Positions 1-64,000 of a DNA stretch of 64,000 nucleotides are shown one piece after another; within the stretch, counting starts at the first letter, position 1; the number at the start of each line of letters is the position of its first letter. This DNA is from Cliona cf. orientalis (taxonomy: Eukaryota > Porifera > Demospongiae > Clionaida > Clionaidae). Below the pieces are notes generated by a model, which worked only from the letters and a program-made list of their open reading frames with translations, did not search any database and was not told the origin of the DNA. Position numbers and translations under genes: made by a program. The stretch covers positions 4,712,001 through 4,776,000 of the forward strand of contig OZ005702.1 in NCBI GenBank assembly GCA_963930775.1, read 5' to 3'.

Positions 1-235
1 TCATGAACCTCCGAGATAGGGACAACCTCCGAGCAAAGGACAAGAGGCCCGTTCCCAAAGTGTCCTTTGTTCGGAGGCTCGACTGTATTGGCTATAAAAT
101 TAATATTAGATGAAGTGGGGGGGGGGGGGGAGGTGACTAAGGTAAACACCCCAATAAAGGACATACCCCGAATAAAGGACAGAAGCCTATGTACCAAAGT
201 GTCCGTTATTCGGAGAGTCCACTGTATAATATACA
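1..235. repeat. Two tandem copies of a short interspersed repeat end
   Basis: Bases 1-90 and about 145-235 are similar to each other. Both carry spaced AAAGGACA and AAAGTGTCC words and end in CGGAG followed by a CACTGTA or GACTGTA sequence. A run of about 16 G lies between them (116-131). This looks like ends of a small inverted-repeat transposon, but I cannot place the boundaries. The ORF crossing it has no recognisable product. Confidence 0.4.
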
Positions 236-1121
236 TGTACACTATTTTTCGGCAATCTGGGATCTCATCAAGGGTTTATTTAAATTACTACAGTGAATTA
301 ATTTTTATCAAAAATTATAATGCAAAGGAACTAGTTCTTTGAGTGACCAGTCTACATCAAAAGTATTGATCCACAATATCTATAATCTCTTGATGATCAG
401 TGATGCTTGCAAACCTGCTTGTAATAAAAAAAGCTAATGTAATATGAGCAAATTACACGTAACTGTTTGGTGATCATGAACTTAATTGCTGATGTTTCAA
501 CTACATGTACATCCTGTTCTCTGTCACATGCATGGTTCATGAATAATTTCAGCCCCTCCCCAAAACTAAATTCATGTGGTATATAGTATTTTTATTGAGG
601 TTGTATGTTACCATGGCAACTTTCCTATTAAGAACACTGATTATGCAAGTTAACATCATTTGTCCCCAGGCTTCTCGACCTTTTTCTTGTATGCATCAAA
701 AAGATTTGAGTGTCTGGAGTGTGCCTGATAATAATATTATTGTTATTAATATTATGGCTATTATAATAATGCATTCATCCATGGAGTCACTGCACATTGC
801 AGACACTGACATGTATGCATTTAATATGGCCACGTTCGATTCTTTATGCCACCCTACACATCATCCATGGATTGTTGTTTTTCTCACATCCTATTCGTAG
901 TTCATGAATAATTTCGGCAGCCCCTCCCCCAAACCCTAGCATCATAGTATTGTTATTATAAATTATTTTAGCATCCATAATAGCTATAAGATACTATACC
1001 TAGCTGATAAATTTAATTATTATTGACTTTTGAATTAATTTTTATATAGCTAAATCTTAGTAACGTGTTGCCTATAGTAGCTAAGAGTGGATATAGCTAG
1101 TAGTGGATTGCATAATAGAGT
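236..1121. other. AT-rich stretch without a recognised gene
   Basis: I see no domain, RNA gene or repeat boundary that can be supported. The open frame at 574-900 has no family resemblance and an ordinary AT-rich composition. Confidence 0.5.
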
Positions 1122-1184
1122 ATGGCTATATCAACTCACATGACTGGCAGGAGTAGAAGCCTTGATGACCAATTGTCCAAGTTC

Positions 1185-2300
1185 TACGGTGGCCCAGAAG
1201 GGCCATGTCCATTACCCAATACAATATTTCTCATTACCAATTTCGACTTTTCTCAATACCAGCTTCCAATTTGGTTATTTCTCATTTCCAATTTTGAGTT
1301 TTCTCATTACTAACTTCTAATTTGGGTGTTTCTTATTTCCAATTTCAAATTTTCTCGTTTTATAACTAATTTGGATAATTATTTCAATTTGGGTAGGTAC
1401 TCTTTGCGGGGTTAGTGAAGTATCATAGTATTGATAGGCGTGTACACAAGAGAGGGTGGACAGGTATGCGTTGAAGGCGGAAACTGGTCGTTAAATACTA
1501 TTTATACGGTATAGCTACCCTATGGCTGAGGTCACACAGTACTGCCTATGTTATAGCTACCTAAAGACCATTTTCTTCTGACAATTTTCTGAATTACCCT
1601 TATAGCTTGATTAAGGGGGCACTAATATCATTATGACATTTAAATCTTGGACACCCTCCCCTCTCCCCCTTTAAGTTAGCGTCATGGCAGTCATAGAGCC
1701 ATGCACACACCTGTAATGCAATTTAAGCATAGAGGGGTGTGGGTGGCTCCAAAGACCAGGCTGTTGTCATACCTGACAGGCACTGACTATCAACTTCTTC
1801 CCCCTTAACATCATAATTATTATTATAATGACGCTAAACAGTCATCGTATAAAAAAGGTCTACGGAGGTTTAGCTGGACATATCACTAGTCTTGTGCCCA
1901 GCCCCCTTCACTGTTGCATGCACGAAGGGGGCTGGGCACAAGACTAACATGCATGTATATCCTCCATGTTGCACAAATGTGGATCAGAGCACATGGCACA
2001 TGCATACAACTGGCGCCTATGATAGTTAACTATACTTGCAAAGAGAATCCACATTGAAGTATCCCAGTTAATAACCCATTTAATAACAGAAATGAGAAAA
2101 ACCCAAATTGGAAGTTAGCTAGTATAATGAGAAAACTCAAAATCGGAAATGAGAAATAACCAAATTGGAGGTTGGTAATGAGAAAACTCAAAATTGGAAA
2201 TGAGAAATAATCAAATTGGAAGCTGGTAATGTGAAAAGTCGAAAATGGTAATGGGAAATATTGTATCGGGTAATGGACATGGCCCTTCTGGGCCACCGTA
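1185..2300. mobile_element. DNA transposon with long inverted ends, flanked by TA
   Basis: The ends are TACGGTGGCCCAGAAGGGCC and its reverse complement. The similarity continues inward for roughly 200 bases as imperfect inverted arms rich in TTCTCATTACCAATTT-type repeats (about 1185-1400 against 2060-2300). Counting CGGTGG..CCACCG as the element leaves TA on both sides, as in Tc1/mariner-type insertion, but the assignment is tentative. There is no transposase, so it is non-autonomous. It sits inside a coding exon. Confidence 0.65.
1887..1946. repeat. Short near-perfect hairpin, shared repeat end
   Basis: AGTCTTGTGCCCAGCCCCCT is followed after a short loop by its reverse complement. The same end (GTCTTGTGCCCAGCCCCC) occurs near 62650, so this is a dispersed miniature element nested in the TA-flanked element. 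Confidence 0.6.
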
Positions 2301-2518
2301 CTACTTCCCTGCTGAGCTCCTTGATTGTCAGTGTTTTGAGTCTCACCTCGGCAAACTAGTTCATCACATTACCATTGATGCCATGGTGATGATGGCCACT
2401 GATCTGGGATTGTCGGATGTCGAAGTAGAAGATTATCAATTTGCTTGGATAAGGAATCCAGCAAAACAGAGACTATAATAATATTATAGAAATACTCAAA
2501 AAAATGGCAAGGGAAAAA

Positions 2519-3786
2519 ATCACCAGAGGCCACCTATATACAGGTACTGTATAATTCAGTTGAAGTATGTCACAGAGGCTTTCAGTTTATAGTGGCATAG
2601 CCAGGTGCCTTCCCCAACTCTTAGATCACTGACTCTAGTACCAGAACCCTCTTAAGGTGCAGGGTATGACATTGTAGTCAATAGTATAATATTTTATTAT
2701 ACCAGTACCCTGTTCAGGTGTAGGGGGTATGTAGTTCAATACTCCTGATATTGAACTTGAACATGCACAGAGTGAGCCATGCTATATGCATGCATGTAGC
2801 AGTGAGGGTTCTGCACTCCTGTGCATTCATTCTTCTCAGAAGCTACGGCTTTCCTCTTCAAATACAATGTACATCACGGTATGCCTCCTCTTCATCCCAT
2901 CAGGCAGTTGATCTTCTCACAAAGTCATCAAAATAATATGTTTAATACAAAGTGACCCACATCTTTATTATTGCCATTTTTATTAAGTTTTATCTCATTC
3001 CCTGATCCTGTTTGTTCTCACAAGTTGCCTTGAACTTGAGACTAGCTACACCCGTTTTTACGCAGTTATTGAATTTTATTAATAATTTGTTGGTCTCTGA
3101 TTTTGTGTATTACTGGTACTAAGCTTATAGCTACCAGTAAGTTATTGATGCTCATTTCTGGTGTAAGCTTACACTACACGCATGTGCAAATTGTATTCTT
3201 TAAGTTAACGAGCCCCACCCATCAAGTTCATGCAGAGAATCACATGATCTCTCCCTAATGTTTACCTAGTTGCTGCTCGAATTTAACCTCCATAATAAAG
3301 CCACTCCAAATTAATCATTAGTTTCTGGTCACCCACCTGCATGATATTTTGAAAAGCCAATAATTATTTATGAGGACTATATTCATGGTAAAAATGATGT
3401 AAAATGACGTATTGATACTCTTGAGATCATACATCTCGATCTATATAGATGTCAGTCTCGAGCTCATTGCCTGCTGCACATTCCATGATGGTGATAGAAT
3501 ATTAGTGCACTGTGGTTTGTCATTCTCATAGCATGAGCTGTGTGTGATGAAAATTATAATAATTATTATGATCTGACAGGTTGTTGTTTGCACTCGAGGT
3601 TTGCTGACCATTCACCTGTGGTATGATTTAAGTACTTCCTCTTCCTGTCTTAGTCATAGTCCCATATTATAATATAGTCCTAACCACCCGCCCACCCTCA
3701 TGTACTTGAGACAACTGGTGAGATCAGAAACTAATGATTGACTGGAGGCTTAATATTATGGCTACACAAGGTGAGATATGCTGTAG
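2519..3786 (+). promoter_or_regulatory. Inter-NLR spacer with tail-like and promoter-like blocks
   Basis: At about 2845-2935 (GGCTTTCCTCTTCAAATAC) it resembles the NLR tail blocks near 11200 and 37040. At about 3180-3250 (CATGTGCAAATT, then GAGCCCCACCCATC and CACATGATC) it resembles the blocks in front of unit C (12350) and after unit D (37550). This suggests a duplicated 3' end followed by a duplicated promoter region. No coding sequence was recognised. Confidence 0.35.
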
Positions 3787-6700
3787 GCTTTAAATAATGA
3801 ACCAACAAAGGGATCTATAACGTGTACTCCAAGTGTGAATGATCAGATTTATCCTGGTACTTTTCTCCCTCATGTCCATATAGGCTTCTACCCAGACAAA
3901 TCAAAGCTGAAGGACTTGGTCTATGAGCTGAAAGAAGTAGACTGGAATCAGCTTGGCATCCAGTTGAATGTTCCAAGACACATTCTTAGAAATATTGATC
4001 GAGACAACCCCGGCAATGAATCCAGGAAGCTGTCAGAAGTGCTCCAGTATTGGATAGACAATGAATCAGAACCATCATGGGAAAAGATAGTCCAGGCTCT
4101 GCAAAGGATCGATGGACACAAAAATATCATCAGTAGGATCCAGTTGAAATACAACATCAGTCCACAACCTCAATTGCAAGGTTATATTGAGTCTCTCAGT
4201 GCTTCTAGATCTAATGAAAGTGATCATCAAATTGTGTCAAGGAGATCTTGTATAGCTGAAGGAGGTGTATCTGTAGGCAGTGTGTCTGCCAGACCTATTC
4301 ACAGCCTTGACGAACAGCTGTCCAAGTTCCCTGCTCAGCTCCTTGATAGTCCCTGTGCTGATGCCCACTTGATCACGTTGAGTCAGTCCGTGACAGAGTG
4401 GCAGGACTTGGCTCCTTACTTGCGACTAACGCTAGCAGAGGAGAGGGGGATCCTATCAGCCTCCCACCAGGTCACCCCTGCCAGACAATGCTCTGAAATG
4501 TTCAGAATATGGAGGGAGAGGCTTGGAGAAAATGCTACGTACAGGTAAGTACTTATGTCTTAATACTGTCATCTCTGTGCAGTTAAATGCACTGCAGGAT
4601 ACAGATGCAGCATGCACAGGGCTTGGGCTCTAGAGAGCTCTAGTTCAGAAATATGTATTTGTTGAAAGAGGGATATTGTTATCGGTGGTGGGACAGCTGC
4701 ATAGCTGCTTCTGTTGTACAGTCTCAGTGAGCAGCACATTTATAGATCTCGATCGCCTTCTTAGCATCTCCTCGTGCTGTTGAGCTGACTGTGATTGATG
4801 ATGAGCTCTATCTCGCTCTCTCCTCGTTTGGAGTCTTACTTAACTCTCATTCGCACTTGGTACTATATGGCATGATACGATACCATACGTGTAAAAGCAC
4901 GAGTGTAAATTTATAAAAGGAACAGTATATATGCGACCCCTAGCCTTGGCATGACAATACACTATAGAATAATATCCATAGAGCAATGCTGGTTTTATAA
5001 TTTCGCGTGACCAACGTGCCATAATATTAAATTCGTGCATAGCTCTACCGTTTATGTGGGTCTCGCTCAGGCTCGCCCTAATAATTATTAATGAGTGTAC
5101 TCTTTGCCTCAAGTCGTATTATGTGGAGGGACTGTTGGGCACACATACGACTATCATGGTCTGATTGGATCTGCTTCAATGGTCTTCAAGATCTATCGTG
5201 CTGTGGCTTTTCGAGTCTAGTCAGACAAAGGCTTCTCAGCTTAGGTTTGTTCCAAATAGGGCCTGCATGACACTAGTTTTATTTCAAACTCATGCATGAG
5301 ACTCAAGACATATTGAAGAACAAGTGGGAGAGAAGATTGAAGTGGGACTGCCCCTTTAAACATAGTGAGATAGTTGGAAATTATCATGTAGATAGTCACT
5401 AGTCACCCATACATGTACATACACGCGGTTGCAGCCACCCTGGAATATGCATGCATCCTGAGCACCTGTCACCACAAATGTGGGTGGATTCACCCCATAA
5501 GAGAGATGGCCATGTTAGTGGGGAAAACGGTCAAAATAACTTCCTTTATGGTATAGCCTAGGTCGCAGTAGAGATTAGATAGATCAGAACATGTGACTGT
5601 GGTGTGATCATTGCTTGTGTCCATAAGTTCAGAGGTGGATAGTAGATAACATATCCCACCTCAGTATACATAGGCATTGTTTACACAGACACGGAAACAA
5701 ACTCACGCACACTAATTGATACTAATCAGGAATCAATTAGCTATCGCTCAATCTGGCAGTTCTACCACTTGGGAGTGCAATTGCAAGTGAACTGTACTAG
5801 CTGCTAGTCCAAATCTAGATAGCATAAATCTATTCATTAGCCATTGCCTGAGTTCTTTGAACAGTGGAACTACCGTAGACTCTGGTTAATAAGCGCATGC
5901 GCCTATAGCGGTAAGCGGAATGACAGTATGCGCTTAATAAAGGATATGCGCTTATATGGCACATAACCACGCCCACAAACGTTTGGGCACGTGATGGATG
6001 CGAGGCCCGCTAGCACTAGCGCTCGCTCGATCGAGCACTTTAGCGTTTACAGTTGCCGCTCAAGATGACGAGTGCTGGCGATTTGTCGATCTTCTTGCAT
6101 GATAACGTTATTCGTGGCCATCATTTCTCCAAAGATACCCGATTCCAAATACTTTCCAGCCGGTCAAGGTCAGGTTCATAGAACGCCACGCCTATTAAGC
6201 GCATGCGCTTAATAAACAATAGCTTATGACAAGAAGAGGGCATGCGCTTAATAAATAATGTGCGCTTAATAGCGAGGTGCGCTTAATAACCAGACTTTAC
6301 GGTATTCTAAATTTGTTTTCGAAGCTACCTGACTATCTTCTATTCACGGAAAGCTGATGAATCAACTAGTCATGGTTCCGTGACTCAAGCCATCTAGTTA
6401 TGGTTGTTTCTTTGTTGGTTTGTTTACTGTGCAACTTTCTTTCTGTTCAAAACTATTGTTGCTAGGTATAGAACGGTTGTTGCTATGCATGTGGACTATG
6501 GTGTGCATGATTTTTAGTCAATCAGGTGGGATATAATATAATTGTTGTACCACGGTTGCCAGGGATTTATGGTGACGTAAACTGCCCTTGGATTTGGGTT
6601 GGTTTACTGCCATAAATCTCTGGCCCCGTGATATTATAATAGCCTCACTGGCTCTGGGGGTATATCACTTACAGTAGGACCTTTACGCAGTTGAAAACCA

Positions 6701-8747
6701 TGAAGGTCTAGTTAAAGCAATGTACTCAAACGTGTTCAGGATTCTACATAGAGTATTTTATCTTCTAAACAATTATGTAGAAACTTCCAATATTATAGTT
6801 TACAGAAGGGTGATTCCTGGGATGATCATTTCCCTTTTCCCAACCAACGAATTGGTCCTTCAACACAATAATAATATTATTATTATCAGTTCTCCTTAAA
6901 CTTTATACAGGTGTTTAATAACATCAATTCACGAAGCAAATAAAGTGGATTTGATCGATGCACTACAACGAATTGTTACTCTTGAACAACTTCCAGTACA
7001 GCGACCTCTGATTCAGCTAGCTAAACATGATCTTGATTGGTACGGTAGCTACCTAAAGAAGCAGTACGTGGAAGTCCTTTTCACTCTACAGGTATCTGCC
7101 AACAAATGGCTTCCTTCACCAACACAAAAAATTTTCAACCTGGCCATCATCAAGAAAGAAAAGATTCAAAGAGGAAGAGTTGACGATGAATTTATCCACA
7201 AGACCATCAGGGGGCAAGTAGATGACATTCTTCTAGAGAAGTCCCCCATAGAACTGAAAGATATCTTTAAGAACATTGAAGGAGAGAGAAAGGTGATTCT
7301 TTTAGATGGTGCTCCAGGTAGCGGGAAGAGTACACTAACTGTACACATCTGTCAGCAATGGGGCAGAGAAGAACTATTTAATGAATTCACTGTTGTGATA
7401 CTCGTTCAGCTACGAGACCCAAGAGTACAGAGTGCAAATTCAATCGCTGATTTGCTTCCCACAAAAAATTATGCAATGGCTGAACAAGCTGCTAGAGAAA
7501 TTATAGCTAATGAAGGCAGTGGTGTTCTCTGGATACTGGATGGGTTTGACGAACTACCATCACATCTGCAGGACAACTCGATCGTCAGTACACTGATCAA
7601 ACCAAACCTTTACCAGGAGAACCCACTGTCAAAAACTGCAGTGATAGTTACTTCTCGTCCAATTTCATCAGGTGACCTTTGCCCTGTAGTCTCCTCGCGA
7701 ATTGAAGTATTAGGGTTTACTGCTGAGGAGCAGAGACTATTCTTTACCGAGTGTCTCAACAATGATGCAAAAGCTGTGGTGACTCTAATGGAGAGGCTTA
7801 GCAACAACCCAGCCATGGAGGGCAGCTGCTACCTTCCTCTGAATGCTTCCATTGTAGCCCATCTTTATCTAATCGATGGATCCCTCCCTTCCACTATTTA
7901 TGGTATATTTTCTTCCCTTGTCCAGCACTGTCTCTCTCGCTATCTTCACGAACGACAGGGGGTACCTCTAAATCTAGCCAGTTTTAAATCATTTGATGAA
8001 CTGCCTGACAAATTAAACTCCTCTTTTAAGCAGCTCTGTTATCTTTCATTCACTGGTGCTAGGGATAATAGGGTAACCTTTTCTAGCAGTGACATAGAAG
8101 CTTTAGCATCTTCGGACGAGATTTGTGAGCTTGGTCTACTGCAGGCGGTACCTAGTATTGTTTCTCATGGTAGATCAGTTTTTCACAACTTTCTCCATCT
8201 GTCCATTCAGGAGCTGCTAGCTGCGGTTCATATATCTCAAATGCCGGCCAGTAAGCAGATTTCAACATTTTACTCCATGTTCAGTGACGCTCGATTTAGT
8301 GCAGTGTTTCAGTTTTATGCAGCCATCACAAAGCTTCGTACATCAAGGCCTCTCCTCAGCTTAGTACCACGTTTCTTACGTCCTGTCTCTGCCAGTATTT
8401 ATGATCTTATTAGAACAAATATTCGAAAAGGCTCTAAGGCTCTTTTGGTTTCACTTTTGAACTGCTTGTATGAGGCTCAGGATACTGACTTATGTAAGTA
8501 TGTAGGAGTACAACTTAGAGGCAAGGTCCCTCTTTTAGGTAAATTAACTGGGTCAGTATCTGAGCTTATTCTTCTTGGTACGTCACTATTACCCCACGAC
8601 TGCCTCTCTATTGGCTACTTCCTGGCTTCCATTGCTATTAGTTATAAAGGCAGGTTCTCAGTTAATCTTAGCTATTGTACTTTAAGTGATACCAGCATAA
8701 AGATCCTCATGCAAAGTCTTTGCAGGAGCCTGGATTCCTCACAGTGA
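3787..8747 (+). CDS. NLR unit B: DEATH-DEATH-NACHT protein
   Basis: Presumed cytoplasmic innate immune sensor. Exon 1 is 3787-4544: the frame is open from an AG at 3785-3786, and no ATG precedes the first domain, so an upstream exon is possible. It encodes two Death-like domains. The first is around LKDLVYELKEVDWNQLGIQL to SWEKIVQALQ; the second runs from SLDEQLSKFPAQLLDS to MFRIWRERLGENATYR. Donor CAG|gtaagt, intron 4545-6910, acceptor tttatacag. The joined codon completes YRCLITSIHEAN. Exon 2 encodes NACHT with Walker A GAPGSGKST, Walker B WILDGFDELP, sensor VIVTSRP and a winged-helix-like segment. The frame stops at 8745-8747, just after the first LRR-like repeats. A one-base insertion relative to unit C (near 8731-8740) causes this stop. 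Unit C has only one Death domain, so the tandem pair is a difference between paralogues. Confidence 0.75.
5460..5620. repeat. Ancestral NLR intron block
   Basis: This part of the B intron (GTGGGTGGATTCACC, then AGATGGCCAT, ACTTCCTTTAT and ATGTGACT) matches about 28450-28600 in the C intron in the same order and orientation. It is a homologous intron remnant rather than a mobile element. Confidence 0.5.
5871..6304. mobile_element. Miniature element with TACCGTA-type inverted ends
   Basis: It begins TACCGTAGACTCTGGTTAAT and ends with the imperfect inverse, ATAACCAGACTTTACGGTA. Inside, AAGCGCATGCGC and GCGCTTAATA repeat several times from both ends. No ORF is recognised. It lies in the B intron. 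Confidence 0.65.
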
Positions 8748-9204
8748 AATAACTGGTCACCTTGATATGGATATAGGCAGCAATAAGATCACTGGAGTAG
8801 GGGCTTCATAATACATAGCTGAGGCATTGAGAACTACTAGAACACTGAGGAAGCTGAATCTATGGGCTAATCCGATTGGTGATGAAGGACTACAGTACAT
8901 TTCAGAGGCCCTAACAACCAATACAACACTTACTAATCTGAATTTGATTGAATGCGGACTAAGAATCACAGAAGAGAGTGGTCCAGCACTCACTGAAATG
9001 CTACAGAGAAACAAAACTTTGAGAAAACTCAACTTATCACTTAACGAAGCCATATCAGACAATGCAGCATCATTTATCATAGAGGGTCTCAAGAAGAACA
9101 CCACTCTCAAGACATTGGAGTTAAAACTTTGTGCCATCACAGGTGGAGGCATTCATTTGATTCAGAGTAGTACCTCAACATGCAAGATAGCTAAACAAGA
9201 CTGA
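8748..9204 (+). pseudogene. LRR tail of NLR unit B, out of frame
   Basis: The sequence continues unit B after the frameshift and encodes LRR_RI-type repeats (LRKLNLWANPIGDEGL, LRKLNLSLNEAISDN) closely matching unit C. A TAA at 8809-8811 lies in the LRR frame, within three extra bases absent from units C and D. Two independent breaks make read-through to the LRRs unlikely, so B probably ends shortly after NACHT. Sequencing error could explain the one-base shift but not the TAA. Confidence 0.6.
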
Positions 9205-10468
9205 TAGGACTTTTATGACCAATAGCATCACACACCCCCACCATACAGATAAGAGTGACCAACATATTATAATACCACAGGAAGTGCTATACAAGTACAG
9301 TATCAGAAGTATAGAGCTAGGATCTGTGTATCCCAACCAGCTGATATCTTACATGGACAGGTGCTTGGAAGAAGACAGATCAGATTGAAATGAAAGACAT
9401 GGAACATGTATGTTCTAGAGCTAGTGTACATACATGCATGTGTTGTAGGGTACACCATCAGACTGAGACCACTCTATATTCTCATTCTACACACACCATA
9501 ATAGTTACAACATATCATAACATTAATTGGGGTTCGCTAGATCAAGAGCATTGTAATGAACTCTCAACAAGTTACAAGATGTAGAGTCGAATACATCCCA
9601 ATTAAAATCATGTATTTAATTGAAAGATTTGTTTGTTTCTGACCTCCTTCATCATCAGGCTACCCTATGATCATCAGATTCTACACCCACCAATAATTTA
9701 TATGTATAAACATTGGTTGCTAAGTGCCCAGTACGCATACACATATGATATTATAAATTATGATACATATTTTTGTGCATACACTGACATTCATGTATAC
9801 AATACACACAGGTGAGAGGAGAAGCACTGTGGTTGACCTGAGGACTAGACTACTATTAATATTTCGGCACTAACATGCAGCTGTGGAGGTGCTGGTGTTG
9901 CTGACAGTTCCACAACTGGCCTGGGGGTCGGCAATTCCCTCGAGTCAACAGCAGATCACTAAAGAAAACTCCTAAATTAAGAAGAGAACCTGCTCAAGTC
10001 AAAACGTGTCTGTCAAACCTCCCCAAGTGAGTTAGATATCCTAATACGCCATGGAAATGAGATGTAGTGTCCATGGACTCCAATTTTCCTATTCTCTCAG
10101 CTTAGGGATTAATAAAGGATTATTTGTGTCAAGAATTGTCTGACGAAGGGGGTCTTGGTCGGCTGGGGGGGGGGGGACATGCTTCTCCAGCTAGGAATGT
10201 AGTACAAGACTGCAGCCACTTGTGACACAATATTCCACTTGTCCTGCGGTGTGAAGGGTAGGGGATCCCAGGGTGCCCCCTCCTCTGTATTAATCCCTGT
10301 TCCTAATGGTTAGTCTCAGCTTACGTACATTGTAGCTAGCTATTTAGATGACCCACTATCTGTGTCAATTAATTAAGTGAGTCAGGAAAACGTGTGCTCC
10401 ACACCTAAGGCCCACTCTCCACACCTTATACATGTTTACCCTACTACCTTATACCCTATTTCCTCTAC
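9205..10468 (+). other. NLR 3' flank, no gene
   Basis: 9215-9450 resembles the region after unit C (CACACCCCCACCATAC, GGATCTGTGTATCCCAACCAG; also ATGGAACATGTATGTTCTAG against 33880-33910). It is therefore probably old 3' UTR shared by paralogues. The rest contains a G-rich run near 10160 and nothing recognisable. Confidence 0.45.
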
Positions 10469-10870
10469 ATACCATATTTGCTTGATCAGACGCCGCTCTC
10501 GATTAGTCGCCGCTCTCGAATAGTCGCCGCACCTCCGGAAGTGCTGAACGAAATAGTCGCCGCTCTCGAATAATAGCCACGCCACACCTATTATTCGAGA
10601 ACACCAGTACATGGAGCCAGGACATACCTCGCGACTCGTTTTTTCGATGGTAGGTACACAATAAACAATCTAGAACAAGTTCTAACCTTCTTCTATATCA
10701 GCGAAGGGGCCAGAATCTCCTAGATCAGTGGTTTCAATCTACTGTTTTTCTAAGGATTGCCTCTATGGCAGCTACTGGTATTAATAAACACCGCTCTCGA
10801 ATAAACGCCGCACAAACTCGAGCAATGAAATTAATAGTAGCCGCAGCATCTGATTGAGCGAATATGGTAT
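10469..10870. mobile_element. Miniature element with ATACCATATT inverted ends
   Basis: The left end ATACCATATTTGCTTGATCA matches the inverse of the right end TGATTGAGCGAATATGGTAT. Subterminal CGCCGCTCTCGAAT motifs repeat at both ends in inverted fashion. There is no coding capacity. Confidence 0.65.
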
Positions 10871-10994
10871 GTGTGTACATGTGTTTGGGGTAACCTTATG
10901 ATGATTGTGTACAGTCATGGCATTCTGGATCTCTGTACATGCTTGTGGTCAATCTGTTATCATGAGTCATTCCTTTGCTGTGTGTGCATGTGTG

Positions 10995-11330
10995 TATATA
11001 GGTCAAAGAAGAGTGATGCAATATATACAGTGCCATGGATCAAACTCTGGACTCCACTTATCAACTCTGCCTCTGCTCACAACGCACTCCGATCCTTGAA
11101 CTCCAGTGCTCAAGTTGGCTCGATGCAAACTCCTCCAGTACCCAGTCTCATCACTAGTAGTAATTTCAGAAATTTAGCAATGGGACTCATTTTCATCAGC
11201 TTTCCTCTTCAAATATGCCTCATCTTTGTCCCAAACTCCCATCGCAGGCAGTCGATCGTCTCACGAAATCATCATCATTGGAGATTCTCCCGTCACTAAG
11301 AACCCTCCTCCTCTCCTCCCCACTCCCTCT
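10995..11330 (+). repeat. NLR tail block, copy after unit B
   Basis: It follows an AG acceptor-like site (gtgtatatag) and includes AAGAGTGATGCAAT, TCAACTCTGCCTCTG and GGCTCGATGCAAACTCCTCC. The same order recurs at 36830-37150 after unit D, and a shorter version occurs near 2845. Frames are not conserved between copies, so it is more likely untranslated or decayed exon than a working CDS. Confidence 0.45.
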
Positions 11331-11331
11331 T

Positions 11332-12072
11332 ATGGAGCTTATTTTGTGTCAAAAATCAGAATTTTGATTTAGAATGTGAAATATAATGTCATCGGGCAAT
11401 ATCAACTGTGAAATAAAGTTTTCAGTTTGTTTGTAGTTTAAATTTTGACTTTTCATTCGATTTTCAATTTGATTTTCAATTTGATTTTCCGTTCGATTTT
11501 CGATTTGATTTTCACAATGTGATCTTCAATTTGATTTTTCACTTGATTCTCTGTTCAATTTTTGCTTTGATTTTCAATCGTTTCATATTCCATTATTCTA
11601 TAACCCAGAACAGGTTCCATTGGTCATTTTCATTAGAGTGTAATCCTCTCTCAACAATAATTACGTTTAACTTGCATGGTGACCTTTATTACATTCAATG
11701 CAGCACAAACCGAAGTGAAATATTGCTCTCAAGTCGAATGATAGGAACCTCACAGTGGTTAATTCTTGCTAATAAAAACTAATAAAGGTTGCCAGGCAAG
11801 TAAATTGTTGAGAGACAGCGTTACACTCATGAAAATGAGCATTGGAACCTGATCTGGGTTATAGAACAATGGAATATGAACAATCGAAAGTCAAAGCGAA
11901 AATTGAACAGAAAATCAAATGAAAAATTAAATTGAAGATTGTATTGAAAATCAAATTGAAAATCGAACAGAAAATCAAATTGAATATCAAATTTGAAGTT
12001 GATATTGCCTGATCACATTGTATTTCACTCTAAAAATCAAATTCATGATTTTTGACACAAAATAAGCTCCAT
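11332..12072. mobile_element. Long inverted-repeat element in the NLR tail block
   Basis: The ends are ATGGAGCTTATTTTGTGTCA and its inverse. Arms of about 250-300 bases carry many GATTTTCAATTTGATTTTC repeats on the left and the complement on the right. The middle holds TAACCCAGAACAGGTTCCA and its inverse. Comparison with the tail of unit D shows the uninterrupted target. CCCTCT occurs on both sides, hinting at a direct repeat of about 8-9 bp as in Mutator-like elements. No transposase. Confidence 0.7.
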
Positions 12073-12299
12073 ACCCTCTACTGATTTAACAGGTCTACAG
12101 TCATCATTGCTATTGGTTCTCTTTCTCTCTTTCAAGAAGACGGAAATGCATACGTGTGCATAGTGAAGCAATTCATGCAGTGAATTATAATAGCGATTGT
12201 GGTTTTTTATCACTTTCATCACCATGTCATACCGGTAATTACACTGTTACAATAATAATTATTCATTTTTCCATCATTGATTGATTCACAGCCAGACAT

Positions 12300-12586
12300 T
12301 TTCAGTCCAATCACTTCCTGTTCATTAATCACTATGCCTTACCTGCGTCAAGCAAAGCGCATGCGCATCGCACTACGAGCCCCACCCACCTTATGATCAC
12401 GTCACATGATCAATCACCACTGAATCAAGCATAATTAAATCTGAAAGCGATTCTACTCGCCGTATTAGCTCGGTTGCAATTATAATATTGTGAGTTATAG
12501 AATTATTATCTGACACTAGTTTACTATTCATACGTGATACAACCACGGCATTTAGGTGAAATCAGATTCTGACATTTTTAGAAACT
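12300..12586 (+). promoter_or_regulatory. Probable upstream region of NLR unit C
   Basis: AATCACTTCCTGTTCA, AAGCGCATGCGCAT and GAGCCCCACCCACCTT occur here in the same order as at 37465-37575. A weaker version is at 3190-3240, where it precedes the Death exon of unit B. Its position just before the first ATG of C supports a promoter or 5' UTR role. Confidence 0.4.
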
Positions 12587-15500
12587 ATGACTGAAGGAGG
12601 CGTATCTGTAGGCAGTGTGTCTGCCAGACCTATTCACAGCCTTGAGGAGCAGCTGTCCAAGTTCCCTGCTCAGCTCCATGATAGTCCCTGTGCTGATGCC
12701 CACCTGGTCAAGCTGAGTCAGTCCATAGCAGACTGGAGAGATCTATCCCCTTACCTGCGTCTGAGTCCAGCAGAAGAGAGGGGGATTCTCACAGCCTTCC
12801 CCCCGGCCACCCCTGCCAGGCAACGCATTGACATGCTCAGAACATGGAGGGACAAGTTTGGACTCGATGCTACTTACAGGTGAGCAGCTGTAATTTATGT
12901 AGAGTAAGCGATCAAAAGTTGGACGGACCAATTTTCAGACGCGCGTCCTGGACGAACGGTAGTAGCTCTCGATCTGGTGCTTGCACCAGCGTGTACCTCA
13001 GCCTCTGCGAGATTCGAGATTCCAGACCTCTGACCCTTCCACTAGCATGTGCTAAAATGTTAATATATATTTTTGTGGTCTGCCTCAGCGCATGCGCAAT
13101 ACTACTCTTGTCATTGATTTCCGGATAGCAATTTCATAGAAAACATGACATAATCATTTCAATTTTAGGTTAATTTCTACAAGTGTAGCACTGCCATTGC
13201 TCTAGCTGGAAGACTGTCGGCTTTTATTACCCCGTGCACATGCGCAAGGGGTAAAGCAATCGGTTTGTCCGTCTGTTGTCGTTGTCGTCGCCGTCATCGG
13301 CATGAAAATCGCCAGATCTCGCATTCTAGGTTCTGTGCGTGCTATAAGCACAACCAATCGGTAGATATCAGTAAAAAAACTGGTTTGCACGCGCTTCAAA
13401 TTGCTCAAAAAGGCTTACTAGTGCTTCAAATCGTGCATTTTCTGTTCAGCATATCTGTGGTTTATCGACCACACCCACCTTTTAGCATGATAGTATACTG
13501 ATGCGACTGTGCATGCTCAAGCTCTGTGTTGGAAAGGGTCGTCAAGTCATAAAACAGCTATGCCGCAGAGTGTTGCAATACTGCGCTATAGTGGCTACAG
13601 AGTGCGCGGGGTATGTGCTCTATAGAGCTCTAGTATTAACACAACTTGTGTAGAACCATTGCTGACACAACAAGAGATCATGAATTCGTTGTATTCTTCA
13701 GGCATCTGACAAATGCAATAGACCTTCACTTTGTGGTGTATTGGTGAAGAACGAGGTGGGAGCTCACTGGTCAACCTTTCAGGAAAAGCTGTAATTACTC
13801 CATTTCTGAAGCATGTAGATAGGTGCTCACGCATCTTCTTTTGGTCAAATGATGCATACTGTGGATTTCGGCCCAGGCATATTTCAACTGCAAATGCTAT
13901 AGAAAACAGCCCACAGTCGATAGTCCCGTGTTATTGCTGGACAGACAACTTCTGAATTTCTAAAATTGACTGATCAGTAGGTACTAACTAAATCTTGGCA
14001 ATTTGCAGAACAGTTGACGGATTAAGAGGCATGAATAGCCCTAGACTATCCACAACTTGCACAATCATTCCTCCTTTACGAAAGCATGAGCATATCCAAT
14101 GATGAGTTTTACCTACATTATGTATCAGTGTCAAACCATAGTACATGAATTATGAGTGCATAAAGTCTCTACCTATGTGATGAATCTGAATGCTCAAAAT
14201 CTCCCTTGACGCAGGCTTAAATTGGAGCTTATTACCCAAGAGTGTGTTTTGAAATCCACCAATGGATGGGAATTGTGCACTTAAGAGGATTTGTGCAGCA
14301 TTAATGATGCTCTCCCTCTGTGATGAGAGCACCTCCTTATCAGACTGAGACAGGCCAAGAGCTTCAATCCACCAGTTGATCATAACATCGGAATCATTGT
14401 CTGAAACAATACATGGCTCATCAACACTAGAGCCACACCCATGGGTAGAATTTTGAAACTTGGACACATCTGAAACTCCTGATTCCTGATCTTTCTTAGA
14501 GCCTATTATTTACATAGTACATTATCATAATTCACATGTACATGTACATGTACATGCACACATATCATGTACACAAACTTGCCATTAGAGCCAAGTTTAA
14601 CGGCAGCATGCCCATGGGTAGACCTCATAAAAGGAGAAGAGTCGGGGGAGGGGGGAGGGGCACTCTTGGAAGCTGGCTACCCCCCCCTCCTTGAGAATAG
14701 CCACAAACCATACACGCAATACATTGAACATATGCATGATGAAAGTGTCCAAATAGGCACTTTTTTGCTCCTTTTTAAGACAAATTATTCTCAGCTTCGC
14801 GCTCCGCACAGGAGGAGACATATTGTATTAAAAGAGAGGGGAACCAGTAGATACCACTGACAAGACTGGTCTCAGAAGCCACCAGAAGCAGTCTCAGCAG
14901 TTAAAAAATAAAAAAAATTTTCCTGGGGGGAGCATGCCCCCTAGTATAAACAGGTTATGAGCACTATGTTATTCTTGGCTGATAGAAAACACTAGCACAA
15001 TCCTTGCCCCCTCTTAACTCTGTGATTGTCGCGTTCGCCCCCCCCCCCCCCCCCCCTTGACAAAAATCCTAAATGAAACCCTGAGAGTCAGGCAAATCCG
15101 GAGATGCTATTGCACTATGCTTCCCAGTCTTGATTGTGTCTACATTGAGAGAAGAATGCAAACTTGCACATACTGTAAGGCCATGCCTACTTAATTTCAT
15201 GTTTCTTGGACAAATGGGAGGTTCAGATAGGGTTGGTCGGTAGGAAAAAAAACAACTATGAAAAGTTATGAATATCATTAACGTTCATAATGCTCAGTAT
15301 TTGCTTCATCAAGACTGGACCAGGACACACAAGCTACTGAGTATTTGCAAAATGTGGCGATCCTTCACTAACTAACATTGACTGTGGTGCACAGTCGGTT
15401 TCTGTGATAATACTGTAGTACAGTTATGCACACAAACTCATGTACACCAATAAGCATTAACTAACCACTTGCATCTTTTTTAGCAGGACGCCCACGGGTA

Positions 15501-18500
15501 GATCTCACTGAAGGAGTAGCTAGCTGAGAGCCAGATAAGTCCAGAGATGCTAAAACTCCTTTCTTCTTTTGAATGTCTAGAGTTAACAATAATAATATAC
15601 ATGTCATGCAAGCATAATCACAGTATGTATACACTGATTAATTACCCTGCGCGCATGTGCAAGGGGGTAAAGTAATCGGTCGTATTGTCGTCATTGTTGT
15701 CATCGTTGTTGTTAGCAGAAAAATCGCCATATCTGGAGGTCTAGGCACCTGAGTGACTAGTAAGCACATTGAATCAGTCGAATTTGGCGAAAAACGGGCT
15801 TCAGTGTGCTTAGAATCGAGGGATATGGTCCACGAGCATCACAAATGGTGCCTTTTTGTTAGCCTTCGTAACCACGCCTATCAACAGTGCCCACTCAATG
15901 CATTATGCATGCAGGCCTTCTGCTCATGTGCATAACATTGAATATTATGGACTGGTAAAGGTCGTCAATAATGCTAGTGGCACACGCTTGGCTGGTAAGC
16001 TATCCACTGGGCAGACTGGAATGCAAAGCCCCATCGAATCAGAATGTAAGATACCTACATGTACCTAGTCTACATCTGGTGCAGAGAGAGAGAGAGTCAA
16101 TTGTGTTTGGCTGATATCACCAAGAGCCCTTATTAAAACCAAGGGCTTATATGGGGTCTATAAGCCTTTGATATCGATACAACCAAACAGCAACAAAAGC
16201 AGATCTATAGATTGCGCAATGTACGCGCGGGGTATGTGCTCTATAGAGCTCTAGTTAGCACTGTTTCTTTTAGCAGCACGCCCACGGGCAGACTTCACTG
16301 AAGGAGCAGCTTGCTGAGAGTCAGGCAAGTCCAGAGATGGTATTACACTAGGCTTCCCAGTCTTGTTCAATTCTACGTACAGTAATAATGATGCATGGCA
16401 TTGTAAAATGAGTGGATGACTACACAAACTTACCATTAGAGCCAAGTTTAACGGCAACACGCCCACTAGGCCTGGGCCAAATATTCCTTTAAATTTGCCA
16501 ATTATTCTTCACTTATCTACCCTATTATTCAAGAGAAAGTTACCTATTACCGTATTTCTTCTAAAAAATTCGGCCCTTCTAATTATTCGGCACCCTTTAC
16601 CGAATGATTGAAAATAGTCTCTAATTTTCGGCAAAGGTCGTCACGCGTATATGCTATAAACGGGGATAGAATGCGCATGCAGACAGAATGTTGAATATTA
16701 ACCTCTAAAAATTCGGCAAAGCTAAAGCAATATTATTATTTTCATGCCAAATTTTTAGAAGAAATACGGTATTCTTAAAAAAAAAACTGACAAAATGCAA
16801 ATGAAGCATGAATATGACCAGAATGTACATAATATATATTTTGGCCAACAAGTGCTGGATTACATGAAAATCTTCTCTTTATTATAAGTTCTGAGGCTAA
16901 AGGAACTTCTAGCACTTCCAAAACTGATGGACGACTAGTTATCTGAGCTGTTTGCACAAGTACTTCCTCCAGATTCATGTCACATGACACTAAGTTTTCT
17001 ATTTTAAAGCACACAATGTGTATGCACACTACTTCCTTAAGATTAATGTTGCACATGTACATCATATTATATGTACACTTGTGCACACAAACTGACCAGT
17101 TAGCTCTGCCTCTCTTTTAGCAGCACGCCCACGGGTAGATCTCACTGAAGGAGCAGTTCGCTCAGAGTCAGGCAAGTCTTGAGATGGCATTATACTTGGC
17201 TTTTGATTCTTTATATTGAGCAATAATAATGCATGTGGATATGCACATGTATACCAATAGCTACACACAAAACTTACCAGCAGCAGCTCTTTTAGAGTCA
17301 CACACACAGATAAGCTCCTGAGACTCAGGCACATTTGAAGCCTGTCCTTTCTTAGAGCCTGCATTCACATAATAAATTGCATAACACTTATACTTATGTA
17401 CATGTACATGTACTGACCAAACAAACTTGCCATTAGAGCCCAGTTTAACGGCAGCATGCCCAGGTAAACCTCATCGAAGGAGAAGAGTCAGGCAAATCCG
17501 GAGAAGCTTTTGCACCAGGCTTCCCAATCTTGTTTGTGTCTACATGTACATTGAGAAAATAATGCTATCATTGGATGTCATGCAAACATGCACATACAGT
17601 CCATGCGATCTCGATATCTGAACCACTTCTGCCACATGGAGGTATTGAGGGCTCGAATAAGCAAAAAGTTTGGATAACATTCACTACGTCCAAGCCACAC
17701 CCAAAGATTCAATCGTGCAGGTACTTCCTTGAATGTTAGAACTAGACTTCGTAGCCACTGCTGAATGCTGTGTAGCGCCTGCAAGGCAGCTGCACAATGG
17801 ATAGGCATGCACAAATCGACCACGTGGTCACCACTTGTACTTCAGCCCTATATTTACATTGCACCTCTAGTTCAGATAATCGAGGTTAGACTATATTAAT
17901 ATTATACATACATATGCACACAAACTGACCAGTTAGAACTGTATCTCTTTTAGAAGCACGCCCACGGGTAGACCTTACTGATGGAGCAGTTTGTGGAGGG
18001 TCAGGCAAGTCCAGAGACACTAAAATATCTGGTTTGAACAAAGAGCATAATTATTATATCATTTAATGTTTGTGCCAGAAAACTCCAGCCAGTCATTTGA
18101 CTACCGTATAGCTACATGGAAATTTACGCTATATAAAATAATTCTCCAAGCCCAGCTACCTTTGTATTGCATAAACTTTGGTGGAATAATTTTTCATTAA
18201 TGCGGTACAAGTCGCCATATCCTCTATGCAATCATTAACAGAGGACAAAAAATTACCACATTATCTGCTTCCTATTCTTTGATTGTGGGAGTGTCGGAGA
18301 TGATAGAGGGTCATTCTACACACAATACAGACCTACTTGAGCGTAGAAGCTCAGCTAAAATTGCATTAACCTACTCATTTGTATTGCTAACAAAGCAATT
18401 TCTAGTTACAACATGTACACTTTCCACTGTTATTCTACACACAATACAGACCTACTTGAGCGTAGAAGCTCAGCTATAATTGCATTAACCTACTCATTTG

Positions 18501-21500
18501 TATTGCTAACAAAGCAATTTCTAGTTACAACATGTACACTTTCCACTGTTATTCTACACACAATACAGACCTACTTGAGCGTAGAAGCTCAGCTAAAGTT
18601 GCATTAACCTACTCATTTGTATTGCTAACAAAGCAATTTCTAGTTACAACATGTACACTTTCCACTGTAACAGTTACAGTAGTACAAAAAGTATAGTCAA
18701 CAATAATTGTTACATACCATCTTCCTCCGACTCATCAGAACTTAGAGAAGAGCTTAAGTCGGAAACAGTGATCCTATTTATATGAATCCTCTTTGGTGTC
18801 CTTTTCGGACCTGAAATAAGGATTCCTGAAATTCAGAGACAAACATTCAATATTGTAACCTTACATTTTGCTGCTTTTTTTCTTCTTTTGGGCATCTTTT
18901 ATCTTCTTTTTTGCTTTCTCCTTCCGCAATCTCTTCTTTTTGAAGTGCTTTCTTTTTGTTCTGTTTCTCCCGTTCTTGAATTAATGCACCTATCAATTGC
19001 ATGCCCCACTACCCCCCCTACGGGAAGGAGTGGGGAGTACAGGGGATTTGACCCGGGCCATAGCCAAGATCTATATATACTTACAGCCCCACCCCGGGAG
19101 GAAATTTAAGGATCAAATCCCCCCACCATCAAGTGGGGATTTGACCTATGAGGTGGGGATTTGATCTGATCACTAAGCAGCATTCTTTCTTTAATAAACA
19201 GGTGGAAATGTCTATAACAGAATACAGAACTCATGAAAATCAAGATGATTGTGAACACAATAATTATTTTACAATAATGACAATCGATTTGAACATTTTC
19301 TGCAAAAGTATTTATCAGATATGGGTTCACTGATAAGACCTTCACATGCACAACAGTACCACTGGTTACATAAATCACATCCAATCCAAAATTCTTCAGT
19401 GCAAAGCGAGTACTCCTTGCCACATGTACCACAGTTACAGGTAGCACACTTCCTCTGATTCTTCATCACTGTTGGATGATTGCTCTCTCTGTGGCAGGCG
19501 CTGAGACTGCTCTCCTGCTTGTTTTGGCCGGTGCTGAGACTGCTCTCCCCCTCCCTCTGGCTGGTGCTGAGACTGCTCTCTCTGTGGCCAATGCCAAGAC
19601 TGCTCTCCCCCTCCCTCTGGCCGGTGCTGAGACTGCTCTCCCCCTCCCTCTGGCCGGTGCTGAGACTGCTGCTGAGACTGCTCTCCCCCCCCCCCCTCTG
19701 TGGCTGATGCTGAGACTGCTCTCCCCCTCCCTCTGGCCGGTGCTGAGACTGCTCTCTCTGTGGCCAATGCCGAGACTGCTCTCTCTGTGGCCGGTGCCGA
19801 GTCTGCTCTCCCCCTCCCTCTGGCAGGTGCTGAGACTGCTCTCTGCCTCCCTCTAGCAGGTGCTGAGACTGCTCTCTCTGAGGCTGGTGCTGAGACTGCT
19901 CTCCCCCCTCTCTGTGGCCGATGCTGAGACTGCTCTCCCCCTCTCTCTGGCCGGTGCTGAGACTGCTCTCTCTGTGGCTGGCGCTCAGACTGCTCTCCCC
20001 CTCCCTCTGGCCGGTGCTGAGACTGCTCTCTCTGTGGCCGATGCCGAGACTGCTCTCCCCCTCCCTCTGGCCGGTGCTGAGACTGCTCTCTCTGTGGCCG
20101 ATGCCGAGACTGCTCTCCCCCTCCCTCTGGCCGGTGCTGCATGAGACTGCTCTCTCTGTGGCCAATGCCAAGACTTCTCTCTCTGTGGCTGGTGCTGAGA
20201 CTGCTCTCCCCCTCTATGTAGCCAATGCTGAGACTGCTCTCCCCCTCCCTCTGGCCGGTGCTGAGACTGCTCTCTCTATTCTTGTTGCTGACGCTTCAAT
20301 CTACGAGTTGCAGCAGCTTTAGCTACTCCCCTCTTTCTGTTTTGTAGCACTGATAAGAGATAATTTAACCATATCTTAGTATCTTCCACACTCAATAAGA
20401 CAGCTTTTGCAGCATCACTGATAAAATCATCTGTAATGTCACCATCCTTCAAATTAGAAAACATTTGCTTTAAAACAATGAATGGCGGCTTAGTGAGGCA
20501 CTGGAGCGAAGCAGAGTCACTAGTATCCACTAGTTTTTTGTTATGTAATGGCCAGCACAAACACTCTTGCATGATGAACAGGTTTGTCCACCCCATGGCC
20601 TTTCGGGATCTGGAACTGGTAGAGGAATGTGAGTGATTGGTGGCCCACCAGGATACCAGTGGAGGGTGGCAGGTGGTTGACCAGAGTGGCATATAGGGTG
20701 CTCACACTCTGGTTGATGACAACACCTCAAGAAAAAGATGTAGCTAGCAGGAGGGTAGACCCTTCACCATATGGCGATTCCTTATACTCCAGATTTTGGT
20801 AAAGTGTGAAAAAAGGGCAGGATTTTCCCTTTGGAGAGCTTGTTTCTGCTTTTTGGAACCTTTGAGGAAAATTTCAATTTTATCACTGATAGTGTGGTGT
20901 TCCATTGAGGTAGATCCTTCATATAGACTGATAATTGTGTCTCCCATTGGATAACCGTTAACTCTGCTAATGTATGCTGAAATAGCAAGACTAAGATTTT
21001 CTCTCAGCTTGGCTTCGTTTACCTGCCCTGTATTCCGATCAATACAAGAACCAGCTAGGGTAGAAGGTATAAAAGTATTAGCATGTTCTAATGATAAACA
21101 TCCGTTCTGTAACTCCACCCTGTTCAAGTATGATGAACCACTACTACGAGTAGTAACTAGTGTTGCTATCTTCTCCTTTCTGACATGCCACTCGGTCCAC
21201 CAGTACTGGACTAGCTCATGACTTGGTCCCTCGTCCATGGCCCCATCTACTCGTATGCAATCAATTTGCTTGTTTTGAAAGATAGGCTGTAGCTTTTCCC
21301 TTTCACTAAGCATCAACAGATCCGAAAAATGCTGAGTAGAGTTTTTTATGAATAGGCACTGCCTTCACAACCCCTACACAAATCTCTGAAGTGGTTCTAG
21401 TTGCAGTAAAATTGTATGAAGTGGTTTGCAACACAGAGTTGTGTCTATTAACATAATCAGTTCTAGTGGTCAGTGTGTTTTTCCCTTGAACAGTTGGTGT

Positions 21501-21606
21501 TGTGTTCTGCTTGCTATGGAAGCCGAGAAGGGCAATTTCGTTCGATTCCGCAACCCGCAACCCGCATCCCGCACCTTGCGGGATGCGGGATGCGGGATGC
21601 GGAGCT

Positions 21607-21646
<40 letters not shown>

Positions 21647-22220
21647 AAGTTAACTTTTATATAATACTCTGTGAGTGTCCAACTATAACTTATGGCGGAT
21701 AGCTATAGCTGGTTAAATTTGTCGATGAGGCTACGGTTCTGTGCTGGAGCTACGAAGGTCCATAAAATAATATTAGTGGCGATTAATGCCTCTATAGTAT
21801 TAAGTATTGTCACGATACAGGACGGCCATTCAAAGGGGCGTGGCTAAAAGATCGTGAAAGCACAGCTAACTTTTTCAGTGCTAGAATCTACATGAAAGTG
21901 ATAGATAATCCCTACTAGCTATAGCTATCATCCAGTAGACGGCGTAGCTACTTGAGGAGTCTAGTCTATGCGTTCTGCCTGGGCCCGAGGTCTGTATCAA
22001 TCATCTGTTTATCGTTGGCGCAGCGCCACGCCCTTGGCTTATTAATTACTAGACTATTACGTAGCTTAGCCTACTTGCTGTCACAGTGTCAGCCCCAAAC
22101 ATGTACAGCATGTACAGCAATGACTAATCTGAAGTTTATACTCAGACGTACTGTTACACTAGCTAGGTCGAGCTTGAGTGCGGGATGCGGGATGCGGGCT
22201 CCGCATCCCGCATCCCGCAA

Positions 22221-22254
<34 letters not shown>

Positions 22255-25200
22255 CTCAAGCTCGAGCTAGCTATAGTGTATATTATCTGAGTTCAGGAGT
22301 ATTGCTGTAGTGGTTGGGCTGACAGCAAGTATAGCTATTAATTAGTAATTATTATTATTAATTTTAATGACAGTAGAGGCCAGGAGGCCCAATAGTCAGC
22401 ATAGTATAAGCATTATAAAAAGAGATAATGGCAATTAATAAGCCAAGGGCGTGGTGCTGTGCCAACGATAAAGTGATGACGTAATCGCCGATACTGACCT
22501 CGGGCCCAGGCAGAACGCATAGACTAGACACCTCAAGTAGCTACGCCGTCTACTGGATGGTAGCTATAGCTAGTATAGTGAATATCGATCACTTTCATGT
22601 AGATTCTAGCACTGAAAAAGTTAGCTGTGCTTTCACGATCTTTTAGCCACGCCCCTTTGAATGGCCGTCCTGTATCGTGACAATACTTAATACTATAGAG
22701 GCATTAATCGCCACTAATATTATTTTATGGACCTTCGTAGCTCCAGCACAGAACCGTAGCCTCATCGATAAATTTAACCAGCTATAGCTATCCGCCATAA
22801 GTTATAGTTGAACACTCACAGAGTATTATATAAACAGATGATTGATACAGACCTCGGGCCCAGGCAGAACGCATAGACTAGACTCCTCAAGTAGCTACGC
22901 CGTCTACTGGATGATAGCTATAGCTAGTAGGGATTATCTATCACTTTCATGTAGATTCTAGCACTGAAAAAGTTAGCTGTGCTTTCACGATCTTTTAGCC
23001 ACGCCCCTTTGAATGGCCGTCCTGTATCGTGACAATACTTAATACTATAGAGGCATTAATCGCCACTAATATTATTTTATGGAGCTTCGTAGCTTCTGGA
23101 GGCCACGCAGACTATCCAAACTCAGATCAGACAACTAGAAACCTCAGTTTCCAACCACCAAAGGCTCTTTGAAAGGAAGGAGAGGGAAAGTAGGGAGAAT
23201 AACATGGTCGTGATAGGGATCGAGGAGAGCCTAGATTCTGAAGAAAGCGAAACCACCCTGAACGTAATAAACGAATTTCTAGAGTCAAAAATGAAGATCA
23301 CATCCGTCAAAGCTGTGCAGGCACGAAGGCTGGGGAGGAGAAACCCCCACCAGTCCCAAGCAACACCTAAATCCAGGCCCATCCTAGCTATTTTTCAAAA
23401 TGTAAATGAAAAAAGAGCAGTAATAGCAAAAAGAGCGGCACTGGCAGGTACCAGAGTATTCCTTAAGGATGATCTAACAAAAGAACAACTACAGGCTGAA
23501 AGACAGCTACTAAACACAAGAAAGAAGTTACTACAACACCCCAACTTCCAGGGGAAAAAGATAACAGTATACCGCAACAAACTCTGGGTGAACCGTGCAC
23601 CCATCAGTGAGGACATGCTCCGCACAGCTGGCATTTCCCAATAGGAAATAGGCCAGGAATCCCATCATGATATAAAGATATGCACCTGGAATATAAATGG
23701 ATTAACAATGGATAAGCTGATTGATAATATTGAGTACTTTACTAATTACGATATCGTTCTTTTATCTGAGACATGGCTCAAGCCTAATCATCCCTACAAC
23801 ATGAATATCCAGGGTTACACTTCAGTACGTCTATCACGATCATGCACTAATAGAAATGCTAAAAGAGGTTCCGGCGGTTTAATGTGCTATATAAAGAATG
23901 AAATCAAAGAAGGAATTGAATTTTTAAACTCAGCATGCTACAACTTCTCGGAAGACAGACTGTGGATCAAACTAAGTGCATCCTATTTTGGCTTTGATAA
24001 AGATTTGTATGTGTGTCTTGTGTATGTCACCCCCGAAACCTCATCACATCAATCCTCCAGAAATAGTGTTTGGAATATATTGGAAGAAGAGATCGCCACC
24101 TTCTCGACCTTTGGGCACGTTTTACTGACTGGAGATTTCAATGCTCGTACAGGCTCACTACCCGACTACATAAACCATGACTCTGCATTACACATCCCAC
24201 TGCCACCAGACTACATGGTAGATACTCCGCTTCCTAGGAAGTCGGAAGATGGCGTAGTCAACAACTACGGCAGAGAACTATTAAACCTATGCATTGCCAG
24301 CAGACTACGGATAACAAATGGTCGCATTAGACCAGACAACAAAGGGACCTTCACTTGCCATACACCTAGAGGAGCAAGCGTAGTAGACTACGCAATTACC
24401 TCAGAGGAATTTCTAAATAACGTCTCACATTTTCAAATAGGAGATATTTCATCATACTCAGACCACTGCCCACTGGACCTCCGCATCTCAACAAACCCTG
24501 GATCTTCTTTTCGCATCAGCAGACTGAATATGCTTTCAAAGAATCTGCTAGAGGATGTACTAGAGAGAATGAATATACACGAGCTTGAAGATGAAATGGA
24601 ACTGGAAGAAGAGACACCAGTAAGACTAATGCACACATCCGTAGAAAAACTTGCCGAAACATTTTCAAACATAGACTTCTGCAATAAGGTAGCATCTCTT
24701 AAAGCAGAGCTTTCCACCTCCCCTGCAACTGAATGTGCACAAAAGTTTACATGCCTACTCCAAGATTCTCTGCAAGTCCAAAACAAAAAGAAACCCAATA
24801 CCAAGAACACATTCCCCAGAAACACATGGTTCGACGAAGAATGTAAAGAAAAAAAGAAGAGCTTTAAGAAAGCAGCTAAAAGAGTGAAAGAAAATCCTAA
24901 TGACTCAACACAGAGAGAGCTCATGTGGGAAGAAAGAAGAACATATAAGAGTCTGATTAAAAAGAAGAAACGGCTGGCTATTGCCAAACTACACTCCGAA
25001 TTAATGGAATTCAAAACCAAGAATCCACGGGAATTTTGGAGGAAAATCTCAGAAGTAACAAAGGAAGAAAGCAGTACAGAAATCCCCATCTCGTTGGAGG
25101 ATCTAAAAACATACTTCAGGACACTGCTAGACGGTCCCAAGAGCAATGGAAATCCTACTAATAGTACACCACGACTAGAAAATGATATGCTAGACCAGCC

Positions 25201-27213
25201 AATCACGGAGGAAGAAGTGACTGCAGCCGTCAAAGCACTGAAAAGGAACAAAGCCCCTGGAGGAGATGGTCTACTCCCGGAGATATTCAAATGCTTTAAT
25301 AGCCAACTTATCTCTTTCACAACCGCGCTCTTCAACAAGCTTCTTGATCAGGAGTTATACCCAGACTCTTGGAGTACCGGGATCATCATACCAATTCACA
25401 AGAAAGGGGACAAAAAGAACCCTAACAATTACAGAGGAATCACTCTACTCCCAGTACTAAGCAAGATATTCACAGCAATTATCCGAGACAGACTAATAGA
25501 CTGGGCTGAAGCCAACGGTAAATTAAATGAAGCTCAATTTGGCTTCAGAGGTGGAAGAAGGACAACAGATCCAATTTTTATACTCTCAACAGCAATACAG
25601 GCATTTAAAAAGAGACGCAAACCGCTATATGCTTGCTTCGTAGACTTTGCCAAAGCTTTTGACTCAGTTAAACACAATCTACTCTGGAATAAACTTGCAG
25701 ATAAGGGAGTCAGTACTAAGATCTTAAACTTACTACAATCCATGTATGGAAAAGCCTCCTGCCGAGTCACAGCAAATAACACCCTCTCGTCTTCCTTCCC
25801 ATGCCGAAAAGGAGTGAAACAAGGTTGCAACCTAAGTCCTCTACTTTTTAGCCTGTACATCAGTGACTTGGAATCTTACCTTGAAACAAACATTGCAGGA
25901 AAGATAGCATTGGAAAACCTGAAAATCCAATTGCTGTTGTTTGCAGACGATCTAGTGCTGCTAGCAGACTCTGAACAAGGGCTACAACACTCCATGAACA
26001 GGTTAGATGAGTTTTGCAGCACATGGGACATGCAAATTAACATACAGAAAACGAATGTAGTAATATTCAACAAATCCAGAAATCAGTCAACGCCCTTTTT
26101 CAAAATAGGTGAAGATACAATCAAGTACAGCTCCAACTATAAATACCTTGGGATAACTCTAACAGAAAATGGCTCCAATAAGTTAGCCATTACCACATTG
26201 GCTAATCAAACCAGTAAGGCCCTTTTCGCACTAATGCGGGGAGCCTCCAAACTGTCATTTCCAAAACCAAGCCTACTTTGTCACTTGTTTGATACCCTTG
26301 TCAAGCCGGTTGCAGAGTATGGCAGCGAAATCTGGGGACATGCACATGCTGAAGAACTGGAGATCATACATAGAAAATTCTGCAAGTTTGCATTAGGTCT
26401 TCCAAGAACCACAACAAACCTGGCATGCTATGGCGAACTGGGTCGATATCCTCTTGTGATAAGACGTAAAGTGCAAATGATCAAGTTTTGGCTGAGAGTC
26501 CACAGCGACTGGACCGTCTCACCACTAGTGAAAGATGCTTGCAGTCTGGCCACAAATAGCTCACTCCCATGGGCAAACTTCATCAAACAAATCCTGGACA
26601 GTACAGGCCTCTCCTATGTCTGGTTGAACCCAGCTATTGTGGACCCCCAACAGATATGTACGGAACTAGCAGAGAGACTCACAGACCAGTACAAACAAAA
26701 TTGGCAATCCGATCTCAGAGAGACAACAGGGAAGCTAAGAACCTACAAACTAATCAAAAAAGAATTCAAAAGTGAGAGCTATCTAGATCTACCACCTCAT
26801 ATGAGAGTACCCGTCGCAAGACTAAGAACAAGCACACATCCCCTTAGGATCGAAATTGGTAGATATAACCTGCCAACACCAATCCCAGCTGAGGAACGCT
26901 ACTGTTGGTTCTGCCAAAACAGCCTAGTAGAAGATGAATGTCATTTCCTTTTTGACTGTAGCCTGTATGACACAACGCAAGAGAAAAGTGCACTTCTTAA
27001 TTATTGCTCACTCCTCAACCCTGCCTTCCCCCACCTAAACAACGTGGACAAATGGAGATTCATCTCTGAATCAGCAGCAACTGATATGCATCTAACATAC
27101 ATTTTTAGCAAATATGTGTCATGTGCTTTTGAACATCGCAGAAGTATTGTTTCATCACTATAAATAATTGTACTATGATATTGTGACTAATGGGCTTCCT
27201 GGCCTTTATTGTC

Positions 27214-27245
<32 letters not shown>

Positions 27246-30200
27246 AGTTAACTTTGCGGGATGCGGGATGCGGGTTGCGGGTTGCGGGTTGCGGAATCGA
27301 ACGAAATTGCCCTTCTCGGCTTCCATAGCTTGCATGTAGTCAGCGTATCCAATCTGAATCCGGTAGCATCATCACGGTTCATGTTCAAAATATTTCGGCC
27401 ATCAACATATTGCACCTGATTGAGAGCCTTGTAGAATGAAGCACTCCAGTGAGTATCAGGATTAAAACGGAGACTAAATCCTTTTCTTGCTCTACACGAG
27501 GTGATCTTTGCCAAACTTTTATATCGTTTGCTTGAGCGGCGGCGTTTATTACGTGGGATATACAACTCAACCACAGTCCCAAATGCAAATCTTCTGTTGT
27601 AAACCTCTTCCAGATGTTTCTGGATCTTTTTGTAGGTTACTTTATCCTTCAGCTTTGAATTTCCATCAAAGGTAAGTACACTCGTACGCCGCCATGCGTC
27701 CGCTCCCACTTGGTGATCTTCTACGAAAGATTCGATTGTTTCACCAATATTTGGACAGTCTCGTAAGACCGCCAAAAGTATCCCTCCCATGATAGTCTCG
27801 AAACCAGACCGCTCCCACCACAGCGTTTAGTTCTTTCAGGATAAACACGCGGAGGGAGGGTCTGGGAGATTGCCTATATCGTTTTGGATCCCGATTATGC
27901 AAGATATACGTGACGTCACGTATTGGGGTCCGCCCATACGATGTCAAGAGCCAGCCAGTAACGCTCTTTTCGAACGTGTGACGTCACCTGCGTTCTGCAA
28001 TCTGATTGGCCCACCAAGATCTGTGCGCGCGGATCCAAAAAGGTATAGGCAGTCTCCCAGACCCTCCCTCCGCGTGTTTATCCTGAAAGAACTAAACGCT
28101 GCGGTGGGAGCGGTCTGGTTTCGAGACTACTCCCATGATAATATCACCACAGTTCGAGATTTGACGACATCTCGACCACGTTTGACCAGGATGCATTGTT
28201 CAACCATGCAGCCATGATGCAGATGGCGATCGACAACAAAGTCAGCCACTTCAACTGCACTGCACATGCTGTACTAGTACATATCTAGTACATGTAGCTG
28301 TCATTACTAGTACTAGTATAGATACTAATTAAAGATCATTTGGCCACACCCACTAATTTATATTTTTTTTCCTGATTTCTTTAAAAATGGACCGCCAGAT
28401 CCGTGAAACATGAAATCAAATTGGTGTGGCCTGAGCTCCCTTCACCACAAAATTAATGTGGGTGGATTCACCGCAAAAGACAGATGGCCATTGTAGAGGG
28501 AAAAATAGTCAAAAATAATAACAATTCTATCTATTATAACTTCCTTTATAGTTGTAGAGATTAGATAAGATATGTGACTATGGTGTGACCATTCATGTAT
28601 ATATGTGTGAGGTCAGATCACCCGGTTAAGTAGTCACATACAAATGTCTTTACGAAAGAAATCTAGGGCAAGACAATATGTATACTAGGGTCTAGTTGAA
28701 TGCTTAGTAATTATGAGTCACTTATGGAAGTTGGACTTATTGTTAAGGTACCATTAAATTGCGTGGGCGTGAGGTGGGGGATATGACACCTAAACCACAT
28801 CAAAGTCATTAGTGAGGTGCATGTTGTGTAACCACGCCCTTTTAATTGCACAGGTCTCAGGGGTGTGGCTGCTAGAGCCGGAAGTGTTCATTTAATATCC
28901 TCCATGGACCGGAAGCCGAGCCGGAAGGGAGGGGCCAGGCCACGCCCAAAACAGCCCCACCCTGTTCCCCAAGGACCACCATTCTCAATCAAGTGCCTAC
29001 TAACCACCGGATGTCCACCGGAAGCCCACAATCAATCCCAATTAAAACACACAGCTTCCTCAAGGCCAAAACACACACAGACACTTGGAGGCCGTTCTGC
29101 CACACCGCCCACGCAAGAGCTCACCTCATTTCCTGTGTGGGCGGAGTAACAACACGTCATCGCAACCACATCCGCTTCAAACCATCGTCAGCTTCCGTCC
29201 AGCCGTACAGGCCCCTCGATCGCACCGCCGTACAGTGCCTCATTAACAGACATGGCCTCACCTTTGACCTCCTGCCACGCCCCCAAAGCCTCCTCGCGGG
29301 GTTCAAAGGTCACCACCGCTTCCGGGACACGCCCACCTATCGCCGAGGCCAAGTCCCAGGCGCTGATGTCCAAGCACTGGCCCGTGAAGCCACGCCCAAT
29401 CGGAAGCAATAAAACCTGCATTAATGCACACGCACACACTCCACACAGTGCCAGGAACACGCCCACATGCTTAATTAGGCCTAATAAGCTTTTTTTTTTT
29501 TTTTTTTTTTTTTTTTGTCGTTGCGGTTAATAGTTAAGAAAGAATGCTTTGATCTTGCTTTGATGTGGGCAATTACCGGCCTTTTCTTCAGGGGCCACTT
29601 CCGGTCGCTAATTACACGCGCATAATCATCCCTGGCCGATTCTGGACACGCCCACCTTCGACCAAAAGCACTCGTATGGCCTCTTCGGCCACGCCCCTTC
29701 ACGATTCGCTAATTGAATTAGCCATTCCTGACGCTCACGCCCACGCAATTAAATGGTACCTTAATCATTAATTACCTTGCATGCAAGTGTAAGGGATAAT
29801 GCAATCGATTTTGTCTATCATCTGTCGTCAGCAAAGAAATTGCCAGATCTGGAGATCTAGGCGTCTGAGCGACTCAAAAGTAGCTATGGCGTATATCCGT
29901 TGAAAAATTGGTTTTGTATGCTTCGAATCGTTTGCCAAGGCCCACGAGTACTGACAGGCCATCTGAATGCTCAGAAGCCACCAGAAACAGTCTCAGAAGT
30001 TGAAACATTAAAAAAATTTTCCTAGGGGAGCATACCCCCAGACCCCCATAATATAATGATGTTAATGAGCACTACATCATTCTTCGTGGATGGAAAAACA
30101 TACTATAGTCTTTGCCCCACCCCCTTAACTCTGCAATTGTCGTGTTTGCCCCCGCCCCCCTTGACGAAAATCCTAAATGAAATCCTAATATGTATGCATC

Positions 30201-32613
30201 AAGTACTGTATTGCAGTATTAAATTTAAGCATGTCAACTACCGTGAACTAACCAAAAAGCGTCCATCATTAACTGTTTCCTTACATATTATAACAATGTA
30301 TACAGGTGTTTGGTAACTACTCTACACGATGCAAATAGAGTAGATTTGATTGATGAACTTCAACGTGTAGTAACACTTGAACCAATACCAACACACCAAC
30401 CTCTGATTCAGCTAGCTAAACATGATCTTATCTGGTATGGTAGCTACCTAAGGAAGCAGTATGTGGAAATCCTCTTCACCCTAGAAGTATCTGCCAACAA
30501 ATGGCTTCCTTCACCAACACAAAAAATCTTCAACCTAGCCATGATTAAGAAGGAAAAGATTCAAAGAGGAAGAATTGACGATGAATTTGTCCACAAGACA
30601 ATCAGGGGACAAGTTGATGACATTCTTCTAGAAAAGTCTCCCATAGAACTGAAAGACATCTTCAAGAACATTGAAGGAGAGAGAAAGGTGATTTTAATAG
30701 ACGGTGCTCCAGGTAGTGGGAAGAGCACACTGACTGTACACATCTGTCAGCAATGGGGCAGAGGAGAACTATTCACTGAGTTTACTGTTGTGATACTTGT
30801 CCAATTACGAGATCCAAGAGTACAGAGTGCACAGTCAATTGCTGGCTTGCTTCCCTGTGAAAATCACTCAATTGCTGAAGAGGTTGCTGCAGAGATTATG
30901 GCTATCAAGGGCAGTGGTATTCTCTGGATACTGGATGGGTTTGACGAGCTACCATCAAATCTGCAGAAAGACTCAATCATCAGTACACTGATCAGACCAA
31001 ATCTTTACCAGGAGAACCCACTGTCAAAAACTGCAGTGATAGTTACTTCTCGTCCAATCTCATCAGGTGACCTTTGCCCTGTGGTCTCCTCTCGAATTGA
31101 AGTGTTAGGGTTCACTGCTGAGGAGCAGAGACTATTCTTTATCGAGTGTCTCAACAATGATGCAAAAGCTGTGGAGACTCTAATGGAGAAACTTAGCAGC
31201 AATCCAGCCATGGAGGGCAGCTGCTACCTTCCTCTGAATGCTTCCATTGTAGTCCATCTTTACCTTACCGATGGAACCCTCCCTTCCACCATTTATGGCA
31301 TATTTTCTTCCCTTGCCCAGCACTGTCTCTCTCGCTATCTTCATGAACGACAGGGAGTATCTCAAACACTAGCTAGTTTTGAATCCTTCGATGAACTTCC
31401 TGACGAATTACATTCTCCTTTTAAACAGCTCTGTAAACTAGCATTCACTGGTGCTAGGGACGATAAGGTAACTTTTTGTAGCGGTGACATAGAAGCTTTA
31501 GGATCTTCAGACAAGATTTGTGAGCTTGGTCTACTGCAGGCTGTACCTAGTATTGTTTCTCATGGTAGATCATGATCAGTTTATCACATCTTTCTCCACC
31601 TATCCATTCAGGAGATGCTAGCAGCTGTTCATATATCTCGAATGCCAGCCAGTGAGCAAATCTCAACATTTGACTCAATGTTCAATGATGCTCGATGTAG
31701 TGGAGTACTTCAGTTTTATGCAGCGATCACAAAATTCCGTATATCAAGGCCTTTACTCAGCTTAGTACCACGATTCTTGCGTCCTGTCCCTGCAAGTATT
31801 TATGATCTTGTTAGGAAAATTATTCGAAAAAACTCTAAGGCTCTTTTAGTTTCACTTTTGAACTGCTTGTATGAGGCTCAGGACACTGATTTGTGTAAGT
31901 ATGTGGGAGAACAGCTTAGAGACAGGTTATCAATTTTGGATAAAATAATTGAGTCTATATCTGGACTATATCTTCCTTATACATCACTATTACCTCAAGA
32001 CTGCCTCTCCATTGGCTACTTCCTGGCTTCCATTGCAATTAGTTATCAAGGCAGATTCTCAGTTAACCTTAGCTACCATTCCTTAAGTGATACCAGCATA
32101 AAGATCCTCATGCAAAGTCTTTGCAGGAGCCTGAATCCTCAAAGTGAAATAACTGGTCGTATTGACACTTACATAGGCTATAACGGGATCACTGGATTAG
32201 GGACTTCATACATAGCTGACACATTAAGAACTATTAGAGCACTGAGAAGTCTGATTCTATGGGGAAATCCAATTGGTGATAAAGGACTACAGTACATTGC
32301 AGAGGCCCTAACAACCAACACAACACTTACTGAACTAAGTTTGAGAGAATGCAGACTAAGAATCACGGAAGAAAGTGGTCCCGCACTCATTAAAATGCTG
32401 CAGAGAAACAAAACTTTAAGAGAACTTGACTTGTCATGGAATGAATTAGCCACGTCAGACAATGCAGCATCAATAAATTTTATCGTAGAGGGTCTCAAGA
32501 TGAACACCACTCTCAAAGTAATGGATTTACGCTCTTGTGACATTACAGATGAAGATATACATTTGATTCAGAGTAGTACCTCAACATGCAAGATACGTTA
32601 TGTTATGGAATGA
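12587..32613 (+). CDS. NLR unit C: DEATH-NACHT-LRR, one in-frame TGA
   Basis: Exon 1 (12587-12879) starts at an ATG and encodes a single Death domain ending WRDKFGLDATYR at CAG|gtgagc. Exon 2 (30306-32613) begins after tgtatacag and completes YRCLVTTLHDAN, so the intron phase equals that of unit B. It encodes NACHT (GAPGSGKST, WILDGFDELP, VIVTSRP), a helical linker and LRR_RI repeats (LRSLILWGNPIGDKGL, LRELDLSWNELATSD), stopping at 32611-32613. The intron is 17,426 bases. The only break is a TGA at 31573-31575, produced by a 6-base tandem duplication (GATCAT GATCAG) absent from B. The frame is otherwise open on both sides. It is either a recently disabled allele or encodes a DEATH-NACHT protein lacking LRRs. 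Probable role: intracellular immune receptor. Confidence 0.7.
13227..13634. mobile_element. TACCCC-ended miniature element, copy 1
   Basis: It starts TTACCCCGTGCACATGCGCA and near its right end has GTGCGCGGGGTA, the inverse of the start. The following TGTGCTCTATAGAGCTCTAG is shared with copy 2. Internal matches to copies 2 and 3 include AAAGCAATCGG..TTGTC and AAATCGCCAGATCT. It lies in the C intron. Confidence 0.6.
13634..14502 (-). pseudogene. Ulp1-like (C48) cysteine peptidase domain, two in-frame stops
   Basis: The minus-strand exon 14502-14173 encodes INWWIEALGLSQSDKEVL, INAAQILLSAQFP and LSIQIHHI, the front half of a Ulp1-like fold. Its donor gtagag joins at phase 1 to exon 14112-about 13634. 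That exon has the catalytic His (THHWICSC), Asp (VQVVDSLG) and Cys (TIDCGLFSIAFA), then KKMREHLSTCFRNG and the start of a PHD-like finger (YCICQMPEEYNEFMISCC). Stops TAG (13988-13990) and TAA (13931-13933) interrupt the second exon, the latter two residues before the expected catalytic-site Gln/Gly region. In the family this domain cleaves SUMO-like isopeptides, often in transposon-borne genes. All triad residues are visible, but the reading frame is dead unless the stops are artefacts. Confidence 0.6.
14581..14680 (-). pseudogene. Degenerate AT-hook-like exon module (fragment)
   Basis: Minus-strand RSTHGHAAVKLGSN matches the conserved RSTRGRAAKR end of the neighbouring modules. The donor position reads AATG|gcaagt, a GC instead of GT. 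It may be the second half of the module at 15086-15139, separated by an inserted repeat. Confidence 0.4.
14870..15086 (+). repeat. Interspersed repeat R1, copy 1
   Basis: CAGAAGCCACCAGAAGCAGT, AATTTTCCTGGGGGGAGCAT, CTTAACTCTGTGATTGTCG and CCTTGACAAAAATCCTAAAT occur in the same order and orientation at 29960-30185. A C-run (about 22) lies at 15037-15058. It interrupts an exon module on the other strand. Confidence 0.65.
15086..15139 (-). pseudogene. AT-hook-like exon module, truncated by repeat R1
   Basis: After acceptor aatgtag it reads IKTGKHSAIASPDLPDSQ on the minus strand and then runs into repeat R1. This is the front half of the SLDLPDS..RSTRGR module. Confidence 0.45.
15466..15576 (-). 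CDS. AT-hook-like exon module
   Basis: 111-base minus-strand exon between ctctag and the donor G|gttagt, both phase 1. It encodes GVLASLDLSGSQLATPSV followed by RSTRGRPAKKDAS. The RGRP core with flanking basic residues is a canonical AT-hook, which binds the minor groove of AT-rich DNA. This is the best match to an AT-hook among the modules. Its neighbours are sister modules, and the Ulp1-like exons lie downstream. Confidence 0.5.
15645..16250. mobile_element. TACCCC-ended miniature element, copy 2
   Basis: It starts TTACCCTGCGCGCATGTGCA and its right end has TACGCGCGGGGTA plus the shared TGTGCTCTATAGAGCTCTAG. It ends at the exon module 16251-16372, exactly where the splice donor should be. 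Confidence 0.6.
16251..16372 (-). pseudogene. AT-hook-like exon module without its donor
   Basis: Acceptor gtacgtag, then KTGKPSVIPSLDLPDSQ and KSARGRAAKRNSAN on the minus strand, followed by an immediate TAG contributed by the adjacent miniature element. The sister exons use AACTG|gtcagt here. The insertion therefore probably removed the donor. Confidence 0.5.
16548..16771. mobile_element. Miniature element with TACCGTATTTCTTC inverted ends
   Basis: TACCGTATTTCTTCTAAAAA at the left is mirrored by TTTTTAGAAGAAATACGGTA at the right. Internal ATTCGGC words are also inverted. About 224 bases, non-coding. A truncated exon module (AVKLGSN|gtaagt, about 16435-16470) flanks it. Confidence 0.75.
17097..17208 (-). 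CDS. AT-hook-like exon module
   Basis: It encodes KPSIMPSQDLPDSERTAP and RSTRGRAAKREAELT, ending AACTG|gtcagt. The acceptor I can see (ATAAAG|AATC) is not in the same phase as its sisters, so there may be a one-base change at the 5' side. Confidence 0.45.
17277..17360 (-). CDS. Small exon of the Ulp1/AT-hook gene
   Basis: Acceptor gaatgcag, then GSKKGQASNVPESQE, ending KRAAA|gtaagt. The start GSKK.Q matches the start of the Ulp1 exon at 14502 (GSKKDQESG), so it appears to be a duplicate of that exon's front end. Confidence 0.4.
17431..17540 (-). pseudogene. Degenerate AT-hook-like exon module
   Basis: TNKIGKPGAKASPDLPDSSP, then a small deletion inside the RSTRGR region shifts the frame. The donor reads gcaagt. 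It is closest to the fragments at 14581-15139. Confidence 0.45.
17930..18028 (-). CDS. AT-hook-like exon module
   Basis: 99 bases between aaaccag and AACTG|gtcagt, phase 1 at both ends. It encodes ILVSLDLPDPPQTAPSV and RSTRGRASKRDTVLT. Symmetric phase allows it to be duplicated or skipped without changing the frame. It is the most 5' of the well-preserved modules in transcription order. Confidence 0.5.
18313..18668. repeat. Three tandem copies of a 119-base unit
   Basis: Units start at 18313, 18432 and 18551 with ATTCTACACACAATACAGAC and are almost identical (single-base differences such as AAAATTG/ATAATTG/AAAGTTG). The near-identity indicates a recent expansion. It lies in an intron of the minus-strand gene. 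Confidence 0.9.
18718..18810 (-). CDS. Basic/acidic exon of the Ulp1/AT-hook gene
   Basis: 93 bases, acceptor ttatttcag and donor GATG|gtatgt, phase 1-1 as in the modules downstream. It encodes KRTPKRIHINRITVSDL followed by SSSLSSDESEED. No known domain; low-complexity charged linker. A Lys/Glu-rich stretch at about 18868-18985 (REKQNKKKALQKEE) may be the preceding exon. Confidence 0.45.
18984..19165. repeat. Partial copy of the Harbinger-like miniature element
   Basis: GCACCTATCAATTGCATGCC followed by CCCCACTACCCCCC and GGGGATTTGACC matches one end of the element at 53679-54031. The other end is not clearly present. Confidence 0.45.
19481..20275 (-). repeat. Coding minisatellite of 27- and 33-base units
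   Basis: CAGTCTCAGCACCGGCCA-type units alternate as 27 and 33 bases, giving a 60-base higher-order period. Both lengths are multiples of three, so every frame stays open. Minus-strand translations are QREQSQHRPEGGGEQS, ESSLSTGQREGESS and AVSAPARGRGRA. It lies between the KRG-rich segment and the PHD finger of the minus-strand gene. A 4-base insertion near 20138-20142 changes the frame used before it to another one. Confidence 0.85.
21664..22833. repeat. 1.17 kb palindrome with a GCGGGAT hairpin at its centre
   Basis: The left arm (about 21664-22060, from TACTCTGTGAGTGTCCAACT) is the inverse of the right arm (about 22437-22833). The centre (22165-22265) is a second small inverted element, GAGCTTGAGTGCGGGATGCG mirrored, with heptamer repeats. 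Part of the right arm is repeated directly at 22845-23090 (CAGACCTCGGGCCCAGGCAG). Confidence 0.8.
22845..23090 (+). repeat. Direct duplication of the palindrome's right arm
   Basis: It matches about 22495-22745 nearly base for base (CTCGGGCCCAGGCAGAACGC to TTATTTTATGGA) and ends where LINE similarity begins. Confidence 0.8.
23093..23644 (+). CDS. LINE ORF1 protein, 5' truncated
   Basis: The frame is open from just after a TAG at 23090-23092 and has no upstream ATG, so the 5' end is missing. It encodes a short coiled coil (IQTQIRQLETSVSNHQRLFE) followed by an RRM-like core (NMVVIGIEES, RPILAIFQNVNEKRAVI) and a basic C-terminal part (RNKLWVNRAPISEDML). This is the usual layout of the nucleic-acid-binding ORF1 of L1-like and related elements. 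It ends CAA TAG at 23642-23644, in the same frame as ORF2. Confidence 0.65.
   Translation, partial: LLEATQTIQTQIRQLETSVSNHQRLFERKERESRENNMVVIGIEESLDSEESETTLNVINEFLESKMKITSVKAVQARRLGRRNPHQSQATPKSRPILAIFQNVNEKRAVIAKRAALAGTRVFLKDDLTKEQLQAERQLLNTRKKLLQHPNFQGKKITVYRNKLWVNRAPISEDMLRTAGISQ
23645..27163 (+). CDS. LINE ORF2: endonuclease and reverse transcriptase
   Basis: Open from the codon after the ORF1 stop to TAA at 27161-27163. The AP-type endonuclease starts with ICTWNINGL upstream of the first ATG (23708), followed by LLSETWL, TGDFNART and SDHCPLDL. The reverse transcriptase has NYRGITLLPVLSK, FVDFAKAFDSV, KGVKQGCNLSPLLF and LLFADDLVLLADS. A C-terminal Cys/His knuckle (CWFCQNSL..CHFLFDC) is present and there is no RNase H. 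All key residues are present and the frame is unbroken, so the enzyme may be functional. The first ATG would drop the catalytic Asn of WNIN. The 3' end has a short UTR and an (ATT)n tail (27215-27241). The clade was not assigned. Confidence 0.85.
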   Translation, partial: EIGQESHHDIKICTWNINGLTMDKLIDNIEYFTNYDIVLLSETWLKPNHPYNMNIQGYTSVRLSRSCTNRNAKRGSGGLMCYIKNEIKEGIEFLNSACYNFSEDRLWIKLSASYFGFDKDLYVCLVYVTPETSSHQSSRNSVWNILEEEIATFSTFGHVLLTGDFNARTGSLPDYINHDSALHIPLPPDYMVDTPLPRKSEDGVVNNYGRELLNLCIASRLRITNGRIRPDNKGTFTCHTPRGASVVDYAITSEEFLNNVSHFQIGDISSYSDHCPLDLRISTNPGSSFRISRLNMLSKNLLEDVLERMNIHELEDEMELEEETPVRLMHTSVEKLAETFSNIDFCNKVASLKAELSTSPATECAQKFTCLLQDSLQVQNKKKPNTKNTFPRNTWFDEECKEKKKSFKKAAKRVKENPNDSTQRELMWEERRTYKSLIKKKKRLAIAKLHSELMEFKTKNPREFWRKISEVTKEESSTEIPISLEDLKTYFRTLLDGPKSNGNPTNSTPRLENDMLDQPITEEEVTAAVKALKRNKAPGGDGLLPEIFKCFNSQLISFTTALFNKLLDQELYPDSWSTGIIIPIHKKGDKKNPNNYRGITLLPVLSKIFTAIIRDRLIDWAEANGKLNEAQFGFRGGRRTTDPIFILSTAIQAFKKRRKPLYACFVDFAKAFDSVKHNLLWNKLADKGVSTKILNLLQSMYGKASCRVTANNTLSSSFPCRKGVKQGCNLSPLLFSLYISDLESYLETNIAGKIALENLKIQLLLFADDLVLLADSEQGLQHSMNRLDEFCSTWDMQINIQKTNVVIFNKSRNQSTPFFKIGEDTIKYSSNYKYLGITLTENGSNKLAITTLANQTSKALFALMRGASKLSFPKPSLLCHLFDTLVKPVAEYGSEIWGHAHAEELEIIHRKFCKFALGLPRTTTNLACYGELGRYPLVIRRKVQMIKFWLRVHSDWTVSPLVKDACSLATNSSLPWANFIKQILDSTGLSYVWLNPAIVDPQQICTELAERLTDQYKQNWQSDLRETTGKLRTYKLIKKEFKSESYLDLPPHMRVPVARLRTSTHPLRIEIGRYNLPTPIPAEERYCWFCQNSLVEDECHFLFDCSLYDTTQEKSALLNYCSLLNPAFPHLNNVDKWRFISESAATDMHLTYIFSKYVSCAFEHRRSIVSSL
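27794..28129. mobile_element. Mutator-like miniature element, 10-base target duplication
   Basis: Inverted arms of about 98 bases start AGTCTCGAAACCAGACCGCT. The direct repeat CTCCCATGAT flanks it (27784-27793 and 28130-28139). Long arms and a 9-10 base duplication are typical of Mutator-like elements. It is inserted in the decayed minus-strand gene. The ORFs within it are shadows. Confidence 0.85.
28743..29764. mobile_element. TTAA-flanked element, copy 1
   Basis: GGTACCATTAAATTGCGTGG at the left is mirrored by CAATTAAATGGTACC at the right, with TTAA on both sides, as for piggyBac or Kolobok-type insertion. The interior is GC-rich with many CACGCCC words and a T-run at 29491-29516. The inner ORFs (for example 29188-29466, minus) show no known domain. 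A second copy is split at 44286-55483. Confidence 0.7.
29757..29960. repeat. TACCCC-ended miniature element, partial copy 3
   Basis: TTAATTACCTTGCATGCAAG followed by GGGATAATGCAATCG and GCCAGATCTGGAGATCTAGG matches the left part of copies 1 and 2. It has no right end. A fourth fragment, inverted, is at about 33675-33760 (CGTGGACCATGTCCCTCAAT). Confidence 0.5.
29962..30185 (+). repeat. Interspersed repeat R1, copy 2
   Basis: CAGAAGCCACCAGAAACAGT to CTTGACGAAAATCCTAAATG, in the same order as 14870-15086. Confidence 0.65.
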
Positions 32614-34426
32614 CTGTAATAACACAGGAAGTGCCACACCCCCACCATACAAACAAGAATTATAATAATATTATATGGAGTATCAGATTCTGGAGTGACC
32701 TAGGATCTGTATATCCCAACCAGCTGGTATCTCAGATAGGGTATGCATGGAAGAAGATGGATCAGATGTAACCCTTGGTACCAGCCATATATTTTTGTAT
32801 TTCCTGTATTATACTAGTGTGACCAGTTTTTCCCTGTTATCAGTCAATGTTCAGTTTTGAAGTCATTCAGCTGATTCTCTTGTGTATCTTATCTCTCTGC
32901 ATGTGTGTGCACTCTATATTTGCTGCTGAAAATTTTCGTTGTGCATTGAGTAGGCAGCATGGCGATGGTGGCCAAAAAGCTAGGCTCTACCTTAAGGACA
33001 GGTTTAATTACGAGTACTTAATTTTGCGATTTGGCTACCCCTCACATTTTGCTGGTACTAATAATTGCGGAATTGCAAAATATCAACCACACCCACTAAT
33101 TATACAGTTAATTTTCTTTAACAATAGTATTGTTGTATAACCAACAATGTTAATAAGACAATACCACAATTACGCGCCCCCCCCCTTGTACATGCTTAGT
33201 AGGATTGGGTAAAAGTGGGGAGGGGTCTTAAACGCGGGATCGTAACATTTCCGTGTGACGACCATTACCGACCGTCGAACACAACGTGGGCGCGCGATCT
33301 GTCTCTCTTTGGTTGTTTCAACTTTGATGGGGAAAAACGACAAAGTGAAGGCATAATATGACACACATAGCTAGTTCGCTAGCTGTAGCTACTGTTTTTA
33401 TTGGCTTATGGACTCTATTTAGCTGCCAGTCAGGGAGGGGTGGGGGGGGGGGGGGGGGGGGCGTACTGAATCGCGGCTACAGTAGCCAGAAAACTGTGGA
33501 GAAGATACGGACTCGAACTCTATAGACCATGCATATTTGTTTCTAATTAATCGAATTTTAAAATTACGTTTATAAAATATATATTCGTGGGTATTAAGTA
33601 TTGCGATTTTGACATAAATCGCAAAATTTGCAATTAATAGTAGCTACCCGTTATTAAATCTATCCCTAAGGTATTTGTGACACTCGTGGACCATGTCCCT
33701 CAATTTGAAACCTACTGAAGCCAGTTTTTTTGCCACTATCAATTGATTCATTGTGCTTTAATATGAGTCATCTATCTTGAGATAATATAATATTATGGCC
33801 ATTTTTGTGCTCACAACAGTGACGACACAACTGACTATTTCACCCCTTATGCCTTACGTATACATGCCGGGTAATGAAGGCATGGAATATGTGTATCCTA
33901 GAGCTAGTGTACTAGTATGCATGTATTGTCAGGCTTCATTATCAGTATACACACTGATCATGATCATGAGACAACTCCAGGGTTTTATCTGGCCCAAAAG
34001 GGGGTATAACTGATGAGCCACCTTAGCTTGAAGTGCGGGGAGCCAAAGCATAAGATGATAGCTACTAGTGTTTCCAAAAAGCCATCTAAAGCAACATTAA
34101 TTTTCATGAAAGGGGGACCATTGCGGACTTTTTATATCTTACTTCCGGTCAGATCGCGTTTGCATTTGTATTCCTACAGGACACACACTGCTGGGCTTTA
34201 TGCAGATAAACCCATGAACTAGGAGTATAGGTAAATTTTTTGGCCTATAATGCTATTCTCAAATGCTCAAAAATTCCTAATAATGCTCAAGAAGTACACC
34301 TATAATTCCCAATACATTGCCCATTACGCTCAATTTGAACCGACTATAATGTTAACATGAGATATGAGGAGACTTGGTTATACATCGTCAAGAGCTATTG
34401 TAGAGTATAGCTATTTCAATTTTATA
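32614..34426. other. Region between NLR units C and D, no gene
   Basis: 32614-32775 and 33870-33950 resemble the 3' flank of unit B, so they are split 3' UTR. A G-run of about 20 lies at 33441-33461. An inverted fragment of the TACCCC-ended element lies near 33675-33760. Nothing else was recognised. Confidence 0.45.
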
Positions 34427-36556
34427 TGCATAGACAGTGCTCCAGGTAGTGAGAAGAGCACACTGACTGTGCAGTACATATGTGAGGAATGGGGCAGAGG
34501 AGAACTATTTAATGAGTTCACCGTTGAGATACTCATTCAGTTATGAGACCCAAAAGTGCACATTACACAGTCGATTGCTGACTTGCTTCCAACAAAATTT
34601 AATGATCGTACAATGGCTGAACATGCTGCTAGAGAAATAATAGCTAAAGAAGGCAGTGGTGTTCTCTGGATACTGGATGGATTTGATGAACTACCAGAAC
34701 ATATACAAAGAAAGTCTTTAATAAGTAAACTCATTACACCGAAACATCAAGAGAATACTCTATCAAAAACTGCAGTGATAGTTACTTCTCGTCCGATTTC
34801 TTCAGCCGACCTTTGCCCTGTAGTGTCGTCATGAATTGAAGTATTAGGGTTCACTGCTAAGGAGCAGAGACTATTCTTTACCGAGTGTCTCAACAATGAT
34901 ACAAAAGCTGTGGAAACTCTTATAGAGAGACTTAGCAGTAACCCAGCCATGGAGGGTAGCTGCTACCTTCCTCTGAATGCTTCCATTGTAGCCCATGCAT
35001 CTTTACATAGCCAATGGATCCCTCCCTTCCACTAGCTGTGGCATATTTTCTTCCCTTGTTCAGCACTGCAGTGGCGGATCTAGAATTTCCTGAGGGGGGG
35101 GGTTCTGTTTTAGGCTTGCGCGCGAAGCGCGCGCAAAATTTTAGAAGCCACGCCCACTTTCGGCTAAAAACCACGCCCATTTTGATCGTTTGAGAGCAGC
35201 TACCACTGGTACCAGCCCAACCGATCGATTTTTGAACGAATTTTCTGCTGAAGCATGCTAAGGTGAGCCACAACAGCAGTTTTCTTAGTTCTGTAGCCAG
35301 AGAGGGGGGTTCCAGTTAGCCTATCATCACAACTAGGTGCAGCCCAAAGGGGGGTTCGGTCGAAACCTCCGAAACCCCCCTAAATCCGCCACTGCACTGT
35401 CTCTCTCGCTATCTTCACGAACGACAGGGAGTATCTCAAAAGCTAGCCAGTTTTGAAACACTCGATGAACTACCAGACGAATTGCAATCTTTTATTAAAC
35501 AGCTCTGTAAATTAGCATTCACTGGTGCTAGGGACAGTAAGATAACCTTTTCTAGCAGTGATGTAAAAGCTTTAGGATTTTCAGATGAGACTTGTGAGCA
35601 TGGTTTACTGCAGGCTGCACCTAGTATTGTTTCTCATAGTAGATCAGTTTATTACAAATTTCTCCATTTATCCATTCAGGAAATGCTAGCTGCTGTCCAT
35701 GTCTCTCGAATGCCAGCCAGTGAGCAGATCTTGACGTTTGACTCCATATTCAATGATGCTCAATTTAGTGCAGTGCTTCAGTTTTATGCAGCCATCACAA
35801 AGCTTCGTACATCAAGGCCTCTCCTCAGCTTAGTACCACATTTCTTGTGTCCTTTTCCTGCAAGCATTAAATTTTATGATCTTGTTCGAAAAATTGTTCG
35901 TAAAAATTCTAAGGCTCTTTTAATTTCACTTTTTAACTGCATTTATGAGGCTCAGGACACCGAGTTATGTAGGTAGCTATGTTGGAGTACAGCTTAGAGA
36001 CAAACTAACATTTTGGTCCATATCTGAACTTGATCTTCACAGTATGTCACTATTAGCTACCACAAGATTGCTTCTCCATTGGCTACTTCCTGGCTTCCAT
36101 AGCTATTTATTTTAAAGGCAAATTCTCAGTTGACCTCAAGTTTTGCTGTTTAAGTGATACTGGCATAAAGATTCTCATGCAAAATCTTTGCAGGAATATG
36201 GATCCTCACAGTGAATAACTGGACAGCTTGATGTGGACATAGGCCTCAATGGTATTACTGGTGAAGGGGCTTCGTACATAGCTGAGGCACTGAGAACTAC
36301 AAGAGCACTGAGAAAGCTGAATCTTTGGGACAATCCAATTGGAGATAAAGGACTACATTACATGGCAGAGGCCCTAACAACCAACACAACACTTACTGAA
36401 CTAAGTTTGGGAGAATGCGGACAGGGAATCACAGCAGAGAGTGGTCAAGCACTCACTGAAAAGCTACAGAAAAACAAAACTTTAAGAGAACTTGACTTGT
36501 CGTTTAATGAAGTCATATCAGACGATGCAGAATCATATATGCCCCATCCTCTGTAA
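34427..36556 (+). pseudogene. NLR unit D: decayed NACHT-LRR remnant
   Basis: Similarity to B and C begins at the Walker A strand. The loop reads SAPGSEKSTLT, with Glu in place of the last Gly. Walker B (WILDGFDELP) and VIVTSRP survive. Stops at 34544-34546 and 34832-34834, a frame change near 35000, an inserted element at 35069-35394 and further breaks at 35974-36230 disrupt it. LRRs (LRKLNLWDNPIGDKGL) end at 36556. The Death domain and front half are missing. Confidence 0.75.
35069..35394. mobile_element. Miniature element CAGTGGCGGATC..CCGCCACTG
   Basis: The ends are imperfect inverses (CAGTGGCGGATCTAGAA against TAAATCCGCCACTG) with G-run and C-run just inside. CACTG is duplicated on both sides. 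It interrupts the NACHT remnant; unit C shows the empty site (CAGCACTGTCTCTC). Confidence 0.8.
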
Positions 36557-36689
36557 TTAATCCATATTCTTAGTATATAGTTAGCCTCTGCTTTAATACC
36601 TACGCTAGATGCCCCACTATCTTTATCAACTAAGTGAGTTAGGAAAACATGACTGTGTTCCATATCTTTTAGGTGTATACCGTAATATA

Positions 36690-37210
36690 ATTATTATGTG
36701 TACATGTGTTTGGAGAAATTCAATGCGGACTGGGAATCTTATGATGATTGTGTACAGCCATTCAGTACATGTTTGTGGTCAATCTGTTATCATGAGTCAT
36801 TCCTTTTATGTGTGTGTAGGGCAGAGAAGAGTGATGCAATACAGTGCCATGGATCATCTCTGGACTTCACTAATCAACTCTGCCTCTGTTCACAACGCTC
36901 TCTGATCCTTGAACTCCAGTGTTCAAGTTAAGTTTCTTGGCTCGATGCAAACTCCTCCAGTACCTAATTCATCACTGCTAGTAATTCTAATTCTAGCAAT
37001 TCACAAACTGAGCAATGGGACTCCTTTTCATCAGCTTTCCTCTTCAAATATGCCTCCTCTTCATCCCAAACTCCCATCAGGCAGTCGATCGTCTCATGAA
37101 ATCATCACCATTGGAGATTCTCCCATCACTAAGAATCCTTCCCCTCTCCTCCCCACACCCTCTACAGTCACATGCTCCAGACCACTGCTATTGGCTCTCT
37201 TTCACAAATA
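36690..37210 (+). repeat. NLR tail block, copy after unit D
   Basis: Same ordered words as 10870-11330 (AAGAGTGATGCAAT, TCAACTCTGCCTCTG, TTTCATCAGCTTTCCTC, GGAGATTCTCCC), without the 740-base insertion. Confidence 0.5.
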
Positions 37211-37221
37211 GAACTCCCAGT

Positions 37222-37327
37222 ATTCAAAGACTTTGAAGATGGAAATATGTGAATCGATAGTCCACTGGACAGATATTCAAAGACTTTGAAGACGGAAATA
37301 TGTGAATCGATAATCCACTGGACAGAT
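37222..37327. repeat. Two tandem copies of a 52-base unit
   Basis: ATTCAAAGACTTTGAAGATG begins at 37222 and, with two changes across the unit, again at 37274. Confidence 0.8.
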
Positions 37328-37439
37328 AACATTAGCTACTTGTATAATAGAAGTTGTGGTTTTAGTACTAGCTAGCTATTTGTAATCTAGACTACATCAC
37401 AAGTTTAATGCATAATAAAAAATTTATCATAATAATAAC

Positions 37440-37674
37440 TATTCATTCTTCCTTTTTTTTAGTTTAATCACTTCCTATTCAGTATACCACGTTAATCTAA
37501 GCGCATGCGCATAGCTTTATAACGTAAGCTTCGCTGCAGAACGAGCTCGAGCCCCACCCACCTTTAGGACCGTTGTATCACACAATTGCGTGGACAAGAC
37601 TATGTTTATAATATTATAGTCGAGACTTGATCAGTGACGTTATTTAAAGGTGGGTGGGGCTCGAGCGGTCCTAC
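37440..37674 (+). promoter_or_regulatory. Orphan NLR promoter-like block
   Basis: AATCACTTCCTATTCAG, AAGCGCATGCGCATAG and GAGCCCCACCCACCTTTAGG match the region before unit C. Here the block is followed by an inverted repeat instead of a Death exon. AGGTGGGTGGGGCTCGAGC at 37648-37666 mirrors part of it. Confidence 0.35.
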
Positions 37675-40274
37675 AGATGTTTACGTAAAAGTAGGAAAAT
37701 TGCCATGATTCTATCATGGGAAGATTTTACGTGACTTCTCCCTTGGGTTAATCATGGGGAGATTTTACGTGACTTCTGCCATGATCTAATCATGGGAGGA
37801 TTTTACGTCACATGTAAAGTATTCCCAATGTTTACATTCGTTCACTTTATATGGGAAGATTTTACGTAAGGTCAAAGTTCTTACGTAAAATCTTCCCATG
37901 TAATACTGACTTACCAACACAATAATCAGGGGGTGCTTTATGTGTGACCTCTGACCTCACGTAAAATCTCCCCAGATATATACAATGCATAGGTATGTGG
38001 GCTGATAATACTGCAACAACACACTGCTCATACAGATGAACTTTAACCTCACGTAAAATCTTCCCATATAATACTGCCATTAATCAGGGGGTGCTTTATG
38101 TGTGACCTCTGACCTCACGTAAAATCTCCCCATGTAATACTGACTTACCAACACAATAATCAGGGGGTGATTTATGTGTGACCTCTGACCTCCCATAAAA
38201 TCTCCCCAGATATATACAATGTATAGGTATGTGGGCTGATAATACTGCAACAACCCACTGCTCATACAGATGGACTTTAACCTCACGTAAAACCTTCCCA
38301 GATATAAACAATGAATGTATTGTGGGATGACATTAATGCCAGCAAAAGTTATGCTGTAAGTAAAAGCGGCCATATGTAGGCTGCCCTTTGACCCCAGGAA
38401 GATATTAAATATACACACCATAAACTCATCGGGCACATTGATATTAATTTCAAGGTTACAAACGCAACAATGATCCGACTTATGGGAGCCAAATAAAGTC
38501 ATGAGCATGATAATTGCATACCTGAGTAGGAATTTAGTTGTCGCGGTGTCAGAGGGAATGGATTTGTAGAAGTACGAGGTATTCTAGCTTCGTCCCATGG
38601 GTCCGGAGTGGGTTCAGCTGAGTGGGTTGGACCGGAGTTGATCTCGAAATGATCGACGATGGTGCTCGTCTTTTTAATATACATTAATCAGCTCAGCAAA
38701 TATTGATAGATTTACTGCGCACGCGCACTTGGCAAAGCTACAGCCCGCGCGCATCTACAACGGTGCATCTCTGCACATTGATCAGCCCCACCCCCGTCAG
38801 AAACATTCAGAAATCTGATTGGTTGGTTGGTTAAGCGGGCGCAGGATTCTGCCATTTGCATAGTCTGAAAGTGTTTCAGGTTAGCTAGCTATGGCTATTA
38901 GCAAGTTCAGTGTGCGAATGCTAGTCTTGGTTGTGATGTGCTGGAGTTCGTCCACATGTTCTTTTAAGAACAATTATTCGTGGAAGAATAGAAGCATCAC
39001 TACTATAAGCAAAAGGAGACTTAGCAGGGATAGAATGAGGGGAAAACTCTTGATGGTGTAGATTGGTGGTACTGGAGAGTGGAGATCAGTGCTTCTGCTT
39101 CCTATATACACAGATGATGCTGTACAAACAGTAGGAGGAAGGGATTCCACTGCAGTGATTTTGTTTGCAGAGATGCACCGTTGTAGATGCGCACGGGCTG
39201 TAGCTTTGCCAAGTGCGCGTGCGCAGTAAATCTATCAATATTTGCTGAGCTGGTTAAACATTAATTTTGATTAATGTATATTAAAAAGACAAGCACCATC
39301 GTCGATCGTTTCGAAATCAACTCCGGTCCAACCCACCCACTCCGGACCCATGGGACGAAGCTAGAATACCTCGTACTTCTACAAATCCATTCCCTCTGAC
39401 ACCGCGACAACTAAATTCCTACTCAAGTATGCAATTATCATGCTCATGACTTTATTTGGCTCCCATAAGTCCGATCATTGTTGCGTTTGTAACCTTGAAA
39501 TTAATATCAATGTGCCCGATGAGTTTATGGTGTGTATATTTAATATCTTCCTGGGGTCAAAGGGCAGCCTACATATGGCCGCTTTTACTTACAGCATAAC
39601 TTTTGCTGGCATTAATGTCATCCCACAATACATTCATTGTTTATATCTGGGAAGGTTTTACGTGAGGTTAAAGTCCATCTGTATGAGCAGTGGGTTGTTG
39701 CAGTATTATCAGCCCACATACCTATACATTGTATATATCTGGGGAGATTTTACGTGAGGTCAGAGGTCACACATAAATCACCCCCTGATTATTGTGTTGG
39801 TAAGTCAGTATTACATGGGGAGATTTTACGTGAGGTCAGAGGTCACACATAAAGCACCCCCTGATTAATGGCAGTATTATATGGGAAGATTTTACGTGAG
39901 GTTAAAGTTCATCTGTATGAGCAGTGTGTTGTTGCAGTATTATCAGCCCACATACCTATGCATTGTATATATCTGGGGAGATTTTACGTGAGGTCAGAGG
40001 TCACACATAAAGCAGCCCCTGATTATTGTGTTGGTAAGTCAGTATTACATGGGAAGTTTTTACGTAAGAACTTTGACCTTACGTAAAATCTTCCCATATA
40101 AAGTGAACGAATGTAAACATTGGGAATACTTTACATGTGACGTAAAATCCTCCCATGATTAGATCATGGCAGAAGTCACGTAAAATCTCCCCATGATTAA
40201 CCCAAGGGAGAAGTCACGTAAAATCTTCCCATGATAGAATCATGGCAATTTTCCTACTTTTACGTAAAGATCTA
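37675..40274. repeat. 2.6 kb inverted repeat with TTTTACGT motif arrays
   Basis: Arms 37675-38775 and 39166-40274 are near-perfect inverses around a spacer of about 390 bases. Each arm has about ten copies of GGGAGATTTTACGTGA or its complement. The inner hairpin at 37849-37902 centres two TTACGTAA palindromes. The arms differ by a 10-base indel near 38615/39335. Mirror-image ORFs in the arms are shadows of each other. No transposase; it may be a foldback-type element. Confidence 0.9.
38891..39061 (+). CDS. Possible secreted basic peptide (56 aa)
   Basis: The ATG has G at -3 and +4. It starts MAISKFSVRM then LVLVVMCWSSSTC, a plausible signal peptide with cleavage near residues 22-24. The rest is basic (SKRRLSRDRMRGKLL) with possible KR/RR processing sites and ends at TAG. 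It sits in the loop of the inverted repeat and is in one copy only. No family was recognised and no splice evidence exists. A chance ORF cannot be excluded. Confidence 0.3.
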   Translation: MAISKFSVRMLVLVVMCWSSSTCSFKNNYSWKNRSITTISKRRLSRDRMRGKLLMV

Positions 40275-40378
40275 AATGACCATCTTGAATACTGGCAGAG
40301 GAGAAAATTGCTGATGTCGGTGTGTTATTCCAGGGCGGGGCTGGATTCTAACCACAATAAATATCGTGGTGCAGGCGA

Positions 40379-40445
40379 CCAATGAATACTGTTTGTTGTG
40401 GTCATATATATATGCAAGTGGGCGTGTTCACAAAACAACTTTGTG
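40379..40445 (+). promoter_or_regulatory. Core promoter of the kinase-Kelch gene
   Basis: CCAAT at 40379-40383 and a TATATATAT box at about 40404-40413 lie just upstream of the ATG at 40446. If used, the 5' UTR would be very short. Confidence 0.4.
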
Positions 40446-43400
40446 ATGGCTGAACGACAGCAGAGACAGCGTTTGCGTGCTCTGCGTAATAACCGCGATA
40501 TCGCAAGATTTACAGTACAAGGCAGAGCCACTGGAAAACAACTGGGCTCTGGCTCCTATGGATCAGTGGAAGAGGTATTTAAATATAATTTCAGTGTCAT
40601 GGCAAGTAGAACATTAAAGCAATTATTTTCTAATATTTAGGTTGAAATGAACGGTCTTATATGTGCTGGAAAGAAGATTCATGATATTCTCATTGATGCT
40701 GCTAACGTTGGAGTGGAAAATGTTGCTGGCAAGTACGTGCAGGAATGCCAGCTGATATCTGACCTTCGTCACCCCAACATCACCCAGTTCCTGGGTGTGT
40801 GTTTCCTCCCCGACTGCCAACTCCCTGTGCTGCTGATGAAGAGACTGGATGGGAATCTCGACGATCTGATTGAAACAGTCCCCAATATCCCTCTAGCGTT
40901 GAAGCGATCCATTCTGGAGGACGTGTCCAGGGGCCTTCTCTACCTGCACAAACACACTCCTCAAATCATCCACAGGGACCTGACGGCAAAGAATGTGCTG
41001 CTGACCTCCTATTTCGTGGCTAAGATCACTGATCTGGGGAACTCTCGTATCATAAACCTACAGCCCGGCCAGCTAGCTAGGACGCTGTCTCGATTACCAG
41101 GGACACTGGTCTACATGCCTCCCGAGGCTCTATCATCATCATCTCGCTATGGCTCCAGCCTTGACATCTTCTCGTTTGGTCATCTGGCTCTCTTTACTCT
41201 CACACAGGTACAGTACTATTAATGTGAAAGGGAGATCTAGAGGGGGTGGGAATGGCCCGGGTGAATAGGGCAGTACGATAGCTATGATATCCTTTTACTC
41301 ATTTCTTATTTGTTGCCATAATCTAGAGTGCCAATGCTAGCCAATGCTAGCCAATAACCTCCTTAGTAACTTACTGTACTATAGCAGCTAGTGGCCACCC
41401 TTAGCCACCACTTTGAAATTCATTTAACCATGGAAATTTCTTTGTATGTACACAGGTGTTTCCTGGCGATCTCTTAGAGCACACTTTTCCTGACCCCAAC
41501 AATCCTAGACTGCTCATAAGTCGTTCTGAAGTAGATCGTAGAGAGACCTACTTTGAGCATCTAGAGATAGAGCTCAGGAGGAGTGCAGGCTACCCTTTGG
41601 TGGGTGTGGTCAAGCAGTGTCTGGAGAATATCCCAGAAGAGAGGCCCACAGCTGAGCAGCTGGTGAGAGTGTTGGAAGGAATGAAGGGAGCCATTGAAGG
41701 AGGTTATGGAGAGCTGGCTACAGTGGATGCTGTGAGGCAGGTGAGGACAATGAAGGCTTTGAAGAGCAGGAGTGAGGACAAGGTCAATGAGCTGACAGCA
41801 AAGGATGAGCAGATACAACAACTACAACTACAACTAGCTGTAAGGACTGATAGTAATTATAGCTGCTTTGTTAGATAATTGCATGAGGAAATTATTGGAA
41901 GAATATTCTGTTTTCTGCTGTATCGCAGGCAGCTGATGAGCTACGTGAACAGGATGTACGACAAAAGAATGATGAAATCCAGCAAAAGAGTGCTCAGTTG
42001 GAGCAAACTCAGGTGCTGAACCCTGTTCTCATGCAAGTGGGTGGTGTCCCATTCCCAATCCTTTCCCTCTTTCTTATCCTACAAGACCACAATAATTAGT
42101 GTCAAGGGCTTATCGATATCGAGCCACCATAGCTGGCTTGATAAGCCCTTGTTAGTATGGTTTACCTTAAGGTGACCTTTTTCTGAGTAGCTACTAATCC
42201 TTGATATCAAGGGCTTATCGAGCCACCGTAGGCTCGATAAGCCCTTGTTGATATTCAAGTCTGCAGACAAAAATTTATCAACCCCGGCTATAGCTCCCAT
42301 GAATTAAGGGCACGAAAAATGTCATTTAAGGCCAAATTACAGAAAAGGATTATCTATAAAACTATCACGCAAACGCTTAAGTATTTATTTATGCATCATT
42401 GCTAAAAAATAGGAGGAAAATACAAGACTGCTGGCAGATCTCCAGCAGAAAGATGTTCAACTACAGCATCATATGACTAGAGTCCAGCAGCTGACCAAAC
42501 AACTGAGGGAGAGGGAGGGTAGACTCAGACAGAGAGAGGAAGAGCTGAAACTAAAAAATGCCACCATCAGCAGACTCCAGAGAGAAATACAAAGATTGCA
42601 GGTTAGCATTATAATAGTTGCTGGCTATGATTTTTATGACTGTGGACACATACGCACAAGGCAATTTGAAATATTATCTTCTATGCAATATTTCCTTACA
42701 GGAATCTTTGCCGAGGGTAACACAGCGCATTCTGGTGCTGAACAGTTACTAAGAACAACAGCAAAGGTTGAAATGGATTTTATGACGTTTATCATAGCTA
42801 GTGTGTTGTTATTAAAAATATTGCTTACAGACACCACTGTCCGAGTTAAAGCTCCCACTGAAGCTGAAGTGGAGGAGAGAGAAAATCTTTCCTTTTGGAA
42901 TGGATACATACCCAAAAGCAGTGGTATTCAAGGAGAAGGTGTACATTGGAGGAGGGTATGTATCATCAGATAGGGAGAACCGAACAGTGATGGTCTATGA
43001 TCCTAAACAGGACTCCTATGATACACTACCTCCATATACATGCAAGTGGTTCTCCATGGCTGTTGTCAACAACCAGCTAGTACTGGTCGGTGGGAAGGAT
43101 GTACAAACTGATACGGTGACCAACCAGCTGGGGGTGTGGAATGAACAGTCAAAAAGATGGACTCACCTCTTACCACCAATGACCACAGCATGCCACTCAC
43201 ACTTAGTAGTTACTCACAACAACAGGTGGCTGGTGGTGATGGGAGGTTATGATGATAAAACTCATCTCTCAAGAGTTGAGATCCTGGACACTGATTCAAC
43301 ACAATGGTACCATGCTGCATCACTACCTCAGCCACTTTCTCATGCACTACCAGCTATCATTGGTAACATGTGTTATCTCTTGGGTGGCTTCGCTGAGGGA

Positions 43401-43769
43401 GGTGCAGCATCCCAGAATGTGTTCAGTGTGTGTTTGGATGACCTCATCTCTCAAGCTGTTTCCCAACCAGCTAGTGCAAGAGCTCCATCCACACCATCAA
43501 CATGGCAGTCACTACCTAATACACCACTGGACTGCTCCACTGCCTTAGCCTTCAATGGAAGTCTGCTGGCAGTTGGAGGGGACATGGTAGGGAGTACAGC
43601 TATCTACCATTATCAACCTAGCAGCAGGAGCTGGGTCAAGGCTGGGGAGCTGCCTACTGAACGATCTACTTGTACCTGTACAGTTCTCCCCAGTGGGGAC
43701 TTGTATGTGGCTGGTGGTAGTGCTTATGGTATTGCTAATCAACGAGTGGAGATAGCATCAGTACAGTAG
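40446..43769 (+). CDS. TK/TKL-like protein kinase with coiled coil and Kelch repeats
   Basis: Exons 40446-40574, 40641-41207, 41456-41839, 41929-42012, 42413-42601, probably 42702-42716 and 42831-43769, all joined at phase 0, give about 768 residues. The kinase has a glycine loop LGSGSYGSV (33-41), Lys54 or 55, Glu78, HRDLTAKN (154-161), DLG (174-176) in place of DFG, and MPPEA. All catalytic residues are present. A heptad-rich coiled coil (about 340-450) follows. The C-terminal exon has Kelch-type repeats (VYIGGGYVSSD, LVLVGGKD, WLVVMGGYDD, CYLLGGFAEGG, LLAVGGDM, LYVAGGSAYG). Presumed cytoplasmic signalling protein; substrate unknown. HRDLT.KN is of tyrosine-kinase/TKL style. The start is supported by the promoter motifs and the in-frame glycine loop. 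Confidence 0.85.
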
Positions 43770-43898
43770 CCATAATACATTGTGTCATGATTGCACACAC
43801 TAAATTAATAGTTATTGCAAGAAATAAGTGTACGTCTGATATTCAAAATTTGAGGCAAACTCTATTTAATATATCAACTATTAATTTTATGCAACCTG

Positions 43899-44244
43899 TT
43901 ACTTATTCATCTTGTACTTGTACTTTTCTTCGAAAGAAGCACTGTTGGCATGGTAACCACCCAGGATAAATGGAAGCAGACATCTTTGTTCTTTGATCTT
44001 CACTGTGCCTGACAATGTTCAAAAACACTGGAGAAAGAGGGAGGAAGAGAGAGAGGGCCCGGGGGATGACAAAGGAATCTAGCATGCACGTACATGTACA
44101 TGTCCATACTAATCTTACCATCCTCCAGTGTTGTCATCTTGATGCCCCAGTCCAATATCCCAATCTCCACCTTGACAGAGTCCAGCATCTCAAACAGCTC
44201 ACTCACACACAAATCATCCTCCTCAAGTTTATAGTTATACAAAT
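43899..44244 (-). CDS. Last two exons of an unidentified gene
   Basis: Minus exons 44244-44119 (acceptor gactgtag, donor GATG|gtaaga) and 44008-43899 (acceptor cattgtcag) join at phase 1. They encode LYNYKLEEDDLCVSELFEML, SVKVEIGILDWGIKMTTLED, GTVKIKEQRCLLPFILGGYH and a Lys-rich end at TAA (43899-43901). Balanced composition and matching splice phases suggest a real gene. I do not recognise the family. It converges on the kinase-Kelch gene with about 130 bases between stops. Its upstream part would lie beyond the TTAA element that starts 45 bases away. Confidence 0.5.
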
Positions 44245-44289
44245 CTACAGTCAGTTATACAATCATGTCACATGCATTGTCCTATTTTA

Positions 44290-44533
44290 AGGTACCATTT
44301 AATTGCGTGGGCGTGAGCGTCAGGAATGGTTAATTCAATTAGCGAATCGTGAAGGGCGTGGCCGAAGAGGCCATACGAGTGCTTTTGGTCGAAGGTGGGC
44401 GTGTCCAGAATCGGCCAGGGATGATTATGCGCGTGTAATTAGCGACCGGAAGTGGCCCCTGAAGAAAAAGCCGGTAATTGCCCACATCAAAGCAAGATCA
44501 AAGCATTCTTGCTTAACTATTAACCGCAACGAC
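44290..44533. mobile_element. TTAA-flanked element copy 2, first half (inverted)
   Basis: TTAA (44286-44289), then GGTACCATTTAATTGCGTGG to TTAACCGCAACGAC is the inverse of 29518-29764. The match stops at the position of the homopolymer run in copy 1, and array repeats begin. Confidence 0.75.
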
Positions 44534-44546
44534 TTAAATTACACAC

Positions 44547-44950
44547 TAATTACACACTAAGTAGAAAAAAAGAAAAGATTTTAATTATTGGGACTCTGGG
44601 GAGCGGTAGGGACCGTAAGTTTTATATGGGCACGCAGAATGGCTCAAATTACGAACTTTGATCGAGAGACTTTTTTGATTCACGCCCTAGAATTAAAGTT
44701 ATGGCTCTTTGAAGTTTGTATAGGAAGCCATTCACTTGCAATGTTTGCCAAAAAATTTTTACGGACCAACGGGATAAATTTTACGGGCGCGCGGGGTACG
44801 TTGACGACCCTTTACCGAACATATATTGTGCATACTGCTGTTTGGGTGCCTGCTTGCATTGTATGGCTCTACTATGCACCCAGCTCAACTGTGTGGTGGT
44901 TTTCGGACCATTTTTTTTCTGCTTAGTGTGTGGTCCCCTTATTAAACACT
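44547..44950 (+). repeat. Array repeat Y, copy 1
   Basis: Begins ACACTAAGTAGAAAAAAAG and ends TTTTTTTTCTGCTTAGTG plus a short tail. It contains GGGCACGCAGAATGG and TTTGTATAGGAAGCCAT, shared by all Y copies. Non-coding. Confidence 0.7.
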
Positions 44951-45355
44951 AAGTAGAAAAAAAAAAAAGATTTCCTGCGCGAAAAATGTTTGGGGGAATT
45001 GGGAGCACTTGGGGAGATAATTTTTATACCGGCACGCAGAATGGGTCGAAACATGAGATTTGACATGAGAAAATTTTGATTCACGCCTTAGAATTAAAGT
45101 TACGGACCTTTGAAGTTTCCCCATATGTTTGTATAGGAAGCCATGCATTTGCAATGTTTTCCGCCCACGCGCTACGTGAGGGGCGGGGCCACGCGCGCAC
45201 ATTAACGTGACGACCATTACCCACTTTGGTAGGACAGGCTGCCTGCTTGCATTGTATGGCTCTACTATGCATCCGGCTCAATTATGTAGTGATTTTCGGA
45301 CAATTTTTTTTTCTGCTTAGTGTTCTGGTCTCCTTGTTAAACACTAAGTTACACA
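44943..45355 (+). repeat. Array repeat Y, copy 2
   Basis: Same ends as copy 1, plus CGCCCACGCGCTACGTGAGG, also found in copy 4. Confidence 0.75.
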
Positions 45356-45386
45356 CTAAGATAAAAGAATTTCCGTATGAGTAATG

Positions 45387-46028
45387 TTACAACCTAAGAT
45401 AAAAGAATATGTGAGCGTGTAATGTAATGTAATTAATGTAATGTAATGTAATGTAATGTAATGTAATGTAAATAATTCATTCGAAGCACAGGAAAAGGTA
45501 TTGTGCAATAATTTTTATATCATCATGTAGAGTGGATCAAAAATAATAATTGAATCGTCTCAGATTTTTGATTTTCACTTTCAGTTTTGAAATACGAGTC
45601 GTAGTAGTTTCTGACCACTAAAGTATGAAGGAAATGACTACTGTCCAGATGGTGCAATGGTTAAGCTCAGTGTCTGCCAAGCAGTGTCAAATGCGTGCAC
45701 TGGTTCGAATCCCACCCCGGGCCAATGTTTTTCCATCTTTTTTTCACTGCCATTGATGCTGGGAAGGCAGTCTACATACACCAAAAACATTCCATGGGCG
45801 ATGCTCCTTACGTTGGATCTAGACTGGGGGATGATTACATATACAAGCCCCAAGTCACTCTTCAGATATGTTACGCATTATAGTAATCAATGTTTGCAAC
45901 TTGAGATTTTCTGCCTCACCACATACCCGACCTATTGTAGCAGACGTGTATGATAGAAAATGGTGACATACCGTTAACTAATTACTGCTTGATAAAATTC
46001 TTTTATCTTAGGTTGTGGTTTAGCTTGT
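45387..46028 (+). repeat. Array repeat X, copy 1 (tRNA-like inside)
   Basis: Inverted ends CAACCTAAGATAAAAGAAT and ATTCTTTTATCTTAGGTTG. An (AATGT)n tract at 45420-45470. A tRNA-like stretch at 45643-45724 has an A-box-like TGGTGCAATGGTTAAG and B-box GGTTCGAATCC. A decayed fragment of another copy follows to about 46130. Confidence 0.8.
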
Positions 46029-46807
46029 AATGTAATGTAATGTAATATAAATAAATAATTCTTGGGGCCTGTGGAACGATATTATGCAATAATTTTTATA
46101 TGCAGGTGAAGAACGGAAGAAATACAGAAAATGATATGTATAAAAACTTTAAATTTCACTTTCATATCTGAGAAAACGCCGTGTTTATTGTGCCAGAGCC
46201 ATGGGGAAAGCCCCTGTTTGTACGTACGTGCATAGCGCCAGTACATTTTCGATCGCATGCCGTGACGTTTCCGCGTACGGTAACGCCCACCTAAATTGAG
46301 GTGGCACCTATATAGGAGAATGAGGTCAAGTTTGGTGGCGTGGTAGATGTGTCCCGTTGCTCATAGCGGTGAAAGAAGGAGAGAACGAAGCCTATGGAAA
46401 GGCTTGGAAGCAACATTGGGCAAGAAGAACGGTACTGATGGTCGTCAACTGAAGCGATCCTCTAGTTTGTAACGAGAAAAGCCAATGGAAGGTAAGCTAG
46501 TTTGATCATAAATCGCGAATAGGATGTGTGCATACGTGTACGAAGTAGCAACTTTAAGTATTATAAGCAGTAGTATTTATTATGATTGGTGCTCGATGAC
46601 TAGAGCGTCTAATCGAGTGCCAGGGGTGACAGCAGTGTCACAGTGAGGAATTTAATATACAGAAAGTATCAGCTCCAGTGTAAGTATGCATGGTATGAAT
46701 TATTATTGTGACGTACTAGCTAGACTAGTAATAACGTGGCTAAGTAGCTGTGATAGTTCCTTTGAGTGTGATAGGCCTCAAACCCTGGTAGAGGGAGGGC
46801 TTGGTGT

Positions 46808-47061
46808 AGCCTCGTACCCAGGCTCTTCAAAAGGAGGAGGGGAAAGGGCCTGATACACATTGTATGCGCATGCACCGGGGGATCCCAGGGTAATCGGATA
46901 CTATCGTATACTCTCCATTCATCATCCACAGAACTGTACGTCATGCAGAACCTGTGAATGATTACTATGGTAACGTGACCGGTCACTATGGAGACCACAG
47001 CATGTGTAGTGTGTACCAGGCCCTTTCTCCTCCTTCTCTTGAAGGGCCTGGGAAAGAGGCT
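46808..47061. mobile_element. Miniature element AGCCTCGTACCCAGGC
   Basis: The left end is mirrored by GCCTGGGAAAGAGGCT, with GGAGGAGGGGAAAGGGCCTG mirrored just inside. About 254 bases, no coding capacity. Confidence 0.65.
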
Positions 47062-47462
47062 AGGCTTGGTGCTGCAGATAGCACAATGGTACTACAGCAG
47101 TGGTGTGCCATCACTTCGTTTTCTGGTGTTCTATCACTGCATACACAACAGTCAGTCCATTTCCACCCCTTCTCCGTAGCAACCCTTCTATAGCAACTCC
47201 AAGACAGTGGTGGACCTCGGTAAGCTATTGATATCATGGGATGTTTCATTGATCGCTGCCCTTGCAATGCTGATGTCTTATAAAAAGTTGATGGCGACCT
47301 GGACTCCACCACTTCACATGCACTCATGTAAAACAATCTATAGCTGCCAAACTGATCCAGTTTATCGACAAACAGCATCATCACCTAGGGGTGTTTCATT
47401 GATTCTATTGGCTAGCGGTGTATGTATGTGGCATGTACACCTGTACATGTACATGTACATAT

Positions 47463-48129
47463 GTGACCGGATTTGGGAAAACCCTCCGTAAGGGATCCGC
47501 GCGCGATTCGCGCAATACGCGTTTTTAGTAGCTCAGGTAGAAATTTGTCAAAGTCCAGATTTTGTCATATACATGTCGAACAACCCTTCTTCTAACTGTT
47601 GCCGTCTTCTACGGAGGCTAGTCGTGCTATACGAAGGCGAAATAAGCCTCCATTTCGACCCACCTAGTCGGCACAACCGCCGTACACGGAGCCCGTTGCT
47701 ATGGGCGGTAATTAGAATAATCTACCTAGAGACAGCTAGATTCATCGATCTACTGTACGTTCGCTCACCTTTTTAGCTTCTTGGGCATCTAAGAACAATC
47801 GTCTGTCGTTGTCAACAACGAAATTCAACTCTTGCTCGATCTTTACGTTCATTTCGAACGGCTCCGCCCAGGTCCATTTAATTGATTTCCGGGTCACGCT
47901 AGTATGCGGAAACGCCATACGTGTGCATAGCAACGCCTTTAGACCGTAATTTCTCGATTATGGGGGGTGTGGCGCGATCGCAAACAAAGCGCTGTATCTC
48001 CACAACCAAGCGTACGATCGGCCTAATACTTGAACGCGGGTTAGCTCTATGGTAGAGCTTATCAACCATGCATCAAACTCAATTTTCTGAAAAAATTCCA
48101 TACGGAGGGTTTTCCCAAATCCGGTCACA
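47463..48129. mobile_element. Inverted-repeat element GTGACCGGATTTGGG
   Basis: GTGACCGGATTTGGGAAAAC with CCCTCCGTA at the left is mirrored exactly at the right; ACATAT/ATATGT flank it. It is CpG-rich inside. The minus ORF at 47742-47933 has no recognised domain. Confidence 0.8.
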
Positions 48130-48731
48130 TATGTAGAATAATATTATTGCGCATGTAACATATAAACATAATTTTTATGAAAAGGCATCACCTGTGTACA
48201 TGTATATACATGTACATAATGTATGTACTTCCCCTACACTTAGTACACATACATATGTACATGTATGTTCTTCAGCTTCACAATCTTTTGCTTATCCAGG
48301 TGAGCATGAGGATGTCACACCGCTGTCATCAGACCGATAGGCATGGACACTCCCAACTGGCCGCCTCTTCACTGCTGTAGGAACCCCCTTTTGATTTGTG
48401 CCAGTGACTGTCATTCCTACTACTTTCTGAAGCTGGTAAGTATGGGACTAGTATAATACACACACAATGTACCTGTCCACTTAAAGATCGTGCATGCAGC
48501 TTTTATTGTGGAATTCTTTCACAAGTTCGAGGAGGGGTTAACCAAGGTCTTCTCGCTCAATCAGTGTATTACACACATGTGCACATACATTGTAGGTACC
48601 CAGATGTACATGCACTCTCAGAGAATATGTGCCTTGGTACCCCTACAATGGGCTTTCCCTTCACATGTCGGCAAAGGAGACATGGCTCTTAAACAATGTA
48701 CAGTTCAAGCTGATTCATCTACCATAGTTAA

Positions 48732-48883
48732 TCTAATACAACGCTTGATCCAATTTAACCCAAGATATTAATTAGCACTTTATGAATTCTCATAACATTT
48801 ATATATGGATCGATTGACGACCTTTACCAGATAAACACGCATTTTTCAAAATTGAAATTATTTTTTCCATGCGTTGTATTAGA
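48732..48883. mobile_element. Small TTAA-flanked miniature element
   Basis: TCTAATACAACGC ends are perfect inverses and TTAA flanks both sides (48728-48731 and 48884-48887). The inner GAATTCTCATAAC..GACGACCTTTACC also occurs at about 61381-61425. Confidence 0.65.
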
Positions 48884-48954
48884 TTAAGTACAGTATACGG
48901 CTGTGTTGCCATTAGGGTAGTGTAAGTACAGCTCGTTACAATTCTTTTATCTTA

Positions 48955-49366
48955 GTGTGTGGTTAGCTTGTAGAAAAAAAAAAGATTTCTGCAATAAATA
49001 ATGTTTGGGGGAATTGGGAGCACTTGGGGAGATAATTTTTATACGGGCACGCAGAATGGATCGAAATACGAGATTTGATGACAGATTTTTTTGATTCACA
49101 CCTTAGAATTAAAGTTATGGCCCTTTGAAGTTTCCCCATATGCTTGTATAGGGAAGCCATGCGTTTGCAATGTTTTCCGCCCACGCGCTACGTGAAAAAC
49201 GGGGAATACCCGTGGTGTGCGTTATTTAGAAACTTTCTCAAAATTGCAGTATAGGTTGTTTGCTTGCTTTGTATGGCTCTACTGTGCATCCTAGGTGTAT
49301 TATGTGGTTTTCTGGACAATTTTTTTTCTGCTTAGTGTTCTGGTCGCCTTGTTATACACTAAGTAG
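48955..49366 (+). repeat. Array repeat Y, copy 3
   Basis: It has GATTTCTGCAATAAATAATG, GGGCACGCAGAATGG, GGGGAATACCCGTG and the TTTTTTTTCTGCTTAGTG end. Closest to copy 5. Confidence 0.75.
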
Positions 49367-49367
49367 T

Positions 49368-50022
49368 TACAACCTAAGATAAAAGAATATGTGAGCGTGT
49401 AATGTAATGTAATAAATGTAATGTAATGTAATGTAATGTAATGTAATGTAAATAATTCATTCGAAGCACAGGAAAAGGTATTGTGCAATAATTTTTATAT
49501 CAGCATATAGAGTGGATCAAAAATAATAATTGAATCGTCTCAGATTTTTGATTTTCACTTTCAGTTTTGAAATACGAGTCGTAGTAGTTTCTGACCACTA
49601 AAGTATGAAGGAAATTACTATTGTCCAGATGGTGCAATGGTTAAGCTCAGTATCTGCCAAAGAGTGTCAAATGCGTGCACTGGTTCGAATCCTACCCGGG
49701 GCCAATTTTTTTCCATCTTTTTTTTCACTGCCAGTGATGCTGGGAAGGCAGTCTACATACACCAACAACGTTCCATGGGCGATGCTCCTTATGTTGGATC
49801 TAGACTGGGGGATGATTACATAATATACAAGCCCCAAGTCACTCTCAGATATACGTTATGATATTATAGTGGGCATAGTAATCAATGTTTGCAACTTGAA
49901 ATTTTCTGCCTTACCACATATCTGACCTATTGTAGCAGACATGTATGATTGGAAATGGTGACATACCGTCAACTAATTACTGGTTAATAAAATTCTTTTA
50001 TCTTAGGTTGTGGTTTAGCTTG
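49368..50022 (+). repeat. Array repeat X, copy 2
   Basis: Complete copy with both inverted ends, (AATGT)n tract and tRNA-like stretch at 49622-49703 (B-box GGTTCGAATCC). Confidence 0.85.
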
Positions 50023-50695
50023 TTACAACCTAAGATAAAAGAATATGTGAGTGTGTAATGTAATGTAATAAATGTAATGTAATGTAATGTAATGTAATGT
50101 AATGTAAATAATGCATTCGAAGCACAGGAAAAGGTATTGTGCAATAATTTTTATATCAGCATGTAGAGTGGATCAAAAATAATAATTGAATCGTCTCAGA
50201 TTTTTGATTTTCACTTTCAGTTTTTAAATACGAGTCGTAGTAGTTTCTGACCACTAAAGCATGCAGGAAATGACTTCTATCAGATGGTGCAATGGTTAAG
50301 CTCAGTGTCTGCCAACCAGTGTCAAATGCGTGCACTGGTTCGAATCCAACCCGGGGCCAATTTTTTTCCATCTTTTTTTTTCACTGCCAGTGATGCTGGG
50401 AAGGCAGTCTACATACACAAATAACATTCCATGGGTGATGCTCCTTATGTTGGATCTAGACTGGGGGATGATTACATATACAAGCCCCAAGTCACTCTCA
50501 AATACACAGATCTCAGATGTCACGTTGTACATTAGTATTATGACGTTATAGTGGGTATAGTTTGCAAGTTGAGATTTTCTGCCTTACCACATACCTGACC
50601 TATTGTAGCAGACATATATGATAGGAACTGGTGACATACCGTTAACTAATTACTTGTTGATAAAATTCTTTTATCTTAGGTTGTGGTTTAGCTTG
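50023..50695 (+). repeat. Array repeat X, copy 3
   Basis: Directly abuts copy 2. tRNA-like stretch at about 50279-50359. Differs by small indels near its 3' part (CACAGATCTCAGATGTCACG). Confidence 0.85.
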
Positions 50696-51350
50696 TTACA
50701 ACCTAAGATAAAAGAATATGTGAGCGTGTAATGTAATGTAATTAATGTAATGTAATGTAATGTAATGTAATGTAAATAATTCATTCGAAGGACAGGAAAA
50801 GGTATTGTGCAATAATTTTTATATCAGCATGTAGAGTGGATCAAAAATAATAATTGAATCGTCTCAGATTTTTGATTTTCACTTTCAGTTTCGAAATACG
50901 AGTCGTAGTAGTTTCTGACCACTAAAGTATGAAGGAAATGACTACTGTCCAGATGGTGCAATGGTTAAGCTCAGTGTCTGCCAACCAGTGTCAAATGCGT
51001 GCACTGGTTCGAATCCTACCCGGGGCCAATTTTTTTCCATCTTTTTTTTCACTGCCAGTGATGCTAGGAAGGCAGTCTACATACACCAACAACATTCTAT
51101 GGGCAATGCTGCTTACGTTGGATCTAGACTAGGGGATGATTACGTATACAAGCCCCAAGTCACTCTCAGATATTATGTTACGCATTAGAGTATTATGACA
51201 TTATAGTAATCAATGTTTGCAACTTGAGATTTTCTACCTTACCACATACCTGACCTATTGTAGCAGACATGTATGATAGAAAATGGTGACATACCGTTAA
51301 CTAATTGCTGCTTGATAAAATTCTTTTATCTTAGGTTGTGGTTTAGCTTG
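50696..51350 (+). repeat. Array repeat X, copy 4
   Basis: Directly abuts copy 3. tRNA-like stretch at about 50947-51028. Confidence 0.85.
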
Positions 51351-51752
51351 AAAAAAAAAAGATTTATATAATTAATTAATGTTTGGGGGGTTTGGGAGCA
51401 CTTGGGGAGATAATTTTTACATGGGCACGCAGAATGGGTCGAAACTAGAGATTTGACCCTGGGGAATTTTGATTCACACCTTAGAATTAAAGTTACGGCC
51501 CTTTGAAGTTACCCCATTGTTTGTATAGGAAGCCATGCATTTGCAATGTTTTCCGCCCACGCGCTACGTGAGGGGCGGGGCCACGCGCGCACATTAACGT
51601 GACGACCATTACCCACTTTGATCAAAATTGATGTATAAGCTGCCTGCTTGCATTGTATGGCTCTACTATGCATCCAGCTCAACTATGTGGCGGTTTTCGA
51701 ACAATTTTTTTTTTCTGCTTAGTGTTCTGGTCGCCTTGAAATTAAACACTAA
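51346..51752 (+). repeat. Array repeat Y, copy 4
   Basis: Same layout as copy 2, including CGCCCACGCGCTACGTGAGG and the CTGCTTAGTG end. Confidence 0.75.
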
Positions 51753-51808
51753 GTTACAACCTAAGATAAAAGAATATGTGAGCGTGTAATGTAATGTAAT
51801 TAATGTTA
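51753..51808 (+). repeat. Array repeat X, truncated copy 5
   Basis: Only the left inverted end and the start of the (AATGT)n tract remain before the inserted element. Confidence 0.7.
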
Positions 51809-53192
51809 CACGGGCGTTTCAACGCCCAACTTAGTCTTTAATTAGAATTTACGGTACGATTGTAAATTTCAATTACACGCATAGCAACGCGAACTCATTA
51901 GCGACCTCAGTGGTTGCTATATATACTACCAGAGCCTTTTGCCATAGAAGGCAATAAAAACAGTCTTAAAATAGCAAACAAAGTCTCCTGATTCATCCAA
52001 GACCCAATGCGCAAATATAGAACGCTCTATACGGTAGTGCACATAGGTACAACGGTTGCCACCCCTGAACAAGACTTTTACAATGGTCACGTTTGACAGC
52101 CTACAGTGCATCTCCTGAAGTTTTCCTGGCTTCTGCTCCACTTCCAGCAGATAGCTGAAGGCCTAACAAATCCAGACATACCATGAGTTACTTGCTCCTA
52201 CTTTTTTTACATGTGGATATCAATGTCCAAAAATTCATGAATAATCACTAATAAATACACTGAAACAAGCTAATCTACAGATCCAGCAGCATCATGAGAC
52301 ACCAGTGGAGTTCCCTGAGGCTCAGTAAAGGTGTTGTGGAATGAAATCTTGCCTAGCCAGGCCTAATAGTCCTGCTGAGTGTGTGCAAATGTACGATGTA
52401 CTGAAATATGCAATGTCGTGACGTATTGTATACAAAATGCTTATTGCTCATGGTATGAGAGAGTAAGAGGCAAAGGTAGAAGGGAAGAAAGATGGAGAGA
52501 GAGTGGGAGTGAGGGATAGGGGGGGGATACAGAGAGAGAGTATAGGTAGGAGATGAGAGATGTACCCTTGCATGTTCACTGTATAAGCTTATATTGGCTA
52601 TTAGGCCTATACGAATACACAACCCCCACCCAAGAACTGAAATACACAGCTTTTGAATGTTGCCTGAGGCTGTTTTATCAACTAACTGGCCCTTCACAAC
52701 AGAAACTATCTTCATTCTGGGCTTACCATTCTCACAAACGGCCAGGAACCATAGTCAGAGCTTGAAATTTTCAATAATTTCCATCGCGTAAAACACCAAC
52801 TAAAAAAAGGGGGAGCAACTCATACTATGGCTTACAGGTAACTTCAGTCATAGCACAAGGCTACTCAAAAACTCACCTTGGCAGGAAAACTTCACAAGAG
52901 CCAGCATAGGCTGTCAAAGAGACCCATCACAAAAAGATTAGTGTGCGCGCGGAGCCATAACTCGATGTAGGAATGTCGTAGAAGAGTCAACCTTGGACCA
53001 CTCAACTCAGCTTGAGTTGCTCCATCTTGCCATGCTGTGAATAACCACGTGTTTTTAACGATATTCACAGCATGGCCAGTGCAAAGTGCATAGAGTGGTT
53101 GCTAGGAAGTGCATCCTGGTTGCTACGTGTAGGAAACAATTATGCGTGGGCGACTAAGTTTCCACTATACGTATTGGGCTGAAATGCCCGTG
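51809..53192. mobile_element. 1.4 kb element CACGGGCGTTTCAACGCCC
   Basis: The ends CACGGGCGTTTCA..GCCC and GGGCTGAAATGCCCGTG are imperfect inverses, with GTTA on both sides. Just inside, ACTTAGTC/GACTAAGT are mirrored; GCCAGGAAAACTTCA (minus) and GGCAGGAAAACTTCAC (plus) are also mirrored. A GA-rich tract lies at 52455-52560. No transposase recognised. Confidence 0.6.
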
Positions 53193-54217
53193 GTTACAAC
53201 CTAAGATAAAAGAATATGTGAACGTGTAATGTAATGTAATAAATGTAATGTAATGTAATGTAATGTAATGTAATGTAATGTAATGTAAATAATTCATTCG
53301 AAGCACAGGAAAAGGTATTGTGCAATAATTTTTATATCAGCATGTAGAGTGGATCAAAAATAAAAATTGAATCGTCTCAGATTTTTGATTTTCACTTTCA
53401 GTTTTGAAATACGAGTCGTAGTAGTTTCTGACCACTAAAGTATGAAGGAAATGACTACTGTCCAGATGGTGCAATGGTTAAGCTCAGTGTCTGCCAAAGA
53501 GTGTCAAATGCGTGCACTGGTTCGAATCCTACCCGGGGCCAATTTTTTTTCATCTTTTTTTTCACTGCCAGTGATGCTGGGAAGGCAGTCTACATACACC
53601 AACAACATTCCATGGGCGATGCTCCTTACGTTGGATCTAGACTGGGAGATGATTACATAATATACAAGCCCCAAGTTATGCACCTATCAATGTCAAGCCC
53701 CACTACCCCCCATAGGGGCGTGGGTGGGGGTAGGGTGGGGATTTGACACCCGAGAAGTTCAAAGTCTCCGCCCCTTGGGCCAAAATTACAGGAAAATCCC
53801 CCTATTTATCAAGATCCATGGGAGCTGTGTATTGACTTTGCCTTGCGTAATAATAAATGGTGTATTAATGTATATGTGCAATGATTGCACACTAAGCATG
53901 ATCAAATGCCCCTCCCATCCCCTATTGGGTCAAATCCCCCACCCTTTAGGCCGAAATTTGCGTCAATGGACGTTGAAATGCCCGACCCTCGCCCCTATGG
54001 GGGGTAGTGGGGCTTGACATTGATAGGCGCATTACTCTCAGATATACGTTATAATTATTATAGTGGGCATAGTAATCAATGTTTGCAACTTGAAATTTTC
54101 TGCCTTACCACATATCTGACCTATTGTAGCAGACATGCATGATTGGAAATGGTGACATACCGTTAACTAAATACTGCTTGATAAAATTATTTTATCTTAG
54201 GTTGTGGTTTAGCTTGA
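53193..54217 (+). repeat. Array repeat X, copy 6, carrying an insertion
   Basis: Complete ends and tRNA-like stretch at 53460-53541; interrupted at 53679-54031. Confidence 0.8.
53679..54031. mobile_element. Harbinger-like miniature element with TTA duplication
   Basis: TGCACCTATCAATGTCAAGC with CCCACTACCCCCCATAGGGG is mirrored exactly at the other end. TTA lies on both sides (53676-53678, 54032-54034), as for PIF/Harbinger. Other X copies show the empty site (CCAAGTCACTCTC). Confidence 0.8.
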
Positions 54218-54849
54218 TTACAACCTAAGATAAAAGAATATGTGAGTGTGTAATGTAATGTAATAAATGTAATGTAATGTAATGTAATGTAATGTAATGT
54301 AAATAATGCATTCGAAGGACAGGAAAAGGTATTGTGCAATAATTTTTATATCAGCATGTAGAGTGGATCAAAAATAATAATTGAATCGTCTCAGATTTTT
54401 GATTTTCACTTTCAGTTTTGAAATACGAGTCGTAGTAGTTTCTGACCACTAAAGCATGCAGGAAATGACTTCTATCCAGATGGTGCAATGGTTAAGCTCA
54501 GTGTCTGCCAACCAGTGTCAAATGCGTGCACTGGTTCGAATCCCACCCGGGGCCAATTTTTTTCCATCTTTTTTTTTCACTGCCAGTGATGCTGGGAAGG
54601 CAGTCTACATACACCAACAACATTCCATGGGCAATGCCCCTTACATTGGATCTAGACTAGGAGATGATTACGTATACAAGCCCCAAGTCACTCTCAGATA
54701 TGTGGTATTATGACATTATAGTAATCAACTTGAGATTTTCTGCCTTACCACATACCTGACCTATTGTAGCAGACATGTATGATAGAAAATGGTGACATAC
54801 CGTTAACTAATTACTGTTTAATAAAATTCTCTTATCTTAGGTTGTGGTT
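54218..54849 (+). repeat. Array repeat X, copy 7
   Basis: Complete copy; tRNA-like stretch at 54475-54556. Confidence 0.85.
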
Positions 54850-55247
54850 TAGCTTGTAGAAAAAAAAAAGATTTCTGCAATAAATAATGTTTGGGGGAAT
54901 TGGGAGCACTTGGGGTGATAATTTTTATACGGGCACGCAGAATGGATCGAAATACAAGATTTGATGACAGATTTTTTTGATTCACACCTTAGTTATGGCC
55001 CTTTGAAGTTTCCCCATATGTTTGTATAGGGAAGCCATGCGTTTGCAATGTTTTCCGCCCACGCGCTACGTGAAAAACGGGGAATACCCGTAGTGTGCGT
55101 TATTTAGAAAATTTCTCAAAATTGCAGTAAAGCTTGTTTGCTTGCTTTGTATGGCTCTACTGTGCATCCTAGGTGTATTATGTGGTTTTCTGGACAATTT
55201 TTTTTTCTGCTTAGTGTTCTGGTCGCCTTGAAAAAAAAAAAAAAAAA
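54850..55247 (+). repeat. Array repeat Y, copy 5, with A-run
   Basis: Ends CTGCTTAGTGTTCTGGTCGC then CTTG and about 18 A, where the second half of the TTAA element resumes. Confidence 0.75.
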
Positions 55248-55483
55248 AGTTAATTAGGCCTAATTAAGCATGTGGGCGTGTTCCTGGCACTGTGTGGAGT
55301 GTGTGCGTGTGCGTTAATGCAGGTTTTATTGCTTCCGATTGGGCGTGGCTTCACAGGCCAGTGCTTGGACATCGGGGCCGGGGACTTGGCTGCGGCGATA
55401 GGTGGGCGTGTCCAGGATGCGGTGGTGACCTTTGAACCCGTCCAGGAGGCTTTGGGGGCGTGGCAAGAGGTCAAAGGTGAGGC
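55248..55483. mobile_element. TTAA-flanked element copy 2, second half (inverted)
   Basis: TTAATTAGGCCTAATTAAGC to GAGGTCAAAGGTGAGGCC is the inverse of 29263-29485. Beyond 55483 the match to copy 1 ends. The minus ORF starting at about 55579 (MAQQQVGQDQAESSSS) reads into it but has no recognisable domain. Confidence 0.7.
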
Positions 55484-56711
55484 CAGCGTCTCCTCTTGCT
55501 GATTCATAGCCGATTGTAATGTACTGATTGTAGAACTCGAACTCTCGGCTTGATCTTGGCCAACTTGCTGTTGTGCCATATATGGAAGTTGACGTCACGC
55601 ACGTGATAAGTTTTGTCAGGCTCCCCCTCTTTTCTCGCGTGCAGTTGAAAAGATCGGGGCGCCTGGGGACGAGGCTAGTATCCAGTACCGAATTGAGATT
55701 TGAGCCAATTCCAGGGTCGTAGCCAGGGCCCAGCCTCTTTTAACACGCGGAAAAAGAGTCTGGTGAATCCTTACGTACGTGACGTAATCTGACACGGGCA
55801 CAATGAATGTCATTATAAGCGATGGCGCAATCACTGTTTAATAATTATTATTCGCGCAGTGTTTGCACCTACCGTAGCCTATGGCGCCAGCGGGATCTTT
55901 GGACAGTGGAGTCCGAGTGCTATGCTCGTCTCGTTGCCTGATTTGTACCCAAAAGGACGGCGGTAAGCTTTCAAAAACAGGAAAAATTTTCTCCTGGTAG
56001 ACTAAGAGAGGTAAACACATTCTTGCCGGCTAAAATGTAGCTTACCACTTTCGCCTAAACTTCACAGACACTAGCATGATTCAAACGTGGGATATCTTCG
56101 ATGATCGCTTGCTGAATGTCAGTCTAGCTGTCCAACAACTACATGTCATCTCCTACAAGTAAAGTTCAAAGTACACGGTGAAGCATCGCAATCTTTTCTT
56201 GATGACGTGGCACCGTTCTGCAATCTGATTGGACGCACTGTAAAAAACGATGAGTATACGCAGCCTTATTACTGGCTTAAAACAGTATTATATCATTAGA
56301 TTAAGACTGGTTTCCGCTGGGCTTATACCTCTGTAGGTCGGTTGCTTATACGTGCGTATTCGGGCTTAAGGATATCGTTTAAGCCTTGGCCGTATAAGCG
56401 CGCTTATCCATGTGATATACATTCAACTTATTCGGTCTTATACTAGGGCGAATAACGCTCTATACCAGACGTATACTAATGCTTATACGCGCGTCGATTG
56501 CGCGCGTGCGCATAAATGCAATTACGTAATGCATCCTATGCGGCCGGCCTATGCACGTGCGGTTAGCGAGCTAGCCATGAGGAATGTATAGTGAGATAGT
56601 CACAACTCGAAAAAATACTCAGCATGCAATTAGTTTTCTTACATAGGTCTTTCCTTTTAGCGATGATGTCCAAATCATCGGACAGGTCTCCTTAACTCTA
56701 CTAGTAACGTT
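55484..56711. other. Stretch without a recognised gene
   Basis: Higher CpG than its surroundings. GCTTATAC-type words recur at 56320-56490. No domain, RNA gene or repeat boundary can be supported. Confidence 0.45.
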
Positions 56712-57591
56712 GGTTTACGATCGAAAGTTCTCTCTGACCTCAACGCTTCCCTTAATCAGGCTGACCTGACCTCGTGTTCTATCTCCATCACCACAGTGAT
56801 TGAGGCACTCTCTCATCTTAAACTGGGCAAATCTGGTGGAACAGCTCTTATTTCAAATCATTTCATCTGTGCTTCTTCTGTTCTGAGTGCCTTTTTAAGC
56901 AAGCTCTTTACAGCTATGTTGCGTCACGGGTATGTGCCTAAGAGTCTGCGTGACTGTATTCTGCAACCTATCCCAAAGCCTGGGAAAGACTCTTCTGTAT
57001 CAGACAATTACAGATCAATTGCGTTAGCACCTACCTTAAGCAAAGTATTTGAATGGTGCATTTTAATAGTTTCACGCTGCTTTTGTTACGTCTGGTCTAC
57101 AGTTCGGATTTAAGTGGGGTGTATCAACGGATCTTTGCACTGGATTAATCAAGAATGTAACTGCCAGATACTGTCACAATGGTACGCCAGTGTATGGTTG
57201 TTTTCTAGATGCAAGTAAGGCATTCGACCGTGTTGATCACTCACTCCTTTTCAAGAAATTACTTCAGAGAAACCTACCTCCCTCTGTAGTGAGAACCCTT
57301 CTCAGTTGGTACTCTGATCAGCGTGTCACTGTATCTTGGGACAAAACGATCTCTACGGATTTTTCAATCTCAAATGGTGTGCGACAGGGTGGAGTGCTGT
57401 CTCCAATTCTTTTTACAGTTTATATTGATGAGCTTCTTCAGCAGCTCAAGCAATTAGGAGTTGGATGTTTTTGGAAACATCATTTTATTGGGGCGGTCTG
57501 TTATGCAGATGACATCGCCCTTCCACTACTGGAGAAGAGAGTCTTAAAATGCCATGAAAAGTATCTTAACAATTTGTCTGGGAATGCATAG
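56712..57591 (+). pseudogene. Reverse-transcriptase fragment of a second LINE
   Basis: VIEALSHLKLGKSGG, CILQPIPKPGKDSSVSDNYR and ALAPTLSKVFEW form the front of an RT. A frameshift lies near 57065-57085. Then LQFGFKWGVSTDLCTG, CFLDASKAFDRVDH, NGVRQGGVLSPILF and VCYADDIALP follow. The similarity ends after the YADD box. It is not closely related to the LINE at 23 kb (different motif wording). Endonuclease and C-terminus are missing. Confidence 0.8.
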
Positions 57592-57599
57592 GACCACAG

Positions 57600-58090
57600 A
57601 ACATGAAAAGTCCTTGAAAAGGGTCAAGAAAGGGTTTGAAAACGGCCAAAAAACGGTCGGAAAATAGACTTAAAATTGGACAACTTAAGGTACTTAAAAA
57701 CTACTGAAAAGGGTCTGAGTGGGGTATGAAAAGAATAATGTGTAGAAACCAATAGAGATCTTAAAGGTGTCTCAAAATGATCTTAAAATAGCTTACAACT
57801 GTCTTAATAGTATATGAAAATAATCTTAATTTATAGTCTCAAAACAGTAAATACCTTAAAAGTGTCTTACAATGATCTTAGTTGTATCTGAAACAAGTCT
57901 TAAAATGTGTGTACATGAGCATGCATCTGTCTTAATATTATATGAAAACAATCTTAATGTACAGTCTTAAATCTGTTGCTATCTCAAAATGAACTTAATT
58001 TTATTTGAAAAATACATTAAAATCAATCTGAAATCAGCCAAAAAAAAGAGCACAAATCTTTAAAGAGTTTTAATGGTAACTTAATTTTTG
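57600..58090. repeat. Degenerate CTTAA-rich quasi-repeat
   Basis: TCTTAAAA, AACTTAA and similar words recur about every 15-30 bases (AAAATGATCTTAAAATAG, ACAATGATCTTAG, CAATCTTAAT). The spacing is too irregular for a simple satellite. No gene. Confidence 0.5.
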
Positions 58091-58880
58091 GAAAGTCCTA
58101 ATATTAATGAAATGTTGGCACATGTACATCTTACGTACAGTCATGATCACTAGAATTGTGTCTTTACTCCTCTCTTTTGATCTGAGGTTCGTTCTCTTTG
58201 CCAACTTTTCACTCTTTCACCAAAAGAAGTCGTCTACCTGTGAATATACAAGTACCAGAGCATCATAATTATCATGTTCAGTATATATAGACGCTAGTTA
58301 ATTTGTTATAGCTTATGGGGCTTGCTTCGCTCGCCCATTCCCTGGTTTGTTAGGTTTGTAGTGTGCACGGGAGAAAGTGAACTGATGCTCGTAGATGACT
58401 CTCATAGTACATGTTGCTTCTGAGAGCAAAGGTTATCAGCATTGCTAGCAAAGACTGGCAGAATTAACTCTCAAAATTCTGTTGTGCATGCACATTTTGA
58501 CACCCACTTGGAACACATGGCCAAATTACTAAAACCTTCCATAAGCATGCACATTTTGACATCCTGTATTCTAATTAATCAACTGGCCAAGAAACTTGTT
58601 AGTTCGTTTGCCGTCTCCCTCTCCAGACATCTGAACACAAGAAGCCAATCACGGAATCTGCTACCTCCATGACAACGACTTCACCTCATGAACCCAGCTA
58701 CCTAGCTAACTGCAGGCCGCTACATGTAAGTGTCCAGTGTTGCTTAACCTTTGAACGATCCGTTCAGTAGCTATCGTTCCCACCTGTAGCCAGTGCCACA
58801 ATTTCCGTTCACAGAGAACAACGCCGAGTTCTCACTTGAAACGCTGAGTAGCCCGAGATCCAGCATGGTGTGCCTCCATT
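58091..58880. other. Stretch without a recognised gene
   Basis: The ORF at 58442-58672 has no recognisable domain. GCATGCACATTTTGACA occurs twice (58485, 58543). Confidence 0.4.
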
Positions 58881-58884
58881 CATG

Positions 58885-59160
58885 TCCAGTGTTGCCTACA
58901 GTTGTCAGGATAAGTCTGGACAATACCTTTTGCAATGTATGTCTTAGTAAAAGTCCGGAGGATCCCATTTGATAGTGTTGCCTCAGTAATTGTCAGGATA
59001 TTAGTCCAGACAATACCTTTTGCATGGTATGTGTGTCTTATAGTAATAAAAGTCCGGAGGATCCCATTCGATAGTGTACATGTTGCCTACAATAATTGTC
59101 AGGATAAGTCCGGACAATACCTTTTAGTATATGGGTCTTAGTAATAGTCCGGAGGATCCC
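58885..59160. repeat. Minisatellite, about 90-100 base unit
   Basis: TGTTGCCT, TTGTCAGGATAAGTC, GACAATACCTTTTG and AGTCCGGAGGATCCC recur three times in this order. Confidence 0.75.
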
Positions 59161-59229
59161 TTTCAGCAGTAATAATTATTATGAGCATGCATGAGCATTT
59201 CTAGAGGATCATATACGATACCTCTTGGG

Positions 59230-59650
59230 CAAAAATGTAGCTTATGATTATCCAGAGTATTCTATAACTTGTCAGTAACAATGTCATGGACGAGTATCCG
59301 GAGGATCCTACACATCCAAGGATACATATTTAAGCATACATACCACAATGTCACGAGTATCCGGAGGATCCCAGATACATGACACTGTTCAAGTGCATGA
59401 CACATCCAAGAATACATTTTAAGCATATGTCACAAGTATCCGGAGGATCCCAGATACATGACACTGTTCAAGTGCATGACACATCCAAGGATACATTTTA
59501 AGCATAATATATACCACAATGTCACGAGTATCCGGAGGATCCCAGATACATGACATTGTTCAAGTGCATGACACATCCAAGGATACATAATATTTAAGCA
59601 TAATATATACCACAATGTCATGAGTATCCGGAGGATCCCACGTATCCTGG
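59230..59650. repeat. Minisatellite, about 63-97 base unit
   Basis: GAGTATCCGGAGGATCC begins units near 59292, 59355, 59443, 59524 and 59621, followed in full units by CAGATACATGACACTGTTCA and CATCCAAGGATACAT. The TCCGGAGGATCC core is shared with the preceding minisatellite. Confidence 0.8.
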
Positions 59651-60342
59651 GATACCTCTGCTCTGTAAGTGAATATCACTACTTGGTATAGTGACATCTG
59701 TTGCAGTAGCAAAATGTAGTGACAGTCACTACATTTTGCCACAGTAGTGACGTTCACTATTCATTCATTACAGTGACATGTAAGTGCATGGCTGTAGATA
59801 ATGATGTCATGAGTATCTGAAGTATCCTATAATAGTATGATACCTCTTCAAGCATGCCACATGAATGTCTGGATGATCCAGGCAATCCTTATTAAAATTA
59901 ATATGTAACAAGAATCATCCATAAAACATGCATGCATGTATGCATGCCAACATCTTACAGGGTCCCATGCATGCAGCACAATACTTTGTGGTCAAAAAAA
60001 ATTGTGTGTACTTAAATATTATTGTAGGTGCATGTGAGTATAAACAGTTACACACACCATGGTCGATATAGGGGATATCTGAAGTGCATGTCACCCGATT
60101 TGGAGTATCATTCATTGACAGGATAATAGTTTGTGCATGCATAGTCATACCACATGTAAAGATATATTATACTATTCACTCTCAGTTTCTCAATGTCAAG
60201 CACACTAAATTTTGTACATACATATATATGCATACAGGATAGATCAATTATATATAGCGATAATTGTGTATTAAGTCATACTGCACATGAATTAGAATGT
60301 GCCCCATTGCAGTAACTCCTATATAGATCAAAGTTTAACTAA
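59651..60342. other. Stretch without a recognised gene
   Basis: Short inverted pairs around ATGTAGTGACAGTCACTACA (about 59716-59735) and ATGCATGCATG runs. Presumed 3' flank of the KDZ-like gene. Confidence 0.4.
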
Positions 60343-62348
60343 CTACAGGTAGCCAGAGTTTTTCAGCTTACGTTCTTCCCTATGATTGTGAAGATCACAA
60401 ATATAGAGTAAATAAAATAGGAAATGCTGTCTATTCATTTTTCTTGTGATTTTAGCATATCTAGACAACCAGGCAAAAGTCTGTTCGCACACTTCTGTGT
60501 CCACCTAATATTATAAAAATAATAGTTGTTTATGATGTCATAATTATTATAATACAAGGCTAACTGTACTTGATGTGAATATCATTACACTTACTTCATT
60601 TAAGTCTGAAACCTTTCGTGAATCACATGTGTCCTTACACCATTTGTCTGTGTGGCCCGCCATATGCATTTTGTCCACCAGTATTTCAAGTGAAGCTATA
60701 ACCTTAGTGGTTGGTGTAAGATCCTTCCTCATGGGATTCTGAGCAAATTTTCTCAAATGACATCCATCGTCATAACAGATGTATTCTGTATTTATAATAT
60801 AAAATTGATGGCCATAATAGCGACATGCACATGTATAATACTATAGTAATGGATATGAAGAACATTGTGGAATTCATATTACATGTACGTGCACATTGTA
60901 GCAATTACTTAGATCAGAGAGAGAGGCTGCATTTCGTTGAATGAAATCATGTACTTCACCGTAGACTTGACTCTTTGACTCAGCCACATACAACTCGGAC
61001 AGTATTGAGATGGTGCCACATGCAGCTAGAATACCTGTATTAGAAGCACTGTTATCAATATGCAAAAAAATTGCTGATGGCTGCCCTTAACCTGCTGTAT
61101 GATGATTCAATTTCACATCCTTGTCTTTTTCAGTGTTGCACCGTAAGTTATTATCATCAGTGGACTGAGTCATTGCTCTAAATTAACATGAATAAAGATC
61201 AGTTTCATAATAATAGTATTATACCTATAATCAACTTGTTACATTATAGAAAATTAGGTCATAGTGCAACTAGAACTAATTTTACTACAAAGCACTCTCA
61301 TGCAGCTGACCAACCAATAAGGATACTGACTTGATAATCACCATTTATAATTATTGGTTGTAATACGACCCGAGAAATCATGAATTCTCATAACGTATAT
61401 GGTGCGATTGACGATCTTTACCCAAAAAGTATGTATTTTTGTATCATCCCCTCTCCCCTATTTCTATTGTGGCCCACAAAACAATGTTAATTTGTATAAT
61501 ATTATAGCATCACAATAATTAGTATGGGCTCAATATGATGCAAATTCCTCACGACTTATTAGAACCTGGTTTTGTCATATTTGTGACTATAATAATTATG
61601 TGTAGGCCTCCAAGTTTTGATAAATAATAATAGCCATAAATTCTTAACATCCTCGACATGTATACATATGCCTACTAGCTTTAGGACACAAATTGCAGAA
61701 GAATGGACAGAGATTCCTACAAGAATTAATTAGTATGAATTTACCCTGACGAGCTTGGCGTAATCCATCTATCAGTTTTGGACTTTTTCCTTGGTGGCTC
61801 ATTAGCACCAACATCCACAGATGCTGTAATTGATGTTTGTCCTCCTTGAGACACTTTGTGAACATTTACTACCGTAGATAATCCCTTCTCATACTCAGCA
61901 ATGACATCCAATGACAAACTCTTTTCGTGAACCCATGTTGCTGACACTGCCTCTTTTCCAACCCATAAAACCTATGTAATTATGCTTGAATTATATATAC
62001 TCAGCTGCTGATTAATAATATTATAGTCAATCCATACCTTGTAGTAAATAGCCTTTCTGGTGGTCCTTTTCTCTAATATCATTTCAACAACTTTATCATG
62101 AGATTCTGAACATTCAGGAGCGTCCTTATCTTCATCTCCAGTAAATGGGTTACATGCCCGCACTTTATGTAACGAGCAGTGACGGGCACCCAGTTCTGGT
62201 GAGTTCATACAACCTGTCTTGACTGCACCTGGTAGGCCTTCATATGTGGTATATCCAGCATCACGCGCCATACAAACATCACGTCTGTTTTTCATGTTTC
62301 CATCCAACACAAGTACCTTCTTACATCCAGGATACTTGCATTGGTGAC
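60343..62348 (-). CDS. KDZ-like transposase gene, C-terminal part
   Basis: Minus exons 62348-62038, 61971-61745, 61177-61092, 61034-60909, 60785-60595 and 60504-60343 join with consistent phases at GT-AG sites. Order: Cys/His cluster (CKYPGCKKVLVLDGN, TGCMNSPE, CSLHKVRAC); chromo-like segment (VLWVGKEAVSATWVHEKSL, VIAEYEKGL); basic KKSK; then the KDZ-type core GILAACGTISILSEL, CYDDGCHLRKFAQNPMRKDL, DKMHMAGHTDKWC, VDTEVCEQTFAWLSRYAKIT and the end LKNSGYL with TAG at 60343-60345. KDZ (Kyakuja-Dileera-Zisupton) proteins are DDE-type transposases. No frame break is visible, so it may be intact or domesticated. The first exon upstream of 62348 was not found. Family assignment is from remembered motifs. 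Confidence 0.65.
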
Positions 62349-62938
62349 CTATATCAATGTACTGTAATCATATCCTTCCCACGTAACGCTGAACATCCTT
62401 TCTACAGTTACTGTATATAGCTGGAAATATTGGCGAGAATTAAATATTATGGTGGTTGGGCCCAAAATCACCATTGCCTAGATATTGGTGGGTTTAAAAT
62501 TGACTGTTCGATACGGTATCAACACTATGCGAGTTAGAACTTTTAATTTGGTGATTTCCGAGGCATACTGCCAAAGCACCTTAAATTTTCCAACAATAAT
62601 AGTCTCCACTGCTTGGATGTTTATGCATTAGCCTTGCATTGACGTAGTCTTGTGCCCAGCCCCCATTCACGGATGTGATGAGAAGTGGTAGATATCTTTG
62701 CACTTTGATATGGTGGTTAATTAACACCTAAGGTGTGGATGACTCAGCTGAATTTGGTGGACATTATTATGGCAGGCCAAAAGGATGTCATAGCTGCATG
62801 GATTATAGCTACTGTAATGATCAGTAGTGCATACGTATACATCCTTATCTTCAAAGAGGATTCATAAATTGCTTCCCTTTTTAGAAACATAGCAAGAGTG
62901 TATTGTGTGTGTAATTATAGTATTTATATCATTTATAG
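62349..62938. other. Intergenic region between divergent genes
   Basis: Contains GTCTTGTGCCCAGCCCCC (about 62650), one end of the hairpin element of 1887-1946. First exons of both flanking genes may lie here but none can be supported. Confidence 0.4.
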
Positions 62939-64000
62939 GCGTGTGAGTCAATAGGCACAGCTATGAGTATGCCACCAACAGCTGTTATTAGTGGTCTCAT
63001 GATTATTGTGAGTTTTTTGCTGGCACATTCGTATGTGAACGTAGAGGGTACCCAATGGATGGAACCAGTCATTCTGTGGACGACTATCGGAATGCCTACT
63101 GGCAGTGGCAAATCCTCTCTCTTTAATTACTTCCTTGGCCTCTTACGTGAAGTACGATCGAAATGTGGCAGAAAGGACATCCACCCATCTTGGACAGTTG
63201 AGGAATCTTCATTTGAAAAGATGGGCGCACTAATGGCGAACAATGATGGCAGATTGCTTGGACTTTATGATGAATTAAGCTCCTTTCTTACACAGATTAA
63301 TCTTTATGGATCAAAAGGAATAAGTGACTCACATGACACTTCAACATTTTTAATGTTGTACAATGGTCATCCTTGGACTCGTCGAACAGGTAATTATACA
63401 TAACTGTCTGTGATGTCATGTTGCATATTTCCTTACCGTATGCATGGAAAGTTTTACCAGAAAAATAATTTTTACCAATTTCGCCATCTGCTCTCATTGA
63501 GAAAAATTTAGTTACCCCATTTTTTTGTCCTAGTTAAGTTGTATAGAGTACATGTATGTATTAACCTTTACTGCATTGGTGAAAAATTTTCCACTAAAAG
63601 TTTCTGCAATACAAAGGTAGTTGGGCATGGTGAATTTTTATGTAGTGAAATTTTTTACATGCAGATATTAAATTAACCAAAGTATGCATGCATGCAGTTA
63701 CAGGTCATGCAAACTTTCAGATGGACAATACTGCTCTAACTGTGGGTGGATTCACTCAACCGGCAGTTGCAAGGAATATCATAGAGCAACATGCAGGTGC
63801 TGAACGTGGCTTCAGCCAGCGTTTTCTTTGGTTATTCCCTAAACCTACATTCGCAAAATTTTCTAGTCTAAAACCTGTTCCTGAGGAAGTAACACAATCC
63901 ATAGGTAAATAAAATAAGTACTATAGTACTCATGATAAGGTAGGCCTATGATATCCTTGCAATACAGTGCAATCTCGACCACATTGTTCACAGGCTGATC
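62939..64000 (+). CDS. DUF3987-like P-loop ATPase gene, partial
   Basis: Exon 62939-63389 (acceptor atttatag, donor ACAG|gtaatt), exon 63698-63904 (acceptor catgcag, donor ATAG|gtaaat) and the start of an exon at 63994 (after ttcacag). They encode a hydrophobic segment (MIIVSFLLAHSYV), Walker A IGMPTGSGKSS, FEKMGALMANNDGRLLGLYD with Walker-B-like LLGLYDELSSF, then NTALTVGGFTQPAVARNI and GFSQRFLWLFPKP. These match my memory of DUF3987 proteins, predicted ATPases linked to phage and mobile-element replication. The gene continues beyond the window. It is divergent from the KDZ-like gene. Confidence 0.65.

What the first reader, a model, noticed from the sequence alone, without database searches (positions are those of the whole stretch)
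60343..64000. KDZ-like transposase head-to-head with a DUF3987-like ATPase
Two apparently intact, intron-containing genes, one DDE-transposase-like with chromo and Cys/His modules and one a P-loop ATPase of a family tied to mobile-element replication, are divergently placed about 0.6 kb apart. They could be the transposase and helper of one large, undescribed animal element, or a domesticated pair.
Basis: partly seen in the sequence, partly recalled or inferred. Interest (0 to 1): 0.7.

Follow-up and report, generated by a model that had tools for sequence, protein, structure and literature searches.

The report
Two-gene jumping element with ATPase helper
The two genes lie inside one recently mobile DNA transposon that pairs a KDZ-type transposase with an ATPase of a family best known from bacterial mobile elements, a pairing repeated in many related elements of the same genome.

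Summary
Both genes lie in one DNA transposon, window coordinates 58877-67505 (8,629 bp, running past the window end), with imperfect terminal inverted repeats, inverted subterminal repeats and an 8-bp target duplication. A second, inverted copy 8.3 kb away differs at one base and has its own duplication; a longer third copy (11,615 bp) lies on another contig. Spliced, gene A passes Pfam KDZ (40.1 bits) and has a chromodomain; gene B is DUF3987 (E 3e-35). The pairing recurs: 20 of 33 DUF3987 loci have an A gene or its CxC5 domain within 10 kb, each head-to-head. A and B diverge together (r 0.92); families whose A proteins are 26-30% identical to this one share the end pattern 5'-CA...CTC-3' and 8-bp duplications. 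One claim fails: the window genes are not intact. They lack 2,648 bp that in the longer copy encode the N-terminal part of the transposase, so they are deletion derivatives, presumably moved in trans. The ATPase's role is inferred: a transposition helper working like IstB/TnsC/MuB. Ten library papers mention DUF3987; by title none concerns a eukaryotic transposon.

The parts
58877..64000 (.). Left part of the transposon; the whole element is window coordinates 58877 to 67505 (8,629 bp) and continues past the window end
   Evidence: inverted copy at 75814-84442 with one mismatch; matched target duplications
58869..58876 (+). 8-bp target site duplication TGTGCCTC (partner at 67506-67513, outside the window)
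58877..58901 (+). A-side terminus CATTCATGTCCAGTGTTGCCTACAG; imperfect terminal inverted repeat (B-side end read inward: GAGTGATGTCCAGTGCTGCCTACAC)
   Evidence: the core has 20 genome matches with up to 1 mismatch, the reversed control 0
58955..59638 (+). Left subterminal repeats: 8 copies of CCGGAGGATCC in one orientation; 12 copies of the reverse complement near the other end (66449-67054)
60343..62348 (-). Gene A: C-terminal part of a KDZ transposase with inserted Cys/His cluster and chromodomain; exons about 62348-62038, 61971-61745, 61177-61092, 61034-60909, 60785-60595, 60504-60343
   Evidence: KDZ 40.1 bits; chromodomain 28.4 bits on the 60-residue piece; exon limits read by eye
62690..62700 (.). 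Junction of an internal deletion: 2,648 bp present in the longer copy L033, holding an open frame that aligns with the CxC5 part of related transposases, are absent here
62940..64000 (+). Gene B: DUF3987 P-loop ATPase; exons 62940-63389 and 63704-63904 in the window, four more to about 65981 outside. Walker A GMPTGSGKS at 63089
   Evidence: DUF3987 E 3.4e-35

Best explanation
The window holds a KDZ-superfamily DNA transposon of a lineage that carries two divergently transcribed genes: a transposase (CxC5 cluster, KDZ core and, in this clade, a chromodomain) and a DUF3987 P-loop ATPase. Shown: element limits, target duplications, recent movement, recurrent head-to-head pairing, joint diversification, constraint on both genes. 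Inferred: the transposase binds the shared terminal core and the inverted subterminal repeats and inserts the element with 8-bp staggered joining; the ATPase assembles on DNA and licenses or remodels the transposase-target complex, a part played in bacteria by IstB, TnsC and MuB; the chromodomain biases the target. The window copies, which lack the N-terminal part of the transposase, are non-autonomous and are presumably moved by longer relatives.
For: Element: two copies of 8,629 bp with one mismatch, different flanks, each with a perfect 8-bp duplication; a longer copy with the same ends and its own duplication. Recurrence: 15 of 37 CxC5 loci have DUF3987 within 10 kb, all 15 head-to-head, against a random mean of 0.37 and a maximum of 4 in 5,000 trials; 14 of 20 fetched DUF3987 loci have gene A by tblastn, all 14 head-to-head. 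Ends: five more elements with perfect 8-bp duplications among 12 loci scanned, the A-side end starting CA and the B-side end GAG in each. Co-inheritance: Mantel r 0.92, p 5e-5, 13 loci. Constraint: L022/L023 nonsynonymous distance 0.13-0.17 in both genes with saturated synonymous distance. Mobilisation: core 14-mer 137 genome hits against 0 for the reversed control; in the 100 listed, neighbours within 8 kb form 28 inward-facing, 0 outward-facing and 3 same-strand pairs, 25 of the 28 being 90-2,464 bp apart. Family: KDZ above cut-off in the window's own spliced A and in L037 and L024; CxC5 above cut-off in six relatives. Matched duplications at both window copies indicate simple insertion, not an intramolecular replicative inversion (established transposition logic).
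Against: No biochemical or expression data. Only 3 of 41 KDZ loci in this genome lie near DUF3987, so the ATPase marks one lineage and is not needed by KDZ transposases in general. 22 of 37 CxC5 loci had no DUF3987 match within 10 kb. Three of 20 fetched DUF3987 loci (L028, L030, L032) had no A gene found, and L034 and L036 have another partner. The P-loop departs from consensus in the other clade (KKGEKKT, NKGQKKT or HKGQKKS). Four close-pair dN/dS values were 0.13, 0.64, 0.29 and 0.42, not uniformly low.
Confidence: 0.72

Rival explanations
1. The ATPase is a helicase that replicates or unwinds the element, for instance in copy-out transposition or gap filling, rather than a transposase regulator.
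For: DUF3987 domains replace known helicase domains in primase fusions of prokaryotic mobile elements and are predicted helicases (PMC5862659, passages read); PHROG 2373 'DNA helicase' matches L025 B at 1.7e-14 and L029 B at 1.2e-5, though not the window's first exon alone; the one viral-contig relative, L044, has open frames that look to me like a single-strand binding protein and a tyrosine recombinase (no family search).
Against: I noticed no primase or polymerase among the open frames listed (no dedicated search). Copies show simple insertions with matched duplications, which does not exclude copy-out but gives no sign of replicative rearrangement.
Confidence: 0.35
2. The ATPase is passenger cargo (regulation, defence or host manipulation) not involved in transposition.
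For: KDZ elements carry accessory genes in other hosts, such as TET/JBP dioxygenases in fungi (PMC12730594, two sections and passages read); most KDZ loci here lack DUF3987.
Against: The same head-to-head arrangement across families as little as 22% identical in A, and correlated divergence; the same ATPase family beside a different putative transposase in L034 and L036.
Confidence: 0.15
3. A domesticated host gene pair.
For: Open exons with splice sites.
Against: A second copy with one mismatch and its own target duplication, and a truncated transposase.
Confidence: 0.02
4. An assembly artefact: the inverted copy is a misassembled palindrome.
For: Very high identity (one mismatch in 8,629) and 8.3 kb spacing.
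Against: Different flanks, different perfect target duplications, and a third copy on contig C1 with the same ends.
Confidence: 0.02

Closest known systems
KDZ (Kyakuja-Dileera-Zisupton) DNA transposons
   Same: KDZ transposase domain and CxC5 cluster; 8-bp target duplications, as stated for Zisupton and for the Dileera element Zisupton-1_PGr (PMC12730594); 5'-CA start, as in fungal Kyakuja
   Different: A second gene for a DUF3987 ATPase; the B-side end reads CTC rather than TG; fungal Kyakuja as described there has 7-bp duplications and no inverted repeats; a chromodomain inside the transposase in this clade
IS21 (IstA/IstB), Tn7 (TnsB/TnsC) and phage Mu (MuA/MuB)
   Same: A transposase beside a dedicated ATPase (PMC11208146, abstract and passages read)
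   Different: The transposase is KDZ and the ATPase is DUF3987; no homology between the ATPases was shown; introns in the window clade
DUF3987 helicase-like ATPases of phages, satellites and primase fusions
   Same: Same Pfam family; Walker A, Walker B and a shared arginine in the alignment with the phage-like L044
   Different: Partner is a transposase, divergently transcribed; no primase noticed

Membership tests
KDZ transposon superfamily | KDZ transposase domain (Pfam PF18758) above cut-off | tested here: met
   Spliced window A 40.1 bits against 26.6; L037 42.6 and L024 33.6; L025 20.6 and L029 19.1 fall below it
KDZ transposon superfamily | KDZ-associated cysteine cluster | tested here: met
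   CxC5 above cut-off in relatives L025, L029, L026, L038, L039, L022; L035 below it at 22.7 of 26.9. Not met in the window copies themselves: that part is deleted, and the L033 frame had no Pfam match though it aligns with the relatives
KDZ transposon superfamily | 8-bp target site duplication | tested here: met
   Eight elements with perfect 8-bp duplications; none found in 7 of the 12 loci scanned, of which four have genes close to a locus end
KDZ transposon superfamily | Terminal inverted repeats | tested here: met
   Core shared by both ends; three of the first five bases differ between the ends
KDZ transposon superfamily | Three catalytic acidic residues | tested here: inconclusive
   Conserved LDGN, YDxxC and NTExxEQ motifs; their assignment as the triad is my recall
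DUF3987 (PF13148) | Domain above cut-off with P-loop motifs | tested here: met
   122.4 bits; Walker A GMPTGSGKS and LGLYDE motif
IstB/TnsC/MuB-type transposition regulators | AAA+ ATPase that activates the cognate transposase | not testable with these tools
   Needs biochemistry; no PDB sequence relative of B was found at E up to 1

The most novel reading that the evidence does not exclude
DUF3987 ATPases are the dedicated ATP-dependent partners of at least two separate eukaryotic DDE transposon lineages in this genome: the KDZ lineage described here and the L034/L036 lineage with another putative transposase and an OTU-like domain. They would be the eukaryotic counterpart of the transposase-plus-ATPase systems of bacteria, recruited from prokaryotic replication helicases.
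Probability: 0.45. Interest if true: 0.85.

Novelty: new variant of a known kind. Interest (0 to 1): 0.74.

Why it matters
Eukaryotic DNA transposons are generally described with a transposase as the only enzyme needed for movement (general knowledge, not tested here). A lineage that keeps a dedicated ATPase beside its transposase through deep divergence would make ATP-controlled transposition testable in eukaryotes, bears on how target choice and self-avoidance evolve, and gives a role to eukaryotic DUF3987 genes, a family that Pfam lists as of unknown function.

Tried and rejected
Rejected: domesticated pair and assembly artefact (see rivals). The second gap between the window copy and L033 (about 485 bp) was not called a deletion, because the frames read from that part of L033 show short repeated motifs and it may be an insertion there.

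Led nowhere: PDB searches with the alignments of A and B, no match at E up to 1. NCBIfam gave nothing useful. A viral-contig scan with one A protein found nothing; the genome-contig scan with the B alignment confirmed no relative among 92 pattern matches; the viral-contig scan with it gave one phage-like contig, L044, in which I found no gene A. The reciprocal genome search with an A protein, and a Wnt search meant to check that the host is an animal, did not complete.

Results against me in the end scan: the best-scoring pair in L022 was another inverted repeat (AATTACCGCCCATAGCAACGGGCTCC, flanked by AGAATTCT) that also appears in the mixed-locus controls, so it is some other element. I took a lower-ranked pair because it carries the shared core. 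The L024 pair scored 11 of 16, a level that several unrelated pairs also reach; I accept it for the shared core and the CA/GAG rule. L027 was found only with a scan that presupposed CA and GA starts. For L025, L026, L029, L035, L038, L039 and L040 no ends were accepted, and L041 was not scanned. The 132 mixed-locus controls gave 12 pairs at 12 or more of 16; those I saw are AT-rich, palindromic or the other element, and none has the shared core. One search found the core at both ends of L022, L023 and L037, but its pattern was drawn from them. In the Mantel test L040 and the window were dropped as near duplicates of L039 and L033.

Full report
WHAT IS THERE. The window is contig C14:4712001-4776000 of a 217-Mb genome in 149 contigs. 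I fetched 30 kb from window coordinate 59001 onward, most of it beyond the window end, and compared the region with itself. A stretch from window coordinate 58877 to 67505 (8,629 bp) matches an inverted copy at 75814-84442 with one mismatch. Outside those limits the flanks differ. Copy 1 is flanked by TGTGCCTC on both sides, copy 2 by TCTCTAGG on both sides. These are two independent insertions of one element, and both genes of the finding lie inside it.

ENDS. The A-side end reads CATTCATGTCCAGTGTTGCCTACAG and the B-side end, read inward, GAGTGATGTCCAGTGCTGCCTACAC. Inside them, 8 copies of CCGGAGGATCC lie near the left end and 12 copies of its reverse complement near the right, none in the opposite sense. 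The core ATGTCCAGTGYTGCCTACA with up to one mismatch occurs 20 times in the genome and the reversed control 0 times. Among those 20 are the ends of a third element, C1:19237313-19248927 (11,615 bp, duplication TCCTTTTT), an inward-facing pair 12.4 kb apart that encloses the DUF3987 hit at C1:11581595, and two inward-facing pairs about 3.0 kb apart.

GENES. Gene A runs in six exons on the minus strand from about 62348 to a stop ending at 60343. Its spliced product (368 residues read) matches KDZ at 40.1 bits and Chromo at 23.7 bits as a whole (cut-off 25.1), 28.4 bits when the 60-residue piece is scanned alone. Gene B (461 residues read, six exons, to about 65981) matches DUF3987 at E 3.4e-35. 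Exon joins rest on splice signals and homology, not on transcripts.

NOT INTACT. Aligned with the longer copy, the window copies lack 2,648 bp at window 62695. In L033 that stretch holds a 222-residue open frame that aligns with the CxC5 part of the transposase in 13 relatives, though alone it had no Pfam match. So both window copies encode only the C-terminal part. Since they share the deletion and each has its own target duplication, the deleted form moved after the deletion arose, presumably by help from a longer relative.

THE PAIRING RECURS. PF13148 gives 49 matches in the genome, which I clustered into 33 loci. By tblastn with window A, 14 of the 20 hold an A gene, all 14 head-to-head. 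Independently, the CxC5 family gives 37 loci; 15 have DUF3987 within 10 kb, all 15 head-to-head; random placement gave a mean of 0.37 and at most 4 in 5,000 trials (lengths of contigs other than C1, C4, C6, C8 and C14 were set to 9.5 Mb). Together 20 of 33 DUF3987 loci are paired with A: 14 by tblastn, four more by CxC5 alone (three unfetched, and L031, where the match lies beyond the fetched stretch), and both window copies. Of the other 13, two (L034, L036) sit beside a different putative transposase, three (L028, L030, L032) had no A gene found, and eight were not fetched. In the other direction only 3 of 41 KDZ loci found with the KDZ model are near DUF3987, and the eight small KDZ loci fetched (L001-L008, about 3.3 kb each) match neither of my A profiles. 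So the ATPase marks one KDZ lineage. The genome searches are by exon and give lower bounds.

SHARED ENDS ACROSS FAMILIES. A scan for 8-bp duplications with inverted repeats outside the genes found L022 926-6596 (CGTACACG), L023 2079-8751 (GATCTGAG), L024 878-7644 (TTAATCTC), L037 2075-9414 (TGACAGCG) and L027 1264-9690 (CAGCTGGG). In these five the A-side end begins CA and the B-side end GAG, followed by a core near GGTGCARTATTGGC; the window element follows the same rule with TCCAGTGTTGCC. Their A proteins are 26-30% identical to that of L033 over the stretches compared. Ends were accepted in 5 of the 12 loci scanned; caveats are under Tried and rejected. The 14-mer GGTGCARTATTGGC has 137 genome matches and 0 in the reversed control. 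Of the 100 listed, neighbours within 8 kb form 28 inward-facing pairs, none outward-facing and three on one strand; strand shuffling gave a mean of 7.8 inward pairs and reached 28 in 0 of 2,000 trials. Three of the pairs are L022, L023 and L037; 25 are 90-2,464 bp apart, the size of non-autonomous derivatives.

CO-INHERITANCE AND CONSTRAINT. Pairwise identities of A and B over 13 loci correlate at r 0.92 (Mantel p 5e-5), also within each clade (0.65, p 0.03, five loci; 0.86, p 0.0005, eight loci). Between L022 and L023 both genes show nonsynonymous distances of 0.13-0.17 with saturated synonymous distance. Close pairs give dN/dS 0.13 and 0.64 (A, two frames, L039/L040), 0.29 (B, L039/L040) and 0.42 (B, L026/L028); B of L033/L035 gives 0.15. 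In the other 10 of 18 comparisons synonymous distance was also saturated.

MECHANISM. Shown: movement, ends, 8-bp duplications, pairing. Each window copy has matched duplications on both sides, as simple insertion gives; an intramolecular replicative inversion would have split them between the two copies. Inferred: the transposase binds the core and the subterminal repeats. For the ATPase I favour a regulator that assembles on DNA and activates the transposase, as IstB does for IstA; [quoted passage not shown] The main rival is a helicase role: DUF3987 is predicted to be a helicase of mobile-element replication (PMC5862659, passages) and PHROGs labels its relative so.

WHAT IS KNOWN. KDZ elements are known for accessory genes: TET/JBP in fungi (PMC12730594, introduction, one results section and passages read). 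[quoted passage not shown] The Pristionchus Zisupton paper has no occurrence of 'ATPase' in its main text (PMC9297572, passages). DUF3987 occurs in 10 papers of the library (titles and abstract starts seen; passages of two read); by title all ten concern bacteria, archaea, phages or their mobile elements. Other searches for this question. The founding papers on Zisupton (Bohne 2012) and KDZ (Iyer 2014) were not read; the latter is not held. Repbase could not be searched, so a consensus of this kind may exist there.

VERDICT. A real, recently mobile, two-gene KDZ transposon lineage with a DUF3987 ATPase partner; a new variant of a known kind. The window copies are deletion derivatives of it.

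Noticed in passing
L034 135-9303; L036 1251-9610: DUF3987 head-to-head with a different putative transposase (weak DUF6729 match in L034, none in L036) and an OTU-like domain; ends GGCTSATGGCACAT with perfect 8-bp duplications GTTAATTG and CCGACTAC. In one search other duplication lengths also gave matches inside these long inverted repeats. A possible second lineage with the same ATPase family.
   Followed up: partly
L025 5168-5875, L024 4398-5102, L027 4313-4968, L029 592-1632: A third conserved gene of about 235 residues in four families (weakly in L037), with no match where tested in Pfam (L025, L029), NCBIfam (L025) or PHROGs (L025, L024); position and strand relative to A and B vary.
   Followed up: partly
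contig C1 (37.5 Mb of 217 Mb): 25 of 33 DUF3987 loci and 26 of 37 CxC5 loci lie on contig C1, far above its share of the genome; KDZ loci do so less (15 of 41).
   Followed up: no
gene B of L024, L025, L028, L029, L037: P-loop reads KKGEKKT, NKGQKKT or HKGQKKS instead of the usual GxxxxGK[ST], with the lysine kept; the window clade has the usual form.
   Followed up: no
window 44959-55233: Series of direct repeats of about 0.4-1.4 kb at 85-96% identity.
   Followed up: no
window 57070-57588: Reverse transcriptase fragment (RVT_1, E 1e-20) just left of the element.
   Followed up: no
window 56589-56688 and 69906-70005: 100 bp repeated inverted at 99% identity, one copy on each side of the element.
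   Followed up: no
L031 4889-7150: Open frames that look to me like a SWIM-type transposase lie between DUF3987 and a CxC5 match 6.9 kb away, perhaps an element nested in a two-gene element.
   Followed up: no
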